Positions 1-64,000 of a stretch of 64,000 nucleotides of DNA are shown here, one piece after another (the first letter of the stretch is position 1; the number at the start of each line of letters is the position of its first letter). A program made the translations under genes and the position numbers. Source of the DNA: Lindgomyces ingoldianus (taxonomy: Eukaryota; Ascomycota; Dothideomycetes; Pleosporales; Lindgomycetaceae); contig NW_022985166.1 in the NCBI RefSeq assembly GCF_010093535.1, forward strand, positions 1,132,537-1,196,536. Reading direction: 5' to 3'. Below the pieces are notes generated by a model. It searched no databases. It saw only the letters and a program-made list of their open reading frames with translations, and was not told the origin of the DNA.

Positions 1-1
1 C

Positions 2-442
2 TTGCTTGAAAGGGGTATCTTTGTTCAGGTTGCGAGGCACTGCCGCTTCGCCTCGCTCCAAGTTTGCAAGCTTGAGTTGTTCAGCATTACTGCGGAAGAC
101 GTAATGGCCTTCTTACAACCGACGAAGAAAACCCTACGAGATTTGACCTTCACTAACGTTATCCTGCGGGATGCTGATTCAACCTGGGAGGTTTTGCTGC
201 CTCTTCTCACAGCCGAATTTGACCTAGAACATCTTTCGCTACAAGATCTGTTCACCAATACAGGTGGGATGGTGATATTTAGATCCTACGAGCAGAGTGC
301 TGCCACGGAAGTTGCTATAACATCAACTGCTCCAGGAATTAACGCGAAGGTCCTGCACCTCACCGACCGCCTCGCTACTGGTAATTTGGGACCCGCATGG
401 AGCCATGGGTCGGTCGCGTACCCATTCATTGGAAGATTGTGA
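2..442 (+). CDS. 3' end of an F-box/LRR-like hypothetical protein (partial)
   Basis: The frame is open from the first bases of the window to a TGA at 440-442, so only the last ~146 residues of a longer gene are present; the true start lies upstream. The text has the leucine-rich pattern common at the end of fungal F-box-like proteins: a 'LRDLTFTNVILRD' strand, 'STWEVLLPLL', then 'FDLEHLSL'. In that family such segments follow an N-terminal F-box, which cannot be seen here. The last 45 residues carry no motif I recognise. No function beyond family resemblance can be given. An alternative is an unrelated leucine-rich orphan. Confidence 0.5.
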   Translation: MLERGIFVQVARHCRFASLQVCKLELFSITAEDVMAFLQPTKKTLRDLTFTNVILRDADSTWEVLLPLLTAEFDLEHLSLQDLFTNTGGMVIFRSYEQSAATEVAITSTAPGINAKVLHLTDRLATGNLGPAWSHGSVAYPFIGRL

Positions 443-1276
443 GTGCCAAATTCTGAATCACGCCCACAGCCAGCTTCGCAAAATCGACCCTCATCCTATG
501 GTCTGGCAATCATCAACCTTTTGTTGCGCATTCATTCTACCGACACGAGCCTACTTCGAACGGCCCAGCATCTTCTTCAACAAGTCACCCCATGTTCGCT
601 CACTCCGCTGCCTTCATGATCCTGTTATTCAAATCAGTGTTCCACGTACGGGCGTTGGAAAAGTCAAGAGGAGGCTGGGGGCTCATGCATCTGCATAGCT
701 TGAACCAATGAATGCGGAGACCTGCAACATCGCGTATACACAATCGGACCACAAAAGAGCCAGAAGTCTGCCCTACGATTTTGACACGAGTAGCGTACGC
801 TTCGGGCCGACGCCACACCCTTAATTCGGATCGAGTGGTCACATTTCAATCTTGTTTCTCAAGTCCGTAGGATCTGTTTGCGCAACACGGAATTCTGTGA
901 TTGGCCAGATATGGGGGCGCGTTTTCTGATACGTCGGGGTTCATGCACGCCTGGCACTCATTGGTGTGTTTACGAACCGTTCTTGCATCCAACGGGATCC
1001 AACACCATGTTTCGACGAATCCCCAGATATTGAGTTCGGCCTCGCTTAAGCATACCGCAATCCTTGGGATTTCTGTTCATGTTACATGCAAGACTCCGCT
1101 GGCCTCTTGGGTCCGTGATTCAATCCTTAATGTCCGCTTGCGCGTTAGAATATAGAACCAGCATACCCCACGAAACTTACTGGTCCCGTAGCCAGGCTTC
1201 TTCGTCCTGGCCCCTAGAAGCTTGCTCGATCTCTCCCGCTATTCCTCGATTTGCATTAAACGAAGCCTGGAATGTA
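443..1276. other. Intergenic region, no gene seen
   Basis: About 830 bases between the F-box-like tail and the rhodopsin-domain gene. Only short, overlapping frames without recognisable content occur. It should hold the terminator of the first gene and the promoter of the second, but no clear TATA or CT-rich element stands out. Confidence 0.5.
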
Positions 1277-2782
1277 ATGACTAGAGCAACGATGCCGGCA
1301 GTACTCGATCTTAGCAAGCCCGCCGCTCTCCCGCCCCCCGGGGTAACAGCCAACTTCGCGAACCCTCCAAACCATGCCATTTTTGCATACTCGGTCGTCA
1401 GCGTATGTATATGTATGGTGACATTCTTCACATGGTTTCGATTCTCCGTGAAACTGTTCATCGTTCAGACACTGCACCTTGAGGATTGTAAGTTGCCTTT
1501 GATCTGTGGAAAGCGGCGGTTCTGAGTTAATTGCCTGTAGATATAATACCGTTTGCTTGGGTACGTCCTGAACACGTCAATCTACCTTCAGATAGGTTGT
1601 CTAGCTGAGGACTGTTACTGACTAGATTTAGCTCGCCGCCATCGGTCACTTTGCCGTCTCCTTAGTCATATTCGATTTTGCTCCATTGATACACACTTGG
1701 GACGTAACACTTGAGACACTAAGCCATTGGCTATTCGTGCGTCTTCTCCGATTTCTCACCTAATCTGCTGGCTAATGAATGTAGTACTTTCGCCTCAGTT
1801 CAATTCTCTACAATTTTAGCGTCCTCCTGATCAAGTTCTCAATGCTAGTCCAGGTACTTCGCGTCTTCGTTCCCCGCGGCTCGCAGTCCAAAACGTTCTA
1901 CATAATCCACACCCTCATCGTTACAAATATCATTTTCTACATCACCCTCATCTTCAGCATCATTTTCAACTGTACACCGATTGAGAAAGGCTGGAAGCCT
2001 TGGCTCAAAGGGACCTGTCTATCCATTACCAATATCGCAATGGCACAGGCCATCTTTAACCTGGTGAGCGATTTAATGATCCTTACAATCACGCAAAAAG
2101 TTATTTGGGAGATTGTGAGGGTCAAGAAGAGCGAGAGAATTCGGTTAAGTGCGGTGTTCTTCGCTGGGATAATGTATGTTTTGATTTCGCTTCCTCCTAC
2201 TAAATGGCAACCCCTCCCTTCCCGTGTTTTGCCTCAGATCTATCTCTTCGCACGCAATTCTTAATTTTTTTTATTTTTTTATTTTTTACCCATCATTGAA
2301 TAGAATGCTAATATTGAGACAGCCCATGCGCCTTCTCTGGAATGTGTCTCTACTACAACAATAAAGAAAAAAAAGGCGTCGACCTGACCTACAACGCTGC
2401 GTTAATGAGCATGGCCTGCTATGGAGAGATTGTGTCCGGAATGTTTGTCCTCTTCCTCCCTGTCCTCCCACGCTTCTTCTCCCATATCAAGGTGAAGCCA
2501 CTATTCCCATCACTGTTCCGCTCGAATACTCGAAGTGGTAACTCCCAAGACTTGGACTTTGTAGATGTGGGTGTTGGGGCCAAGAGAGGAAGAAGCGTAT
2601 GGCATATTAGTTATACGCAGAAGGAGGGGCGAACAGAGAGGGTACTGACGAAGGACTTTGGTGGTAGGAATGCTAAGGAACTTGATTTTGGGAAGAGTAA
2701 TGGGACAAATATGACAGAGACTGTGAGCTCGGTGTACTCGCAGGATGAGATTGTAGGACCGAATGATGGTTTGTACAGATGA
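1277..2782 (+). CDS. Fungal rhodopsin-domain integral membrane protein (1st copy)
   Basis: Five-exon model: 1277-1487, 1541-1560, 1632-1736, 1785-2173 and 2323-2782, giving 394 residues. Reading phase is kept across all four introns (53, 71, 48 and 149 bp). Exon 2 is only 20 bp but restores the family motif 'LEDYIIPFAW'. Seven hydrophobic segments are visible. The family core includes an 'LIKFSMLVQVLRVF' helix, a 'CTPIEKGWKPW' loop with its cysteine, 'INxxxAQAIFNLVSDLMIL'-like text, and a 'MACYGEIVSGMFVLFLPVLP' last helix, followed by a hydrophilic ~95-residue cytoplasmic tail. This is the Fung_rhodopsin architecture (plasma-membrane proteins of unknown ligand, sometimes with a CFEM domain; none here). 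The 149-bp last intron contains long T/A runs and is the least certain join. Confidence 0.85.
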
Positions 2783-4249
2783 GGTTCTTGACATAGGGTT
2801 TTGTATGTGGTGGGAATGGCGAAACATGGTGTTTGAAGGATGTGGTGGGCGTTTTTCCTTCGGTTGAGGAGTTTTGTTTATAGGAGGAGGTAATTGGCGT
2901 TTGAAAATGGCGCCAGGATCCAATTTGGTGGGTAATACACCGCCCCCGAGGTTCGCAGACGGGATGGTCCACCGGGTAAGGTTTGTGTCAGTTTTCGAGC
3001 AAGTTGTACATTCTGTAATTCTAAGCTAGATACCAACAATCTATGATCTATTCCCTCCTCTTTTGATCCAGGCTGGTAAGAGAAGGTGGATGAAAAATCT
3101 GTTTGCAGTTACGGCGCTCTCTGAGGTCCACTACTACCTCGTCGCATTCACTGACCACAGCTACCTACCCTACGAGTAGTTACATGCTGCCTGCTTTAGC
3201 ACCATGCTGCCTAGCTCACTACTTTGCATTTCCGGGCCCTTAGGAACCGTCTTTTAGTAATTAACTCAGTACCTCATGACCTGTGCATGTTTAAAGGTTT
3301 CACAAATTCTGGGTTGGGAGAAGCTCAAAATTTACGTCGGTCAAAAATTCAATAGTGTGCAACTTTTTACTACAGCCCAACTGGCACGCGATTAAGAATT
3401 TGTAAGTTCCATATGCTGCGCAGAAGTCAGAATACCTTGGTAACAAAGAATTACCGTGCGTCCAGGGACGAGATTGAGAAGTGTTTGGTATCTTACTCAA
3501 GGTCGCATCTACCAGACCCTTTCTGCCAATCAATGCGGTTTCAAGATAACCGAAATTAGTATTTTCTTACACCCTCTGTGCAAGCCTTGATCTAATCGCA
3601 GCCAATCTTCACTAAGAGACTGATTTTAGTGCGTCACAAGGGCCTGATAGCAGTTCCACGCTAGACCAGGATTAAGAGGCGCTAGCGACGCGACTTCGTG
3701 TACCACGGAATCGTGACGGGTCACATCGAGAGACGTTAAGGAGGCACTTTGTCCGAACTTCGACTCCTCTGCAGCTGCTCGTTATTCACTCCATTTCTTA
3801 CTACCTTCCAAAGTTCCGGCAGAGCAGGGCGAGGCTAGCGAATATCAGTTTCCTTCACGGCTAACAGGCTATCTCCTTTCCTTGTACGGCCGCCTGCGGC
3901 TTCAGCGCGGCTCATCGCACGCGCCACAGACAGAGAGGTGACCTGCTACTCCAATGGTCACATTGTTGGGTTGTCGCTGAGATCCTGGTCTAAACCATCT
4001 TCGATTCATCCCCGCTCACAGCCCCCGACTCTTACACAGCCTTTCGATCAGCAACAAACTAGCGTACGAGTTTGTGGTGGCAACCCCTCACAAAGCAATT
4101 CGATCGTTGCTGGTCATCAATCCCTCCATTTACTTCAGTTTCGACCTTGACCCGACTTCATCGATGTTACAATTTTCGTACGGCGTTCTATCCTCTTAGT
4201 CAATTTTTTTGATGGTATATATTGTCGTCATAGGACCACACTATCAGCT
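2783..4249. other. Intergenic region, no gene seen
   Basis: About 1.47 kb. Small frames on both strands (around 2,510-2,970, 3,300-3,530 and 3,938-4,150) lack codon structure or recognisable motifs. I treat them as chance. The region from about 4,200 is the presumed promoter of the next gene. Confidence 0.5.
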
Positions 4250-6632
4250 ATGGCGACCTGGCACGAACGCGAGGAGTCCACCTGGGTTCAAATCCAAATG
4301 CCGCCCCAATCAGCCGAACTTTGTAAAGAACTAAGGAAGTTATATGTGGATGCAGATTTGGCAAAAGGCACACAAAGTCATCTTCCGTAAGTCAGATTCC
4401 TTTTGCCTTCTGTAATTAAGCCAGGCTATCATCCGTGAATGTAGATTACTATTAGGCTTATTCGCATGACTTCCAGTTTTCAACTGCGCTCACTAAGTCT
4501 CATACGCAACGTGCTAATTGAATTGTAGATGGGAGACAATACACCTTAAATTTTGCCACGGTAGTGCACGTCCGAGGGTCTTTCCGATAGACCTAACTAA
4601 TCCAATCTTGGAGAGTGCAGCGGCTGCTTTAGTCGCGTACAAAGACATTCTTCAGGGTAAATGGACCTCGGAGCCTGAAGATCCTCTAGAAGAGAACGAC
4701 CGAGATTCTGTTCTAGGGACGCAGAGTGTGGATGGCGACCAAATGGAACCAGACGTCGGCGACGATGAGGTAGACGTCTCACAGATATGGGAAGATGTCA
4801 AGGGCATGCTATCGACTTCGAAACTAGAACGGTTTGTGGATATAGCGAAGAAGCATTCTGTTCCCTCGGCGGGCTCACAGCTGGATTACCGCTCATGGGA
4901 ACAGATGATCCCAGAAAACGTGACAAATGTGATCTTCGAGGTTGATGAATCACGGGTGACTGAAGGAGGCAATACCGTCGAAGAAATTGCCAACAGCTTT
5001 CCACGCGTCAAAGTCGAACCCTCCAAGACCTCCAGACCGAAACCCGGAGTAAATAGTAACCAAAAAGAGCTATTGGTAACAGCCTCAGAGGCTCGGTTTA
5101 TGGTCAAGCCTGTTGCGGACGATTTGGTCCTGGAGGAAGCAACTCTGCCTTCGGCTGCAAAGCCCCCGCCCAACTCTAGCCAGAGCGGGAGCAACCAAAG
5201 TGCACGACGAATTCCGCTAAACCCTACCCCAGGGAGCAGCGCTGCGAGGCCCGACAAACATTTCAGTGATCTCACGGCCTTCCTCAACCATCCTCCTACC
5301 GACAATGAGTTTGGTTACAGGTATCAGATTAGCCATGCCTGGGACGACTTGGATCCCTCACGAAAGTTGTCAATTGCACATGCGCGATGCATCCAAGGCA
5401 AATACGGAGAGAAAATTGATGATTTGCTGACGTGTTCACATTGCGAGAAGCATGGATATTCATGCAAACAATACCACTCCTCGTTTGATTTCTCGCCGGC
5501 TATAATTCTTGGAAGCGCGTGTCAGAACTGCAGGGTCTGGGACCAAGTCTGCGACCTCACATCAGAATCTGAAGACGTCGCCAATACCCCTTCAAAGCGT
5601 GAATCTACTGCTAGAGCGTATCACACACCCGGCAGCAGTACATTCCACCGGAATACACCTTCTCTCTCGCACTCTGAGCCAACGGGTCAGCCAAAGACCT
5701 TGAAAGAGCGGATGTCAAAAGAATTTCGAATTAAGGGAGCTGCCGCTGCCGCGGACAACCATTCCTCCCCGTCTTTTGATGAAGAGAGCCCGGGGAGCCC
5801 GAACTATACATTAACTGATGACATTGAAATTGGCACGATAGCGTCATCAGAGTCTCCGGTTCACTATTGGAACGCTCGACTCGACCTGCAAATACGCCGT
5901 CCTGATGTCGTAGAATTCATGTTCAATACTTGGGTTAGGCAGGCTGAGCTCCCTGTGAAAATCAAGAACCTACAGCATTATTATGCCAATCTACTAGACC
6001 TTGCTATCATTGCTCATCACAGCAACGATAGTGATTTGGAAGAGAAGGTTCTTTTCAAATGGCAGGAAGCAAATTATCTCTTCAACACAGAGATGCCGAA
6101 CATAGAAATCGCAATAAAGGCTTTTAACCCTAACTTCTTGCCAGCCGACTCCGCGCTCCGGGATTGGATCACACAGTCTTTCTCGTTCCTCTGGAGTACA
6201 GAGGATCATGGTGATTATGGCGAGTTCTGCCGTGGGCTGAATCTCAGGCCTACACCTTCCGAAGCATTTCTCTATGGAATTGCGCGAGTCCGCTGCCCCT
6301 TTGCAAAAGGCGAGGATATTGCCGTGTTGAACTACTGGTGCAAGGTGCATCGGCATGGGGGAGGGCCTGAAGAGCGGGAGTGTAAAAAATGGAGAGATAA
6401 GGTTAGCAACCAGGCTCTTTATCATCTGCTAAAAGAAAAAGAGGAGTCTAGGGCCAGCGAAGCTGAGGAGCTGATTAAGGTGAAAGGCGGGGTTATCGTA
6501 TGGAAGCACAAGGGTATTGGATCACCAATTCAAACCCCGACCCAGCAGGGGAAACGGAAAATGCCTGCCTCGGGAACTGTGGCTTCAAGGAAGAAGAATA
6601 AATCGGGTGGTACCTATGGCTCTAGTAGATGA
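4250..6632 (+). CDS. Orphan protein with a double CxxC-x5-C cluster and helical C-terminal domain
   Basis: Two exons, 4250-4386 and 4529-6632, give 746 residues. The 142-bp intron (GTAAGT...TTGTAG) joins 'SHLP' to 'WETIHLKF' in phase and supplies an ATG that the second exon lacks. Residues ~90-310 are acidic then Ser/Pro-rich and probably disordered. At about residues 346-390 there are two evenly built clusters, 'CSHCEKHGYSC' and 'CQNCRVWDQVC' (C-x2-C-x5-C twice), a likely zinc-binding pair. After a second disordered stretch, residues ~490-670 are predicted helical with many Trp/Phe ('WQEANYLF', 'FSFLWSTEDHGDYGEF', 'LNYWCKVHRHG'). The tail is Lys/Arg-rich ('KRKMP', 'RKKNK'), suggesting a nuclear signal. 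I do not recognise the family; nucleic-acid binding is an inference from the zinc-like motif and basic tail. Confidence 0.8.
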
Positions 6633-7160
6633 TGACTGCGTACTTCCCCTGAGGACCCTCGCATACCCTTGATTTACTCTTGTTCTAGTATTGTTAGCAT
6701 TTTATTAGTGGCCCGCCCAGGCTTAGTCCAGCTTATTTAGGATTTTGATATCACTATGGATAGTCTTCGGGCTTGATTTTGACTTTTGGGCTTCGGCCAC
6801 CCTTTTGCACATCCATCTCAAGGCCTCTTGAAATGTGAAACACAAACGAGACGACAGGCTGGCTATTGAGGCACGCTAGCCTCGCTAAATTTCGGACCAT
6901 CTGGTGTTATCTCTCGAGGCTCCACTTTTCTAATTACCTCAGATGCCAACGCTGATAGGGCTACTGATTCGACGCCTGGCGCTTTAGCCCACGATGGCTT
7001 GGAAACATCACTAGAAGACCCTTCAGCTCGCACCAAGGGGATGTACGACCTTTGGCTCTGAACAGGAAAACCGACCATGCCTCCAGTCCACCGATCGAAA
7101 GTCGCTAAACGGGTCCTAACCGTCCTTCAGAAGGATGCGCAAATAAGTTCTGGGAAGACC

Positions 7161-7230
7161 TCTTTTTCTATTAACATATCTTTTTCTATAACCATACCTT
7201 TTTCTAAAACCATATCTTTATCTAACCATA
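7161..7230. repeat. 18-bp imperfect tandem repeat, four units
   Basis: Four units in a row of the form TCTTTTTCTATAACCATA (7161-7178, 7179-7196, 7197-7214, 7215-7230). The second and third differ by a few bases and the last is shortened to 16. The frame is open through it and would encode a Ser/Ile/Phe-rich repeat, but no gene context supports translation. Confidence 0.8.
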
Positions 7231-8290
7231 TACGCTCAAGGCATTCTTTGTTTGTTCCACCATTCCGCCCTTATCTCGACAAAAGTTTGTGGGGTTTCGC
7301 TAAGTTCTAGTTAGTGCAGAAAACACTTTTCCATGTCTAGAACCTACACATATGGGGCCCGATGAAGGAACACGAGTCCCGTGGACTGAATTTCGAAAAG
7401 GGTCTAATGCGGACTTAGTTGGCTCAGGTATGGCTGTACCCAAAATCGAGCGTAGTCGTGCTAGGTAAGCTGCCCACGGAGGGGGCTTGTAATGGTGATT
7501 TCTTGAGTTGCAGATTACTTTGCCTATAGTAAAATGGCTTTAGCCATGGAAGCGAGGCTGAGGCGAAGGACGACCAGGGTAGACGAGATGAGCTCCTAAA
7601 TATGCCGAAGAGATGGAAAAAGCATTGGGATACCTGCTTCAGGAAACAGAACAAGCTAAACCAGCTCATTGAAGAAGAGTCAGGGCTTCTAACTAATGTT
7701 ATACTCAAGGGGTAAAGCCAAGGATGACCCCTCAAAGGTCTGTAGTTTTAATAGCATACTAGTTAGACCAAGAGACTTTCTTAGGCTAGATTGTAGCCTT
7801 CAAGTGTAATAGTTACTGCAGTAGTGAATCTAAAAACTCTGCATCAAATTCACTCGTTACGCAGATTTATATCACATGTTCTCATTAGTTGGCCTGTGGT
7901 GTACGCGGCATGTGTATATATGTCTTTATGCTACAAATCCAGCTGCAGCACTAACGCTAGCACCACCACCGAGGAACAGCCCTCTTTCACGGCGCAAGTC
8001 CGCAGTGGTGTCAAAGTAGAGACTGGCTGATCGGAGGCAATCGCATCGCGGAAGAGATATATCTAGGCAAACCGACAACCAAAGCGAGAGAAACGACAGA
8101 GCCATCGACGGGAATGATGACAAGGGTGCAAACATGACGGACAGCTTCTACACAGCAAGGACGTCATAAGGCTAACCTAAGGCCGTTGTAGTTCTAGAAT
8201 CGCCAAAGAAACGAACTAGCAATCGACAATCCCCTCTCCAACACACTTACACCCACAACATTCTTTTAGCTAACCTCTTACAGAAGCTCT

Positions 8291-8592
8291 TTGAGAAACA
8301 ATGCATACTTTGCTCTCATCTTTCTAGCCCCATCTTCCAACTTACCAACCTACTTCTTCTCGTCCACCACAATCAACCTCCAAAGCTACGCCTCCAACCC
8401 CGACTACTCCAACACTTCAAACAACGATATCTTCGTTCCTAGCTGCGGCGGCTTCATGCACTATCCCGGCATTCCCACAAACCAAAAGTTGTAGTCGCAC
8501 AATCTGAAGTTCTGAAGCGTGAAGGATTTGGTAAAGGGGACTTTGATGCCGAGGAGTATATTAGAGGGAAGTTTAGGGGGATAAGGAGATAG
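8291..8592 (+). pseudogene. Possible gene relic with a frameshift near 8,480
   Basis: One frame reads protein-like text ending in 'IFVPSCGGFMHYPGIPTN' and stops at TAG near 8,494. The next frame continues at once with 'PKVVVAQSEVLKREGFGKG' and 'FDAEEYIRGKFRGIRR' to a TAG at about 8,592. Both halves have the composition of a real protein, and a one-base shift between them would join them. I do not recognise the family. The N-terminal part is missing or in unrecognised exons. It could also be chance, or two exons of a live gene whose intron I cannot find. Confidence 0.25.
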
Positions 8593-10609
8593 TCGAAGAC
8601 AAAAGCGAGGTGAAGACGCAGTATAGGGTAGGGGCAAATCTATCGAAGAGGGAAGAAGGTTAGGTCATGATTGTATAAGTAGTACAATTCTCAGGAGCCA
8701 AAGGATGACCTGTTGCTCTAGCTTCACATATTGATTGGTTAATTTTGGGTATAGCGTAGTCTGGGGTGTAAAGAATACTAGGCTAGACGGGACTACGCGA
8801 ATGGGTGTAGCTTAGACGTAGAATTGGGTCTTCCATAAATTGATGCACTGCAGTTGAGTTTGCTAGTATCCTGGAAGTCGATTATCCTGTTTCTTAGCAC
8901 GCTAACGTGGTATTGAGACAACTGCGGAGCAGTTCCGGAAAACTCTGTAAGAATCAGAGCTTGACATTTGACTTCGACTTCGAAATCTCTAGATGCATGA
9001 GAATTTGGATACTCTCCCTCTCAACCCCTGTAGTCTTCTTGCCTACGCTGGATTGTCACGGCATTTATCGTCCCACGTTATTCGTGGTTTGGAAAGCCAA
9101 GCATATCGGAGCTCAGAAAGTGAACAGCCACTGGCTCTAATATACCATCCCAACAACTTGGTAACCTCATGGGCCTGAGTGTGCATTCGCTACTGGGTAT
9201 CGTAATGATAAACAGGAAGAACCGACCGGCTCATGTTAAGACACTTGTGTCGCTACCGCTACTTCAATGTAAGCCTTCAGCGCCTAGACGCCCACACCTA
9301 AACAACACCTGTCTAAGCACACACTTAAAAAAAAGGATCAAGGTTATCTCGAAGCGCCTACTATGCTCTCTACCCAGGTCTCGGGTGTCGTATATGTAGC
9401 CTCAGGTATGGATGGCTGTAATCCGCAATATCTGGCGAGCACCAGTATGGAGCCAACCGATCAGTAACGCAAGTGGCAAAAGTTCAATCTTCTATCACTC
9501 TCATGGTACCTGCGCTCTAGTGGGCAAAGGAGGTAACAAAGGCATTCTATTCTCCGTTGCAAAGTAGCTTCTCGAGATTGTGAGCAACTAAACTGGGATG
9601 CTGTCGGTCCTTAACGCGAGGTGGGCCACTGATTGATTACAAGAAACCCACGAGGACTTCCTTAAGAAGCGGAGGTAAAATTGGAACACACTAAACTCAA
9701 AGAATGGTAAGTTTAGATTGCCCTAAAGATGATGAGATCAATTTATAACACCAACCAACTGTGAAAATAAGTAGTATTTCTATCATAACTTCCTTCAAAA
9801 ATTACGTGTTCCCCAAAAAGCTTGCTGGTAAAACGGCTGATAACTGTAGTTGCTGCAGTGTATCAAAGCATGATTTCCGACAAAAGTCCTCGGTGCCAGG
9901 CTACTAATCGCGTATATCCAAGAGACTCAGGGCCTTACCAGCTCATCACAACTAGTGAGACTAGGAAAGTGTGCTTAATGGAAACCAAATGGATCAGTAT
10001 GGAAGGTATGAAGACACAGCTAGCATTGAGATGAAATGCATCAGTATCTCCAGTCCTCTATCATTTCACCAGTTCCGCGGATGGCACGGTCTCAATATTA
10101 ATTGAATAGCTAGGAAGGTAACACTAGTTGGACTACATATATACTTACAGGCCCTTAAAAAATAGCCTAGCCTGCCGCGCTATGTTCATCTTTTGGTAGG
10201 ATGGAAGATTGTATCATAAATATACCAGCAACAAATATTCCGTTGGAAGGTTTGGGCTGATCTGTTCATGGTATGGAAGCTAATATTAGATATGCACCAG
10301 CCGAAATACTGTGACCAATCTGGCCCGAGCAGCATTCGTTCGTTCATCTTCATCTGGTGCTGATGTGTATAGTTGTGTTGTCAAACTCAAACATAAGCTT
10401 GACGACTGGGGATGTGAAAATAGATGATTTGATGGGAAAGTGGGATAAAAGAGATAAGAAGGTTAACGAGCTCCGGGACAAAGCCAAAGAATTGAAGGGC
10501 ATGTTCATAAACCTCGTCAAAAGGTAGACTTGAGTATAATGCAAGTGAGAAGAACTTGAAAAGAACATAGCGATTACCGATTGACTCATCATAGGTCAGA
10601 AAGAGCAGC

Positions 10610-11343
10610 CTAATACACCGTAACGGTAGCATCCCCGCTGCTGTTATTCCCCTCCGTAGCTACAATCATATAATTCATGCTGCCGGTCTTTAACCCTGCA
10701 TCTTTCCATGCCTTAAAGTGATTCGCCACAGTCACTTCCCCGCTCTCCCTCAAATCCTCCCGCACTGAAAAGATCTGCCTGAACGTCGTCGTTCCCTGTA
10801 TACTTGGCTTATTCACCCTCATTTTTGTGCGAATCCGATACATACTGCCATCGCTCGTGAGATTACCTTTTTCTTCGCCTTCGGGAGGCGCGGCGGGCTC
10901 ATGGTCAGGATGGTAGTTTTCCACAATGTAGAATTCGATTAGCGGGTTGGTGGTCCAGCCGTAGATGGTGAGGTAGGAGTAACCATTAGGATTGAAGTCA
11001 GCGGTGTAGTTGATGACCCTACACATAGTTAATCGCTCATGCTTTAGAATTATTTAAGAGGCTGGAGCGCATTAGAGAAAAGGAAGAAGGTCGTTTACTT
11101 GCTGGCTGAACCAGGATTCCACCCTTTGCCCCCAACGAAGTTTCCGTTCCCGTCCCAAGTTACGCTGTACTGGCCTGCGGGACCGTTCTTGTAGGTTACC
11201 TTTGCTTTGCCGTCGGTCCAGAAGGAATTATAGAAGGTAGCTTGAGTGCCTGCGGAAATGCTCTCCTTTCTTTGATTAATTTGGCCTGGAAATCCAAGAA
11301 CACCAGCAAGGGCGGAGAAAGTTAGAAAGAGGACTGCGAACAT
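10610..11343 (-). CDS. GH11 endo-1,4-beta-xylanase
   Basis: Two exons on the minus strand, 11343-11099 and 11018-10610, separated by an 80-bp intron (GTAAAC...GTGTAG) that falls inside the conserved '[13 protein letters not shown]' stretch. The product has 217 residues, normal for the family. The start is the ATG at 11343 because it gives a clean signal peptide ([17 protein letters not shown]); longer upstream frames do not. The glycoside hydrolase 11 jelly-roll signature is complete: '[11 protein letters not shown]', '[12 protein letters not shown]', '[17 protein letters not shown]' with nucleophile Glu110, and '[11 protein letters not shown]' with acid/base Glu204. The residue before 'FVGGKGW' is Asn rather than Asp; in this family that usually goes with a neutral to alkaline pH optimum. 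The enzyme is secreted and cuts internal bonds of plant xylan. No carbohydrate-binding module follows. Confidence 0.95.
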
Positions 11344-11910
11344 GGTGAGAGCGATTTCCCAAGGTACCGGGGAACTGTCTTCTACTTGTTCCGTAGGCTG
11401 GGTTTGCGCAATGATTTTAAGGTGTTGCTCGGTAAAAGTGAAGCAACTATATTTACCGGCATGCCAAACTGCCGCGCATAATCTGGGGAAGCCCCACTCG
11501 AGCATCGTTTATTTTGAGTTCGCCGAGCCAGCGCAATAAAACTACAATCTGTCGTTAGCTAGATTGAGAATCCAAGGCGATACTAATCCTCAGATATTGT
11601 TTGTATGTCGTGGACGAGCAAATCGTGGGAAGGCTGAAGGGATGGTGGCATTTGGAAATAGTTGGGATGGGCAATGCGAGCTCACTATGTAGTGGGGGAA
11701 GCCGGAGAGACTAGTGACGGATAAGAAATGATGAATGTTTCATTAATGAGAGAAAGAAGATGTTTATATATGCAAAGTTCAAATCAGCCCTAATCCACGC
11801 TATGCAAGACCCATAAAATGCAACAAAACACCCGCGTGTAAATGCAAGACAACCATCTTCCCATATTCCACCTCACTCCATGCTCTTACTCGATTATTGA
11901 ATCGGAGCGC
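11344..11910. other. Xylanase promoter and intergenic region
   Basis: About 570 bases between the xylanase start and the end of the next minus-strand gene. An AT-rich 'TATATAAAC'-type box lies near 11,763-11,772 on the minus strand, about 420 bp upstream of the ATG, so its role is uncertain. No small gene seen. Confidence 0.35.
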
Positions 11911-12309
11911 TTAAACCTGGCACTGGAAAGTGAATTCGTTAAGGAGAATAGGCGTTGCAGCGTCCTTGTTTCCATCGAGGTCGGCGAAAGTCTTGTCCTT
12001 GCCGTTGATCGGGATAATGAGATCTCCCTTATTGAAAGAGCAAAAGACGTTTTCGACGAAAGTGACTAGTTGGGCGCTGGAAGCCAGGATATTGCCATTG
12101 TTGTCGAGAGCCGTGCCCCCAAAGAGCATCGGAATTGGGAAGACGGTGCCATCGGAGGGAACAGTGACGGCGGCACTAAGGCCAGTCTGGTCGTTGATGA
12201 CGGAAACGGTGATGTCTGGGAAGATGACCTGGCGGGTCTTTTGGATGCGCGGGGCTGCCGTGATGGCAGTGGCGAAGAGAGTGGAAGCGATGGCGAGAGT
12301 AAACTTCAT
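11911..12309 (-). CDS. Small secreted protein, 132 residues
   Basis: A single-exon minus-strand gene. It begins with a classic signal peptide (MKFTLAIASTLFATAITAAP) followed by a basic stretch. The mature part is beta-rich with 'AAVTVPSDGTVFPIPMLFGG' and 'ILASSAQLVTFVENVFCSF', with two cysteines that could pair ('FCSF' and the near-terminal 'FQCQV'). Such proteins are common in the secretomes of plant-associated ascomycetes. I cannot name the family and assign no activity. It sits between two other secreted products (GH11 xylanase and a DUF4360 protein) on the same strand, consistent with a secretome cluster. A TATAAAGG box lies about 185 bp upstream. Confidence 0.75.
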   Translation of the reverse strand: MKFTLAIASTLFATAITAAPRIQKTRQVIFPDITVSVINDQTGLSAAVTVPSDGTVFPIPMLFGGTALDNNGNILASSAQLVTFVENVFCSFNKGDLIIPINGKDKTFADLDGNKDAATPILLNEFTFQCQV

Positions 12310-13787
12310 TTTGATTGGATGGTGGTGGATTAAAGTTGTGGGTTGAGGTACAGAGATATATTGAGTGAATGACTCAAGAAAATATGAGAAGAAACGTAGA
12401 TAGAAAATGAAAAGGAAATAGAAAAGAGGAATGGAAGTTGTTGTGATGTAGTAGGTGATGATGAAAATGATATTCGGCGGCGTTGAGGACGGCCTTTATA
12501 CCTCGAAACATGAGCATCGGCCGTAGGGTGATTGTGAGATTACCTAGCCCTTCCAGAAGATGCTCAGCCTGTTCACAGATCTCAAAGGCGAGAGGAAACT
12601 CAGCTTCCGCTGGTGATTCAGCTTAGCCATTTCTTGGAAATCGCCCTGATGCTACCTCACGAGTCGGTGGGAAGATGACGAACTTCGACGAATTTCTGAC
12701 TTGAGCAAAACTTGTGGCGCAGCCTCTGATGACAGAAAAATATAAGCTTATGTTTAGCCTCGCCCGCGCCACTAACTTTAAGAAATCTTCCCCAATTGGG
12801 CAGAGAATACGAGCACCCACCAATCAGGCGCATGCTGACAACACAACAATGAAAAACAACATGTTCTGTGCTTGCTGACGCCAAGATTTGAGGGCCGGCG
12901 GACGAGCCGTGGAAAGGCGGAGAGGAAAAGAAGAGATTTTTGCTATTTTTGCTGGCGGATTGATAAGATAGTCTTGGGTTGGTTGACTCAGATTCTCCAA
13001 CCTTATGACCTCTTCGTTTCAAGACAATCTCAGCCGAGTTGCAACCCCAATAGGTAACCAAGTAATGCAGAGCCCGAGAGCCAAAATGCCTGGGGTGAAG
13101 TTCTCAACAACCACCGCGTGATTGTTTGATGTATTGACTTGGAAGAAATTGCATGTCTTGGATGACGGAGCAGTATCGCGGAAGGTCAGGGGCCGTTGTG
13201 AATACGATACAGGCTGACGGCGTGGAAGGAGAGGTCAATATACCGCCAGTTATCATGACCGCACTCGCTCGAGTGGTATCATTTGTAGAGGCTGTGGCAT
13301 GGAGGAGTGATGTTCATCCTCCAGCTTACGCACCACAATTTCACTCATCTACACCCTCTTTACAGTATCCTGTATCATGGGCGAGTTACGGGAACAAAAT
13401 TTAGCCGCATCTGTCTTACTGTACTCATTTCGGTTTATCTGAAACAAACGTAGACTTTACGGGGATCAAAGTGATAAGAAACATGGGTTTCGCTGAGCGA
13501 ACGAGCGGTCAGACTCGGCGGTCGGCACCAAGCCAAAACTTTCGGAAGGAAAACTTTGCGTATCTCAAGGACAGAATATTCCAAATGACTTGCAAAAGGA
13601 GCGGAGATATAGCGCATGAACTTCGGAAGGACAGTACCAACTCAGCCCCGTGACGCACTCTTCCACTTCCTACATTTGCTCACTGGCTCATGTCGAGGTG
13701 AACTTCTCAGCGTCCCACAAATCCCCTCTGCTAGCTCCTTCAATTCCCTGGTTTTACCTCTTGGCCTCGATTGGCATGGCCACACGT
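12310..13787. other. Intergenic region, no gene seen
   Basis: About 1.48 kb. It holds the promoter of the small secreted protein; several short frames near 12,623-13,061 and 13,153-13,650 have no recognisable content. Confidence 0.5.
12493..12500 (-). promoter_or_regulatory. Likely TATA box of the small secreted protein
   Basis: TATAAAGG read on the minus strand, about 185 bp before the ATG at 12309. The intervening sequence is pyrimidine-rich on the coding strand, typical of a strongly expressed fungal gene with a medium-length leader. Confidence 0.35.
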
Positions 13788-14586
13788 CTAACACTTCTTC
13801 CATTGGAGATGGAGCAGCATTGAGAATTTCGTGTCTTGAGTATCCACGCCTACATACGAATCCTTAGAGCAAGTCACCACAACTTGCGAGTTGACGTTGA
13901 AGAGAGGCCCGGTGACACCGCAGGTTGCCCAAACGAGAGATTCCGTCGGAACTGATGTTGTCATCCGGTAGTTGTTGTCCACGGGGCCTTTGAAGGTGAG
14001 CATCGATGAAGCCTGTACCTTGTCAATCTCCAACGCCCCCTTGAGAATAAGAGACAAAAGAAAAATATAAACCCTAAGACGGAAGGGCAAAATTAGAACA
14101 GCAATACTTACATCATTCGACTGGCCCGAGAAGAAATAAGTCGCTCCCATTTTAGCGGAGCATCCGGACGGGAGCGACGCATAACCTCTAAAGTCCGTCG
14201 TAGCAACGGTCCAAGACCAACCTTGCGGAAAGTGCAGGGTGATGCGAACGTCGCAATTCTTGCGAGCATCGGAAGCTGCCATGCCAGTTCCAGTACCGGC
14301 CACGTACTTGGAGAAACCGAGAGAGACGACCGTTGCACTTTCGGCAAGTTCGGCGGAGGCGGAGCCTGGTGGGCAGCCAGTGCCAACCCAAGATACTTCT
14401 ATATAGAAGTTAACAAAGAAACTTGATTGAGATAAAAGGGGATCCAAGAAAGGATGGATGAAGAAGGGAAGCCGTACTTTCGACATAGACTTGGTTGGGA
14501 TCAGGAGTGTCCGCGCGCTCAGCGTGAAGGACTGGCGAAGCAGTCGCCAAAGCCGAAAGGGCCGCGATGATGGAAAGAAAGCGCAT
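13788..14586 (-). CDS. Secreted DUF4360 protein
   Basis: Three exons on the minus strand, 14586-14478, 14398-14112 and 14018-13788, give 208 residues. The introns (79 and 93 bp) keep phase. The first exon encodes a signal peptide (MRFLSIIAALSALATASP). The mature protein opens with the family hallmark 'GTGCPPGSAS', then 'VSLGFSKYVAGTG', 'NCDVRITLHFPQGWSW', 'FRGYASLPSGC', 'GPVDNNYRM', 'WATCGVTGPLFNVNSQV' and the terminal 'LHLQWKKC'. That run of motifs is the DUF4360 domain, found in many fungal secreted proteins; the molecular function is unknown. Cysteines are placed as in the family (GTGC, KNC, SGC, ATC, terminal KC). The long frame that reads through both introns is not the product. Confidence 0.9.
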
Positions 14587-14671
14587 ATTAGGATTCAGAT
14601 CTCTTATGATATCAGATGGTTAGGGTACTTTGCTTATCGAAATATCCCCTCATCTCCTCTCCCTGGCCTCC

Positions 14672-14679
14672 TCTTTATA
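14672..14679 (-). promoter_or_regulatory. TATA box of the DUF4360 gene
   Basis: TATAAAGA on the minus strand, about 90 bp upstream of the ATG at 14586, followed by a purine-rich leader. Spacing and sequence fit a fungal core promoter. Confidence 0.45.
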
Positions 14680-14769
14680 CCCCTCCTCCGCCCTCCCACT
14701 CCGCCCAATCTCATGACATTCCACACACCCGTCTCCTCACCTCCCAAACCTTCGTATTCATCTGTCTCA

Positions 14770-15132
14770 TCAATTTCCCTCTCTCTTGCACCCTAAGTAT
14801 AGAATCAACCCACTTCTCTCCTTCCCTTTCTGCCCATCACCCTCCCATCTCCCGACTCCGCCTATTCTTTCATTCCAGGCCCTCGCATGGCCTTCGTCGG
14901 AGAACTCAAACGCAGTATCTCCATCCACAGTGGGGCGGACGGCTTTCAGCCCAACTGGTATGGGGAGCTGAACCAGGTGTCGGCCATCGGAAGTGTGATG
15001 CGCAGTACCGTAGTAGTGTGATTTGAAGTCCTGGGCGGTAGTGTAACTGGCGAACGCGAAAACGATCTCGGTCGGATGGAGAGCGACATATGCGAGAAGA
15101 ACCTCAGCTGGTGGCTTGGGAAAGTTGGTCAT
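14770..15132 (-). CDS. Hypothetical 120-residue protein (doubtful)
   Basis: An intact single frame starting MTNFPKPPAEVLL. The first ~90 residues have protein-like composition ('LHPTEIVFAFASYTTAQDF', 'GRHLVQLPIPVGLKAV', 'AFEFSDEGHARAWNERIGG') with mixed charge and hydrophobicity. The last 25 are Gly/Lys-rich and less convincing. There is no signal peptide and no motif I know. It lies immediately upstream of the DUF4360 promoter on the same strand. It may be a small cytosolic gene or a long chance frame. Confidence 0.35.
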   Translation of the reverse strand: MTNFPKPPAEVLLAYVALHPTEIVFAFASYTTAQDFKSHYYGTAHHTSDGRHLVQLPIPVGLKAVRPTVDGDTAFEFSDEGHARAWNERIGGVGRWEGDGQKGKERSGLILYLGCKREGN

Positions 15133-15959
15133 GAGGTGACTGCCAAATGCGGAGGGGAGTGTAATGTCTGGTGTGGAATGCTATCCTAACAGCTGAGCGT
15201 CCCAGCGGGGTCTTACTTTCCTATGGCCCACCTTCGTTCGCACCAATAATGTAGTGAAGCGATCGGAGATACCTGGGTTGGCAGCGGTAATAGATGAGAA
15301 ACGTAATATGTGTTTGATAGGGTTCTCGTGTCTCAATTTACGAAAATCTGGAGGCGAGGTGGTTCTGCGTTAGCAGATCTTTTGTGCTACGGATGAGGTG
15401 GTGCTTATATTTATCATTTCTTGGAATGTGGAGTCGAGGCTGAGGAGGTGTCTGGCCTATATATTGACGGCATGATCTATACGAGGTGGTGTGACTTGCC
15501 CAACACAGCCATTCGTGGAAGGTGTTAACGGAAGAGGAGAGATGAAAGGCTTGGAGGCGTCTAAATAAACCGTTTATTCTTCCTTTCTACATGGGCCCAT
15601 TTTGGTTCATTATGCAGAATCGAAAGTGAAGGGCTGTATGTGGGAAGCGCTGGGATTAGTCACGTGACAAAGTCGCTTTTCACGTCTCGGTTGTAGAATT
15701 GTCCAGTAAAAGCTATTGGTTTTAAAAACAGGCAGAGTGCGGCGTAGAATTAAGCAGAATATATGTCCTATACTATGTCCGGCCTATTCTACTCCGGTGT
15801 AGCTGCCCCTTTCTTCCATAGCCTGACTTTCTGTGCAACACGGCCGTCTCCGAACCGATCTTGGAAGCATAGAGCATACGTAACAGTCTCGTGAGATTCT
15901 TCTTTCCTCGAGGCCAGAATGTCTCTAGAATAAATTCCACAATTTACTCACTCCCTCAC
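15133..15959. other. Intergenic region, no gene seen
   Basis: About 830 bases with no plausible frame on either strand. It contains the 3' side of the cysteine-repeat reading frame that ends at 15960. Confidence 0.5.
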
Positions 15960-16511
15960 CTACGCAATCTTCAAGCTACCACATTTTTTCCTCATCACAC
16001 TTACCCCAAACCTCGCAGCCATCAAAGTGTCTTCACTACTTGTACACGCTTGTATCCCCAAGCTTAAGTCCTCAGATTTACCCTCGCTGCCACCACAATT
16101 CCGCATCAGTGACACCCCAAGCCCTCCAGCAGCCATTGCTAGTGTCACATCTTCCTTGCCATTTCCGCACGCCTCCAGCAAAGGAAGACCAAGAATACCG
16201 GTTTCCGTAGAGTATTCACCCGAAGAGCAGGAGCTTGTGAGCGGTAGGCCAGCGGCTACGATATCTAGTCCATCCTCCCCATAGCCACATGCAGAGGCAA
16301 AAGGAAGTCCAACAGCAATAGGCTCTACACCGTCTTCGCTTGAGTCACAAGCTGAGGTAAATGGAATGCTGAGAGAAGGAACATCCGACATTATGGAGTC
16401 TTTGCCTAACCCGCAGGTTGAGGTGAGTGGGATGCGATATAGAAGCGCTTGGATTAGGGAAGAATATCCGAAGATATCCGCCTCGATTCCTGTTCTAGAT
16501 GAAACACCAGC
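15960..16511 (-). CDS. Array of eight single-cysteine ~20-residue repeats, in frame behind the TLC-Lgt stop
   Basis: Directly after the TAG at 16514-16512 the same minus-strand frame stays open for 183 codons, to a TAG at 15962-15960. Counting from the codon after the stop, cysteines fall at 33, 55, 75, 95, 115, 139, 156 and 177, that is every ~20 residues. Each is preceded by a short hydrophobic/small run: IPLTSTCG, IPFTSACD, LPFASACG, LPLTSSCS, LPLLEACG, VSLMRNCG, LGIQACT, VMRKKCG. Most units then have an acidic spacer (GYGED, SSED, GKED). Codons differ between units although the pattern is kept, as expected for selected protein sequence. If translated alone, the first ATG is at 16391 (143 residues) and loses the first repeat. 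Alternatives: readthrough extension, splice extension, a recent nonsense mutation in one fused gene, or a separate gene. There is no signal peptide and there are no Lys-Arg (kexin) sites, unlike dikaritin precursors. Confidence 0.6.
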   Translation of the reverse strand, partial: AGVSSRTGIEADIFGYSSLIQALLYRIPLTSTCGLGKDSIMSDVPSLSIPFTSACDSSEDGVEPIAVGLPFASACGYGEDGLDIVAAGLPLTSSCSSGEYSTETGILGLPLLEACGNGKEDVTLAMAAGGLGVSLMRNCGGSEGKSEDLSLGIQACTSSEDTLMAARFGVSVMRKKCGSLKIA

Positions 16512-17921
16512 CTAGTAGACATTATTGAACCATGCGGTTGCAAAACCGAGCTGGCATATTGCAAAGACCGTTGTCACAGGGATGCCGAGCCCGCGAATGC
16601 GAGTGATGTCGGTGCGTAGAGCGTCAACAAGGACTCGGATGGACGCACTCATACCCAACGCAGCTGCTCCAGCCTGACGAGTGGATATGCATCTTATAAG
16701 AAGCATTCCAACCACCGCTCCGAGAGCGCCAATATTAAGAGCTGAAGAGACAAGCGGAGCTATAATGAGATTCCTGGCTCCGCAGCAGCCGCCAAAGTAG
16801 CACCCCACTCGTCCAACGGCTTCGCCAAGTAGCATAGCTATAGAGGCACATGCAAGTAGACTCTCTCTATCTTCTCCGGTCAGAATAGAGTAAGGCGAGA
16901 ACAAGATTGTGGACATTGCGGCCAAGAACCCAGACAGAAACCAGAAGCCGGTGGTGGATAGGAACCCGCGAGGCGTGAGACCACTAATTCCGTGACGAAG
17001 TAAAATATCCGGAAGTCGGGCACCAATAGAAGCAGCGAGGAACGCTTGGCTGATGAGTCGTTTTGCGGCGGAATGAGAAGTTGTCCAATCGATTGTGGAA
17101 GTAATAGCAAACAACTTGAGAGTGAGAGAGGTAGAGAGTGTGTATGCCATAGTGACGAACAGTCCATAGGCATGTAGCGTCACGCTAGCAACTTTCACAA
17201 CCACTGTCCCGGTTTCTGTTCGCCGGGTCGTGAGGATCTGCAATCTCACCCACTCATTAAACACCATCTTTGCGATGAAAATACCATATACGGTTAGGAT
17301 TCCGGTACAACTCCAGAATTGTCTTGGTTCATTCAGTTCTTTTAAGTAACTCAGTGCATACATCCAGGCTGGTACCCGAAGAATCATCAAACCCCAAGCG
17401 TTGCATTTCTGCACTGCTATCGCCACTTTGCTATTCTTCACGTGGTATCCGTGATGGCTAAGCGCACAGCTCGCAGAGCTAAACAATTCGGTAGCAAGAC
17501 TGGCATAGATTATGTATACGGGTTCCATCGGCAGACTAGGCGTGGAAAGATGGTAGACCAATTCCGCGAGAGCGGCAAAGTGATGATATATGTACCAAGG
17601 AGAATGAGAAAGACGGCTGAACTCAGATGCCCAAAGTGTTCCTCGGGAGAGAATGCAGATTTGACCGGGGGCATTGCTTGATAGTGGACCTGAGATGGAA
17701 GATGCTGCGAGGCATATCGGTGTGGAGCAGAGGGTTATGAGCCAGCCAATTAAGAATGCGAAGTAAGCATTGTCTTTTTGTAGGGAGATTTCTTTTGCGT
17801 AGAACGTAGGATTAAATATTTTGTGTGCGGAGCGGAGAGCGAGCTCGACTGCGAAGTACAGGGCTAGAGCTGTGAGAAGCGTTGGGACGGAAAGAATGCT
17901 AAAGTCTTTAGACGAGTCCAT
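16512..17921 (-). CDS. TLC-domain / Lgt-like (prolipoprotein diacylglyceryl transferase-like) membrane fusion
   Basis: A 469-residue intronless frame with about 12 hydrophobic segments. Residues ~10-240 resemble a TLC domain (TRAM/LAG1/CLN8, TLCD type): a run of helices with the characteristic paired histidines in 'SPWYIYHHFAALAELVYHL' (His113-114) and 'CALSHHGYHV'. Residues ~285-465 resemble the Lgt family: 'RLPDILLRHGISGLTPRGF', 'LLGEAVGRVGCYFGGCCGAR' (370-382), matching the 'GRIGCFxAGCCxG' signature of Lgt-like proteins, and 'RVLVDALRTD' followed by 'GLGIPVTTVFAICQLGF', matching the late arginine-containing helix. Bacterial Lgt moves diacylglycerol from phosphatidylglycerol to a lipobox cysteine; eukaryotes normally lack that pathway. 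Family membership rests on these motifs, and the activity is inference. The same frame continues past its TAG stop into a cysteine-repeat array. Confidence 0.8.
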   Translation of the reverse strand: MDSSKDFSILSVPTLLTALALYFAVELALRSAHKIFNPTFYAKEISLQKDNAYFAFLIGWLITLCSTPICLAASSISGPLSSNAPGQICILSRGTLWASEFSRLSHSPWYIYHHFAALAELVYHLSTPSLPMEPVYIIYASLATELFSSASCALSHHGYHVKNSKVAIAVQKCNAWGLMILRVPAWMYALSYLKELNEPRQFWSCTGILTVYGIFIAKMVFNEWVRLQILTTRRTETGTVVVKVASVTLHAYGLFVTMAYTLSTSLTLKLFAITSTIDWTTSHSAAKRLISQAFLAASIGARLPDILLRHGISGLTPRGFLSTTGFWFLSGFLAAMSTILFSPYSILTGEDRESLLACASIAMLLGEAVGRVGCYFGGCCGARNLIIAPLVSSALNIGALGAVVGMLLIRCISTRQAGAAALGMSASIRVLVDALRTDITRIRGLGIPVTTVFAICQLGFATAWFNNVY

Positions 17922-18069
17922 ATCTATGAATGTTGCAGAACGGATGTCGAACTCACACGCGAATTCTAGTACCCTAAGGTCATATAAGAACCGAGTATAT
18001 CACACGACGGATGCAGACCTGAACGCGGGGCGTGGAAGGCGGCGAAGTTGTTGAATCTAGGAACAAAAG

Positions 18070-18321
18070 CTATGATGCGTCAGCATCCCGACCAAGCTCG
18101 GACAGGGGTACCAGTAAGCAGTAATGCAGGTCGGCGATGAAAGGGGTAAGGTCTTCTAGTGGACCGTCGTAAACCTTCTCAAAGAAGGCAAAGAGAATGT
18201 ACTCGTCGGAAGTGTACGACGCACACACCTGCTTACACATATACCATGTAGGCGATGCCAGCAACCGATATGATTTGGGGACCTGAGACAGGCCATATAC
18301 CTCTCCACATGCTAAAAACAT
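18070..18321 (-). CDS. Hypothetical 83-residue ORF upstream of the TLC-Lgt gene (doubtful)
   Basis: A minus-strand frame beginning MFLACGEVYGLSQ with protein-like text such as 'TSDEYILFAFFEKVYDG' and 'LEDLTPFIADLHYCLLVP'. It contains four cysteines and many aromatics. It ends 148 bp before the start of the TLC-Lgt gene on the same strand. It could be the last exon of a longer gene whose upstream exons I could not join, a small gene in its own right, or a relic. I do not recognise it. Confidence 0.3.
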   Translation of the reverse strand: MFLACGEVYGLSQVPKSYRLLASPTWYMCKQVCASYTSDEYILFAFFEKVYDGPLEDLTPFIADLHYCLLVPLSELGRDADAS

Positions 18322-19462
18322 TCGTCACTGAGAAGAGTTAAACTCAAGGAAGCTGAAGATATTTACAGGCATCGGATAACAGGTCTCAACCCTATCAATC
18401 AACATATCAGTCTACTACCAGATCTCCTTCAAATTAAATTCTCCGATGATTCGCGCTCTCAACCATTTCAGAAAGCTCCTCCACACCATACCTTAGCGTC
18501 GATCATCGTCTTATTCTATGTGAAAGCCACATTTTCTATCCCTCGGTGGTTTACCACTCTCCGTAAAGATAAAAGATCCAGGATAAAAGGCCGTAGAGGA
18601 CCCGTAAGTGACTAGACTGGTGGAATTTGTGACTAGAATCCTAGAGTATAGGGCTGGATAATGGCGAAAGGCAAGGCTCGGTGGAGGTGCGCGATCTCGT
18701 CAAGGTGCCAAAGGCCGTAGCGCTGGAGTGGTTGTCAGTGCCTCGGAATCACGTGCCCGGGCCTCGGATGATCTAAAGGGCGAAACTGAGTCGCGCAACA
18801 TTCGTCGCTCTTCACTCTTCTACCTAAACTCTTCATGCTACTTCCTTAAGAGTCCAGATTTGACTATATATACTGCTCAGGGTGTCTACGTTTAGTCTTT
18901 CTTGCTTTGGAATTTCGCAAGTCGAATTACTTGCAATTGAAGCATCTGATATCACTCAATGCCTCCAAATTCACTATGCATGTACGCACAGGCAAACTTG
19001 AACCTCATTCGGTGTCGAAAACATCCCCGCGAGGTTCTTGTTAGATCCATTCAGAGCTGAAAACCCCGATTGGGAAGACTCTCCTTCAATGGCAGATTTC
19101 TTTCTCTGCATCGGAAAATGGTGCTTTTTAATATGATTCAGATGCGTTAAAGGGAATGAATTCTTTGTTTAGACTTGAGGTACCATACTGTACGTGGATG
19201 CGCAGGTGAAATCCTTCCAATTTTGTTAGGTCTGCCTTGTGCAACTTCGTAATTAATGTGCATATATTAGGCCTGTGAGGGATGCGGAATATTAACACCC
19301 CCACCACCCACCGCTTCCCGCGGACCGGGGCCCCACGGCCTTCTAGCTATGATTACTCGAACTGTTGATTTTAACGTCACGGCCCGTTTCTTTTTTTTTC
19401 AGTCCAGTCTTTCCAGGTCAGTATTGCAAAGACCCAAATTCGTGTTACACTAGCACAGCAAA
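18322..19462. other. Intergenic region, no gene seen
   Basis: About 1.1 kb without a plausible frame. A T-rich run (TTTCTTTTTTTTTC) near 19,388-19,401 lies upstream of the secreted-protein gene that begins at 19463 and may be part of its promoter. Confidence 0.45.
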
Positions 19463-20077
19463 ATGAGGACAGAGCGGCTCGTTCTTCTTTCTTCGGTGTC
19501 GTTCTTTTCATCGACATGTGCCTTTCCAACTAGCTCAGCGAGACTAGTCGTGGAAACCTTGTCCGAAACCCATTGGAAAGATGTTAAACGTTAGTCCCAT
19601 CTTCAAAAATTCCTAGACTAGTTGAGCGTTGTTCAGCTAATTCCAATACAGGTCAAAATTCATACCAGGATATGATCTGCGAACGCAACGGAGATGGTAC
19701 CGACAGCATTGGTGGCTACCGTACAGAAGGCTATGCGATCGCAGACTTCCTCGAGAAGCTTGGTGGCGGAAATCAGGACTGCACGCTCGAGCGTCCTCCT
19801 AACAGCGGAGCAGGCGTGGTTGCCATGATCGGGGGAACAGGTGGAACTGAGGTGAATATGTATTTCACAGAAAGAAATCAGCAGGTATATCGGGCGACAT
19901 TCAAATGGTTAGTAAATCTAGGGCTCATTGAGCGTGGACTGATATTAGAGTAGCAAGTTCGTGGCTACAGAGCTGCGCGAACTAATACAGACGTGCACAA
20001 AGAACACGAAGAATCGCATTCGTGGTAAGCTTCCCTTTTCAGCTTTGCTTCAGTGTAACGGGGTGTTGACCGTATAA
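19463..20077 (+). CDS. Small secreted protein, 159 residues
   Basis: Three exons, 19463-19589, 19652-19884 and 19958-20077. Introns of 62 and 73 bp keep phase. The first exon gives a hydrophobic signal segment (MRTERLVLLSSVSFFSSTCAF). The body has 'YQDMICERNGDGTDSIGGYR', 'EGYAIADFLEKLGGGNQDC', 'GAGVVAMIGGTGGTEVNMY' and then 'FVATELRELIQTC'. Four mature cysteines could form two disulfides. I do not recognise the family; the size, signal peptide and cysteines fit an effector-like secreted protein. The third exon uses a CAAG acceptor at 19954-19957; the alternative TAG acceptor at 19951-19953 gives a different short tail, so the C-terminus is the weak point. Confidence 0.65.
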
Positions 20078-20855
20078 AGGACGTAGATGGCTTCCCAATT
20101 GCAATGTGACGGCACTGGGATGGACAGGGTCAACAGAGCCATTGGAAGAAGGTGGGGCTATGCTTGAGATTGCTGAAACTGGATATCGTTGACCCTCAGC
20201 GACGCGCATATGGGACGGCTTGGGATGTCGGTCATTGGGCATTCAGGCTTCAGTCATTGAAATACACCTTTGGCATAGAATCTACCAAGGAAGCACGGAA
20301 TCGCAACTATTTGCTACACGAATAGTCTATTTCGGGCTCTCGCTTCTGAAAACTGTCCTCAAATTGTTCATTTTTGCCATCAGCCTAGCTACCATTCAAA
20401 GGTTGCCACTAATATGATTCCTTCACCTCCGTGATGTACCCTGAAGGGATTTGAATCCTTTTCAATCCAACTCAAATTGAAATCACACCAGTCCTCGCAT
20501 AAAACGCATAAGGCTATCATAAGCTTTCATTCTTTTCAACCATGAATAGATCCCAAGACCGGACGTCGATGATGTACCCACAAGTTCATAAGCTCCAGAT
20601 CTAGGCACAAAATTATACGATACTGTCTTTCGCTAGTACATAGGATATGAAAGACGTGAATTTGATCTTGTTTAGTAGCCAGCTGGAACCCAATGTCTAC
20701 ACTGCCCCCCGCACTAGCGACCCCGACACTTCACATTTCTTAACATCCCTACATCTGACACTTAGTAAAGTCCCTCAAACGCGAATTCCAGGGTTGGAAT
20801 AAGAAGTAGTCAGCATAAACGATGTACTCCCACCATTTCAGCATCAACTGCGTAA
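20078..20855. other. Intergenic region, no gene seen
   Basis: About 780 bases between two convergent genes (secreted protein on plus, UstYa on minus). No recognisable frame; presumably both 3' ends. Confidence 0.5.
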
Positions 20856-21873
20856 TCATATGCTGTCCTCTTTTGGATTGGATTTGTTCGGAGCCGTCTT
20901 CAGAAGTACTGGTGATAACGAGATTTTTCTTTTCGTGCTCCACCGTTCCAGTTGCTCCCATTTAACACATTTACGCGGGGAATTGGAGTGAGCGTTCAGG
21001 AAAATCGCATCCGGATCGTCCGGCCAGCTGAACGTATAAAGACTGAGATCTGCTGTGCACATTAGAGAGATTCGAAGGACCTCTATGCAATGATCTGTCA
21101 CCACAGTATCAGTTGTTTCATTCATATAGCTGAGAAAGTGGAATCCTGACCTAAGTGGTCTGTCCAATAATCAAGGGCAGTTTGCGTGACGTTAGGCATA
21201 GAGAAGCGATCGTAAAGGAAGTATCGCAACTTATTCTAAAACGGAGAGAGCATTAGTAACTGCAATAGACATTCAAGAATCTTACTCACCAAACAATGAA
21301 GCTCGTGGTACACGCCCAACGCCGCAATGAACCCCCCGTCCTTAACCTTAACCGCGGTTTCGGGTCGGATACCGGCATGTTGGAGCTCTAATGCTGTGGC
21401 ATTGAAATATAATGCTTTGCGTTACCTTTAGCAGCCGATAATATTCCAAAGTCACGGAAATCTTACGTTCAATCAAGGCTTCCCATGCAACCGCATTGAC
21501 ATCATTCGGTGGGCCTGAATATGCGCTGTACTGGGTGTGATTTGTTGCGTGCTCGAATTTGACGGTATATTGAAGCGACTGAAGTTCGGGGACTTGGTGA
21601 ATATGCGTTAGCTTGTGGTGGGCAATTTGGGCACTTGGACTACCTACAGATGGTATAAGGCAAGCTATTACGCAGGCTCTCTGTCGCCAAAGAAACCGCC
21701 ACAGCAAAGCAGCATAAGAGGAGAAAATGAATTGTAACAAAGTATGCAGTGAGCCAGGGAGAACGATTTGAATTGTGATCCGATATAAGAGAAGTGTGTG
21801 CAACGTCGGACTCGTGGTCTAGGAGATGCTCTTCTTCTTGTTTCATGCTGTACGGCTGAGTGGATTTACTCAC
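20856..21873 (-). CDS. UstYa-family (DUF3328) protein, first copy
   Basis: Five exons on the minus strand, 21873-21648, 21592-21467, 21414-21290, 21235-21151 and 21094-20856, give 266 residues. The four introns are 52-56 bp and phase is kept throughout. The N-terminus is short and acidic ('KQEEEHLLDHES') before a single membrane helix ('WLTAYFVTIHFLLLCCFAVAV'), as in UstYa proteins. The catalytic-type motifs are complete: 'GVYHELHC' (HxxHC) and 'DHCIEVLRISLMCTADLS' (HCxxxLRxxxxC), followed by 'CVKWEQLERW'. UstYa enzymes are membrane-bound proteins that oxidise or cyclise peptide side chains in fungal RiPP pathways (ustiloxin, phomopsin, asperipin) and are also found outside such clusters. The third exon uses an AAAG acceptor that restores the family text 'WEALIEPLYFNAT'. 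Confidence 0.85.
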
Positions 21874-22298
21874 ACATTGTCAACATAGGATATCGTGGCT
21901 GCACGAAAATATCTTCAGAAGATCTTCTGCCTCCACAAGCCCTCGACCTTTTGGAAGGAGTATGCCGCCAAGGATCACCGGGGTATACGGGCCGAGAGAC
22001 TAGGACATATATTTCGCGCATATATTTCGCCCCCACCACCATTCTCGATCACTTCGCTTGAAGTGCTTCGCCACTGCAAGATCAACACGGAACCCCGAGT
22101 GTATCGAAAAACCAAGGCAATGCATGCGGTGCGCTTAGATTCCCCACAATCATGAATGGCGTGTTCAATGCGCTGCATATATCTACTCGAGGCGATCGTA
22201 CGTACATGGCCGACGCAAAGGTCACTGCTTCGACTCCTTTCCCGAGACATCCTCCTCATTCCATCCAGCATTTTCGGACTCCGCCCGGTTTCTGAGAT
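21874..22298. other. Divergent promoter between UstYa and a small secreted peptide
   Basis: About 425 bases separating two genes that start in opposite directions. Short direct repeats of TATTTCGC occur near 22,011-22,031. No gene seen. Confidence 0.4.
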
Positions 22299-22568
22299 AT
22301 GCTTCCCCTATGTTTGCTCCTCGGTATGATGGCCGTTGGATTGCCAGCCACGGCAGCGCCGCTGCGAGGTAAGGGCCGCTCCGCCATTGAAGTCTTCCAT
22401 TCTAATCAAGGCAGTTCGGATGGAGTATGAAATTCACACCGCAAACGATTGTGAGGCGGTCAAGCATGGTTAGCTAGGCTGCGAATCACATCTGAGTATC
22501 TTCGACTAACAACTTTGGTAGTCACACGTGGAGAGGAGATTCAGATGGGAGGAAGGTGTGCATTTTAA
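22299..22568 (+). CDS. Hidden small secreted peptide, 56 residues, three tiny exons
   Basis: Exons 22299-22368, 22415-22468 and 22522-22568. The first exon is a textbook signal peptide (MLPLCLLLGMMAVGLPATAAP). Introns of 46 and 53 bp have GTAAGG and GTTAGC donors, CTAATC and GACTAAC branch sites and CAG/TAG acceptors. All three exons join in phase to give a mature peptide of about 35 residues, 'VRMEYEIHTANDCEAVKH' then 'VTRGEEIQMGGRCAF', with two cysteines. No exon is long enough to stand out as a frame on its own. The function is unknown; the candidates are an effector or a peptide precursor. It faces the UstYa gene across a shared promoter, which may or may not matter. Support is from splice signals and signal-peptide quality only. 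Confidence 0.5.
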
Positions 22569-23170
22569 AAGGGTTTGCCATATAAAAAGGTACTATACCA
22601 AAGGAGAGATTGCAAAAAAGGGTGGAGGAAGTGGACGATTCTGATTTGGGTAGCGGTACCTGGAGAATATCCGCAGGCAATGCAAAACTCTCGACTTGGA
22701 AGTAACTTATTGCCATGCAAATCCACGATAGAGTCTCTACCTTCTCATGGTACCCCGCCTAGTCGACCAGAGATGGTAATTTACGGTTCGATTGACAAAG
22801 TTGCTCTCTCGTAATGAACAAGCAAAGTTGAGATCCAAATGTGGTATTGACGCTGCATCCCTGCCAAGACAGATAAAGTGCACTCTCCAAACTCGATCCT
22901 TCCACTTTAGTCTCGTAAACCTCATGTCAGCGTTGCAGAAAGCTCTCCACACTAGCAAAAATCCGCCTCGTGAACCTTGGAAGTTGTTCGTGGTAGTCCA
23001 TCCCCTTGGGGGCGAAGCGCTTAGAATCTTGATATAACACTTGACTTGGAATGGGGGAACTCGTAGATTGCTGGTACCGGTGCTTCAACTACGAAAACAT
23101 AGGCTATCTAGCATTTCGGTAGTCAATCTTCATTCACTTATTCATCGCTTCGAGTTGTTTTTCTTCCGCT
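22569..23170. other. Intergenic region, no gene seen
   Basis: About 600 bases before the second rhodopsin-domain gene; no plausible frame. A pyrimidine-rich patch precedes the ATG at 23171. Confidence 0.5.
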
Positions 23171-24549
23171 ATGTTGACAACACCTCCCCCACCGAAGGCA
23201 ATATGGGGGACTGTTATTGTTCTCCTGGTACTCGACATAATTGCTGTCATTCTACGATTCGCCGCACGACGGCGGCTTAAGCAGAAGCTTCAACTAGATG
23301 ATTGGCTTACGGCAACAAGCCTCCTGCTAGTTTTCGGTTGCGCTTCTATAATGCTCTATGGTAATGCTTTCGAAGTGGGAGAAATCCGAGCAGTGTGGTT
23401 AATCGACTCCAGGTCTGGCAACCAAAACGCTAGGGTATCCTACCCCCGTTGCCTCTGAGCTTCAAACCCGGTCTGCGCTCGATGCTAGCAACTGGACAAT
23501 AGAGACAAGTAGAAAGGTAAAACTATCTAGAACAAATCAGCACCATCCAAAACTAATTATCCCCAGCTCGAGTACTCCTTCCTCTGCATAGTCGCCCCCT
23601 TACTCGGCGCTATCAAACTCAGCGTCCTATTCTTCTACCGGCGCCTCTTCGTCGTTGACAAGCACTACAAAAACTCTCGCAACATCATCACCGTTGCCAT
23701 GATCACCATTATCGCCTTATGGGCAACCGGGTCATGTTTTGTCTTCATGTTCATGTGTGGAGTACACTTCGAGGCAATATATTCTAGTGTAGATGATGTG
23801 GCCACAGAGGGAATGTGTATTAACGGATTAGACGTGGGATATGCGTTTGCGATTGGAGATTTCGTTACCGATGCAATTACGATTTTGATTCCGATACCTT
23901 TTGTAAGTTGGCATTGAGTAATATGCAGGATTGCTGGGGTTTTTGCTAACTGGTAACGCGATAGGTTTGGAAACTTCATTTGTCATGGGGACGGAAAATT
24001 GCGGTTATGGGGGTGTTCCTCCTTGGTATTCTGTACGCCACTTTCTTGAAAGCGCTGGGCTCTCCTACTCACTGATTGGTTTTTAAGGGCAACCTGCGCG
24101 TCGTTAATTCGACTCATTGTTATGATTTGGATCAGACAGATTGGATACGACCCCTCCTTTGACGAAGAACGTAAGTAGAACACCCCATAACCCCCAAACC
24201 CTTTTCACGTGTTCTGCCCATGTTCCCAGCTAACCCAAATCTCCCGAAAGTCCTCCTCACAAACGAGGTATATTACCTCACTCTCGAAGCCACCATCGCA
24301 ATCATCGCATGTTGCCTCCCAACCCTGCGGTCATTATTCACACAGCGTTCCGTGGACAGCGTGGTGCGGGGAGTCCGAAGTTTGTTCTCACTTCGATCAG
24401 GCTCGTTCCCAAGCTCTCGGAGCGACGATGACAGTCAACTGGCTCAGCATAACGAGACTAGCTATGACAAAATGAGTAATTCAGCTAAAGAAGGTCTTTC
24501 CGTTAGCGGAGGGTCGGTTGCATCAAACAGGCCTTGGACAGGAATTTGA
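23171..24549 (+). CDS. Fungal rhodopsin-domain integral membrane protein (2nd copy)
   Basis: Six exons, 23171-23360, 23413-23516, 23567-23902, 23965-24032, 24088-24170 and 24230-24549, give 366 residues with every intron (50-62 bp) in phase. Seven hydrophobic segments are present, with family text such as 'LDDWLTATSLLLVFG', 'EYSFLCIVAPLLGAIKLSVLFFYRR' (split here as LEYSFLCIVAP / LSVLFFYRRLF), 'CINGLDVGYAFAIGDFVTDA', 'PIPFVWKLHLSWGRKIAVM' and 'LTNEVYYLTLEATIAIIACCLP'. The N-terminus is very short and there is no CFEM domain. The C-terminal ~70 residues are Ser/Asp-rich and cytoplasmic. It is not a close duplicate of the copy at 1.3-2.8 kb: exon positions and sequence differ. Ligand and role are unknown. 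Confidence 0.87.
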
Positions 24550-27500
24550 GAATTTGAATCTTATTTCTTTGTGTTGTGAGAGGGTTAGTTGGAGCTTGTT
24601 GGATTCAAAATAATTAGAGGAGAAATAGATTTTGCACCCATTGAAGACATAGCGAGTGAAGGAATGATGATGTATTGGAGGGGGAGGAATACCTACTAAT
24701 CTGTGTTAGCAAAATATTTGACATTTCCGATGCTTTCAGTGCTTCTATCTAGCTTCCAGTATCTGCCTGGGGCGACCAAACATGGCACCCGTAGCCAAAG
24801 ACCCTCGTCTTGTTACGTGGGGCTAGAGATTAGTTTGAGCCAATGATAAACCTTAAAGGTGAGTTCGGATTTTGAGGTCAAATACACTCTAAGGAGTAAG
24901 CGCACAGATGTAGCACCCGAATTACCCTCAATCTCTTAGTGGTAGGTAGTTTGAGATTCAGGGGTTTAAACTCTCTTAGAGATTTGTCCAGAACTATGAA
25001 CTTTTAGGAAATGAAATGAAGTTTGGTTTGCTAAATCCTCTCTTTTTAATAATAGAAGGCAGCGGTTCAGATTGCTAAATTGACGCCGGGGTTGATGCCC
25101 ACCTAGTGAGAGCACAGCCAATGAACGGCTGAGAGGACTGAGAAAAGGAACATCACTTGTTCGGAGGTTCTGCTCACCTTCCCAGAGTGCCTCGCCCCGT
25201 ACAACTCCGTGAGGAACTGCAATATTAAGAAACTTGTGGCATAGCTATTAGTTGGGATTTGAAAGGCAAGGAAGTTTGTAAATTTCTGCAAAATGTAGAT
25301 GTAACATCATTTCTCTTTCAGGGGGAGATTTAGAGAGAAATTTCTTAATCCTACACAGGGGCAGATAGTGTATCAAAGATTCTTTGAGACTCTTTTAAGA
25401 ACTGAGAACATCTCGTCGTTCCTTGCTAGAGGTTTAAGGAATAGTAATAAGCTACTTATCCCTGTGCTTGAACATGCCTTCTGGGACTCTTCAAAGGTTT
25501 TTTAAGATATATAATTTTCTTTAGTAATAGCCAACAGTGCGTTAAAAAGCTATAGAAATAGCCTTAAGAAGTTCAGGATCTGATACATGTCCTATTTTTC
25601 TTGGTAGAGATTACTGGAAAGAACATAGCTCACTATTTTCTGCACTTTAATGGATTTAACATTCTTTTCTTAGCTGTCTGGGGCTTCCAGTTTCTTCAAT
25701 TCTTTTCGAGGGTGACTAATTCTTACTGCATGTAAAGGAGATATTGTACAATGAGCATCCCGAAACGCCTGAACATTGCAATTTCTAGCATAGTTCCTAT
25801 TCTGCTGGTCAATTTCGGGTATCCTTCGCGTAGTCCAGGGAAGAGATTTAATGGAGTTGTTGCGGTGACGGGCTTCTATCCTACTGTTGTGGTTGTCACT
25901 GTCGGGTTCCGGCTCCTGCAGCTGCAGCCTGGAGGTAGCTACTGGGGATCCGGAGGAGGTGGATTCATTCGCTGGATTTAAAATGATTGATGTTGCCAAT
26001 TCGTCAACAGACTCTTCGGAATAAGATTATAAGATGGAGGAAGTTCTGGGATTGAGAAGTAGGGAACGACTGAAGGCGTACCCTATGTCTAGTCAAAATA
26101 AAACAAGCTGGTATCCCCTCTACGACGACGCACAGCCCTAATGTTAGGGAGCTCATGGTAGCAACGTGGAGCGTTTAGCACGAATCGAATCGAATCTTAT
26201 AATACCTGCTGTGACAAAAACACCGCCGCAATGAGTGGTTCTACGACGTGCAATCTACGCGTAAATGACTTGTTTGGCACCCTGTGGGCATAGCGATCCA
26301 TTAGCTCTTTTCCAAGTCTCCACTAGCTTCAGAAACAACATACAAATGCGGCTCGAAGCGTGATTTTCCGCAATGAAGAGAAGATTAAGTGTAGGCCCGC
26401 TTAAGATAAGGAAAAGAATTGTAGTCTGCATAGGCTGGTATTCCCTTCTTAACCTAGATATCTATGCTTGCGGGATCTCTTTGCGTGGTTACGTCCATTG
26501 AACCTGCAATAAAGCCGCTTTCGAGCGCATACATTATTAGTCCCAACGGATTGCAGGTTCCGCCCCTGCAGGGATGCACATGCAAGCTCCGCGCTTTTAC
26601 CAAATGAACGTGAGAGCCATCGCCAAAAGAACGAAAGAACCTAGCCTCCACCTTTCTCTTTGCAATTGTCCGCTAACTGGTGGGTTGAGACTGAGGAAGG
26701 GACCTGGCACTCAAATCTGAATTAGGAGAGTAGGTAACACTATGACGCAAGATCTGTTCTGATATGAAGAATTGTTAGAATTATTGCATGATTGAAAGGC
26801 AATTACTGCCGTCATAAGGAATAATTCGTTGAACGTTATAGTGCTAAAGAGTGCTAATACGAAGGCCTTACACCTTGTGGGCCAGAACAGAGAAAGGGGC
26901 AAGGATATTGCCCTAAGGGTTGTGGCAGCAATATCATTCTTTAAGCGGTCGACAGTAAACCATAACAGCTTTATTGTGTTAGCTTGAGCAGCCTGCCAGA
27001 TTGTATAGTCTGGGATTGCGATAATGTGAAGGCTCTAAATATCATATTCGACTCGAATAAGTTAGGGAGAGAATGAGAAGGCGGTTTTCTTAATCTGATG
27101 TCTAAGAGAAATCAGCCCATGCTTATTGCCTATAGATCAAACGTAGAGAGAATCAAGTTACATTCTCAAAGTGCGCAAAATTTGCTTGCAAGGCACTAAG
27201 ATAACAAGGAACTCGAACCCATGTAATGGACTGCGGGAGGGTTTAAAATTTGATCTGGATTAGCTGCCAAGGTGTAAAATTAAAATCGGGAGCGTGTGGA
27301 ATATTTACTAATTTAGGGTGTTGTTGATTAGGCCACGAACATGCTTTTCGGATAGGGTTAAGGAGGATGACCCCCGGTTGGAGTCATGGAAGTAACCAAT
27401 AGCTAACTGGTCAATATGAACACGCTGAGGCATAGCAGGTACGTATCCCCATCACACCATGGTTGGTAAGACCACCCGGCCCACTGCCACAAACTGTATG

Positions 27501-27663
27501 TCACATCCTTACCCTATTTTTCGTGTCTTTCGTGATGTTTGGTTAATCAGTGGATTGTATCGGACGTCTCCCCTGCAGCCACCGTTAACGAAACCCTCGC
27601 CGCCAAGAACGCAGGTACCCTCTCCACTTTTAATTGTGAATTATGGTAGGCTAACAATAAATT

Positions 27664-27775
27664 TATAGAACAGGAAAAGAGAAGACAAAGAGGAGGAGAG
27701 AGGGAAGGACGAAGAGAAGAGGATAAGAGGAAAGGAGATGGAAGAGGAGGGGGTGGGAGAGAAGAAGTAGTAGAA
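27664..27775 (+). repeat. Purine-rich low-complexity tract
   Basis: About 110 bases that are almost all A and G on the plus strand (GGAGGAGAGAGGGAAGGA and similar). Frames through it encode Ser/Leu/Pro runs on the minus strand and have no coding value. Such tracts can form triplex DNA or occur near promoters, but no gene lies close by. Confidence 0.8.
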
Positions 27776-28598
27776 TAGTAAGTTGAAAATTTAATATTTT
27801 GCTGCCTACACTGCCTACAGCGCATTTGTACACATGTACTGGGGCTGCATGGCTGCCAAAAGAGCTACTGGAGGACACATGTTTCGAATGGAGCAGAGTT
27901 CGGGGTAATCAAATGCACTTGCAATTCGACGTCAATGCTTGGAAATTGTATCTCAAGTTGCGCATCGTAGTCTGGGAAAGAACTTTTAAATCCACAGGCC
28001 CGCTCGAACGTTGCCGACGTCTCCGAAAGAACGAAGACTCGAAAGTCTATCAGGCCTTTGAGGGTCGTACTCGGAGTTGGGTTCTGCCGTGTTCTTGCAA
28101 TAATGAGTTCCGCAGGCAATTGAGAAGGAGGATACAATGGCCCAGAGAACAGCCCGTCGACTCAAAGCTTCGGGGTGGGTATCGATTTCCAGAACGGCGC
28201 CAACAGCATCATCCTTACCGTCTAGATCTACCTACATTTTTCTTCGACTTTTTCTAGCTAACTAGGGGGTTCCCGTCCACAAATCAATGCTTCAATGCTT
28301 CTGTGATTTTGATGTTTGCTCAGACACCGTATTTGCTTACAGCGAGGACGGAACACAGACTGGGTGTGATAGTAGTGGCGGAATGACGAACGGTTCCTCG
28401 CATTGATTGAGAGTGTACCATCTGCATGTGATGGTGAACAATGCAGCCTCCTGGTTGAGTTAATCGACATCGAGGTATGGCTTCTTTAATGTAGATGTGC
28501 GCTTGCAAGAACATCTGGATTGGCAGTGCTGGGGAAAAGAACCACGAGGGCTCTGTGTGGAGTCCCACGCGGCATCTTTAGTTCCACAATTTCCCTCT

Positions 28599-28670
28599 CA
28601 GTTCCACTCGCAGTTCCACTCTCAGTTCCACTCTCGGTCCCACTCTCAGTCCCACTCTCAGTCCCACTCT
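28599..28670. repeat. 12-bp tandem repeat, six units
   Basis: Six units of CAGTTCCACTCT with C/T changes in later copies (CAGTCCCACTCT), preceded by a degenerate unit. The 12-bp unit keeps frame, so a Ser/His/Gln-rich peptide could be read, but no gene model includes it. Confidence 0.85.
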
Positions 28671-28832
28671 CACCGAAAAGAGTGAGGGTGATTCAGCAGG
28701 TCCCATACTAGATTCCTGAAGAACTTGGAGTTGGTTCGCTATCCCTTCTCACCGCTGCTTGCTCTTCAAGAGCGATGGAAAACTACCCCACCTGCTGCTG
28801 CGTCTTAGTCCTTCCCCACCATATCTCTTCTG

Positions 28833-29246
28833 TCACTGTCTAGCCGCCTTCCTCACATCCACGGCTCTTTGGTACATATCTAAATCAACATTGCCCGCAC
28901 TCCAGACCGTGACAGCTTGCACGCCAACACCGTGGGACATGCGGGCCTCCACGTACCCAATGACATTGAGCCATGACCCGACGTCGATTTCACAGCTTTT
29001 GACTGACTCGAGGACATGGTCGATGTTGACCCGCGCTATCTTCGGGGGAGAGGGGCCAGGATAAGGGTGCTTGAGGCAAAGCGTCGCACTCTTCACAACA
29101 TATTCATCGACGCTGGCACCTTCTTAGCTGGGAAAGAGAAGGCCCCAAGACAGCACATACCAGCCTAGAAACCGGACCTTTTCACCTAGTGCGCATTTCT
29201 CCAGTTCAGACAGCAACACGAGTCTCGATGGTAGCGGACCGGACAT
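28833..29246 (-). CDS. TEN1: TEN1, CST-complex telomere protein
   Basis: Two exons on the minus strand, 29246-29161 and 29112-28833, give 121 residues. The 48-bp intron ends at the GCCAG acceptor (29113) and joins 'KVRFLGC' to 'VDEYVVKSATLCLKH'. Recognised by the small OB-fold layout of fungal Ten1: 'LPSRLVLLSELEKCALGEKVRFLG', then 'ATLCLKHPYP', 'ARVNIDHVLESVK', 'VGSWLNVIGYVEA' and 'VGVQAVTVWSAGNVDLDMY'. Ten1 binds Stn1 and with Cdc13/Ctc1 protects chromosome ends and regulates telomere fill-in synthesis in the nucleus. The start at 29246 was chosen because it gives the usual short N-terminus; an in-frame upstream ATG at 29324 would add 26 unlikely residues. Divergent from the SNF7 gene. Confidence 0.85.
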
Positions 29247-29589
29247 GTTCGCGTGAACAGATGCCTCCATACAATCGGGTTCACCGGTGAAACCCTTTCT
29301 CCGGCCCGGACAGCGCCAAGCCACGCACGTGCCAACGGCCCGCCGACATCATCGGGCCCCTCCATCGGTGGGCCTTGAACCTCTTCATCCTCCAGGCAAC
29401 CCCAACAGGTGCTCCCACCACAACTTCCTGCTAACGAACCATATTGTGTCAGGTCGCCACTCACTGTGCTCTGCCGCCGACATCTTCCCACGCTGCGCTC
29501 ATCTCACATCCACCACCTAAAGGTTACCTGCACCCTCCATCTCCGCACTCGATCCTGAAGGCCCTCCGGCCTGTTTTTATACACTCATA
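29247..29589. promoter_or_regulatory. Divergent promoter shared by TEN1 and SNF7
   Basis: 343 bases separate the two start codons. The SNF7 side is C-rich with a late 'TGTTTTTATACACTC' stretch (about 29,572-29,586) that contains a TATA-like core just before the ATG. No gene inside. Confidence 0.5.
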
Positions 29590-30456
29590 ATGTCTGGCTG
29601 GGGCCTAAACTGGTTTGGGGGGGGTGGCCAGAAAACGAAAGAGGCGCCTAAGAAAGCGATACTCCAGCTTCGAGGACAGCTAGAGATGCTGAATAAGAGG
29701 GAGAAGCACCTGCAGAACCAAATGGATGAGCAGGATGCTCTAGCGCGGAAGTATGTTTCGACAAACAAGAATGGTATGTCTGGTCACTTGTTAGGTCTTG
29801 CTACTCAGACTAATGCGTTACAATGCCAGCCGCAAAACAGGCGCTTCGGCGCAAAAAGCAGTTTGAGCACTCCCTAGAGCAGACTTCAGCGCAGATCATG
29901 ACCCTAGAGCGAGAAATCTACTCTATCGAGACAGCCAACATCAACAAGGAGACATTAGATGCTATGAAGAATGCCGGCAACGCCATGAAGCAGATCCACG
30001 CTGGCCTGACTATCGACAAGGTCGATCAGACAATGTACGCAACCTCTCTTAACCCCCATCGCTCCCTATCCACCCCCCCCTCTCCCCAGTCCCAGCCTCC
30101 CGCTTTCCGAACATGCAGCTTCATTCTCAACCACTTCAAATTCACTACGCTAACGTTAGTGTTCAATCCATAGGGAAGACCTCCGCGAGCAGCACGCTAT
30201 TGGCGAGGAGATCAGCGAGGCCATCACTCAGTCTGTTGGCACCCAAGGTGTCGACGAAGACGAGCTGGATGAAGAACTCGAGCAACTGCAACAAGAGAGC
30301 CTTGACGAGCAGATGCTGAATACCGGGAATGTACCTGTGGGAGATAAAGTCGGGCGGCTGCCTACAGCCGCACAGCACGAGCCAAAGGGCAAGCAGCGCG
30401 AGGAAGAGGACGAGGAGGAAGAGCTACGGAAGCTGCAGGCCGAAATGGCCATGTGA
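29590..30456 (+). CDS. SNF7: SNF7/VPS32, ESCRT-III core subunit
   Basis: Three exons, 29590-29773, 29830-30034 and 30174-30456, give 223 residues; introns of 56 and 139 bp keep phase. The N-terminus 'MSGWGLNWFGGG' and the basic helix 'AILQLRGQLEMLNKREKHLQ' are diagnostic of Snf7. They are followed by 'KQALRRKKQFEHSLEQT', 'IETANINKETLDAMKNAGNAMK' (broken at the T/L for the family helix alpha3) and 'GLTIDKVDQTMEDLREQ'. The C-terminus is acidic and carries the MIM-like 'EEEELRKLQAEMAM' end that binds Vps4. The protein polymerises on endosomal membrane to cut vesicles into multivesicular bodies, and also acts in pH signalling and membrane repair. Length is normal. Intron 2 contains a long poly-C/CT run. 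Confidence 0.95.
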
Positions 30457-31599
30457 GACCATGTGCTTCGTGGACTCTAGGTCGAGATGGTGCGGTTAAT
30501 GCATGGCATTTCATGTGGTTCAGGTATTTCGACAGCATCACGGCATACGGTTCGGGCGCGTGTGGCCTGGTGCGGTTGGTGCACTTCGACTTCGACTAAT
30601 TCGGTTTCAACTACAGCGGCTCTACCTCCTCCCTCCAATGAGCGACTTTCAACTCCCCACTAAGCCGGTCCTCCATCCTCATCCGCCCCGGTCGAGCAAC
30701 CTTGTTCCACCGACGATAAATTCTCCATTATCAACGCTATCGAGAAGGATCGGTACGGCATAGGTGGACGGCTTACGGATCGGCAGCGGACTTCAACTAC
30801 TGTGTAGATCGGATTTCATGCCACAACTTTTCTTTTCCTCCAACTCGACTCGATTCTCTACACGGTATTTGGCGTTCGGTGGTCTCGCTTGGTCTCTTGC
30901 TTCGCTGTACTTGGAGCAGCTGTCTTATCATGTAGATTTCTTTATTTTTGGTTTCTGGCTCAGATCACCTCAATATACCATGTTCACTTCGTCAAATCGC
31001 TACTGCATCATCACCATCATCATCATTGTGTTTAAAGTAATTTGTCTAAAATCGTGTGGGTTAGACACTACCTCATTCACTACAGGACCTGCATAATTCC
31101 ATACACAGCCTGTCGAAGTTGACCCGGTCCAACTCCTCAAGGGACCAAGCAACGTCTGAACCGTGATTTCCCTGGCGCATCACTGGGACCGAGCCAAAAC
31201 AGGAATCCATCCATACCGGCCTATACCAGTACTGAATATATATCCCAATTGTATACCGCTCCATCCCATCCCATATGTTAACCGCACACTCTGAGACCAA
31301 GAGTGTAGGGAACGTCTGGTCTGTTGTGTGCACAGTGGATAACATAACAGAAAACGCCATGCTCCACATAATATTCCAACTCGATCATGAAAATAACTGC
31401 CGAAAATAGTGCGTGCGTAAGAAGGTGAATGAAAACAAGCTTTTGTTGGGAGCGGATAAGGGATACTCTAGAGTATATGTATATGCGCCACACCCGCAGA
31501 GAACAGGTTATAGAAACAGACTCCACAAACAGACAACAAGAGTAATATCCGTCGTTATGACCGTGCCACGTAATTGTGCCCATGATAGCGCCGAGGAGA
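30457..31599. other. Intergenic region between convergent genes
   Basis: About 1.14 kb holding the 3' ends of SNF7 (plus) and the forkhead gene (minus). A CATCATCAC run occurs near 31,006-31,024. No plausible gene. Confidence 0.5.
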
Positions 31600-34500
31600 C
31601 TAAGTTTTGAAAGACCCAACGAGGTGGACTTTTGTGACTGGCTCTTCTGATTCCCTTTCCTTTCCGTTGGCACCTGCACCTACATCATCGTTGCGGGAAA
31701 TCTCCTCAAAAGAGCGCTTGACACCACCACCCGTTGTCGGTGTTACAGTGGTCGTGGTTCCGATCGCAGGGCTACCTGGGACGGGAGTAAGGGGTTCGAC
31801 ACTGGGTCGTGCGGCGTTTTGAGGCGTTTGGGGCCGGGTGATGGAGAAGGATGTTGAGCGGGGGAGGCCGGCCATGTCGGGTGTGAATTTGTGTGGCTGG
31901 GAGGGCCACGAGGGAATGTCGATGGGCCAATTCGAGGATGAGGTAGTCGGAGACAGATTGGATGCCGCCACGACGGCCGCGTCGCAAGCAGCAGTAGTAG
32001 CTGCGGATATCTGGGCAGCAGTCGTCGTTAGCGCATCCTTCATTTCGATGTCAATTGCCATTGACTGGCTGCTGCCCCTGCGCTCCTCCTTAATAAACGC
32101 GGCCTGCTTGTTATCCTCCGCCCTGGGAGAAATGAAAGCATCTCTTAGTACCGGGATAGTGAGCAGGCTTGCCAAAAGGTTCTTTTCGTCAACCGCGAGA
32201 TTCGCTGCTTGATCTGGTCTTACGAAGCCTTTGATTGTGTTGTCAATCTTTCGAGTTGCATGTGTTTTGTCAGGAGATTCCTTGATAAAGGTTTTTCGGA
32301 AGGCCTCAAGTTGGTGAATTACTTCTTCGCTGATGTCGAGCGGGTATCGACCAGAGTTTCGGGGGTTTGGCAGATGGTTAGGGCCTGATACATCAGTCTG
32401 CTGAGAAGACTGATGTGGCGACGAAACAGAGGTAGCCTGCGGAACATTTGGTGATGAACTCGTGATTTGGGTTGAATTGTAGGGCCGACCGGAAGCGCTA
32501 ATATAAGGGCTTGCTCCCGCCGTAGCGTATTGGTTGCCATAGGGACTTGCCGTGGAATATCCGCCATAGGGAGTGTACGGGCCGCTCGTCGGCATCAAAA
32601 CACCGTACTGGCCGCTCGATGCCGCTACTGAGTTCGCGGGAAGAGATTGTGAGTTGGCAGTGGGATATGGATGCGGAGGGTTCGAATTCACTTGTCCATC
32701 GACGCTCTTCCCTCCTGCCCACGGCGACGCATACGGCGACGCGTGGGTGTTGGCTTGCGGCGCGGGCTCGGCCGTAGTATTACGCGCGAGGCTAGGTGGA
32801 AGGCGAGGGCCGGCATTTGGAGCAGGAGCTTGTGGTACGCCGTTGGGAGGAGCTACAGGTGGGGCCTGTGGATAGTAGGAATTTGATGCGTATTGTGGAT
32901 AGCCATTTGGATGAGGGTAGTAGGCTTGTCTTTGTGCTTGGTTCACAACTGGCGGGCTGACTTGCCTCTTCCGCCTCTCCTTTTCAATGGAGACGTTGGG
33001 ATCGAGCTTCCACTGATAGCCCTTGCCCTCCTTATCCCCCTTTACAAAAGCGTCATGGCCAATAAGATTGTGCCTTATACTTGACTGCCATCCAGTTGTC
33101 GACGTCCTGAACTTGTAATATGGGTAATGCGTCTCAATGTATGTGTAGAGTTGCTGGAGGTTCATGCATTTGTTGTCAGTGCTGGATATTGCCTCATGAA
33201 TCAGCACGACATAGTTTTGGCTAGGTCGCTGCAGCTGCTCTTCCGTATAATCTGATTCCTTCTTTTGGGGAGAAGGTGATTTCGTAGGCTTGCTGGGTTT
33301 CGTAGCCCTTTTCTCCTCAGGGCTTGCAGCGCCCCCGGTCTTCTCTGTTGTTTCTCTGATATCTCCATCGTCATCCTCGCCCAGCGTCGAGTTTTTACGA
33401 GGGCGTGCAGGCTTTGGCTTGGTGGTTGGAGTGGATAGCTCCGTTATGTCGAGACCCGCGGCTCGTGCCTTTTCTAACTCCTTGCCATACTTTGCAAGCT
33501 GAGAACGCTGTCGCTTCGACATCATCCCGTCTTTAGGCGGCCGACCTGGACCTTTCCGCTTCACCAAGGGCTGCCCAATCAGAATGTCTGAAAGACCATG
33601 TCTTGCAACAAACTCTTTCGTAATAACTCCTTCCTCAGCGTCGGAGGAGCCTTGTATTTCGATAGCTGGCCTCTTCGGTTGGGTTGGACCGGCGTCTTTG
33701 ACGACCTTGGTTGGCTCCAGTTTCTCTTTAGCTTTCTCCTTGGATGGTTCTTTTGCGGGGGCCTTTGCCTTCTCTTTCTGTTCCTTGAGAGTCTCCTTCG
33801 GATTTCCTTTAGGGGCTCTCGTAGGGGGTTTTGGAGGCGAAGGAAGGCGGATTGCCTTGCGTGCACGCTCCGTCTTTGCAGGTTTCCGAGACTGCGGAAG
33901 TGGTGTTTGCGGTTTAGGCTTGTGTTTAGGCATCTTGAACTTCAGAGTTTGCTTCTTACGGTGAGGTTCTGGGGTAAAAGGCTCCTCCTCGTCTTCGTCA
34001 CCATCCCCAGAATCATAGGCCTGATCAGGCGGGAAGTGGAACACATGCTTTGGATTGGCGTAAAGCTCCTCACCGTCAGAGTCGTCCATGTCTTCCTGGC
34101 TTTCGGGTTCTCCCTGTCCGTTTATGAAGGCGAAACTCATTGGCCGAGACGATGAGTCTCGCCGGTCGCGTTGATCTAGAGCTACATCAGGGAGTAGGAA
34201 GTTGAAGTGGACTAAGCCGATGATAATGTTGTCGCCATGATCCAGGGGGGTAGTGCTCCCCATTCCCCGGAACTCGCCCTCATGAAACAAGCCATTAGAA
34301 CTGAGAACCTCGAGCTCGAAGCAACTATGCTCGAAATTGTAGGCAATCTTTGCGTGTTGTCGCGAGATACCTTTCGGCCCTCTTGCACCGGTAGGCTCAG
34401 TGATGCGCTGGGGGTGGATAGGTACTAGCGGACATTCGTTCGGATTTTCAGGGACTTCGCTATTAAGCTGCTCCTGCTCTGGGACTTCGGAGAAGGCCAG

Positions 34501-35763
34501 AAGAAGCTCATCCTGTGGCGCATGCTCGACTGGTTCCTCCTGGCCAGGGGAATCTTCGTGGCGGTGAGCAGATGACCCACTAAGTGATTGAGAGGCAGCG
34601 CTCTGGCGGCGCTGCTGGTACGCTTGGGGCATAGCGGCCATCGGGGCGTTGACAATGCCGCCTACCTCGCTGACGACACTGCGGGCTGAGCCAACTACCT
34701 GCTTCCGTTTCCTACCTCTACCCTCCAGCGCGGCGCGTGCGCGCTTGTCGTCGCCCTGTTCGTGGTAGCGTTTGGCCAAGGCGAGACGGCGCTGGTCTCT
34801 GTGGGCCAGTGTGAGATTGCGACCCAGTATAACCGAGTAGGTGTGCATGTAATAAGAGCCATCGGGGAATCGCAGACGCGCAAAGGCAGACATATTGTTA
34901 TTGTTCAGCAGTGGCTGGTGGCCGGGAAGGGGGCCCTCTGGGAGGTCGTCTATAGTGGGGGTGGTGTTGTGTACGGGCTGCTCGAGCGGGGCAGCCGCGA
35001 AACCAGATGGGTAGTCGACGGGGGGGGCGCCTTCCATAGTGTCGAGCTTGGAGGGAGTTTCGGTGTTGGTGGTGGCAGGCGCGATGGCAGAGTCGGAAGG
35101 CGCGACATGGTTATTCGCAGGCGCATTGCCACTGTGCTCTGACAGTGGGTCGCTCACGTCGTCCATGCCGTCGCCGTCATGGTGTAAGGCAGAGCTGGAG
35201 CGGATGACGAAGTGGGTGTGGAGTTCGAAGTGTCCGTGGATGTGGCCCTTGCAGGTGTTGAAGTCTGTAGTGGATGCAGTGCGATCTATGCAGCGGTCAG
35301 GAGTGTGGCCCACGCCTCCGCGGGAGTGGCACTAGAGAAACCTACCTGCAAAATCAGAATAACTCCGAGGGTCACCGAATTGGTCGTAGTGATTTAGCTG
35401 GTCGAGCGCGAAGGGGTCGGCGATGGAGATGTCGAGGTTGTTGGTCGGCGTTGTCGGCCCATGCAAGTGTTGAGGCCGGGAGGCTGATGCTTCCGCACGC
35501 GGCAAATCCCGGCCCAAGCCTACGGCACGTGCGTTTGCGTCGCTACCCTCAACTCCGAGGGTAATCGGCATCCCGCACTCAGCCTCCACCATCCCGATTG
35601 AGGTACTCTCCGTTCTAGCGATCATCTGTTCATCGTTCTGATACATAACCACACACTGTATTGGATTACACCAACACGCCAAGTCCATCTTGTCGAAGGT
35701 AGAGTAGCGAAAGTCCCACGTGAGGGTCTTAAGTGGGAGCGACCGGTCTTTGGTGAGAGTCAA
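31600..35763 (-). CDS. FHA-forkhead transcription factor (Fkh1/Fkh2 type)
   Basis: Two exons, 35763-35346 and 35285-31600, joined over a 60-bp intron (GTAGGT...GCATAG), give up to 1,367 residues. An FHA domain begins near residue 272 ('FARLRFPDGSYYMHTYSVILGR') and resumes near 444 ('KGISRQHAKIAYNFEHSCFEL') after a ~140-residue basic/acidic insert, as in other filamentous-fungal forkheads. The forkhead winged helix lies at about 824-910: 'RPSQNYVVLIHEAISS', 'YPYYKFRTSTTGWQSSIRHNL', 'KGKGYQWKLDP'. Lys/Pro-rich AT-hook-like 'KRKGPGRPPKDG' precedes it, and Gln/Ser/Pro-rich sequence follows. The protein is a nuclear DNA-binding regulator of cell cycle and development in the family. The start is uncertain: 35763 lies inside a tandem repeat, and Met at 35688 is an alternative. 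Confidence 0.92.
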
Positions 35764-35841
35764 GTGTCTTGAGTGGGATTGAACGGTCTTGAGTGGGAGT
35801 GAAGAGTTGGGTGTGAGTGAGAAGACTTAAGTGGGAACAAC
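35726..35841. repeat. 20-bp tandem repeat, about 5.8 units, at the forkhead 5' end
   Basis: Units start with GTCTTGAGTGGGAGTGAAGA or close variants at 35726, 35746, 35766, 35786, 35806 and a partial at 35826. The array overlaps the first codons of the longest forkhead reading frame and the divergent promoter with the 2OG oxygenase gene. The core AGTGGGA recurs in each unit and may be a regulatory site or only a minisatellite. Confidence 0.8.
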
Positions 35842-36112
35842 TCCCTGTTTTTGCTGCCAGACTGATGAACAAGTGTTGGCCTTCCTCTCCCATGGTTCAG
35901 GGTGATGTTTAGAATACTCACTGGTTTCTGGCAGCATCTTTACACGATCCCCTGGAGCCGCTGTCACTATCCACAGTCTTGGTATCACCATCCACGGGCT
36001 CTATCCACGAACTCTCAGCATCACATCGCGTGATTGGTCCTGCACTTTTGTCCTTTCTCACCACTGGCTTTGTTGAGGTTTTTGAGAGTGCATCTGACTA
36101 TACTTATGAAAA
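35764..36112. promoter_or_regulatory. Divergent promoter shared by the forkhead and 2OG-oxygenase genes
   Basis: 349 bases between opposite start codons. It includes most of the 20-bp repeat array, then a CACAGTCTTGG / CCATCCACGG stretch on the oxygenase side. There is no clear TATA box and no gene inside. Confidence 0.5.
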
Positions 36113-36987
36113 ATGGCACCGAAAAAGAAGGCCAAGCCAGAGTCTTCCAAGAAACCAACGCCACCGCAGCCGCTTGAATGGCCTCCATTTACCCCATTAA
36201 TCCCAGAGTTGGACATTTCACTACAGGAACTTCTCCCCGGTCAGATCATCACCATCTCAAATTTCTGGACGGCAAGCCTATGCAAGACCTATGTCTCGTT
36301 CCTCTCCTCGCTGCCTCTAACAACAACCCCTGGCAAGCCCAAGAAAGGTGATGCGGTGCGCGTAAACGATCGCTTCCAGATCGATGACCCAGCGTTTGCG
36401 GAGAGACTATGGAGCGAAACGGCACTGAAGAATCTCATCCTTGGCGGCAATGAGGACGGTAGTCTAGGCTTAGATGATGTTCGACAGAAGGAGCTGTGGG
36501 GCGGCGAAGCGGTAACACCATTCCGCAAGTCTTGCCCCGTTGCTGACCGCTAACCTGGTGATGAAGATCGGACTGAACCCTAATATTCGTATCTATCGAT
36601 ATACGAAGGGTCAATTCTTTGGTCAGCATTGTAAGTTGCTTGGTCAAACCGGCTGCCATGTCCAAGCTTACGCTCATGTGTGTAGTTGATGACTCTAATA
36701 ATGTTGTGATTCATGGTTCAATCCCTGCGCGGACCACATGGACCTTGCTGCTGTATTTATCGTCACCGACCACGGGATGCATTGGGGGTGAGACGGTCTT
36801 TTACCCCGACCCTGAGCCCGCAAAGAAGAAGAGGAAGGATAAGGCCCCTGAACCTTTTGTAGTTGGACTTGAGGTAGGCCTTGCTTTGCTGCATCGACAT
36901 GGTGCAGATTGCATGCTTCATGAAGGGCGTGAGGTGCTCGATGGTGAGAAATGGGTTATCAGGAGTGATCTTTGCGTCCGGCGGTAG
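36113..36987 (+). CDS. 2-oxoglutarate/Fe(II)-dependent oxygenase, prolyl-4-hydroxylase type
   Basis: Three exons, 36113-36511, 36567-36630 and 36686-36987, give 254 residues; both introns (55 bp each) keep phase. The N-terminus is Lys/Pro-rich and unstructured ('MAPKKKAKPESSKK'). The double-stranded beta-helix begins with 'IRIYRYTKGQFFGQHFDD', holding the metal-binding His154-x-Asp156. It continues with 'TTWTLLLYLSSP', 'GGETVFYPDPEPAKKKRK' and 'GLALLHRHGADCMLHEG' with the distal His233, and closes with 'GEKWVIRSDLCV' with the 2-oxoglutarate-binding Arg247. Metal and cosubstrate residues are all present, so activity is likely. The substrate is unknown; related fungal proteins are annotated as prolyl-4-hydroxylase-like oxidoreductases. 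Lysine-rich patches suggest nuclear or ribosomal association. Confidence 0.87.
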
Positions 36988-38703
36988 CAGACCACTGGGA
37001 TTTCGCCCCGTTTTACAGTATCTCTGCACCATCGGGTCTTCGCTAGTAGTTGCGGGATCCGTGTGGTGATGGATTACTTGATTCCCAGGCCCCACCGTTT
37101 AGTTTGTATCGGTTTCGGATTTCAGGTGGCCACACAGGAGCTCCGGCAATGATTGACTACGGGTTTAATTTCGGGCGAGGACCAAAGCACATATGTCTTC
37201 GCTTTTACAGACTTACAGTTATCCGCTCTTTGCTATTCATTTAGCATATCATGCCCTCAACTTGCCTCAGTCACACCGGGATGTAGAAAGCAGACATTAA
37301 TCATGCACTCGATGATATTAAATAACTAATACGTGACACTCTATCCATTTGCTGCGCTTTCGCAGATCTGCGCCACGTACTGACGAGAGAGAGAATACAT
37401 TTACTTCCAACTGCAAAAGCAAGCTAGAATGACATAATATTTCAGCCAGAAGCGCGGCACCCTTCACGTAGGCGTATAGTCGTCCATCCCTTGTAACTAT
37501 ATACCTTGCCACTTCCACGCTCGCCTTTTGTCAGCTCTAGCACCTTGTTGCACCACTGCTCTTTCCATTCACTCCACCGCGACCGCCTAATATCCCGTAC
37601 CAAGTCAAAAGGACTACGAAACGCTGTTTGCTCGCAGCAAATACGCTATACTATGCCCAAATGCACGGCTATCCTGGTTCACCATTCGGGGTATAGGCTT
37701 CTAAAGCGTCCTTGCACGGCACCATTGCCCTTGATAACCGCCACGCTCCTTTTCTGCAATCTCACTGTTCAGTACAGCACCCGTTTTATCTCCCTCTAGC
37801 CACTCGAGGCTTACATTGTATAACCTATTCAGACACTCCATTGTCTCATAGTAATGTCTGTCCAATTTACTCCCGCAAACCTCCATATCGGCCTCGAATC
37901 GACCAATTCAAAAAACAATGCCGGGATACTATACGATAGCATCTAGCGCAACCCGCTCCGTCCTCAGCAATAGGGCTCGGAGTTTACCCGTTCAAGATTG
38001 GGGTTTATTGGCGTTAGTTAGCACATCGAAAGACGTCGGCTTTGGCAGGTGAATTCAGTCGGGCCAGGCCAATCAGTTTACTAAAAGTCTCACCAACTGA
38101 CAACCCACTTATACCTTGGAGCCCCAACGCGCGCACAGAGATAATTATAACCCAGAGAAACTCTCTCTTCACTGAGCCCAATCCCCTTCAACACTCTGTA
38201 CACTTGACTCGTTTTAGCTTAAATCGCATTGAAGCGATGCACACTTCTCTCCTTGAACCCCTCCCCTAGATATAGTCCGTCTTTATTATCCTTACTTCTG
38301 GTTTGGTAGTCCAAGGGTGACTGCGGCATGATTCATAGCTTTGAGAGTTCCGCAACAGTGGCCAATATTGCGGTGATATCTCTCGGTAACGCCCACGATC
38401 AAGTACACTATTTTCTTGAGCTCCCTGCTACGTGGACATCCTTCCATCATCTCCACGCTCTCCACACTATCCGCAACCTATTCCCCCATATCCACCCAAC
38501 TCTATTATAAGCCCCCGGGCCCATCGTATACGAAACATCCTTGCCATTGCCCTTAGTCCAACCTGCTTTTTCTCACGCTTCTTCGTCAGGTATCCCAACA
38601 AGCCGAAGCACATTGCTTACGCTCTGCTACTATTGGACGTTCTTCCTTCCACACATTGTCACGATAGAAAGAAAGAGCTAGAGGGAACGAAAATGAGCAA
38701 AAC
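36988..38703. other. Intergenic region, no gene seen
   Basis: About 1.7 kb. Short frames on both strands (37,318-37,518, 37,506-37,939, 38,042-38,510) have no recognisable content; no repeats stand out. Confidence 0.5.
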
Positions 38704-39045
38704 ATGGAGACGGGTAAAGATGCCGATGAGGCTAGGGCTGAGAAAGTTTTATCAGAGCAACGAAAGAAAGGAAATTTGGACGTCCTAGGTGAGTAATCAT
38801 TCCGCATATTAGTAGCCGGTCAGAAGATGAAGAGGCCATTTGATGCACTTTAAAGGGATCAGCGAATTTTAGGAGACTTTCCTTCTCAAGATGGGTTTGC
38901 AACCTGGTTGACGTCTAATGGAAAAGCTGCAAAGGGACTTTCTAATTGGATTTTATCGAAGGCCGGTATTCCTGGCGAATGGACATTGGCACCTCATCGT
39001 CTCGGATCCGTAAGTTCGCCAGCTCATGAGAATGGAATATCATAA
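38704..39045 (+). CDS. Small two-exon hypothetical protein, 85 residues
   Basis: Exons 38704-38788 and 38873-39045. An 84-bp intron (GTGAGT...TTTTAG) fuses a charged N-terminal helix ('DADEARAEKVLSEQRKKGN') to 'GDFPSQDGFATWLTSNGKAA' and 'GLSNWILSKAGIPGEWTLA' in phase. Both pieces read as real protein and only splicing joins them. A GTAAGT at 39010 offers an optional further intron, so the C-terminal 12 residues may be replaced by another exon. I do not recognise the family; it has no signal peptide or membrane helix. It may also be the remains of a larger gene. Confidence 0.4.
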
Positions 39046-40194
39046 GCAGTATTACCCTTTTGGGTAGGGCCATATATAAGAACTCAGAGAACATATTTCA
39101 AGTTTTCTCCTGGCATTGACCCTTGACATCGAGCTCCGTCATACCTAGGTAATTAAAATCGCACCTCGGCCATTAAAATCTTCCATAATACCTCTCACCT
39201 CTTATTCAACTTCCCTAGGATCTGGTCTCTACCACCGGGCTGTGTGGCATGCTCTCGCTTATAATCCGGCCAACCCTATATAGGAAAGTGCCAACCCTAA
39301 TTTAGTTCTAGCGTTCTTGAGTTTGAACCTCGTTCCAGCCAACATCGGCCACGCCACATTTCCAGCAACATTACGACCAGTTTGACCCTATCTCCAAAAA
39401 TCTATCGGAGTTATAGCATACAGACTTCAGTTAAATCTATCCCTATTTGACACCATTGAGCAATCTAAGATTACCAAGTGTCTGCCTTCGCCTCATCTCA
39501 GGAGAGGCTCATTTCAACGATTGGCCCGGGATCTGGGAAATCAGTGGTTTAAAGGTGAATATAGGGAGTTTCATAGATATTTTTAAGATAATAGAGACTG
39601 AATCCGTCCTAACCCAAACAGCAATACCGTATTACCTTTGGTTCCTGACTGCTCTTTTTTTCGTAGCGGCAGCGTTAATAGATACGGAAAAGCCAACTGC
39701 GCAATGCCCATTACTGAGTGAAGCAACATCGGCGGGAATACTATAGTAAGAGGGCAAAAATATATCAGGCCAAGGAAGTGTCTCGGGGGGTGGGAGTTTG
39801 CGACCGGGAATGAATTCTGGTTAGGTGACACATTAACGTCCTAGCATCATAAATTAGCCATAAAGCTATATACCGTAATGCTAAGATTATACCAAATGGT
39901 GTTACCAAGTTGCCTAACCGTAATCATTGATCGAGCCCGAAACGAAGTAAAGTAAATCATCGCAGACTTCGGAACACACCAGTAGTCAATTGAATTTGTT
40001 AAACCTTTTCCTGAAATTAGAGAAGTTGCTACAAAGAGGATGCTGAAATCCGTCTTAAATCACGCCCCCGCCGTGTGCCATCTCCCATGAAACACGTAGG
40101 ATATAACTCCACCATCCCGAGATAAAACGCCTCAACAGCCTTTGACATTTACATTTTTGCTGGCGAGCCTCGCATTCCTGCATCTACAAGCAGC
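39046..40194. other. Intergenic region, no gene seen
   Basis: About 1.15 kb. A plus-strand frame at 39,447-39,746 (99 codons) has one hydrophobic stretch but no family resemblance. No repeats noted. Confidence 0.45.
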
Positions 40195-41127
40195 TCAAAA
40201 GATTTCTTGGTCGTCGTACGCACGCACACTCTCGAGGTAGTTCCGTACCGCGACAGGGTCTCTACATACTACTATGTGTCAGTAAAATAAATACGTTTGG
40301 AATGGCACAGGGGCCAAACTCACCATGCTTAGAATCCCATCCGTCACTACCTCCGTTGTGGTCTGGGAACGTAGTCTCTAACCCTTCCAACGACATATCC
40401 GCACTACATAAAATCGCCTGCCTCATGTAGTCAAAGCAGTGGATCATATGCCAGTGGTGGTCTTCCGGCAGCTCAACATTGCTTGTTAACCCCGAATAGA
40501 CTTGCACGACCGCGAACAAGCAGTGCAACTGATGCGTCATTGACGTCGTAAAGACAGTCATGTTGGGCCAGATAATAGGGGTGGGGAGGTCGTTATATTT
40601 TTCGGGGTCAACAACATGCTGGAATCCCATCCCACGCGGCATCAGCTCGTTCCAAGCTTGCAGAGTTTCCGGTTTGAAGAAGTCAGAAGTGTTGTACGGA
40701 GCGTAGGTTTGGTCAACGTGGAAGGTTTGGATTTGGGTTGGAACTAGAGGACGTCAATCACTTGAGACGGCTGTATATGCGAAGAATTCCATCGCTACTT
40801 ACGATGCGGTCCCCATCCGGTAATATCACCTCCAACCTCCTTCGCGCTGGTCGTCCGGGAATTCCACCACACATTATGGAACAACCCTTGATCGTGCGCC
40901 AACAATCCGATCACCACGAGTTGCAGCCCGATCACAACGAACCATCTTGTTGTCTTTAGAAAAGATATGCAAATGGTCCTCTTCGACCTCCGTGTTCGAC
41001 TCTTAAAGTTCTCTGAAGCCCACTGTTTATCGAGTCCTACGAGCGATTCAACTTCGGTCGACGAATCATCTTCATGCTGGTGTTCTGTATGAGGGATGTT
41101 TTTATATTCGTGCTGTGGCTCCATCAT
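40195..41127 (-). CDS. UstYa-family (DUF3328) protein, second copy
   Basis: Three exons on the minus strand, 41127-40803, 40743-40324 and 40268-40195, give 272 residues; introns of 59 and 55 bp keep phase. The layout is N-terminal polar region, one membrane helix ('FVVIGLQLVVIGLLA'), then 'YAPYNTSDFFKPETLQAWNEL', 'VDPEKYNDLPTPI', the first motif 'MTHQLHC' (HxxHC), the second 'HMIHCFDYMRQAILCSADMS', and a tail ending 'HVCRDPVAVRNYLES'. All motif residues expected of a UstYa oxidase-like protein are present. The final exon can use either of two TAG acceptors three bases apart. Close neighbours give no sign of a biosynthetic cluster. Role unknown beyond family: membrane-bound modification of peptides or small molecules. 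Confidence 0.86.
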
Positions 41128-44100
41128 TTTGTGCAAAAAAAAAAACCTACTCAAGAAAGAAAGACGCCAGGCCTACGAGAATGAATGAGCACAATTGAGA
41201 AGGAAAGAATAAGATGAGCACAGCTAAAGAGCAAATCCATGACCGGTGGCTGCGGTTAAGCAAGTATACTCTTGTTCTTCGTTGTGTCATTCGACCCAGC
41301 ATGTCCATGTTGCGACTTGAGTTGTTTGAGAGCAACCATGAGACTGGACGACACACAAATCTGGGCTAAATGCCGCCGGATACCAACACACGACTGGTTG
41401 CTTGAGAAGACTACAAGGCAAGCGCACGCGGATAGAGGACGCTGAGACGAAGCGTACGTGCTCCACCAGCGTGTCAGACATCCCTGTACGTTCGATCGCC
41501 AAGATCAAACATTGGTGAATCGCCAAGAGTGAGACGCTAGTCCCATCCCGTGCTAGCGCACAACCCATACCTTCAGCCCTTTCGTCCCATACTCTGTTCA
41601 TGCCTTCTTACTCCACATCGTGCTTTTGAAAATATTGCACAGAACTTTGCAGATGGAAAAAGCGAAGACTGCCAAGCCAACGGCATGCTCGAGGACTGAG
41701 ATTCGGATGGTTCAATATCGCCCTTTGACAGAAGAGAGAGTTTTACGGTCTCGAAGAGTTTGCTAAGAATACGTTTTGGGATGTTTTGGAGGAGGATGAA
41801 GAGCACTCTGTGCATGAAGCAGACGGTCGCCAACGTAGTGAAGGTCCTTTGTGGGATTGTATACAATCGTAAGCTTATCCACATCATATTCAAGTCAGAC
41901 TCATCTGGGCATTCCCCTTTCAGAGAACTCGCATCTCGATTACTTGGACTATCAATCGTCTCTTCTGAGAGCTGTATAACACAATGCTACCGCTGAAGCC
42001 GATCCCATATTTTGCTCCGATTCGGATGAAGCATCGTCGCCGAGCGAGGCACCCCTTCGAAATTATGGTATTATCCGCCTCATGTCGCCCTTTATCATAG
42101 TTCTAATGAATTAAAACAATCATGAGAGAAGAAATAAGGAGGATGGGATTGTATCTTCTAATGTTGGTTATAACGTCAAGTATTTGCCTCAAAGCGCATT
42201 CTAAAACCCCTGTTATCTCCTTATCCTGAATACCTAAGTAATTGACCAGTCTGATACCTTACTTTACGCCAGATACTACTTCTCTAATTGAGAGCCACTG
42301 GAAAGACCCATTTTAGTAAGAGCTCCCCGACTGCCCCAACAGCGCTCTCCCTAGCTCTGAACATTATTACGTGCTCTGAATGCTCCTACGTCCGCTCTAC
42401 TCACTGCTCCCACTGGCTCTTCTGTCCCGCTCAGCAATTTCTAGGGTTCTTATCTAACAGTGAGGTATTCGGTTGCACGGTTTTATCGGAGGACATTCAC
42501 CAATCGAGCCTTGAGTTCCTCTAACATTGACGTCAGTATTGATTTGCACGAATCCTCTGTGTTTAAATAGCCCCCTTGGCCATGGTGTGCTGTGGTTCCT
42601 TGTTCGTTTTATATTTTATCGCATTTTTCGCTGATTCTGTGAAATTTCTTTCTCAAGAGCCTATGTTTTAGGAGTACGGGTGAGTCCCGCTTCTCTAAGA
42701 TTCTCCAACTCATTAGACACTTCCTGACATGTTGTATGTCGACTTCTCCTGGATTCCGGGTTAGATGACATTTGCACAAACCCACCATGTCACTCAGACT
42801 GCCAAACTCCGAGTGCAATACGTCCCCAGTCAAGTCGCTACAGCTACGCCTTGTAGCATGAAATCGTGCTCATGGAATAGAGTGACCCTTTACAACTTAC
42901 GAAAATTAAACATAGAGTGACAATTTTTCAATACTCTTTCCAGGAATGGATTGGGGCCCTTAGCAGGAAATATCTCTGCACGCCCCAAAAAAGCCCCAAA
43001 TCCAGGAGGAATGGTTCTCTTTGTTAGTGCGGGATAAAACTTAATCGTTAGCATCACATGAACGGATCGAAGGAGTTACATGACTACCGACTCTAAGGAT
43101 TTAAGGTGTAAGAAAGCCGGGGTTGTAGATCAGGGGCCTCCTAATATTTTGATTCAGTGCTCAGAAGGGCATATCGCTCACATTGCTCCTAGCTTTCAAC
43201 CACTATCTTTCAGATTTCAATGTCCGTCCAGGATGTTGTCGCGAAAGGGAAGAAGCTGATCTTATTACGTGTCAGCCCAGAATGGAGATTCACTTTCAGC
43301 GCCTCTTGGATTCCCACCATCTTTGACGATAATCTGCATTATGCCGAGTGTTCCTGCGGGGATGCTCAGCCCTAACACTGGAAATAAGACAGCATATCTT
43401 TAGGAAAGTGTGTCCTACCATACAATGGTCTCAAATTCCCAAATCGTATTCATAAGATTTTCAAAATGACTATCCATGAGTCCTTGAAAAGAAAAGGAGG
43501 TCAAGCTTATCCTAGTGACAGCTTCTAGATCAAGGACTACCCTCCCAGAGTCCAGAATTTCAGTGGCTTCTATAAAGCTGTCAATCATCCTCCAATATCA
43601 AATACTTTCAGATTTATCTCAAAATCTTTTAGGCTGTATGCAGAATGCGGTATTTACTCCAGATCTTGAGTTTAGGTATTGTGGTGACCTCTACATGGGT
43701 GGCTACCGTATCACCTGATCCTATCTATGAACAAAATCATGAGCGGTGTGACGCTGTACAAGATGGACAGCTTTCTTATGCGAAGACAATGTTTTCAGGT
43801 ATCTGATGGGGAACAATGACCGGCATTCTTTTTACCGCACTGTCTCCCTCTGTTCGGTGTAGACTTCTCCTAGGAAGCTGCGAAGACTTGCTAGGACTGG
43901 CAGTTTGACAATGGAGTCGAAGTCTCACATATTGCCGGAGAAATGAGCTAATACAACGGCAACATTAGGATGTGGCCAAGCAGGACAAGTTCTTCATGGT
44001 GGGGGACGAGTAGGAGTCGAGACCACCAGGACATATTTCAAATGCACCGTGAATATTAAGCTACATTCCCGAGCGTGAAATTTAGAGTGCATCCAGCCTT

Positions 44101-45334
44101 CGCTATACTAGACACTCAGAGATGGCACAGTTTCTTTGATTGTGAGCATTTGATGGTCAAGCTTGAGAATGTGAGATAAGCCAAGGGGTTGTTCAGCTGA
44201 GTTGGCTGCCAAGAGCGCCACTAGCAAACCCCGAGCTAGTTGCCATGCATATCCCAGCTTGCTATCGATCGGGACAGAGGCTAATCTATAATCATTTAAC
44301 GAGAATCTTGATGTGCATCGAGCACTTGAAGACGGAGGCGAGGCGTGGAAATTTGACCGTGAGAGGCCAGCGCTAACTAATCGCATGTAGACCTTCCAAA
44401 AGTTCGGCTACCTTTTTCATCTCTCCTTTCTATCATATCTGGTGACCTATATTGTTGATTGATTTTCGGCCCTTTAGAACCCTCTAGAGTCTCATATATC
44501 TGTCCGTAAATGCGGCTTGATAACACAATTGAAGCAAAGTATTTTATTACCGAAAACGAGACAATTGAAAGAACAATTTCGCTTTATTTAGAGTTATAAC
44601 AATGCTAAAAAAAAACAAAGGCAGGATGTTATTTTAGGTAGATAGAAGTGATCTGTCTTGGAGATCACCCGAATCCTTGGCACCGTGAATGTGCTGTCAC
44701 GTGACGATACCGGCGATGCAGGTACCTTGATGACTGCGAATGGCAGTAGACGAAGGGGCAACTTACTAAGGTACTCAATACAACCTTAGTGTTCTTGTCT
44801 ACCGAGTCGCTAAACTGGACGATCTTCGCTTCCAAATGAGGGCCAGTCGTGTGGACGCCCAGAGCAGTGCTTTATACTCAAGCGTCTTTTCAACCCTAGA
44901 CTCGGAATTTCGAGGCTACTCATCTTTAGTATGGAGAAAGGCTGGAGCGAGTGCACACTGCTAGCGGATAATTTTTCGGCTCCTGAGATGCTGCCAAGGA
45001 AACTATGCTAGCTGGGCTGAAGCCATTTCCCATTTTTGACAAGAAACGAAAGGATTTTACAACGATCATTATTCCGTCTTATGTGCCACATCACCACATT
45101 CCTTCCTCGGAGAATTTCTAGTGCGCGCTCGATTCCCTTCATTCAACCATTGGATTAGATCAATTCTTCGCTGAACCTTTATTATATGTTACAGACCCGT
45201 ACATTCTTGTCAGATGTAGCCGTGGAACCAAGAGCTCAGCTCACCTGTAGGAGTATTTATTATCTAAATCTCCTTCAATTCGCACACACACTCTACAGTT
45301 GCTCCCACCACATATATTCTCTTATTATTTCCAG
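41128..45334. other. Gene-poor region of about 4.2 kb
   Basis: No convincing gene. Frames at 41,287-41,893, 42,288-42,524, 42,609-42,833 and 44,108-44,386 have no recognisable content. A 54-codon frame at 43,219-43,383 begins MSVQDVVAKGKKLILLRVSP and is protein-like but isolated. There is no RIP-like composition. Confidence 0.45.
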
Positions 45335-46004
45335 ATGGCATTTACCAACGCAGCGGATAGGGTTACAACATGGTATTTTCAATTTTACCGCGCTCTCCGT
45401 TTCATCGCTACTTGTCTCACGGTCGCTGCGATTGCAGTTGTTACGCATTCCTCCCAACCATACTTCAAAATTGTTATTGTTACAGTAGGAAACGATCTCT
45501 TTCCTCCGTCCATTTGCTTACGTTCGATCCAGCTCACTGACAATTGATGAGCTAGTGCGCGGCAAATTATATTCCCGAGCTTCTCGCTCACATAACTCTC
45601 CGGGAGAGTGTCGCCAAGAAATTTCAATCCGTACCGCAATTTATCTCGACATTGTGGGTCGTAGTTTTCGGAGGAATATCAGCATTATGGTGTCTATGTT
45701 TCCTGCATTTTGTGACGGCATATGGTCATCTGAAGAATGATCCAAAGCCGGACCCGAAGGTCCATTTTAGCAAATCGAAGTTGAGGTGGGCGGGTGCTGG
45801 GGTGGGGTTTTGCATGTTTTTCTTGTGAGTGCTGCCGATTTACAATTCCATGGCATGTCATAGTGGAGCTGACGAAGCATTTATAGAATTGCTAATGCTC
45901 TCTCTGTGCTCTCTATGTTCTTTGGGACTATCTCGTTGATCGTGGCAATAAGAAAGGCAAAGAAGGCGCTCGCAGTGGCTGAAATGGGGCGAGAGGATGT
46001 GTGA
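45335..46004 (+). CDS. Four-helix membrane protein, MARVEL-like, 178 residues
   Basis: Exons 45335-45484, 45556-45824 and 45887-46004; introns of 71 bp (CTGAC branch) and 62 bp keep phase. Hydrophobic stretches occur at 'ALRFIATCLTVAAIAVV', around 'FKIVIVTCAAN', 'FISTLWVVVFGGISALWCLCF', 'WAGAGVGFCMFFL' and 'LSVLSMFFGTISLIVAI', with a short basic cytoplasmic tail ('RKAKKALAVAEMGRED'). Size and topology resemble fungal MARVEL-type proteins, but I see no sequence signature that proves it. No enzymatic residues are evident. The gene stands alone between two gene-poor stretches. Confidence 0.6.
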
Positions 46005-48084
46005 AAAACGAATAGTGAATATGGGAAGCGCAGAATCCTAATAAAGACACCAGTCTATGTCCTCTGAATGCTCAACCTCATTCATGCGACGGCGTAGTTC
46101 ATGTTCCTGGGACGGGGCGAAATGCAGAACGGCTCATAGATACGCGTCATAGGCGGAATTTTCCTTCCTCACTAGACATCGGCTCCATTCAATTGGTCCC
46201 CAATCTCTAACTATGTTATTATTTGAGACGCTGATTCAATTCTGCAAGGGCAGGGTACGAGGTCATAAGCAATTATCTTGCTGCAAATAAATAGAGCATT
46301 CAGAGGATACAGACTCTTCCACAAAATCCGACTCGAATTTGAGTCATGTTGGTTTCGGAAGCCTTGAGACCAAGGAAGGTAGGGCGGCGAGAGGAAGTAC
46401 GACGTGATGGCCAACACTGAGATCACCCTAGCATTTACCCATCCTACTGAGGTATGTCTGCCCGACACATATAGCTTAAACTGGGTGTATATTAGCCGGA
46501 GTAGGATCTTCCAGGATCTATCGATCAAAGAGACAGCATAGTTGGAAAAACTGCATTTTCAATGCTAAAATACCCCAAGTAGCTTCCATAAACAATACTA
46601 TTTTAGCCTCCTAGACCTGTTTACAGGCTTCTGGGATCCGCTAAACAGATACTGCCGTCTATGTTCATGTATAACCGTTGTGCGACATTGCTACTGACAC
46701 CTGGTGCATCATGTTCGCGTGGGAAATTACTGCCATTTGACGGCAATCGGCGTTGGAATTCTCCGCATATATCCATGTGAAGGTTCTGGGTACGTACCCA
46801 ATAGAAATGGAACGGTATTTAATTGTCCAAGCGTGGGGCTGTTTTGTTGTATAGTGTTTGGGTGAGTACCTGGGTGCTACAATCGGCTAAGGTTTTGTTT
46901 GGGTGTGGAAGGGGTTCCATTGTTGACGGTGGGATTAAAGGATTGCGAATTTAGTTACAGTGGTCTTGATTGTAGTGTTGGTGGTTTGGAGGCATTTATT
47001 GAATTGGGGACGGGCTACTTAGCGAAGAAAGAATTATTAGGTGAGGTGGAATGTTCTAGGACGTATTTGGAACTATAGAGGGGAGATGAGTGACTTGGGC
47101 CTTTGTATTTGTTGATTTATATAACAAGGGCAGTATGGGCTCAGTACCCCTCTTTGTATGAGTGCGTAGAACCAATATGTAGACGCGCCGCACTGCACGA
47201 CACCTCAGTTGTAGGATGGAAAGATTTCCGCTACGTATGAAGTAGCTAGATGCTAGACGCAGTGTATTGCAAAGACAAGACCACAGAGTAACGAAACAGA
47301 GAATATGAAACAGGAAGGCCTCCCCATTTGAGAAGAAAACGTTCTTGGTACAACTGTGGATGTTGAATATCGGGGGATTAGTTTGTCAACCTTGATGCTG
47401 GGTTAAGAGGTCTGCGTAGACGACGAGAATCCTGTCATATCCGTTGCATGTGCCAGCATGCCGTAGCGAGAATGCAGTAATGAGAATCGAAGGCCTGCAA
47501 GGACGTGAAGGCCAAATGTGAGGTGACGTTTGCATCCCTGCCGTGGATCGGCTCTCCAACATCGGCCCGAAACGCTTGGCGATTCACATCTGGGGAATTG
47601 GAAATGCTCCACGGTTGCCCTACCCGAAATTGCTGACCCCCTCCACCCTTCACGAAAAACTATCCGTCAAGTGAGCTGACATTTGCACCTAGGTACGACA
47701 ACCACCGCCCTGAGATGCTAACAAGCCGCTCTAGGTGGTGATTGCGCAGCGATTCTACATCCACCCAGGACTTGCGCACTTTGCTTACCTACGTGATATT
47801 GGTGTTCAGCGGAAGTATAAGTTACGAATGCGGCTCACACCGTAGTCGCGTACCTGCATCAGATTGGAGGCTTGGCCTTTTCGGCCTACTCGGGAGAGTG
47901 TGGGGAAACGAGTGGAAGATCCGGAACGCCTCACCGCGGAGAGGACTACTTATGTAGCTGCGCGCTCGAGCATGCTGGATCCAACGCCCAAACTTCTTCA
48001 GCCAGGTGCAAAACGGGCTCGCCTCCATATCATTAGAAAATTGTGAGCAGGAAAATCCACCAGAAGACGATTCATATATTTACG
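46005..48084. other. Intergenic region, no gene seen
   Basis: About 2.1 kb. Frames at 46,211-46,528, 47,403-47,653 and 47,742-48,028 are short and without motifs. An ATG at 48,043 in frame with the amidohydrolase is treated as leader. Confidence 0.5.
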
Positions 48085-49441
48085 ATGGCATCATTCATCA
48101 TCCGTGACGTCCAAGTCTTCACAGGCGAGGAAATAATTCCAGAAGGCTTCGTGTATGTCCAAAATGGCAAGATCGCAGCTGTTGGACCTGCCTCAAGTAT
48201 CCCGACAACCTCTGTTAAGGTCTATTCTAAACCAGGTCACACGTTACTCCCCGGCTTTATCGACTGCCACATCCACGCCGACATGGCAAATCCCGTCGCG
48301 CTGCCCCAGGCTCTTAGGTTCGGGGTCACAACAGTCTGTGAAATGCACAACGAACTCGGAAATGTCCAGAAGTTGAAGAAGCAGACCCAGGAACCAGATA
48401 CGGCAGGATATAAAACGGCAGGCCAAGCGGCGACTATTGAAAATGGGTGGCCGATTCCCGTTATTGTAGCCCATGATAAGAGTGAAGAGACGGCGGCGGA
48501 AATCGCAAAATGGCCCAAATTGAGTAACCGCGAGAATGTGGTTGAATATTTGGAGTGGTGTAAGAGAGAGATGCAGCCGGATTATATCAAGTTGATGCAT
48601 GAGTCAGGTAAGAGTTTGGGATTCGAGTTGACATATCCAAGCGTGGAGCTGCAGACGATGATTGTGACGGAGGCAAATAAGAGGGGGTATTTGACGGTTG
48701 CGCATGCCCTATCACTGAAAGATACACTGGAGGTGTTGGAGGCGGGGGTGAATGGGTTAACGCATACCATTTGCGATCAGCCGCCAACGCAGGAGCTAGT
48801 GGAGGCATACAAGAAGAATAATGCGTGGTTGAACCCGACTTTGGCGGCGATTGGGAGCTTGACAACCGAGGGGCAGGATATTCAGGAGCGGTTTGCGCAT
48901 GATACGAGGGTGGAGGGCCTTATTGGAGAGAAAGAGAAGGGACAGTTGTGCAAGTGCATGGCTTTTGCGGTGAAGACGGGCAAGGCAGAATATGCGTATG
49001 AGAGCGTGAGGATGCTGAGGAAGGCGGGGATTGACATTGTTTGGTGAGTGACTCCGCTTCTTTTAGGAAGAAAGCGTCCGTTCCTCTTGGTGGATGTGGC
49101 TCGGGAAGTGGTAAGACACTCGGACTAACACGAATAATAGTGGGAGCGACGCAGCCGGTCCAGCAGTAGGGACGGCATGGGGACTCTCTGTCCACCAGGA
49201 GCTTTACCTCTTCGTGCATAAGGTTGGAATGACTCCGGAAGAGGCTCTGCGATCAGCGACGAGCGTCGTGGCGAGGAGGTTCAAGTTCTCGGATCGTGGC
49301 AGACTGGCGGAGGGGTTGAACGCGGATCTGCTCTTGGTTGAGGGAAACCCTTTGGAGGATATTGATGCCACATTGAATATTCGCGGCGTCTGGCGCGATG
49401 GAGCGCTTTGCAGCGCGCACAAGTCCAAAATGGGTAATTGA
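48085..49441 (+). CDS. Metal-dependent amidohydrolase
   Basis: Two exons, 48085-49043 and 49141-49441, joined over a 97-bp intron (GTGAGT...AATAATAG) give 419 residues. The start at 48085 begins 'MASFIIRDVQVFTGEEIIPEG', the usual amidohydrolase N-terminal beta-sandwich; an upstream ATG would add 14 residues. Metal-site motifs run in order: 'LLPGFIDCHIHAD' (HxH at 62 and 64), 'YIKLMHESG' (candidate carbamylated Lys), 'LTVAHALS', 'GLTHTICDQ', and 'CGSDAAG' with the catalytic Asp, recreated across the intron. The end ('ADLLLVEGNPLEDIDATLNI...VWRDG') is the C-terminal beta-sandwich. The family hydrolyses C-N or related bonds of small cyclic or amide substrates; the substrate is not predictable. 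Cytosolic, with no signal peptide. It lies just left of a decayed transposon. Confidence 0.92.
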
Positions 49442-49640
49442 GAGGCATAATGGGCAGAGAGGAATGGTGCAAGGCGCTTGACAGGGCATTTCTATGCTCA
49501 AGGCAGAATATCGATGTATTTTCAGTCACAATGAGTGTAGACATGAGGAGACGGGGTGTGCATTAAATTGTTCCAATTGTTCCAATTTGTCCAATTTATG
49601 TTTTCTTCCCCACATTCTTCAGAGCCTGGAGGCGTAATCC

Positions 49641-52600
49641 ATCTATTAGTTGCATTAATCAGCGGAATTCCTTAGCGATTTTGCTTCTGTCTTTGTCCCC
49701 ACACAAACCTTATAGAAATTAAGACACATTAGTAATACGCCCTAAACTATGCTAATATTATTATAATATTATAAGATTTAACTACTTAATTAGAAATAAA
49801 GTTAAAGCTAACTCTTTAGTGTTAAGAAGGCCTTACTAGCATCCTACTATAGCCTGCAGAGGCACCTAACTAGGGGCAGCAGAAGCGCCTCTAGCTAAGT
49901 TAATGTGTTTAAGTACTAGTACTGTCTAACAGCTTACTGCTAAAGTAGCTGCTTAGTTATTAAAAAAGCTTAATAAGCAGGCTAGTAGTAGTAGAAGGAG
50001 AGAAGAAGCTGCAGCAGCGCGTAACTAGAAATTAGTTACTTAGGTTAATATAAAAGAGCCTCTTACGCTGTTGCTGTTGCCTACTATTATACCTGCCCTA
50101 ATTAAAATTCTTAAGTTGCTACGCGTTATGCTAGATCTACTGTTGTCGCCGCTGCTACCCTAGCAGCCCTAATATAATATAGATATAATGTATATTCTCT
50201 ATGTAAATAAGGTTAAAGTAGTAGAAAATTATAATAACTATAAGCGTGTGTTCTTTTTAATGTTATTTATAAAGGATAAAGTAATGTTGCTAATTAATAA
50301 CCTAGCGTTAATAATTAACAGCTGTAGGCACTGCGTACAGAGCTGCAGCGTTAGCTTCTGTCTAGATAAAAGAGGTGCTGCTTAGCAGTGTGTACTGCTG
50401 TTAGATTTTAGTACTATTAAAAAAGTTTAGCTATTTAAGATAGTTAATTATTACATTACTTACTTTAAAAATATATTACGCGTGGAGTTTAAAGTAGAGA
50501 TCTGTGTTTAGGTTAAAGCGCTATAAAAAGCTTTTCTATATAATTAGTTATTTAATAAGGCTTTATCTAAGCTAAGTAATAACATCCTTGTAAGCGCCTA
50601 CTGCAGTAAGCAACTGCTAAGGAAGATAAAGGCTATAGAGTGTGTAAAAGACATTAAAACAGCTATAGATTACTAATTAATAATCTACTAGATATAAAAG
50701 TACTACATTAATCTTTATAATAATAGTAGTTAATAGTGTTATATCTACTTAAGTAGTGCTTACTATAAGATTAAACTAATTAATGCAGAAGCTTAGGCAA
50801 GGTTTATTATTATAGGCAAATTATTAGCTTTATATCTAGCTTATAAAATAGTTAAGGCTTTAAAGCTGTAAAGTAATAAGCTACAAGTAAAGCCTTATAG
50901 TTAAAAGGGTAAAAAAAAAAGGTGTAATTTATTATCTAATTTAGATAAGCTAATGCTAAAGGAGCTATAGAAATAGGCAAAAAAGCAGTAATTAATAAAT
51001 TAAATAGTAAGGATAAAGGAGAATAAGGCAGCTTAAGCAGAGCAGCAAGAGTTTTAGTAATTCTAGATGCAGTAGATAAGGCTTTAGCAGATGCTAGCAG
51101 CTCTGCTAGCAGCTCTGCTAGGCGCCTTCTTAGGTGGGCAGCTGCTGCTACTGTACTTATTGTCTTTTATTATAGCAGCGCCTCCTTAACTAGTGACCCT
51201 ATTAATGCTACGTACAGTAAGTCTTCTAGTTCTGTTGTTAAGCCTAGTAGCTAGAGCTAGTAAGGTGGATACCTGCGCAACTGTAAGAGAGTTCTTTTTC
51301 TAGCTTATAAAGCAATAAAAGGAGAAAGAGAATAATATTAACTATATTACTGCTAGTAAGGTAGTAATTAAGTAGAAGTAGATAATTAACAACCTCTGCC
51401 TTATGTTAGATCTAGGTAATAAGCTTTATACTGTTGCTGTTAGCAGGTTTAAACTTAAGGATAGAGTAGTTTAGCACCTCTGTGAGGATCTCTGTCGCTT
51501 TAAGCAGCTATATTAAAGAGCAAATGGCTTTGTAGAGCTTAGGGGGGTAGCAGGAGCAGCAGGAGCAGCAGGAGCAGGTGGTGAAGTAGGTAGGAACAGA
51601 AGTTAGATAGCGCATAGAGTTAACTAAAGTAAATTTAAGTAAATTTGCTGTTTATATAGGCTCTCTAAGCTCTAGCTGTACACAATCTAACTCCTCCTGC
51701 TTAATATATAACCCTCTAGCAGCATACTAAAAGTGTTTCCTAGCAAATCTATTGCACCTGCTCTTACAAACAGCAGCTGCTAGGAAGGCCCTAAAATTAC
51801 TATTAAAATAATGCTGCATAAACACATAGTTTCTTTAGATCTATGCCTTAAGTACAGCAAATGTTAGCTTAATTAGGTTATAGTTAGGCAAGTATAGTAG
51901 CAGGTAGTGTACTAAGTAGCCTGTGTCTTAGATAACCTAAGTAACCTTATTATTTATATAAATAGCAACGTTATTAAGTACAATAACTATGTGCTTAGGG
52001 CTGTATGTTGCCTAGAGGCAGGGGATAAGACAGTTTTAAATCTAGTTAAGGAAATCCTTGCAATTATAGTAGCCCTTTTTAATAGCTGTATAAGGCAGGT
52101 AACTGTGGATTGTATATGCTAGCAATATTGCGTACGTACTGCCTCTAGAGATGCTCTGCGCGTACTAGGCAGCGTAACTAACAGGAGCGTACGCGTAGTG
52201 CCTCTAGCTAGTCTTCTTATTAAATATTAACTTATCTAAAAACACTATATTATTAGCAGCAAACCTCTTTATTAATTAATAGTAACACTTATAAAGCTCC
52301 TTACTATAATTAATAAAGAAAGGCTTTAAAGTTTAGCAGCTTTAACTGCACTTTTTTAAAAACTTAGAGATAGTTAACTTATCTACCTTTACACCTCTTT
52401 CTACTAGCAACTAGTGTTAAATTTTATCTAGATACATCTACTTTAAGCAAACTAGCTTTTTAAACAGCGCCTTTGCGTTGTTCTTACTAATCTTAGGTGG
52501 CTGCTCTAGCCTCTTGCTAGCAGGTTTCTATACGCTGCTGTATTTTCTTAGATTATCTAGCATGTTGTACACAGCAGTCTTGCTATAGTTCTTGTAATTA

Positions 52601-52981
52601 GCAATTAACTAAGGCTCCTATTTAAGCTAAAGAAAGTAATAAATATTTAGTTAAGTTTAATCTAAAAGGCCTTAACTACTACAACAACACTGCGCTAACA
52701 GCGCTTAACAGGGAAGGCAAGGTGGTAGGCAAGATAAGACCCTATAAGCTTAAAACATGGCAACAGTGGGCGCAATAACCTAAGAGAGACTTCTATAACA
52801 CTAAAAGTTAGCTTTATATTTATCCCTAATTAGGTAATTAAAATTTTATAATATAACAATAATTTTAGCTTAATTTAAGGCGCAATATAGGCCTTTAGGT
52901 GATTTGTTTAGGGTATGTTGTTAGGAGAAGAAAACATGTGGATGTGCCAAGAAATTCCGCCGATTAATGCAACTAATAGAT
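49641..52981. mobile_element. RIP-decayed TIR transposon with Tc1/mariner-type transposase remains
   Basis: The borders are marked by ~35-bp inverted repeats at 49641-49675 and 52947-52981 (core ATTAGTTGCATTAATC, with two transition differences between arms). Inside, the sequence is AT-rich with stops in all frames. On the minus strand, roughly 52,640 to 51,770, a broken frame still reads like a DDE_3 transposase: a 'RLEQPPKISKNNAKALFKKL' helix-turn-helix, 'ERGVKVDKLTISKFLKK', later 'HIVIVLNNVAIYINNKV' (the VLDN aspartate is changed to Asn), and 'LLLYLPNYN' before 'LTFAVLKA', the NPIE region. At 3.34 kb it is longer than a simple Tc1 element; the left half (49.7-51.7 kb) is unrecognised and may be a nested insertion. 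No clear target duplication. Confidence 0.8.
51770..52640 (-). pseudogene. Broken Tc1/mariner DDE_3 transposase
   Basis: Remains of a transposase on the minus strand within the TIR element. Order is preserved (DNA-binding helices, then catalytic core, then the NPIE-like end), but many codons are TAA or TAG and at least one catalytic Asp is lost. Coordinates are approximate because no single frame is open. Confidence 0.65.
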
Positions 52982-53088
52982 ACTGTGCACGTTGAAGGCT
53001 CGCTTAAGGCTGCTAGAAATGTGGCCCGAGTCAACCTAGCAAGCGTCAAAGGGCAACCTCCAACCCACGACGCATCGGAGCACCTTCG

Positions 53089-54429
53089 ATGCCCTATCAA
53101 CTTCCCACAGACCCTTCGATTCTAAATAGTGATCCTCTTGGTATTCACGATAGCGACGACGCCCGTCAATTTGAGGTCCTTGACACGCTCCTCGAGACGG
53201 CCATTATCCGCATCACCTCAAATACGACCGCCGTCGATATCATCCCAGGCCTCGTAGAAGATATTGCCTACACGATCCATGGCAATGGCACTCTAGACGC
53301 TTCGCACCTCCGCGACTACCTCCTCTCAAAAAACAATGCTGACTCTGAGAGCTTTGCCTTCCTGCTGTCAACAGCACGAAGCTTGTCGGAGCACTTCCCG
53401 GACCATACCTTGGATACTTTGAGCAAGGACGGGGACGAAATAGCATGTAATGGAGCGCAGGTGAACGCCCTTCTGGCACACCAGTTCTTGGGGACGCTTG
53501 CTCGGCCTGAAGGCACTTCGTGGGGCATACCCTGCTTCACTGACTGGTTCGCCGGCAACCCAGCACATCGGCAGGCTGTGGACGGCTACCTTAGCACAAT
53601 TCTTGATCACTTTACCCAGGGAGGCTATCCAGAGACGATGGAGTTCACTTTCTCTATGTATACTGCAGACGGAATGCCTGATCCCTCAGCCTGCGACAAG
53701 CTCCCGAACCTCCACCTCCACGTCGTCTCAGAAGAATCTGAGCCTTCCATGGCCACCGGCGAACCCTTCGTCCTCGTCGCTGCAAACTCGCAGCCAGGAC
53801 CCGGTGCCACGGCAACCCAAGAGGAACGGCTCCAGTCTGCCTCCCCCGCTCTCAGCACCTCCGCCCTTTTTACGCCAGTCTTGCCCGACCAAGCTGCCGT
53901 GGTCACCTCGGTGTTTCCCGTACATGCAGCGTGGAAAGGGCATAATCGCGCTGCGCGGCTAGAACGTTTGTTTGGTGTTGAGGAGAGGCCATGGAGGCAC
54001 TACATCCTGGCCGACGCTCTGCAGCTGGATGACGCCGAAGAGGAACATGACGGGCTTAATGACCTACAACTTGGCAGAGTAGAGAGGGAGGCCAGGAAAC
54101 TCTTTGCGGCATTTATAGGTGTTAGGAAGATGCAGGACCGTTCATCAGCAGCAAACAACACTTGCGTTGTTGAGGCTGGGGCATGGGGATGCGGTGCATT
54201 CGGGGGCAATGTGCTTATCAAGACTGTCTGCATGATGATTGCATCCGCTATCACTGGTGTCGAGGTGCATCTTACACTTCTAGAACAAAGGGATGTGGAC
54301 ATCGACGCCATCACCGCGCTTTTGGGGAGTAATTTTACGGCGAGAGAACTCTGGAAGCGCATTTCGAGCCCCGATGTGCGGAGCTGCAGGACGATAAATG
54401 ACTTTATGCATCATCTTGGCCTTGAATGA
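53089..54429 (+). CDS. Poly(ADP-ribose) glycohydrolase-like protein
   Basis: Single exon, 446 residues, starting MPYQLPTDPSIL, 107 bp right of the transposon end. The C-terminal macrodomain of PARG is recognisable. The catalytic loop reads 'SQPGPGATATQEERLQSASPAL', where canonical PARG has GGG-x6-8-QEE followed by 'ISPEL': the two glutamates (QEE, about residues 245-246) are kept but GGG is reduced to G-P-G. Later 'VVEAGAWGCGAFGGNVLIKTV' matches the 'NWGCGAFGGD...K' diphosphate-binding loop. Fungal PARGs remove poly(ADP-ribose) from proteins in the nucleus or cytoplasm. The altered glycine loop may mean changed or reduced activity. The N-terminal ~120 residues are helical and unfamiliar. Composition is normal GC, so it escaped the mutation seen in its neighbour. 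Confidence 0.8.
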   Translation: MPYQLPTDPSILNSDPLGIHDSDDARQFEVLDTLLETAIIRITSNTTAVDIIPGLVEDIAYTIHGNGTLDASHLRDYLLSKNNADSESFAFLLSTARSLSEHFPDHTLDTLSKDGDEIACNGAQVNALLAHQFLGTLARPEGTSWGIPCFTDWFAGNPAHRQAVDGYLSTILDHFTQGGYPETMEFTFSMYTADGMPDPSACDKLPNLHLHVVSEESEPSMATGEPFVLVAANSQPGPGATATQEERLQSASPALSTSALFTPVLPDQAAVVTSVFPVHAAWKGHNRAARLERLFGVEERPWRHYILADALQLDDAEEEHDGLNDLQLGRVEREARKLFAAFIGVRKMQDRSSAANNTCVVEAGAWGCGAFGGNVLIKTVCMMIASAITGVEVHLTLLEQRDVDIDAITALLGSNFTARELWKRISSPDVRSCRTINDFMHHLGLE

Positions 54430-56914
54430 AGTGCCATGTACGGAACTAGCTACTTCATTCAACTTCTAGAAGAGAGCATCATCTACTCCAACAAACTCAC
54501 TATCTCCTTGTTCACCATAAAACCAGTCCAGAAATTTCTTCCAAAGAAACTCGTCCGTGTCTACTCAGTCCTGAATCGCGAATCCAATCTGGCCATCACC
54601 CATGCTAGCAACTCTCCTGCTGACAAAAACTACAGCAGCGCCCTGCAGCTAAGCCTGGCACAGTGTCGCAAAATACCAACACCCTTCCAGATGGTTTGGC
54701 TGGAGTGAGGACTACGAAGACACCCCCTTCCACACATGAATAGTCTAAAAACATGTCATCCCGTGCTTATATGCTCGGCTGTGGATAGCCACTAGGAATC
54801 TCATTTTGATCTCTACATCCCGGATCGCCCAGCGCGCGTAGACATTGCATCACTCTCCAAAGCAATGGTAACCATCCGGCTCGAGCGAGTGGTTTGCCTC
54901 TACACCTTTTTGCGAAGACCCCCCCCCCCCCCCACTTGTATCGACAGTCCAGATTTAAGCACTTCAGAGCGAACCTCCCGGTTCACATGAACCAATAATC
55001 AAAAATCGCCGTGGAGCATACTAGCAATTTAGTGCAAGCTTTGCACACTAGGAGCCATTCGGTAGCAGGGCTCGTAGTCGTCGATATGATTGCAGATCCT
55101 CGCTCTGATCTCCTAGAGCAGATTGATCAGAGTAAATGCTCTCCTCTCTATTTGATCATTAAACCCACCATGGGCTTTTTCGGCGTCTTCACACATACGT
55201 TCGTTCATTGAGATCGCTAAAGTTTTTGGCATAAAAATGCGACGCAATTCTTTGGAGAGGTTATGTTGTTTAAGATACAGTGTTGGTCTTACCAGACCTT
55301 TACATTATCGCTAGAGTCAATATGAACTGCAGTCACTGTGAATGCCTACGACATAAAACTACGTTTGCCCGGCTTGTCGCGCTCTCCAAATACAGCATCG
55401 TATCTAGGTACCTGTCTCGTTGCAGAAATTTCGGTCACAATATGAGAACAATCTGCTCGATGACATACTAAGGTCGACACAATACTTAGTCAATGTTTAT
55501 ATCGAATCCTGTTTGTTTGCCTCTTCCTTGTTCTGGCACATGGGAAGTTGTTATACCCACGAGTTTCTGCAACACATTCGCCCCTATTTTTCATGTTGTG
55601 GCAATCAAATGGTCGTTAAATTGCTCGACTAAAGGAACAACTTGTCGCACTTCTTGAACACGTTAATGTCTATTTCTTTTTGCGGCATCACGACAACCTT
55701 TCATTCCGGGTGCATTTCATTCACATTACTAGACTCCCCAGAAGCCGAACCACATCATTTTACTCCTGGCCGGTAATTGAGATATAGTAACCCCATTGTT
55801 GGCTGCTATCCCCTTTTCGGTCTTTTTATATCCTGGACTCGACAAGGACATTCTGGGTCAAACCACACAGGGTCGGATGCATGTAGAGGTCTACCTTGAC
55901 CCTGAAACGGGATTCTTTCGGCACAAGATCGATTTGTGCGAACAGAAGCTGCACATACGAGACCTTCATTAAATTTCCAATCCTCGGCTGAAAGGGTAAT
56001 CGTGGACGATGATAGAAACTCTTCAGATACTCCCCAGACCAGGGTCCTGCTAGAATTTATAGGAATGGAAGGGAACGGAATGTTAGTCTCCTTTATTTTT
56101 GTCGTTCGTTGCAGTGCACCTTCTCCTCTCGCATCTCAACGCCGCTGCCAGGGACCGAGTAGTGGCTAGCTTGGACTCGCAGATCCGCTTGATCCTACTC
56201 TCAGCCAGCCACGAGGGATAACATATCCGCCCCTGCACCTGACTATCAAAATCTTTTATCGAAGCTGCGAAACAGTGGCAGATTCTGAGCCCAGTGCTAG
56301 GAATGTTGGAGGCTGCTTATCCGTCCTCCCAAATTGGTAGGAGCTGAGGAGATATCGACCGAGTTTACGGCCGTCTTTAGTTCAGATGAAACAATCACGA
56401 TGTTCGTTAGAATTCTTGCAGCCCTTGGCAATAATACAGCCTTCCACAAGAATTCAGAATGGGCAAAGGTATATTTCGTTCATTTAGCTGAGGAGGGGCT
56501 GAGCAATCCGCCGAACAACTCGAGACCCTGCATTCAACCGCTATCGTGCCCAAGACTCACTCCAGCCCAGCAAGTTTCTGCCATGCAGGCGGAGCAAACA
56601 CCCGTTTCGTTCCGTCTTCTTCCAATTTCATTTGCGGAATATAGCGCTGGCAAGAGAGATCAATGCAAGCTCACGGCGCAGTCATGCAGGGGCAGCGTAG
56701 CCCTACAGGGGTTCATCGATGCAATTGCGGAACACCTCCCGGCGCGCTTAGGCCACAACCTCAAGGATGTGGAAGGAGGTTAAGTGCCTGGCCTTGTATT
56801 TCAGTTCCGTAAGATGACCGGACGGCTCACTGTTGCTTTGACTCCCGCCCTGTCGGCCTTGAGCGAGCAGGATACCTCTCATCAGTCACAGCGAGAGCTA
56901 GGATTCCTTCAATC
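54430..56914. other. Mostly empty region of about 2.5 kb
   Basis: A 90-codon plus frame (54,436-54,708) begins six bases after the PARG stop but has no recognisable content. The other frames (55,011-55,632, 55,936-56,169, 56,334-56,783) are equally featureless, though the last could be an upstream piece of the broken PHD gene. A 17-base poly-C run lies near 54,920-54,937. Confidence 0.45.
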
Positions 56915-59020
56915 ATGCCTCCTTCATCTTTGAAAGAACACGGGATCCACTTCCGAATCGCCGATTCTCCGGACAACTTGGAGAGTTGTGACAAAGGCTC
57001 AATTGAGTTATTCACCCTGGTCTTAAATATCAAAGACCTTAAATATACGAATTTTGGAGGCTCCGCGACCGTTGATAGACGGCAATATGAGAAGGAATTG
57101 AAGAACGAGGCCGAAGTCCTAAGAGTAACCTGTACCGATGTCAGTCGAGCTGATGATATGGAGGAGGAATGGCATTAGAATCTGAGACCCCTCGTTTTCA
57201 ACCGATTCAGCAGAGAAGATGAGGAGAGTTATCGGCGGCCCCGACATCACCACTGGTTGGTCGTTCCACGGTGATCTATGCACCTGGCTTCACTCACTCG
57301 CGTCCATTAGCTTCCAATGTCGAAAACACTTCCCTAGTCGTAGTCGACCGGTACTAAACCGAGATAGCGAGAGGATTTTGACCAGAAAGCGACAATATGG
57401 TCAGCAGACAACCCTAGAGACTATTGGTGAGTTTACAAGGCACAAGTATTGCTGGAACGAATGAAGATGGTGTTAATGGTCAGTATTTAGTGTTGACCAT
57501 TTCAGTTTGCCAAATTTCAACCTCGCCAAACTTACGTTCCCGAATTTCGAAGGCCAGACGAAGAAGACTCTAGATCTAACAATTGGCCTTCTCTCTTCAG
57601 ATCCAGGGGAGTGGTTTGGGCTACCCAAGGTAGAAATGCTGATGGACGATCGCGTTCGGATGTTCAATCCCAAATTGCTTGCTAAACTTAGTAAGGTAAG
57701 CTCCCTAGAATATCCATTCCAGTTACGAAAAGGCACGCGCGTCGAACATGTCCCCCTTGCCTTCCACTTTGCATTCTGGGAGGCCAAAAGCTCAAGTCAA
57801 CGAGCAGCAGGTCATCAGGCCGCCAAAGTGCAAAGTGCATTGAAAGTCAAACTACTCCTAAAATGGCAGAAGGGAGTGAGCAGTAACGCAGGCGTGCCGT
57901 GGCATCCGTTGGTGTGGTATTTTATCAGTGCCGGCTCTAGGTGGGAGATTCTGGCGTGTCAATTCGAGCAGAATCGCACTGCGACGGATGAAATTTGCGT
58001 AGGTTGTCCTCCTATTTAGTCTCAAATCTCTGATAGTTCTAGGTTTACCAAGAACTATGGTCCGGCGACTGCACACGTATCGACCAGGCTTTACAACTTC
58101 TATACCTGGTCGATCTCATCGTGTTGTGGGGTCAGCACCAGTATAGCCATTTGCGGGCGCGTGTGTTCGACGTCTGGAGGCTGAAATGCGTGGACAACCA
58201 TGTCCAGCGTTAACAGACACCACTTGGAAATACAAGCTAGACACTAACGCTAAGACATTTCCGTGGCTTTACCCAGGTCAAGAAAATCAACAGTTTGCCA
58301 CATTGAATCAGCAAGAAAGGCCCCGACGGTATCGTTCACAAAGCCATTCGCGACTTGAGGATCCCTTGCACCAAATAGGACGATTATCTTTAACATGCCA
58401 TGAGAAAGAATACCATATACTAGAGCGCGATGATTACATCTGGATCCTCGATCGAAGCTCAGAAGCGGATGACTTGTTGATTGTGCGGGTTGATGTGGAT
58501 GGGAACGTCTTGGCTCCGTTATTTGTCTTCTGCTCTCACATGTGGGGTCGCAAATACTTTCTACGTTTCCAAAAGGAAGAAAAGCTGAGACAGCAAGAAG
58601 GTGTCCTGTCCGAGTTCAAATGCGACTAGAAAGGACGGTCTTACATTGAGAGTTGCATTAATAGCGCCAAAGGTCACGTTTGTAAGCCGCAATCTCAGTT
58701 CTGCGTCATAATTCCCATGAATGGTGGTCCTTGGTCCAAATCCCGAAATGGAGGCTCAGCTTTTGAAGATTTTGAGAAGCGCTTGGGTCTGCCTTCTTTG
58801 ATCGAAGCAGCGGAGAAAGCGAACGAAAAGTGGTGCACATGCCAAGCGACCTACAATGAATTCAGCCCGAGCATGATTCTATGTCAGAATATGAAGTGTT
58901 CTGTTGGGTGGTACCACACCAGATGTGTGGATCAGCCTGAGGGTTTCTGCGATGAGAATTGGTTTTGTCGCACGTGTCTCACGCGATATCATACCCATGT
59001 ACTGCACTATTCACTCATTA
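56915..59020 (+). pseudogene. Broken PHD-finger protein gene
   Basis: Successive plus-strand segments read like one fungal protein but are interrupted. 56915-57175 ('GIHFRIADSP' to 'ADDMEEEWH') ends at a TAG (57176) with the same frame continuing 'NLRPLVFNRFSREDEESYRR'. 57507-58000 follows ('LTFPNFEGQTKK', 'GVPWHPLVWYFISAG'), and a likely intron leads to 'VYQELWSGDCTRIDQALQLLYLVD'. The frame then shifts to 58186-58626 and meets a TAG (58627) in an otherwise open frame. It continues to a complete C4HC3 PHD finger at ~58,830-58,980 ('WCTCQ', 'ILCQNMKC', 'WYHTRC', 'WFCRTC'). PHD fingers read histone tails, so an ancestral chromatin role is likely. Some breaks may be undetected introns; at least two look like real lesions. 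Confidence 0.55.
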
Positions 59021-59213
59021 GGCATAGCTCCTTTCTCGTACAGTATATAGTCAGCCCAGAGCTCTATCGAGCTCCTCAGACCTTACAATACACTCGTGCA
59101 ATCCACTTTGTTTGGATCTCAGTACCTTGTTGATTCGCTTACCATATGACCCCTTCTCAGCTCATGCAAGAGTTATGAGCCCGGCGCGCTTCCGCTGCGC
59201 CATTTGGCTACCA

Positions 59214-59334
59214 ACCACCAATTCTCGGACGGCTGGAAGCATGCTATGGGGATCGAATTCAAAGGCCTCTTTCCGATAGAGGTCCGTGAATTCGATCCCC
59301 ATGGCATGCTTCCAGCCGTCCGAGAATTGGTGGT
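59214..59334. repeat. Short palindrome, 48-bp arms
   Basis: Arms 59214-59261 and 59287-59334 are inverted copies differing at one base, with a 25-bp loop. Each arm carries the copia segment that encodes 'FSDGWKHAMGIEF'. The structure marks one of two inversion points in the rearranged copia fragment. Confidence 0.9.
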
Positions 59335-60290
59335 GGCGTGCCTCATAGTAGGTTTTGGGCACAGGAGGTAGATGATCTCGATGGAGAGCTTTGGGAGCGA
59401 TGGTAGCGGGTTTAGCGGGGTCTTTCATGAATGCAGCAGCGTATCGTCGACGCCTTGTTCTGCTTTCTCCCTCTATGATGTTTGATTCATTGATGGCGGC
59501 CGCGCTTCCAGCAGGGCCTAGTCTGGTGGAGTCCTGGAGCCATGTGCGAGGGACGAAGTCGGTTCCTTCGAAGATGCCATGAGACTCATGATCGATCGCA
59601 GCGGTGTGCCGAGTGGTTCTGGCTTGCTCAAGATGATCGTCATCGGCCACAAACTCTAAGACCGACGACGATCATCTTGAGCAAGCCAGAACCACTCGGC
59701 ACACCGCTGCGATCGATCATGAGTCTCATGGCATCTTCGAAGGAACCGACTTCGTCCCTCGCACATGGCTCCAGGACTCCCAGACTAGGCCCTGCTGGAA
59801 GCACAGCCGCCATCAATAAATCAAACATCATAGAGGGAGAAAGCAGAACAAGGCGTCAACAATACGCTGCTGCACTCATGCAAACCACCACTAAAATGTC
59901 TGGCTGGTACCACGCCTTCGCATTAGGCTTTATGAAAGACCCTGCGAAACCCGCTACCATCGCTCCTAAAGCTCTCCATTAAGATTATCTACCTCCTGTG
60001 CCTAAAACCTACTATAAGGCACACCACCTGTGAGAGCACTGTGAAGCAGGAAGCAGGAAGCGTAGAAGGGGGTACAGGATAGTATTAATAGACGAATCCT
60101 TGAGGAGACTCAGGGGTTCGTGAGAGGATATATATATATGTGCTGGGGCACGTGACAGGACGTTATGTGCCCAAGGCTAGGCCAAGGGCTCTCTAGGGAG
60201 AGTCCAAGGCATGTCTAAGTTAACTGTGACACCACCACTAATTCTTAGACAGCTAGAAGCATGCTATAGGGATTAAATTTATAGACCTTT
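59287..60290. mobile_element. Rearranged Ty1/copia polyprotein fragment forming a large palindrome
   Basis: The left arm (59287-59641, read on minus) and right arm (59667-60290, read on plus) are inverted copies of the same piece of a copia polyprotein, the linker before reverse transcriptase: 'FEGTDFVPRTWLQDS', 'GFMKDPAKPATIAPKALH', 'PKTYYEARHHQFSDGW', 'EFTDLYRKEAFEF'. The arms are separated by only ~25 bp. The left arm lacks about 57 bp present in the right ('SGWYHAFAL' region). The right arm is interrupted by a solo LTR at 60029-60231 and its distal end is RIP-like mutated while the proximal part is not. Apparent long frames across the junctions (such as minus 59,650-59,162) are artefacts of the palindrome. 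Confidence 0.8.
60024..60236. mobile_element. Solo LTR of 203 bp with 5-bp target duplication
   Basis: The LTR spans 60029-60231, begins TGTGAGAGC and ends TAACTGTGACA (TG...CA). It is flanked by CCACC on both sides (60024-60028 and 60232-60236), the typical LTR-element target duplication. A TATATATATATG box lies inside. It splits the copia coding text exactly at 'AHH|': the segments on either side join to the uninterrupted left arm. It probably arose by recombination between two LTRs of a small retroelement. Confidence 0.8.
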
Positions 60291-60713
60291 ATTGTAAGGC
60301 TGAGATGGCGCTTATGTGCGACGGGTATATATACTATTCTATCCTGAAAATCAACCGTTGGTTGATTATTCGCACCTTTTTGGTTGTATTGGCGGAGTAG
60401 TGCGGAGCCCTGTCCATATATATAATACTAAAAAACAGTTTACTTTACTATGTAATAATTAATAAAGTATATAATCTATAGTAAAGGATTTTAAGTTTAA
60501 TACTAAGCTTAAGCATATTAATATTTACAACTACTAGCTCTGCTAAGAGGTACAAAAAAGAAGGATTTACATATGCTATATTTTTACTATAGACATGCTA
60601 GCTAATAACGTTACTAAGTTTTTACTTTAATAGAACTATTAAGTGTTTATTAAATAACTAGGCCTTATTTCCTTAAGTATGTCAGATATGCGCACCTACT
60701 GTCAAGACAGGAG
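60291..60713. other. AT-rich decayed DNA
   Basis: About 420 bases of A/T-rich sequence with stops in all frames from ~60,420 on; no recognisable content. Confidence 0.5.
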
Positions 60714-61031
60714 TGTCACGATTGTGCACGAGTAAGGTTATAGAGCTTCACAGAGGTCTAGTTTAATTACTACGTAAGGTATTATAGTAGGTACAAGACG
60801 TTGTGTAAGAAATAAAAAAGTTTAAAAAAAAATTAGTAATTAAATACTTAGCTTAAAAGTCTAAGCACTTTAGGTATAAATTAAGCCTATTCTAAGTTTA
60901 GTTAGTGTTAAGGTAGTTTATACTTAAGTTTATATCTATGTTATATTATATTTATGTTAGACGTGCACTAATAATACTCTAGTACATATCTAATATAGTT
61001 ATGTCTAGGATCTAGAGAGGATACTGTAACA
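60714..61031 (+). repeat. 318-bp LTR, plus orientation
   Basis: Starts TGTCACG and ends CTGTAACA (TG...CA). It is an inverted copy of 63080-63397, of identical length, differing mainly by C-to-T and G-to-A transitions. No matching 5-bp duplication at its flanks (AGGAG and GTACC). Confidence 0.75.
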
Positions 61032-63079
61032 GTACCTCTTCTTTTATTAAAAAAGGAATTCTTTACATTAGTAGTTCTAGCATTAAGTTGTCTTTATTAA
61101 AGTATAGGTTTAGTTTAGATAAGTATTAAGTGTAGAATTAAGTTACTATAGAGTTTTTTTATAAGGCTTCTATAGGTTTTTATAACAGTTTATTATATCT
61201 AGTCTATTTTATAAAGTATTTATAAATATATTTTTTTTATTAAATTAAATTTATTTAACATCTTTTATAACATATTTTAGTTTATTATTTATAATAATAA
61301 GTTTAGGTAGCAGGTTTAGCTATCTAGGTAAATAGTTAAATTTAAGGGCTACTTAGCGCAGTAATAATATATAGAACATAAGGTGTATCTTTATGCTGTT
61401 AGGTAGGATTAATTAGTAAGCATATAATAAAACTATATAGGCTACTATAAAGAAGCTAAGGTTCTTTTAATTAAGTTTCTTTAATTATTAGTTTATTTAA
61501 ATATTTCTAGTGTCTAGCTAGACCTTCTTACTAGCTGCATATATAAAGGCAAGAGTTTAAAATTAGTTTATGTACTCTTATTAAAAAGCTTAAGCCTATA
61601 TAAGCTTTTTATAAACATATTTAAATATATTTTAAATTTTATTAATAAATCTATTTATGTTTATTACTTATATAAATTAATAAGTTAGTTAAGAGGTATT
61701 TAAAAGTAGTTTAAATCTTATTTAAAAGTAGTATTTTTAGTTTACTAAAAATAAGAATACTTATATTAATTTAAATGTTATGTTATTAGCTTTAAACTAT
61801 GCTATAGCTAATTATTTTACCTAGTTATTTTACTAGTAGTTTATATACACTTATAAAACTTATTTTATTATAGCATTTACATTCTTAGTCTAGCTGTTAG
61901 TCTTTAGGTAAAAAGCTGTAAATAAATAAAAGATAATTTAAAGCTATTTATAGAGTTTGTTTTAAAAGGCTAAGACAAACTGTGTACCTTTATCTAATAT
62001 AATTATGTTAGGTAGGCTATAGTAAACTTATACATATTAGTAGAATAACTAGGCTATATTAGGGGTAGTTATAAAAGAACATAGTATTAAGTGTTAATAC
62101 TTAGTTAAGTAATTAATAACTACTATAATATTTATGTACCCTTTAGATAAAAGTAGGTTTATAATAAAATTAATTAATATATCTTTTTAAGCTTATTTAA
62201 GAATTAAGAGTAGTTTAAGTAAGCTATTATACCTTTCTTAAAAAGCTTTTACTTTATAGTAAGTATAGCAACATAATACATATTAGCGTACAGTATAGAA
62301 CATGTAGGGCTAGTAGTACTCTCTCTGTAGTAGGTTAAAAGTCTTTCCTTTGCCTAGGTGTTCTTTAATAAGCAAGTTATGTATAATTTAGAGTAGTTTA
62401 ATTCTTAGTTTATTAGAATTAAAAATTATAAGTTAGTTATAGTAATATAGCTTACTATTTTAGTTTTTATAGTTAGCTAGTGTTACTTTCTTTAACTAAC
62501 TAGCGCTATTTTAAAGTAAGTTTAAAGTTTCTTAAATAAATTTATTATTTAAATACTTATTAGTAATAATTTAATTAATTATCTAATTTATTTTATTTAA
62601 GTTAAGGTCTAAAAATAGCTTAAGTTAAAGTAAAGTTTAGTGTTAAGCTTTTTACACTTCTTTTTAAGCAAAGATGTTTTAGAATTACTTTATAAAAGTA
62701 TCTAGTTTTTTTTATTTTAACTAAAATAATAAGTAATTTTAAAATTAAAATAAAATAAGTATTTAAACTAATAAGCTTATTAGTAGCTAAGTTATTTTAT
62801 AGTTGCAAAGTACTATAAGTTCTTATAGTTAAATAAGACTTATATTAGATGCACTGCATTTTCTAGTTTAAGTTGCTATTATTTAAAGTAGTGTACTATA
62901 GTAAGTAATTTTTTATTATAGATCTTATAATTACTTTTTACAGAACTTATTCTTTTTAAGAAGTATGTAATAGGCTTAATAGTCCTATCTAGCTTAGTCT
63001 AGAAAAGAACTCCTACTACTATATAGTCTAAGGCATTAGCTTCTACAAGTATTAGTAGTTTAAAGTTAAAGTAGTAGAG
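61032..63079 (-). mobile_element. Decayed Ty3/gypsy pol region
   Basis: Strongly AT-rich. On the minus strand at about 63,078-62,900 a broken frame still reads as a gypsy RNase H region: 'VEANALDYIVVGVLFQTK', 'IKPITYFLKRISSVKSNYKIYNKKLL' in two short runs, matching the family pattern DASDxAxGxVLxQ ... PxAYxSRKLxxAExNYxxYDKELL. The remainder towards 61,032 should hold integrase but is too mutated to read. The pol fragment abuts the LTR at 63,080 directly, so upstream gag and reverse transcriptase are missing. Confidence 0.6.
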
Positions 63080-63397
63080 TGTCACAGTATCCTCCCTAGA
63101 TCCTAGACATAACTGTATTAGACGCGTACTAGAGTATTATTAGTGCACGTCTAACATAAACACAACATAACATAGACATAAACTTAAGCACAAACTGCCT
63201 TAACACTAACTAAACCTAGAATAGGCTTAATTTATACCTAAAGCGCTTAGACTTCTAAGCTAAGTATTTAATTACTAATTTCTTTTTAAACTTTTCTATT
63301 CTTTATATAACATCTTGTACCTACTATAATACCTTACATAGTAATTAAACTAGACCTTTATAAAGCTCTATAACCTTACTTATGCATAATTATAACA
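63080..63397 (-). repeat. 318-bp LTR, minus orientation
   Basis: Inverted partner of 60714-61031, same length. It is less mutated (it keeps GTCACAG and GACGCGTACTAGAG). Read on minus it starts near TGTTATAATT and ends GATACTGTGACA. No target duplication at its flanks (TAGAG and TTATG). Confidence 0.75.
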
Positions 63398-64000
63398 TTA
63401 TGTTATGTTAAAACCCTAGCTAAAAATAGCCTCTAAATTTAATTTAATAAGCTTAGTACTTATATAACTCTAAGCTATTAGAGTAAGCTAAAAAGCCTTT
63501 TAAAAAGCGCTTACTCTATAAAAAAGCTGCTATGTTATAAGCTTTAAAGCTTTTTAAAAAAACTTTAAAGAATAACTTTATATTATTAAGTAGTTTATTT
63601 CTGCTTTAACTTTTATTATAGTAGTAAGAACTAAGAACTTACTAGCCTTAAAGCTTACTTAGAAGTCTAGAGATAGCTTAACTCTTTTTTACCTAACACT
63701 ACTTATAACTTATAACTTTTCTAACTTAGTAATAAAATCTAACTAACTCCCTAATCCTCTGCTATTTAATAAAAAATAGAAAGACCTACCTTTCTTTTTA
63801 CATAAGCTTTAATATAAACTTAAAGGAAATGTAAACTAATTTCTCTCTAAACACTTTTAGTTACTATATGCCTACTTTTAACTTAACTGCAATATAACAG
63901 CCTTAATTAACTTACTAATAAATAAAGATATTATTAACTTAGATTAATTTATAGCATTTTTATAAGTAACTTATAAAGACTTAAATAAAAAGTTAATAGC
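63398..64000. other. AT-rich decayed DNA to window end
   Basis: About 600 bases of A/T-rich sequence with dense TAA/TAG stops in every frame. It probably continues a transposon block beyond the window; no domain is readable. Confidence 0.5.

Follow-up and report, generated by a model that had tools for sequence, protein, structure and literature searches.

Fungi encode enzymes that are fused to their own peptide substrate, such as the borosins, as well as repeat precursors that are processed by Kex2 at KR sites located between the units. For the bacterial enzyme Lgt from E. coli, the residues His103, Tyr235, Glu243 and Asn146 were described as important or essential in the accessible parts of two reports (PMC4728403, PMC8689077). 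According to the sections available of the review among these, bacterial lipoproteins occur in bacteria only, and the strict lipobox is given there as [LV][ASTVI][GAS]C (PMC8689077). In the literature on fungal Lgt proteins, searched with most subscription journals outside the search, no case of eukaryotic Lgt-type lipidation was found among the papers listed, and no cysteine array is described in these. For the gene FGSG_06124 from Fusarium graminearum, which encodes an LGT domain, four alternative 5' splice sites were reported within intron 2, and the search by this gene name returned only this study (PMC3577648, accessible in part). Furthermore, A-to-I editing converting UAG to UGG was reported for some filamentous ascomycetes in the available text of two studies (PMC4817773, PMC11156358).

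Here, a locus of the Dothideomycete Lindgomyces ingoldianus is described that is encoded within a stretch of 64,000 nucleotides (the window; contig NW_022985166.1, positions 1,132,537 to 1,196,536). A frame of 469 codons encoding an Lgt-like membrane protein ends in a TAG (16514-16512) and is followed in the same frame by 183 open codons, as it was stated in a preliminary description of this DNA. These codons are free of any stop or frameshift. They form eight units, each about 20 residues long and containing a single cysteine (Table 1). The cysteine array probably is, or recently was, the tail of the Lgt-like protein.

Table 1. Positions of the Lgt-like frame and of the repeat units within the window.
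Feature	Position	Strand	Remarks
Lgt-like membrane protein ORF, ATG to TAG, 469 codons	16512..17921	-	relatives P0002 (35%), P0003 (28%)
Pfam LGT (PF01790) match, residues 240-446	16584..17204	-	E 3.8e-7, 30.1 bits, cut-off 24.9
In-frame TAG, downstream of the last Lgt-like helix	16512..16514	-	
Open linker, 25 codons, without Met	16437..16511	-	
Repeat unit 1, 22 codons, cysteine motif before the first in-frame ATG	16371..16436	-	
First in-frame ATG after the TAG, within unit 1, A at -3, start of 143-aa ORF	16389..16391	-	
Repeat unit 2	16311..16370	-	
Repeat unit 3	16251..16310	-	
Repeat unit 4	16191..16250	-	
Repeat unit 5	16125..16190	-	
Repeat unit 6, diverged	16062..16124	-	
Repeat unit 7, diverged	16011..16061	-	
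Repeat unit 8, diverged	15963..16010	-	
Second TAG, end of the array	15960..15962	-	

The Lgt-like ORF passes the curated cut-off of the LGT profile (30.1 against 24.9 bits) and is the sole LGT match listed in the 68-Mb genome, with one candidate scored. The frame had earlier been labelled TLC-Lgt, and the first half of this label is not confirmed. The TLC profile (PF03798) has no match in the Lgt-like protein or its two relatives P0002 and P0003 at an E limit of 10, with HMMER filters dropping most matches above 0.1, and a profile of the N-terminal half, searched against 1581 ORFs, which include exon pieces of eight TLC loci, has no match below E 0.06 other than the sequence it was built from; the best other match (E 0.061) comes from a non-TLC locus. 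Neither the sequence of the Lgt-like part alone (E<=1) nor a profile of three rows (E<=10) finds a relative in the PDB. An AlphaFold model built from three sequences was set aside as too poor for use (mean pLDDT 55.3), and a fold search of the PDB with this model returned nothing at E<=0.001. Viral contigs gave 124 pattern matches and no relative, and 69 Lgt-like loci were found in bacterial and archaeal genome contigs, three clostridial ones of which were aligned (L005, L021 and L031). Elsewhere in the window, further frames encode a strong DUF4360 match (13788-14594, minus strand, 268 aa), which is the nearest Pfam-matching frame to the array among the eight others scanned, forkhead and FHA domains (31600-35331, minus strand, 1243 aa), an amidohydrolase domain barely above the cut-off (48037-49047, plus strand, 336 aa) and a poly(ADP-ribose) glycohydrolase domain (53017-54429, plus strand, 470 aa). 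RIP-like dinucleotide ratios are found at 50001-54000 and 60001-64000, being strongest in the AT-rich segments 50001-52000 and 60001-64000 (24-34% G+C) and weaker in 52001-54000. Besides such RIP-like stretches, a CCT-alpha frame marks the genome as fungal: its best match is the yeast PDB chain 4v81_A with 847 bits, while the other eight chains listed reach at most 720.

The ordered repeat with its eight cysteines, claimed from the sequence before, is confirmed. The protein autocorrelation at lag 20 amounts to 46, whereas permutations average -73 (sd 14.6) and 0/5000 reach the observed value, while in the other five frames the best lag is reached by 31 to 935 of 5000 permutations; two of these frames are also best at lag 20, albeit weakly (177 and 935 of 5000). 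The cysteines are spaced by 22, 20, 20, 20, 24, 17 and 21 residues, and only five of 100,000 random placements are equally even. Each unit consists of a hydrophobic stretch, the cysteine, mostly small polar residues at positions +1 to +3 (Gly, Ser, Asp, Asn or Thr at 21/24 positions) and a Glu or Lys at +4, the latter in all eight units. The hydrophobicity of 19-residue stretches of the array reaches 1.07 at maximum, which is below the membrane-helix threshold of 1.5. No family of Pfam or NCBIfam contains the array. Among 5.8 billion proteins, a search limited to those that share exact words with the array (276 candidates) gave no relative at E<=10, and a second copy was not recognised in the genome. 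The locus L004 (E 0.016) was considered as a second copy and rejected, as it has two internal stops and is antisense to an isocitrate-lyase-like frame (PDB). Tandem Repeats Finder detects no period of 60 nt in the array, the 183 residues contain no KR that could serve as a Kex2 site, and a single-sequence AlphaFold model of the array was too poor for use (pLDDT 32.9). On the plus strand, a frame of 85 aa (16027-16284) lies antisense to the array with a weak period-20 signal (935/5000 permutations).

The repeat is stronger evidence than the length of the open frame. Within 200 kb sampled from this genome, real genes included, 54 of 20,839 N-free stop-to-stop intervals span at least 183 codons. 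An in-frame run of at least 183 open codons after a long run was found once in 39 cases, namely here; these cases comprise all N-free runs of at least 250 codons with a following in-frame run in the sample and the window. For units 1-5 compared at a lag of 20 codons, identity is found at 37/82, 44/82 and 22/82 of the codon positions 1, 2 and 3, compared to 28%, 26% and 27% predicted by composition; with the lag fixed at 20, unit 1 is out of register, as it lies 22 codons from unit 2, and adds little. As positions 1 and 2 are above composition and position 3 is not, the sequence in units 1-5 points to an old repeat that was constrained as protein. Identical residue pairs within these units use the same codon in 4/23 cases, with 7.6 expected at random. 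The contrast is weaker over the whole array (56, 63 and 50 of 163 at positions 1, 2 and 3), where the diverged and differently spaced units 6-8 are included. Codon usage was discarded as a discriminator: the array frame is the best of six (-0.078) and an antisense frame is close to it (-0.091).

Unit 1 is a copy of the repeat. It agrees with unit 2 at 8, 12 and 9 of 15 codon positions 1, 2 and 3; position 3 is not below position 1, and the match does not by itself mean current constraint. The cysteine motif of unit 1 is positioned upstream of the first in-frame ATG, which makes a C-terminal tail of the Lgt-like gene the simplest reading. We give about an even chance to such a gene, which would encode a membrane domain followed by approximately eight cysteine repeats and whose tail would be translated together with the Lgt-like part, now or until recently; read from the DNA sequence alone, the tail is a predicted product. 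The strong period of 20, present in this frame alone, the conserved codon positions 1 and 2 of units 1-5, the 183 codons free of stop or frameshift, the rarity of such a following run (1/39) and the resemblance of the unit 1 motif to that of unit 2, although it lies upstream of the ATG, all speak for it. Alternatively, the array might be a separate protein of 143 aa that starts at the ATG at 16391 and is made from an own transcript or as second cistron, with the in-frame adjacency to the Lgt-like frame being a coincidence. We regard this as possible but unlikely: the ATG has an A at -3, the ORF holds seven of the eight cysteines, and the lack of a clear sign of constraint between units 1 and 2 is compatible with a start within unit 1, but this reading accounts neither for the unit 1 cysteine motif nor for the 25 further in-frame codons that stay open ahead of the ATG. 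The presence of the TAG and the divergence of units 6-8 would fit a remnant in decay that has lost its translation, but this appears clearly improbable for the array, because 183 codons have remained without stop or frameshift even though the third positions of units 1-5 are at composition level. Translation of the array may, however, have been lost recently.

A search of about 5.8 billion proteins, in which 7,999 candidates were scored, gave two relatives of the Lgt-like protein, P0002 (585 aa, 35%) and P0003 (651 aa, 28%), and a repeated search using the alignment of the relatives added none (7,998 candidates scored). As judged from predicted frames, both continue beyond the last Lgt helix and have lengths of 585 and 651 aa, close to the 652 coded positions here, which speaks for a tail of the Lgt-like gene. 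Against it, their tails resemble each other weakly (11/500 shuffles). The stretch behind the TAG resembles the tail of P0003 marginally in the best of four comparisons (10/500), the others being reached by 77, 144 and 185 of 500. Upon inspection of the predicted frames, no array is visible in either tail; homologues carrying the array fused without a stop, for which the preliminary description had proposed to look, are not seen in the two relatives found.

If the array is the tail of the Lgt-like gene, the TAG would have arisen by a recent nonsense mutation or from an error in the sequence, or it would be bypassed conditionally by A-to-I editing of UAG to UGG or by readthrough. Both options have about equal weight, since a recently gained stop or a wrongly read base explains the data just as simply. 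Readthrough, as proposed earlier, is possible, although the stop context is UAG GC and differs from the fungal readthrough motif UGA CU described in the accessible text of one report (PMC4207609); UAG GC is not known to be leaky. Edited sites were reported, in the part available, to prefer U at -1 and a purine (A or G) at both +1 and +3, though not as a rule (PMC11156358). The TAG fits this preference with U at -1 and G at +1, while the C at +3 does not. The edited A was likewise found in a hairpin loop at 62.4% of sites, again not as a rule, according to the available text (PMC4817773); here, the A of the TAG is positioned in a predicted stem in 3/3 folded stretches and not in a hairpin loop. 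The genome contains four matches to DUF726, the Ame1 domain, at three places. Sordariomycete Ame1 was described to bear an MV signature in the accessible part of a further study (PMC11087585), and this signature was not seen in the DUF726 stretch inspected, in a comparison made without a reference alignment.

As a further way to pass the TAG, alternative splicing could remove it and join the Lgt-like part to the array, for which the alternative splice sites of FGSG_06124 would be a precedent. We consider this very unlikely. The intron of 66 nt proposed earlier is not supported: it would remove Gln457 and the last helix, its donor has no G at position 5, and it contains no CTNAY branch site. 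The last Lgt helix appears to be complete before the TAG, and Gln457 within it is invariant in seven aligned Lgt-like proteins, which makes an intron removing this helix unlikely as the main form. In total, seven GT-AG introns of at most 120 nt would take out the TAG and keep the frame; a GTRNG donor is present in 0/7, and the sole CTNAY branch site among them is a CTAAT positioned 8 nt before an AAG acceptor. Longer in-frame candidates of 159-255 nt have better donors, e.g., GTATGA at 16654 and GTGCGT at 16648, but Gln457 and the last helix would be lost with them, and the candidates that combine a CTNAY match with a TAG acceptor would lose the unit 1 motif, too. In conserved genes, candidate introns were identified in 9/14 gaps, the shortest with 47-64 nt; these boundaries are predicted by a filter (GTRNG, CTRAY, YAG), which renders the comparison partly circular.

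The earlier interpretation further proposed an enzyme-substrate pair. Its first part stands, as the array is real, protein-like and in frame and is best assigned to the Lgt-like gene, while the 66-nt intron is not supported and the pair is weak: equivalents of His103, Asn146 and Tyr235 are missing, 0/8 cysteines have a strict lipobox and neither of the two relatives shows a visible array. If the Lgt-like enzyme carried its own multi-cysteine substrate, the tail would be lipidated in cis or in trans and its production would be gated by the TAG; this reading overlaps with that of a C-terminal tail, and from the sequence we judge it decidedly improbable. Still more doubtful is the specific form in which enzyme and cysteine acceptors reside on one polypeptide made upon UAG recoding and would yield a peptide that bears several lipids and is made at a certain stage only. 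The C-terminus of E. coli Lgt is cytosolic and lies opposite the active site, which counts against the array as a substrate. The equivalents of Arg143 (R371), Arg239 (R429) and Tyr26 of E. coli Lgt are kept in the fungal protein, as is that of Arg246, and Glu243 corresponds to Asp. His103, Asn146 and Tyr235, however, are replaced by L329, C374 and S425, respectively, in one MAFFT alignment that is gapped near His103, and for H103 mutants of E. coli Lgt it was reported, in the text available, that complementation fails (PMC4728403). The three clostridial relatives that were aligned, out of 69 loci, likewise have Cys in place of Asn146 and Tyr or Leu in place of His103, so the loss of these two residues alone does not exclude activity. 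The motif GCYFGGCC is common to the fungal protein and these three relatives, its fifth residue being G or A in the latter.

None of the eight array cysteines is preceded by the strict lipobox (0/8). A looser, PS00013-like pattern matches 3/8 array cysteines (units 2-4) compared to 7/275 cysteines in fungal open frames and 0/12 in the Lgt-like ORF, and 64 of 20,000 residue permutations reach three matches; the matches are not independent, however, since the units are copies. The small polar residues at 21/24 of the positions +1 to +3 are consistent with acceptor cysteines as well. Self-lipidation is possible but unlikely, because catalytic residues are missing, a strict lipobox is found at 0/8 cysteines and only the looser pattern is present, in units 2-4. 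As a tentative proposal, the tail might act as a cysteine-based structural or metal/disulfide module on a phospholipid-handling membrane protein, which we rate above a role as lipid acceptor.

Should the tail be produced, this fungal protein would bear a repeat domain for which our searches gave no relative and whose appearance would hinge on one stop codon. If its cysteines were lipidated, this would constitute an Lgt-type system in a eukaryote. As in the fungal borosins, an enzyme and a C-terminal peptide are possibly encoded by one gene; in contrast to these, there is no methyltransferase domain (among the Pfam families only LGT is above the cut-off), the peptide consists of eight diverged units and a stop intervenes. 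The locus shares with PUK1 and AMD1, as described in the accessible text on these genes, a single UAG in an otherwise open frame, with U at -1 and G at +1 (PMC4817773, PMC11156358), and differs from edited genes of this type in that the A resides in a predicted stem and not in a hairpin loop, being a candidate for editing by its DNA alone. FGSG_06124 resembles the protein by its description alone, which includes transmembrane segments and an LGT domain, whereas the available part of that study describes no repeat array or stop-codon extension (PMC3577648). Compared to bacterial Lgt, the fungal protein has an N-terminal extension of about 240 residues, is encoded in a eukaryotic genome and is followed by a cysteine array behind a TAG.
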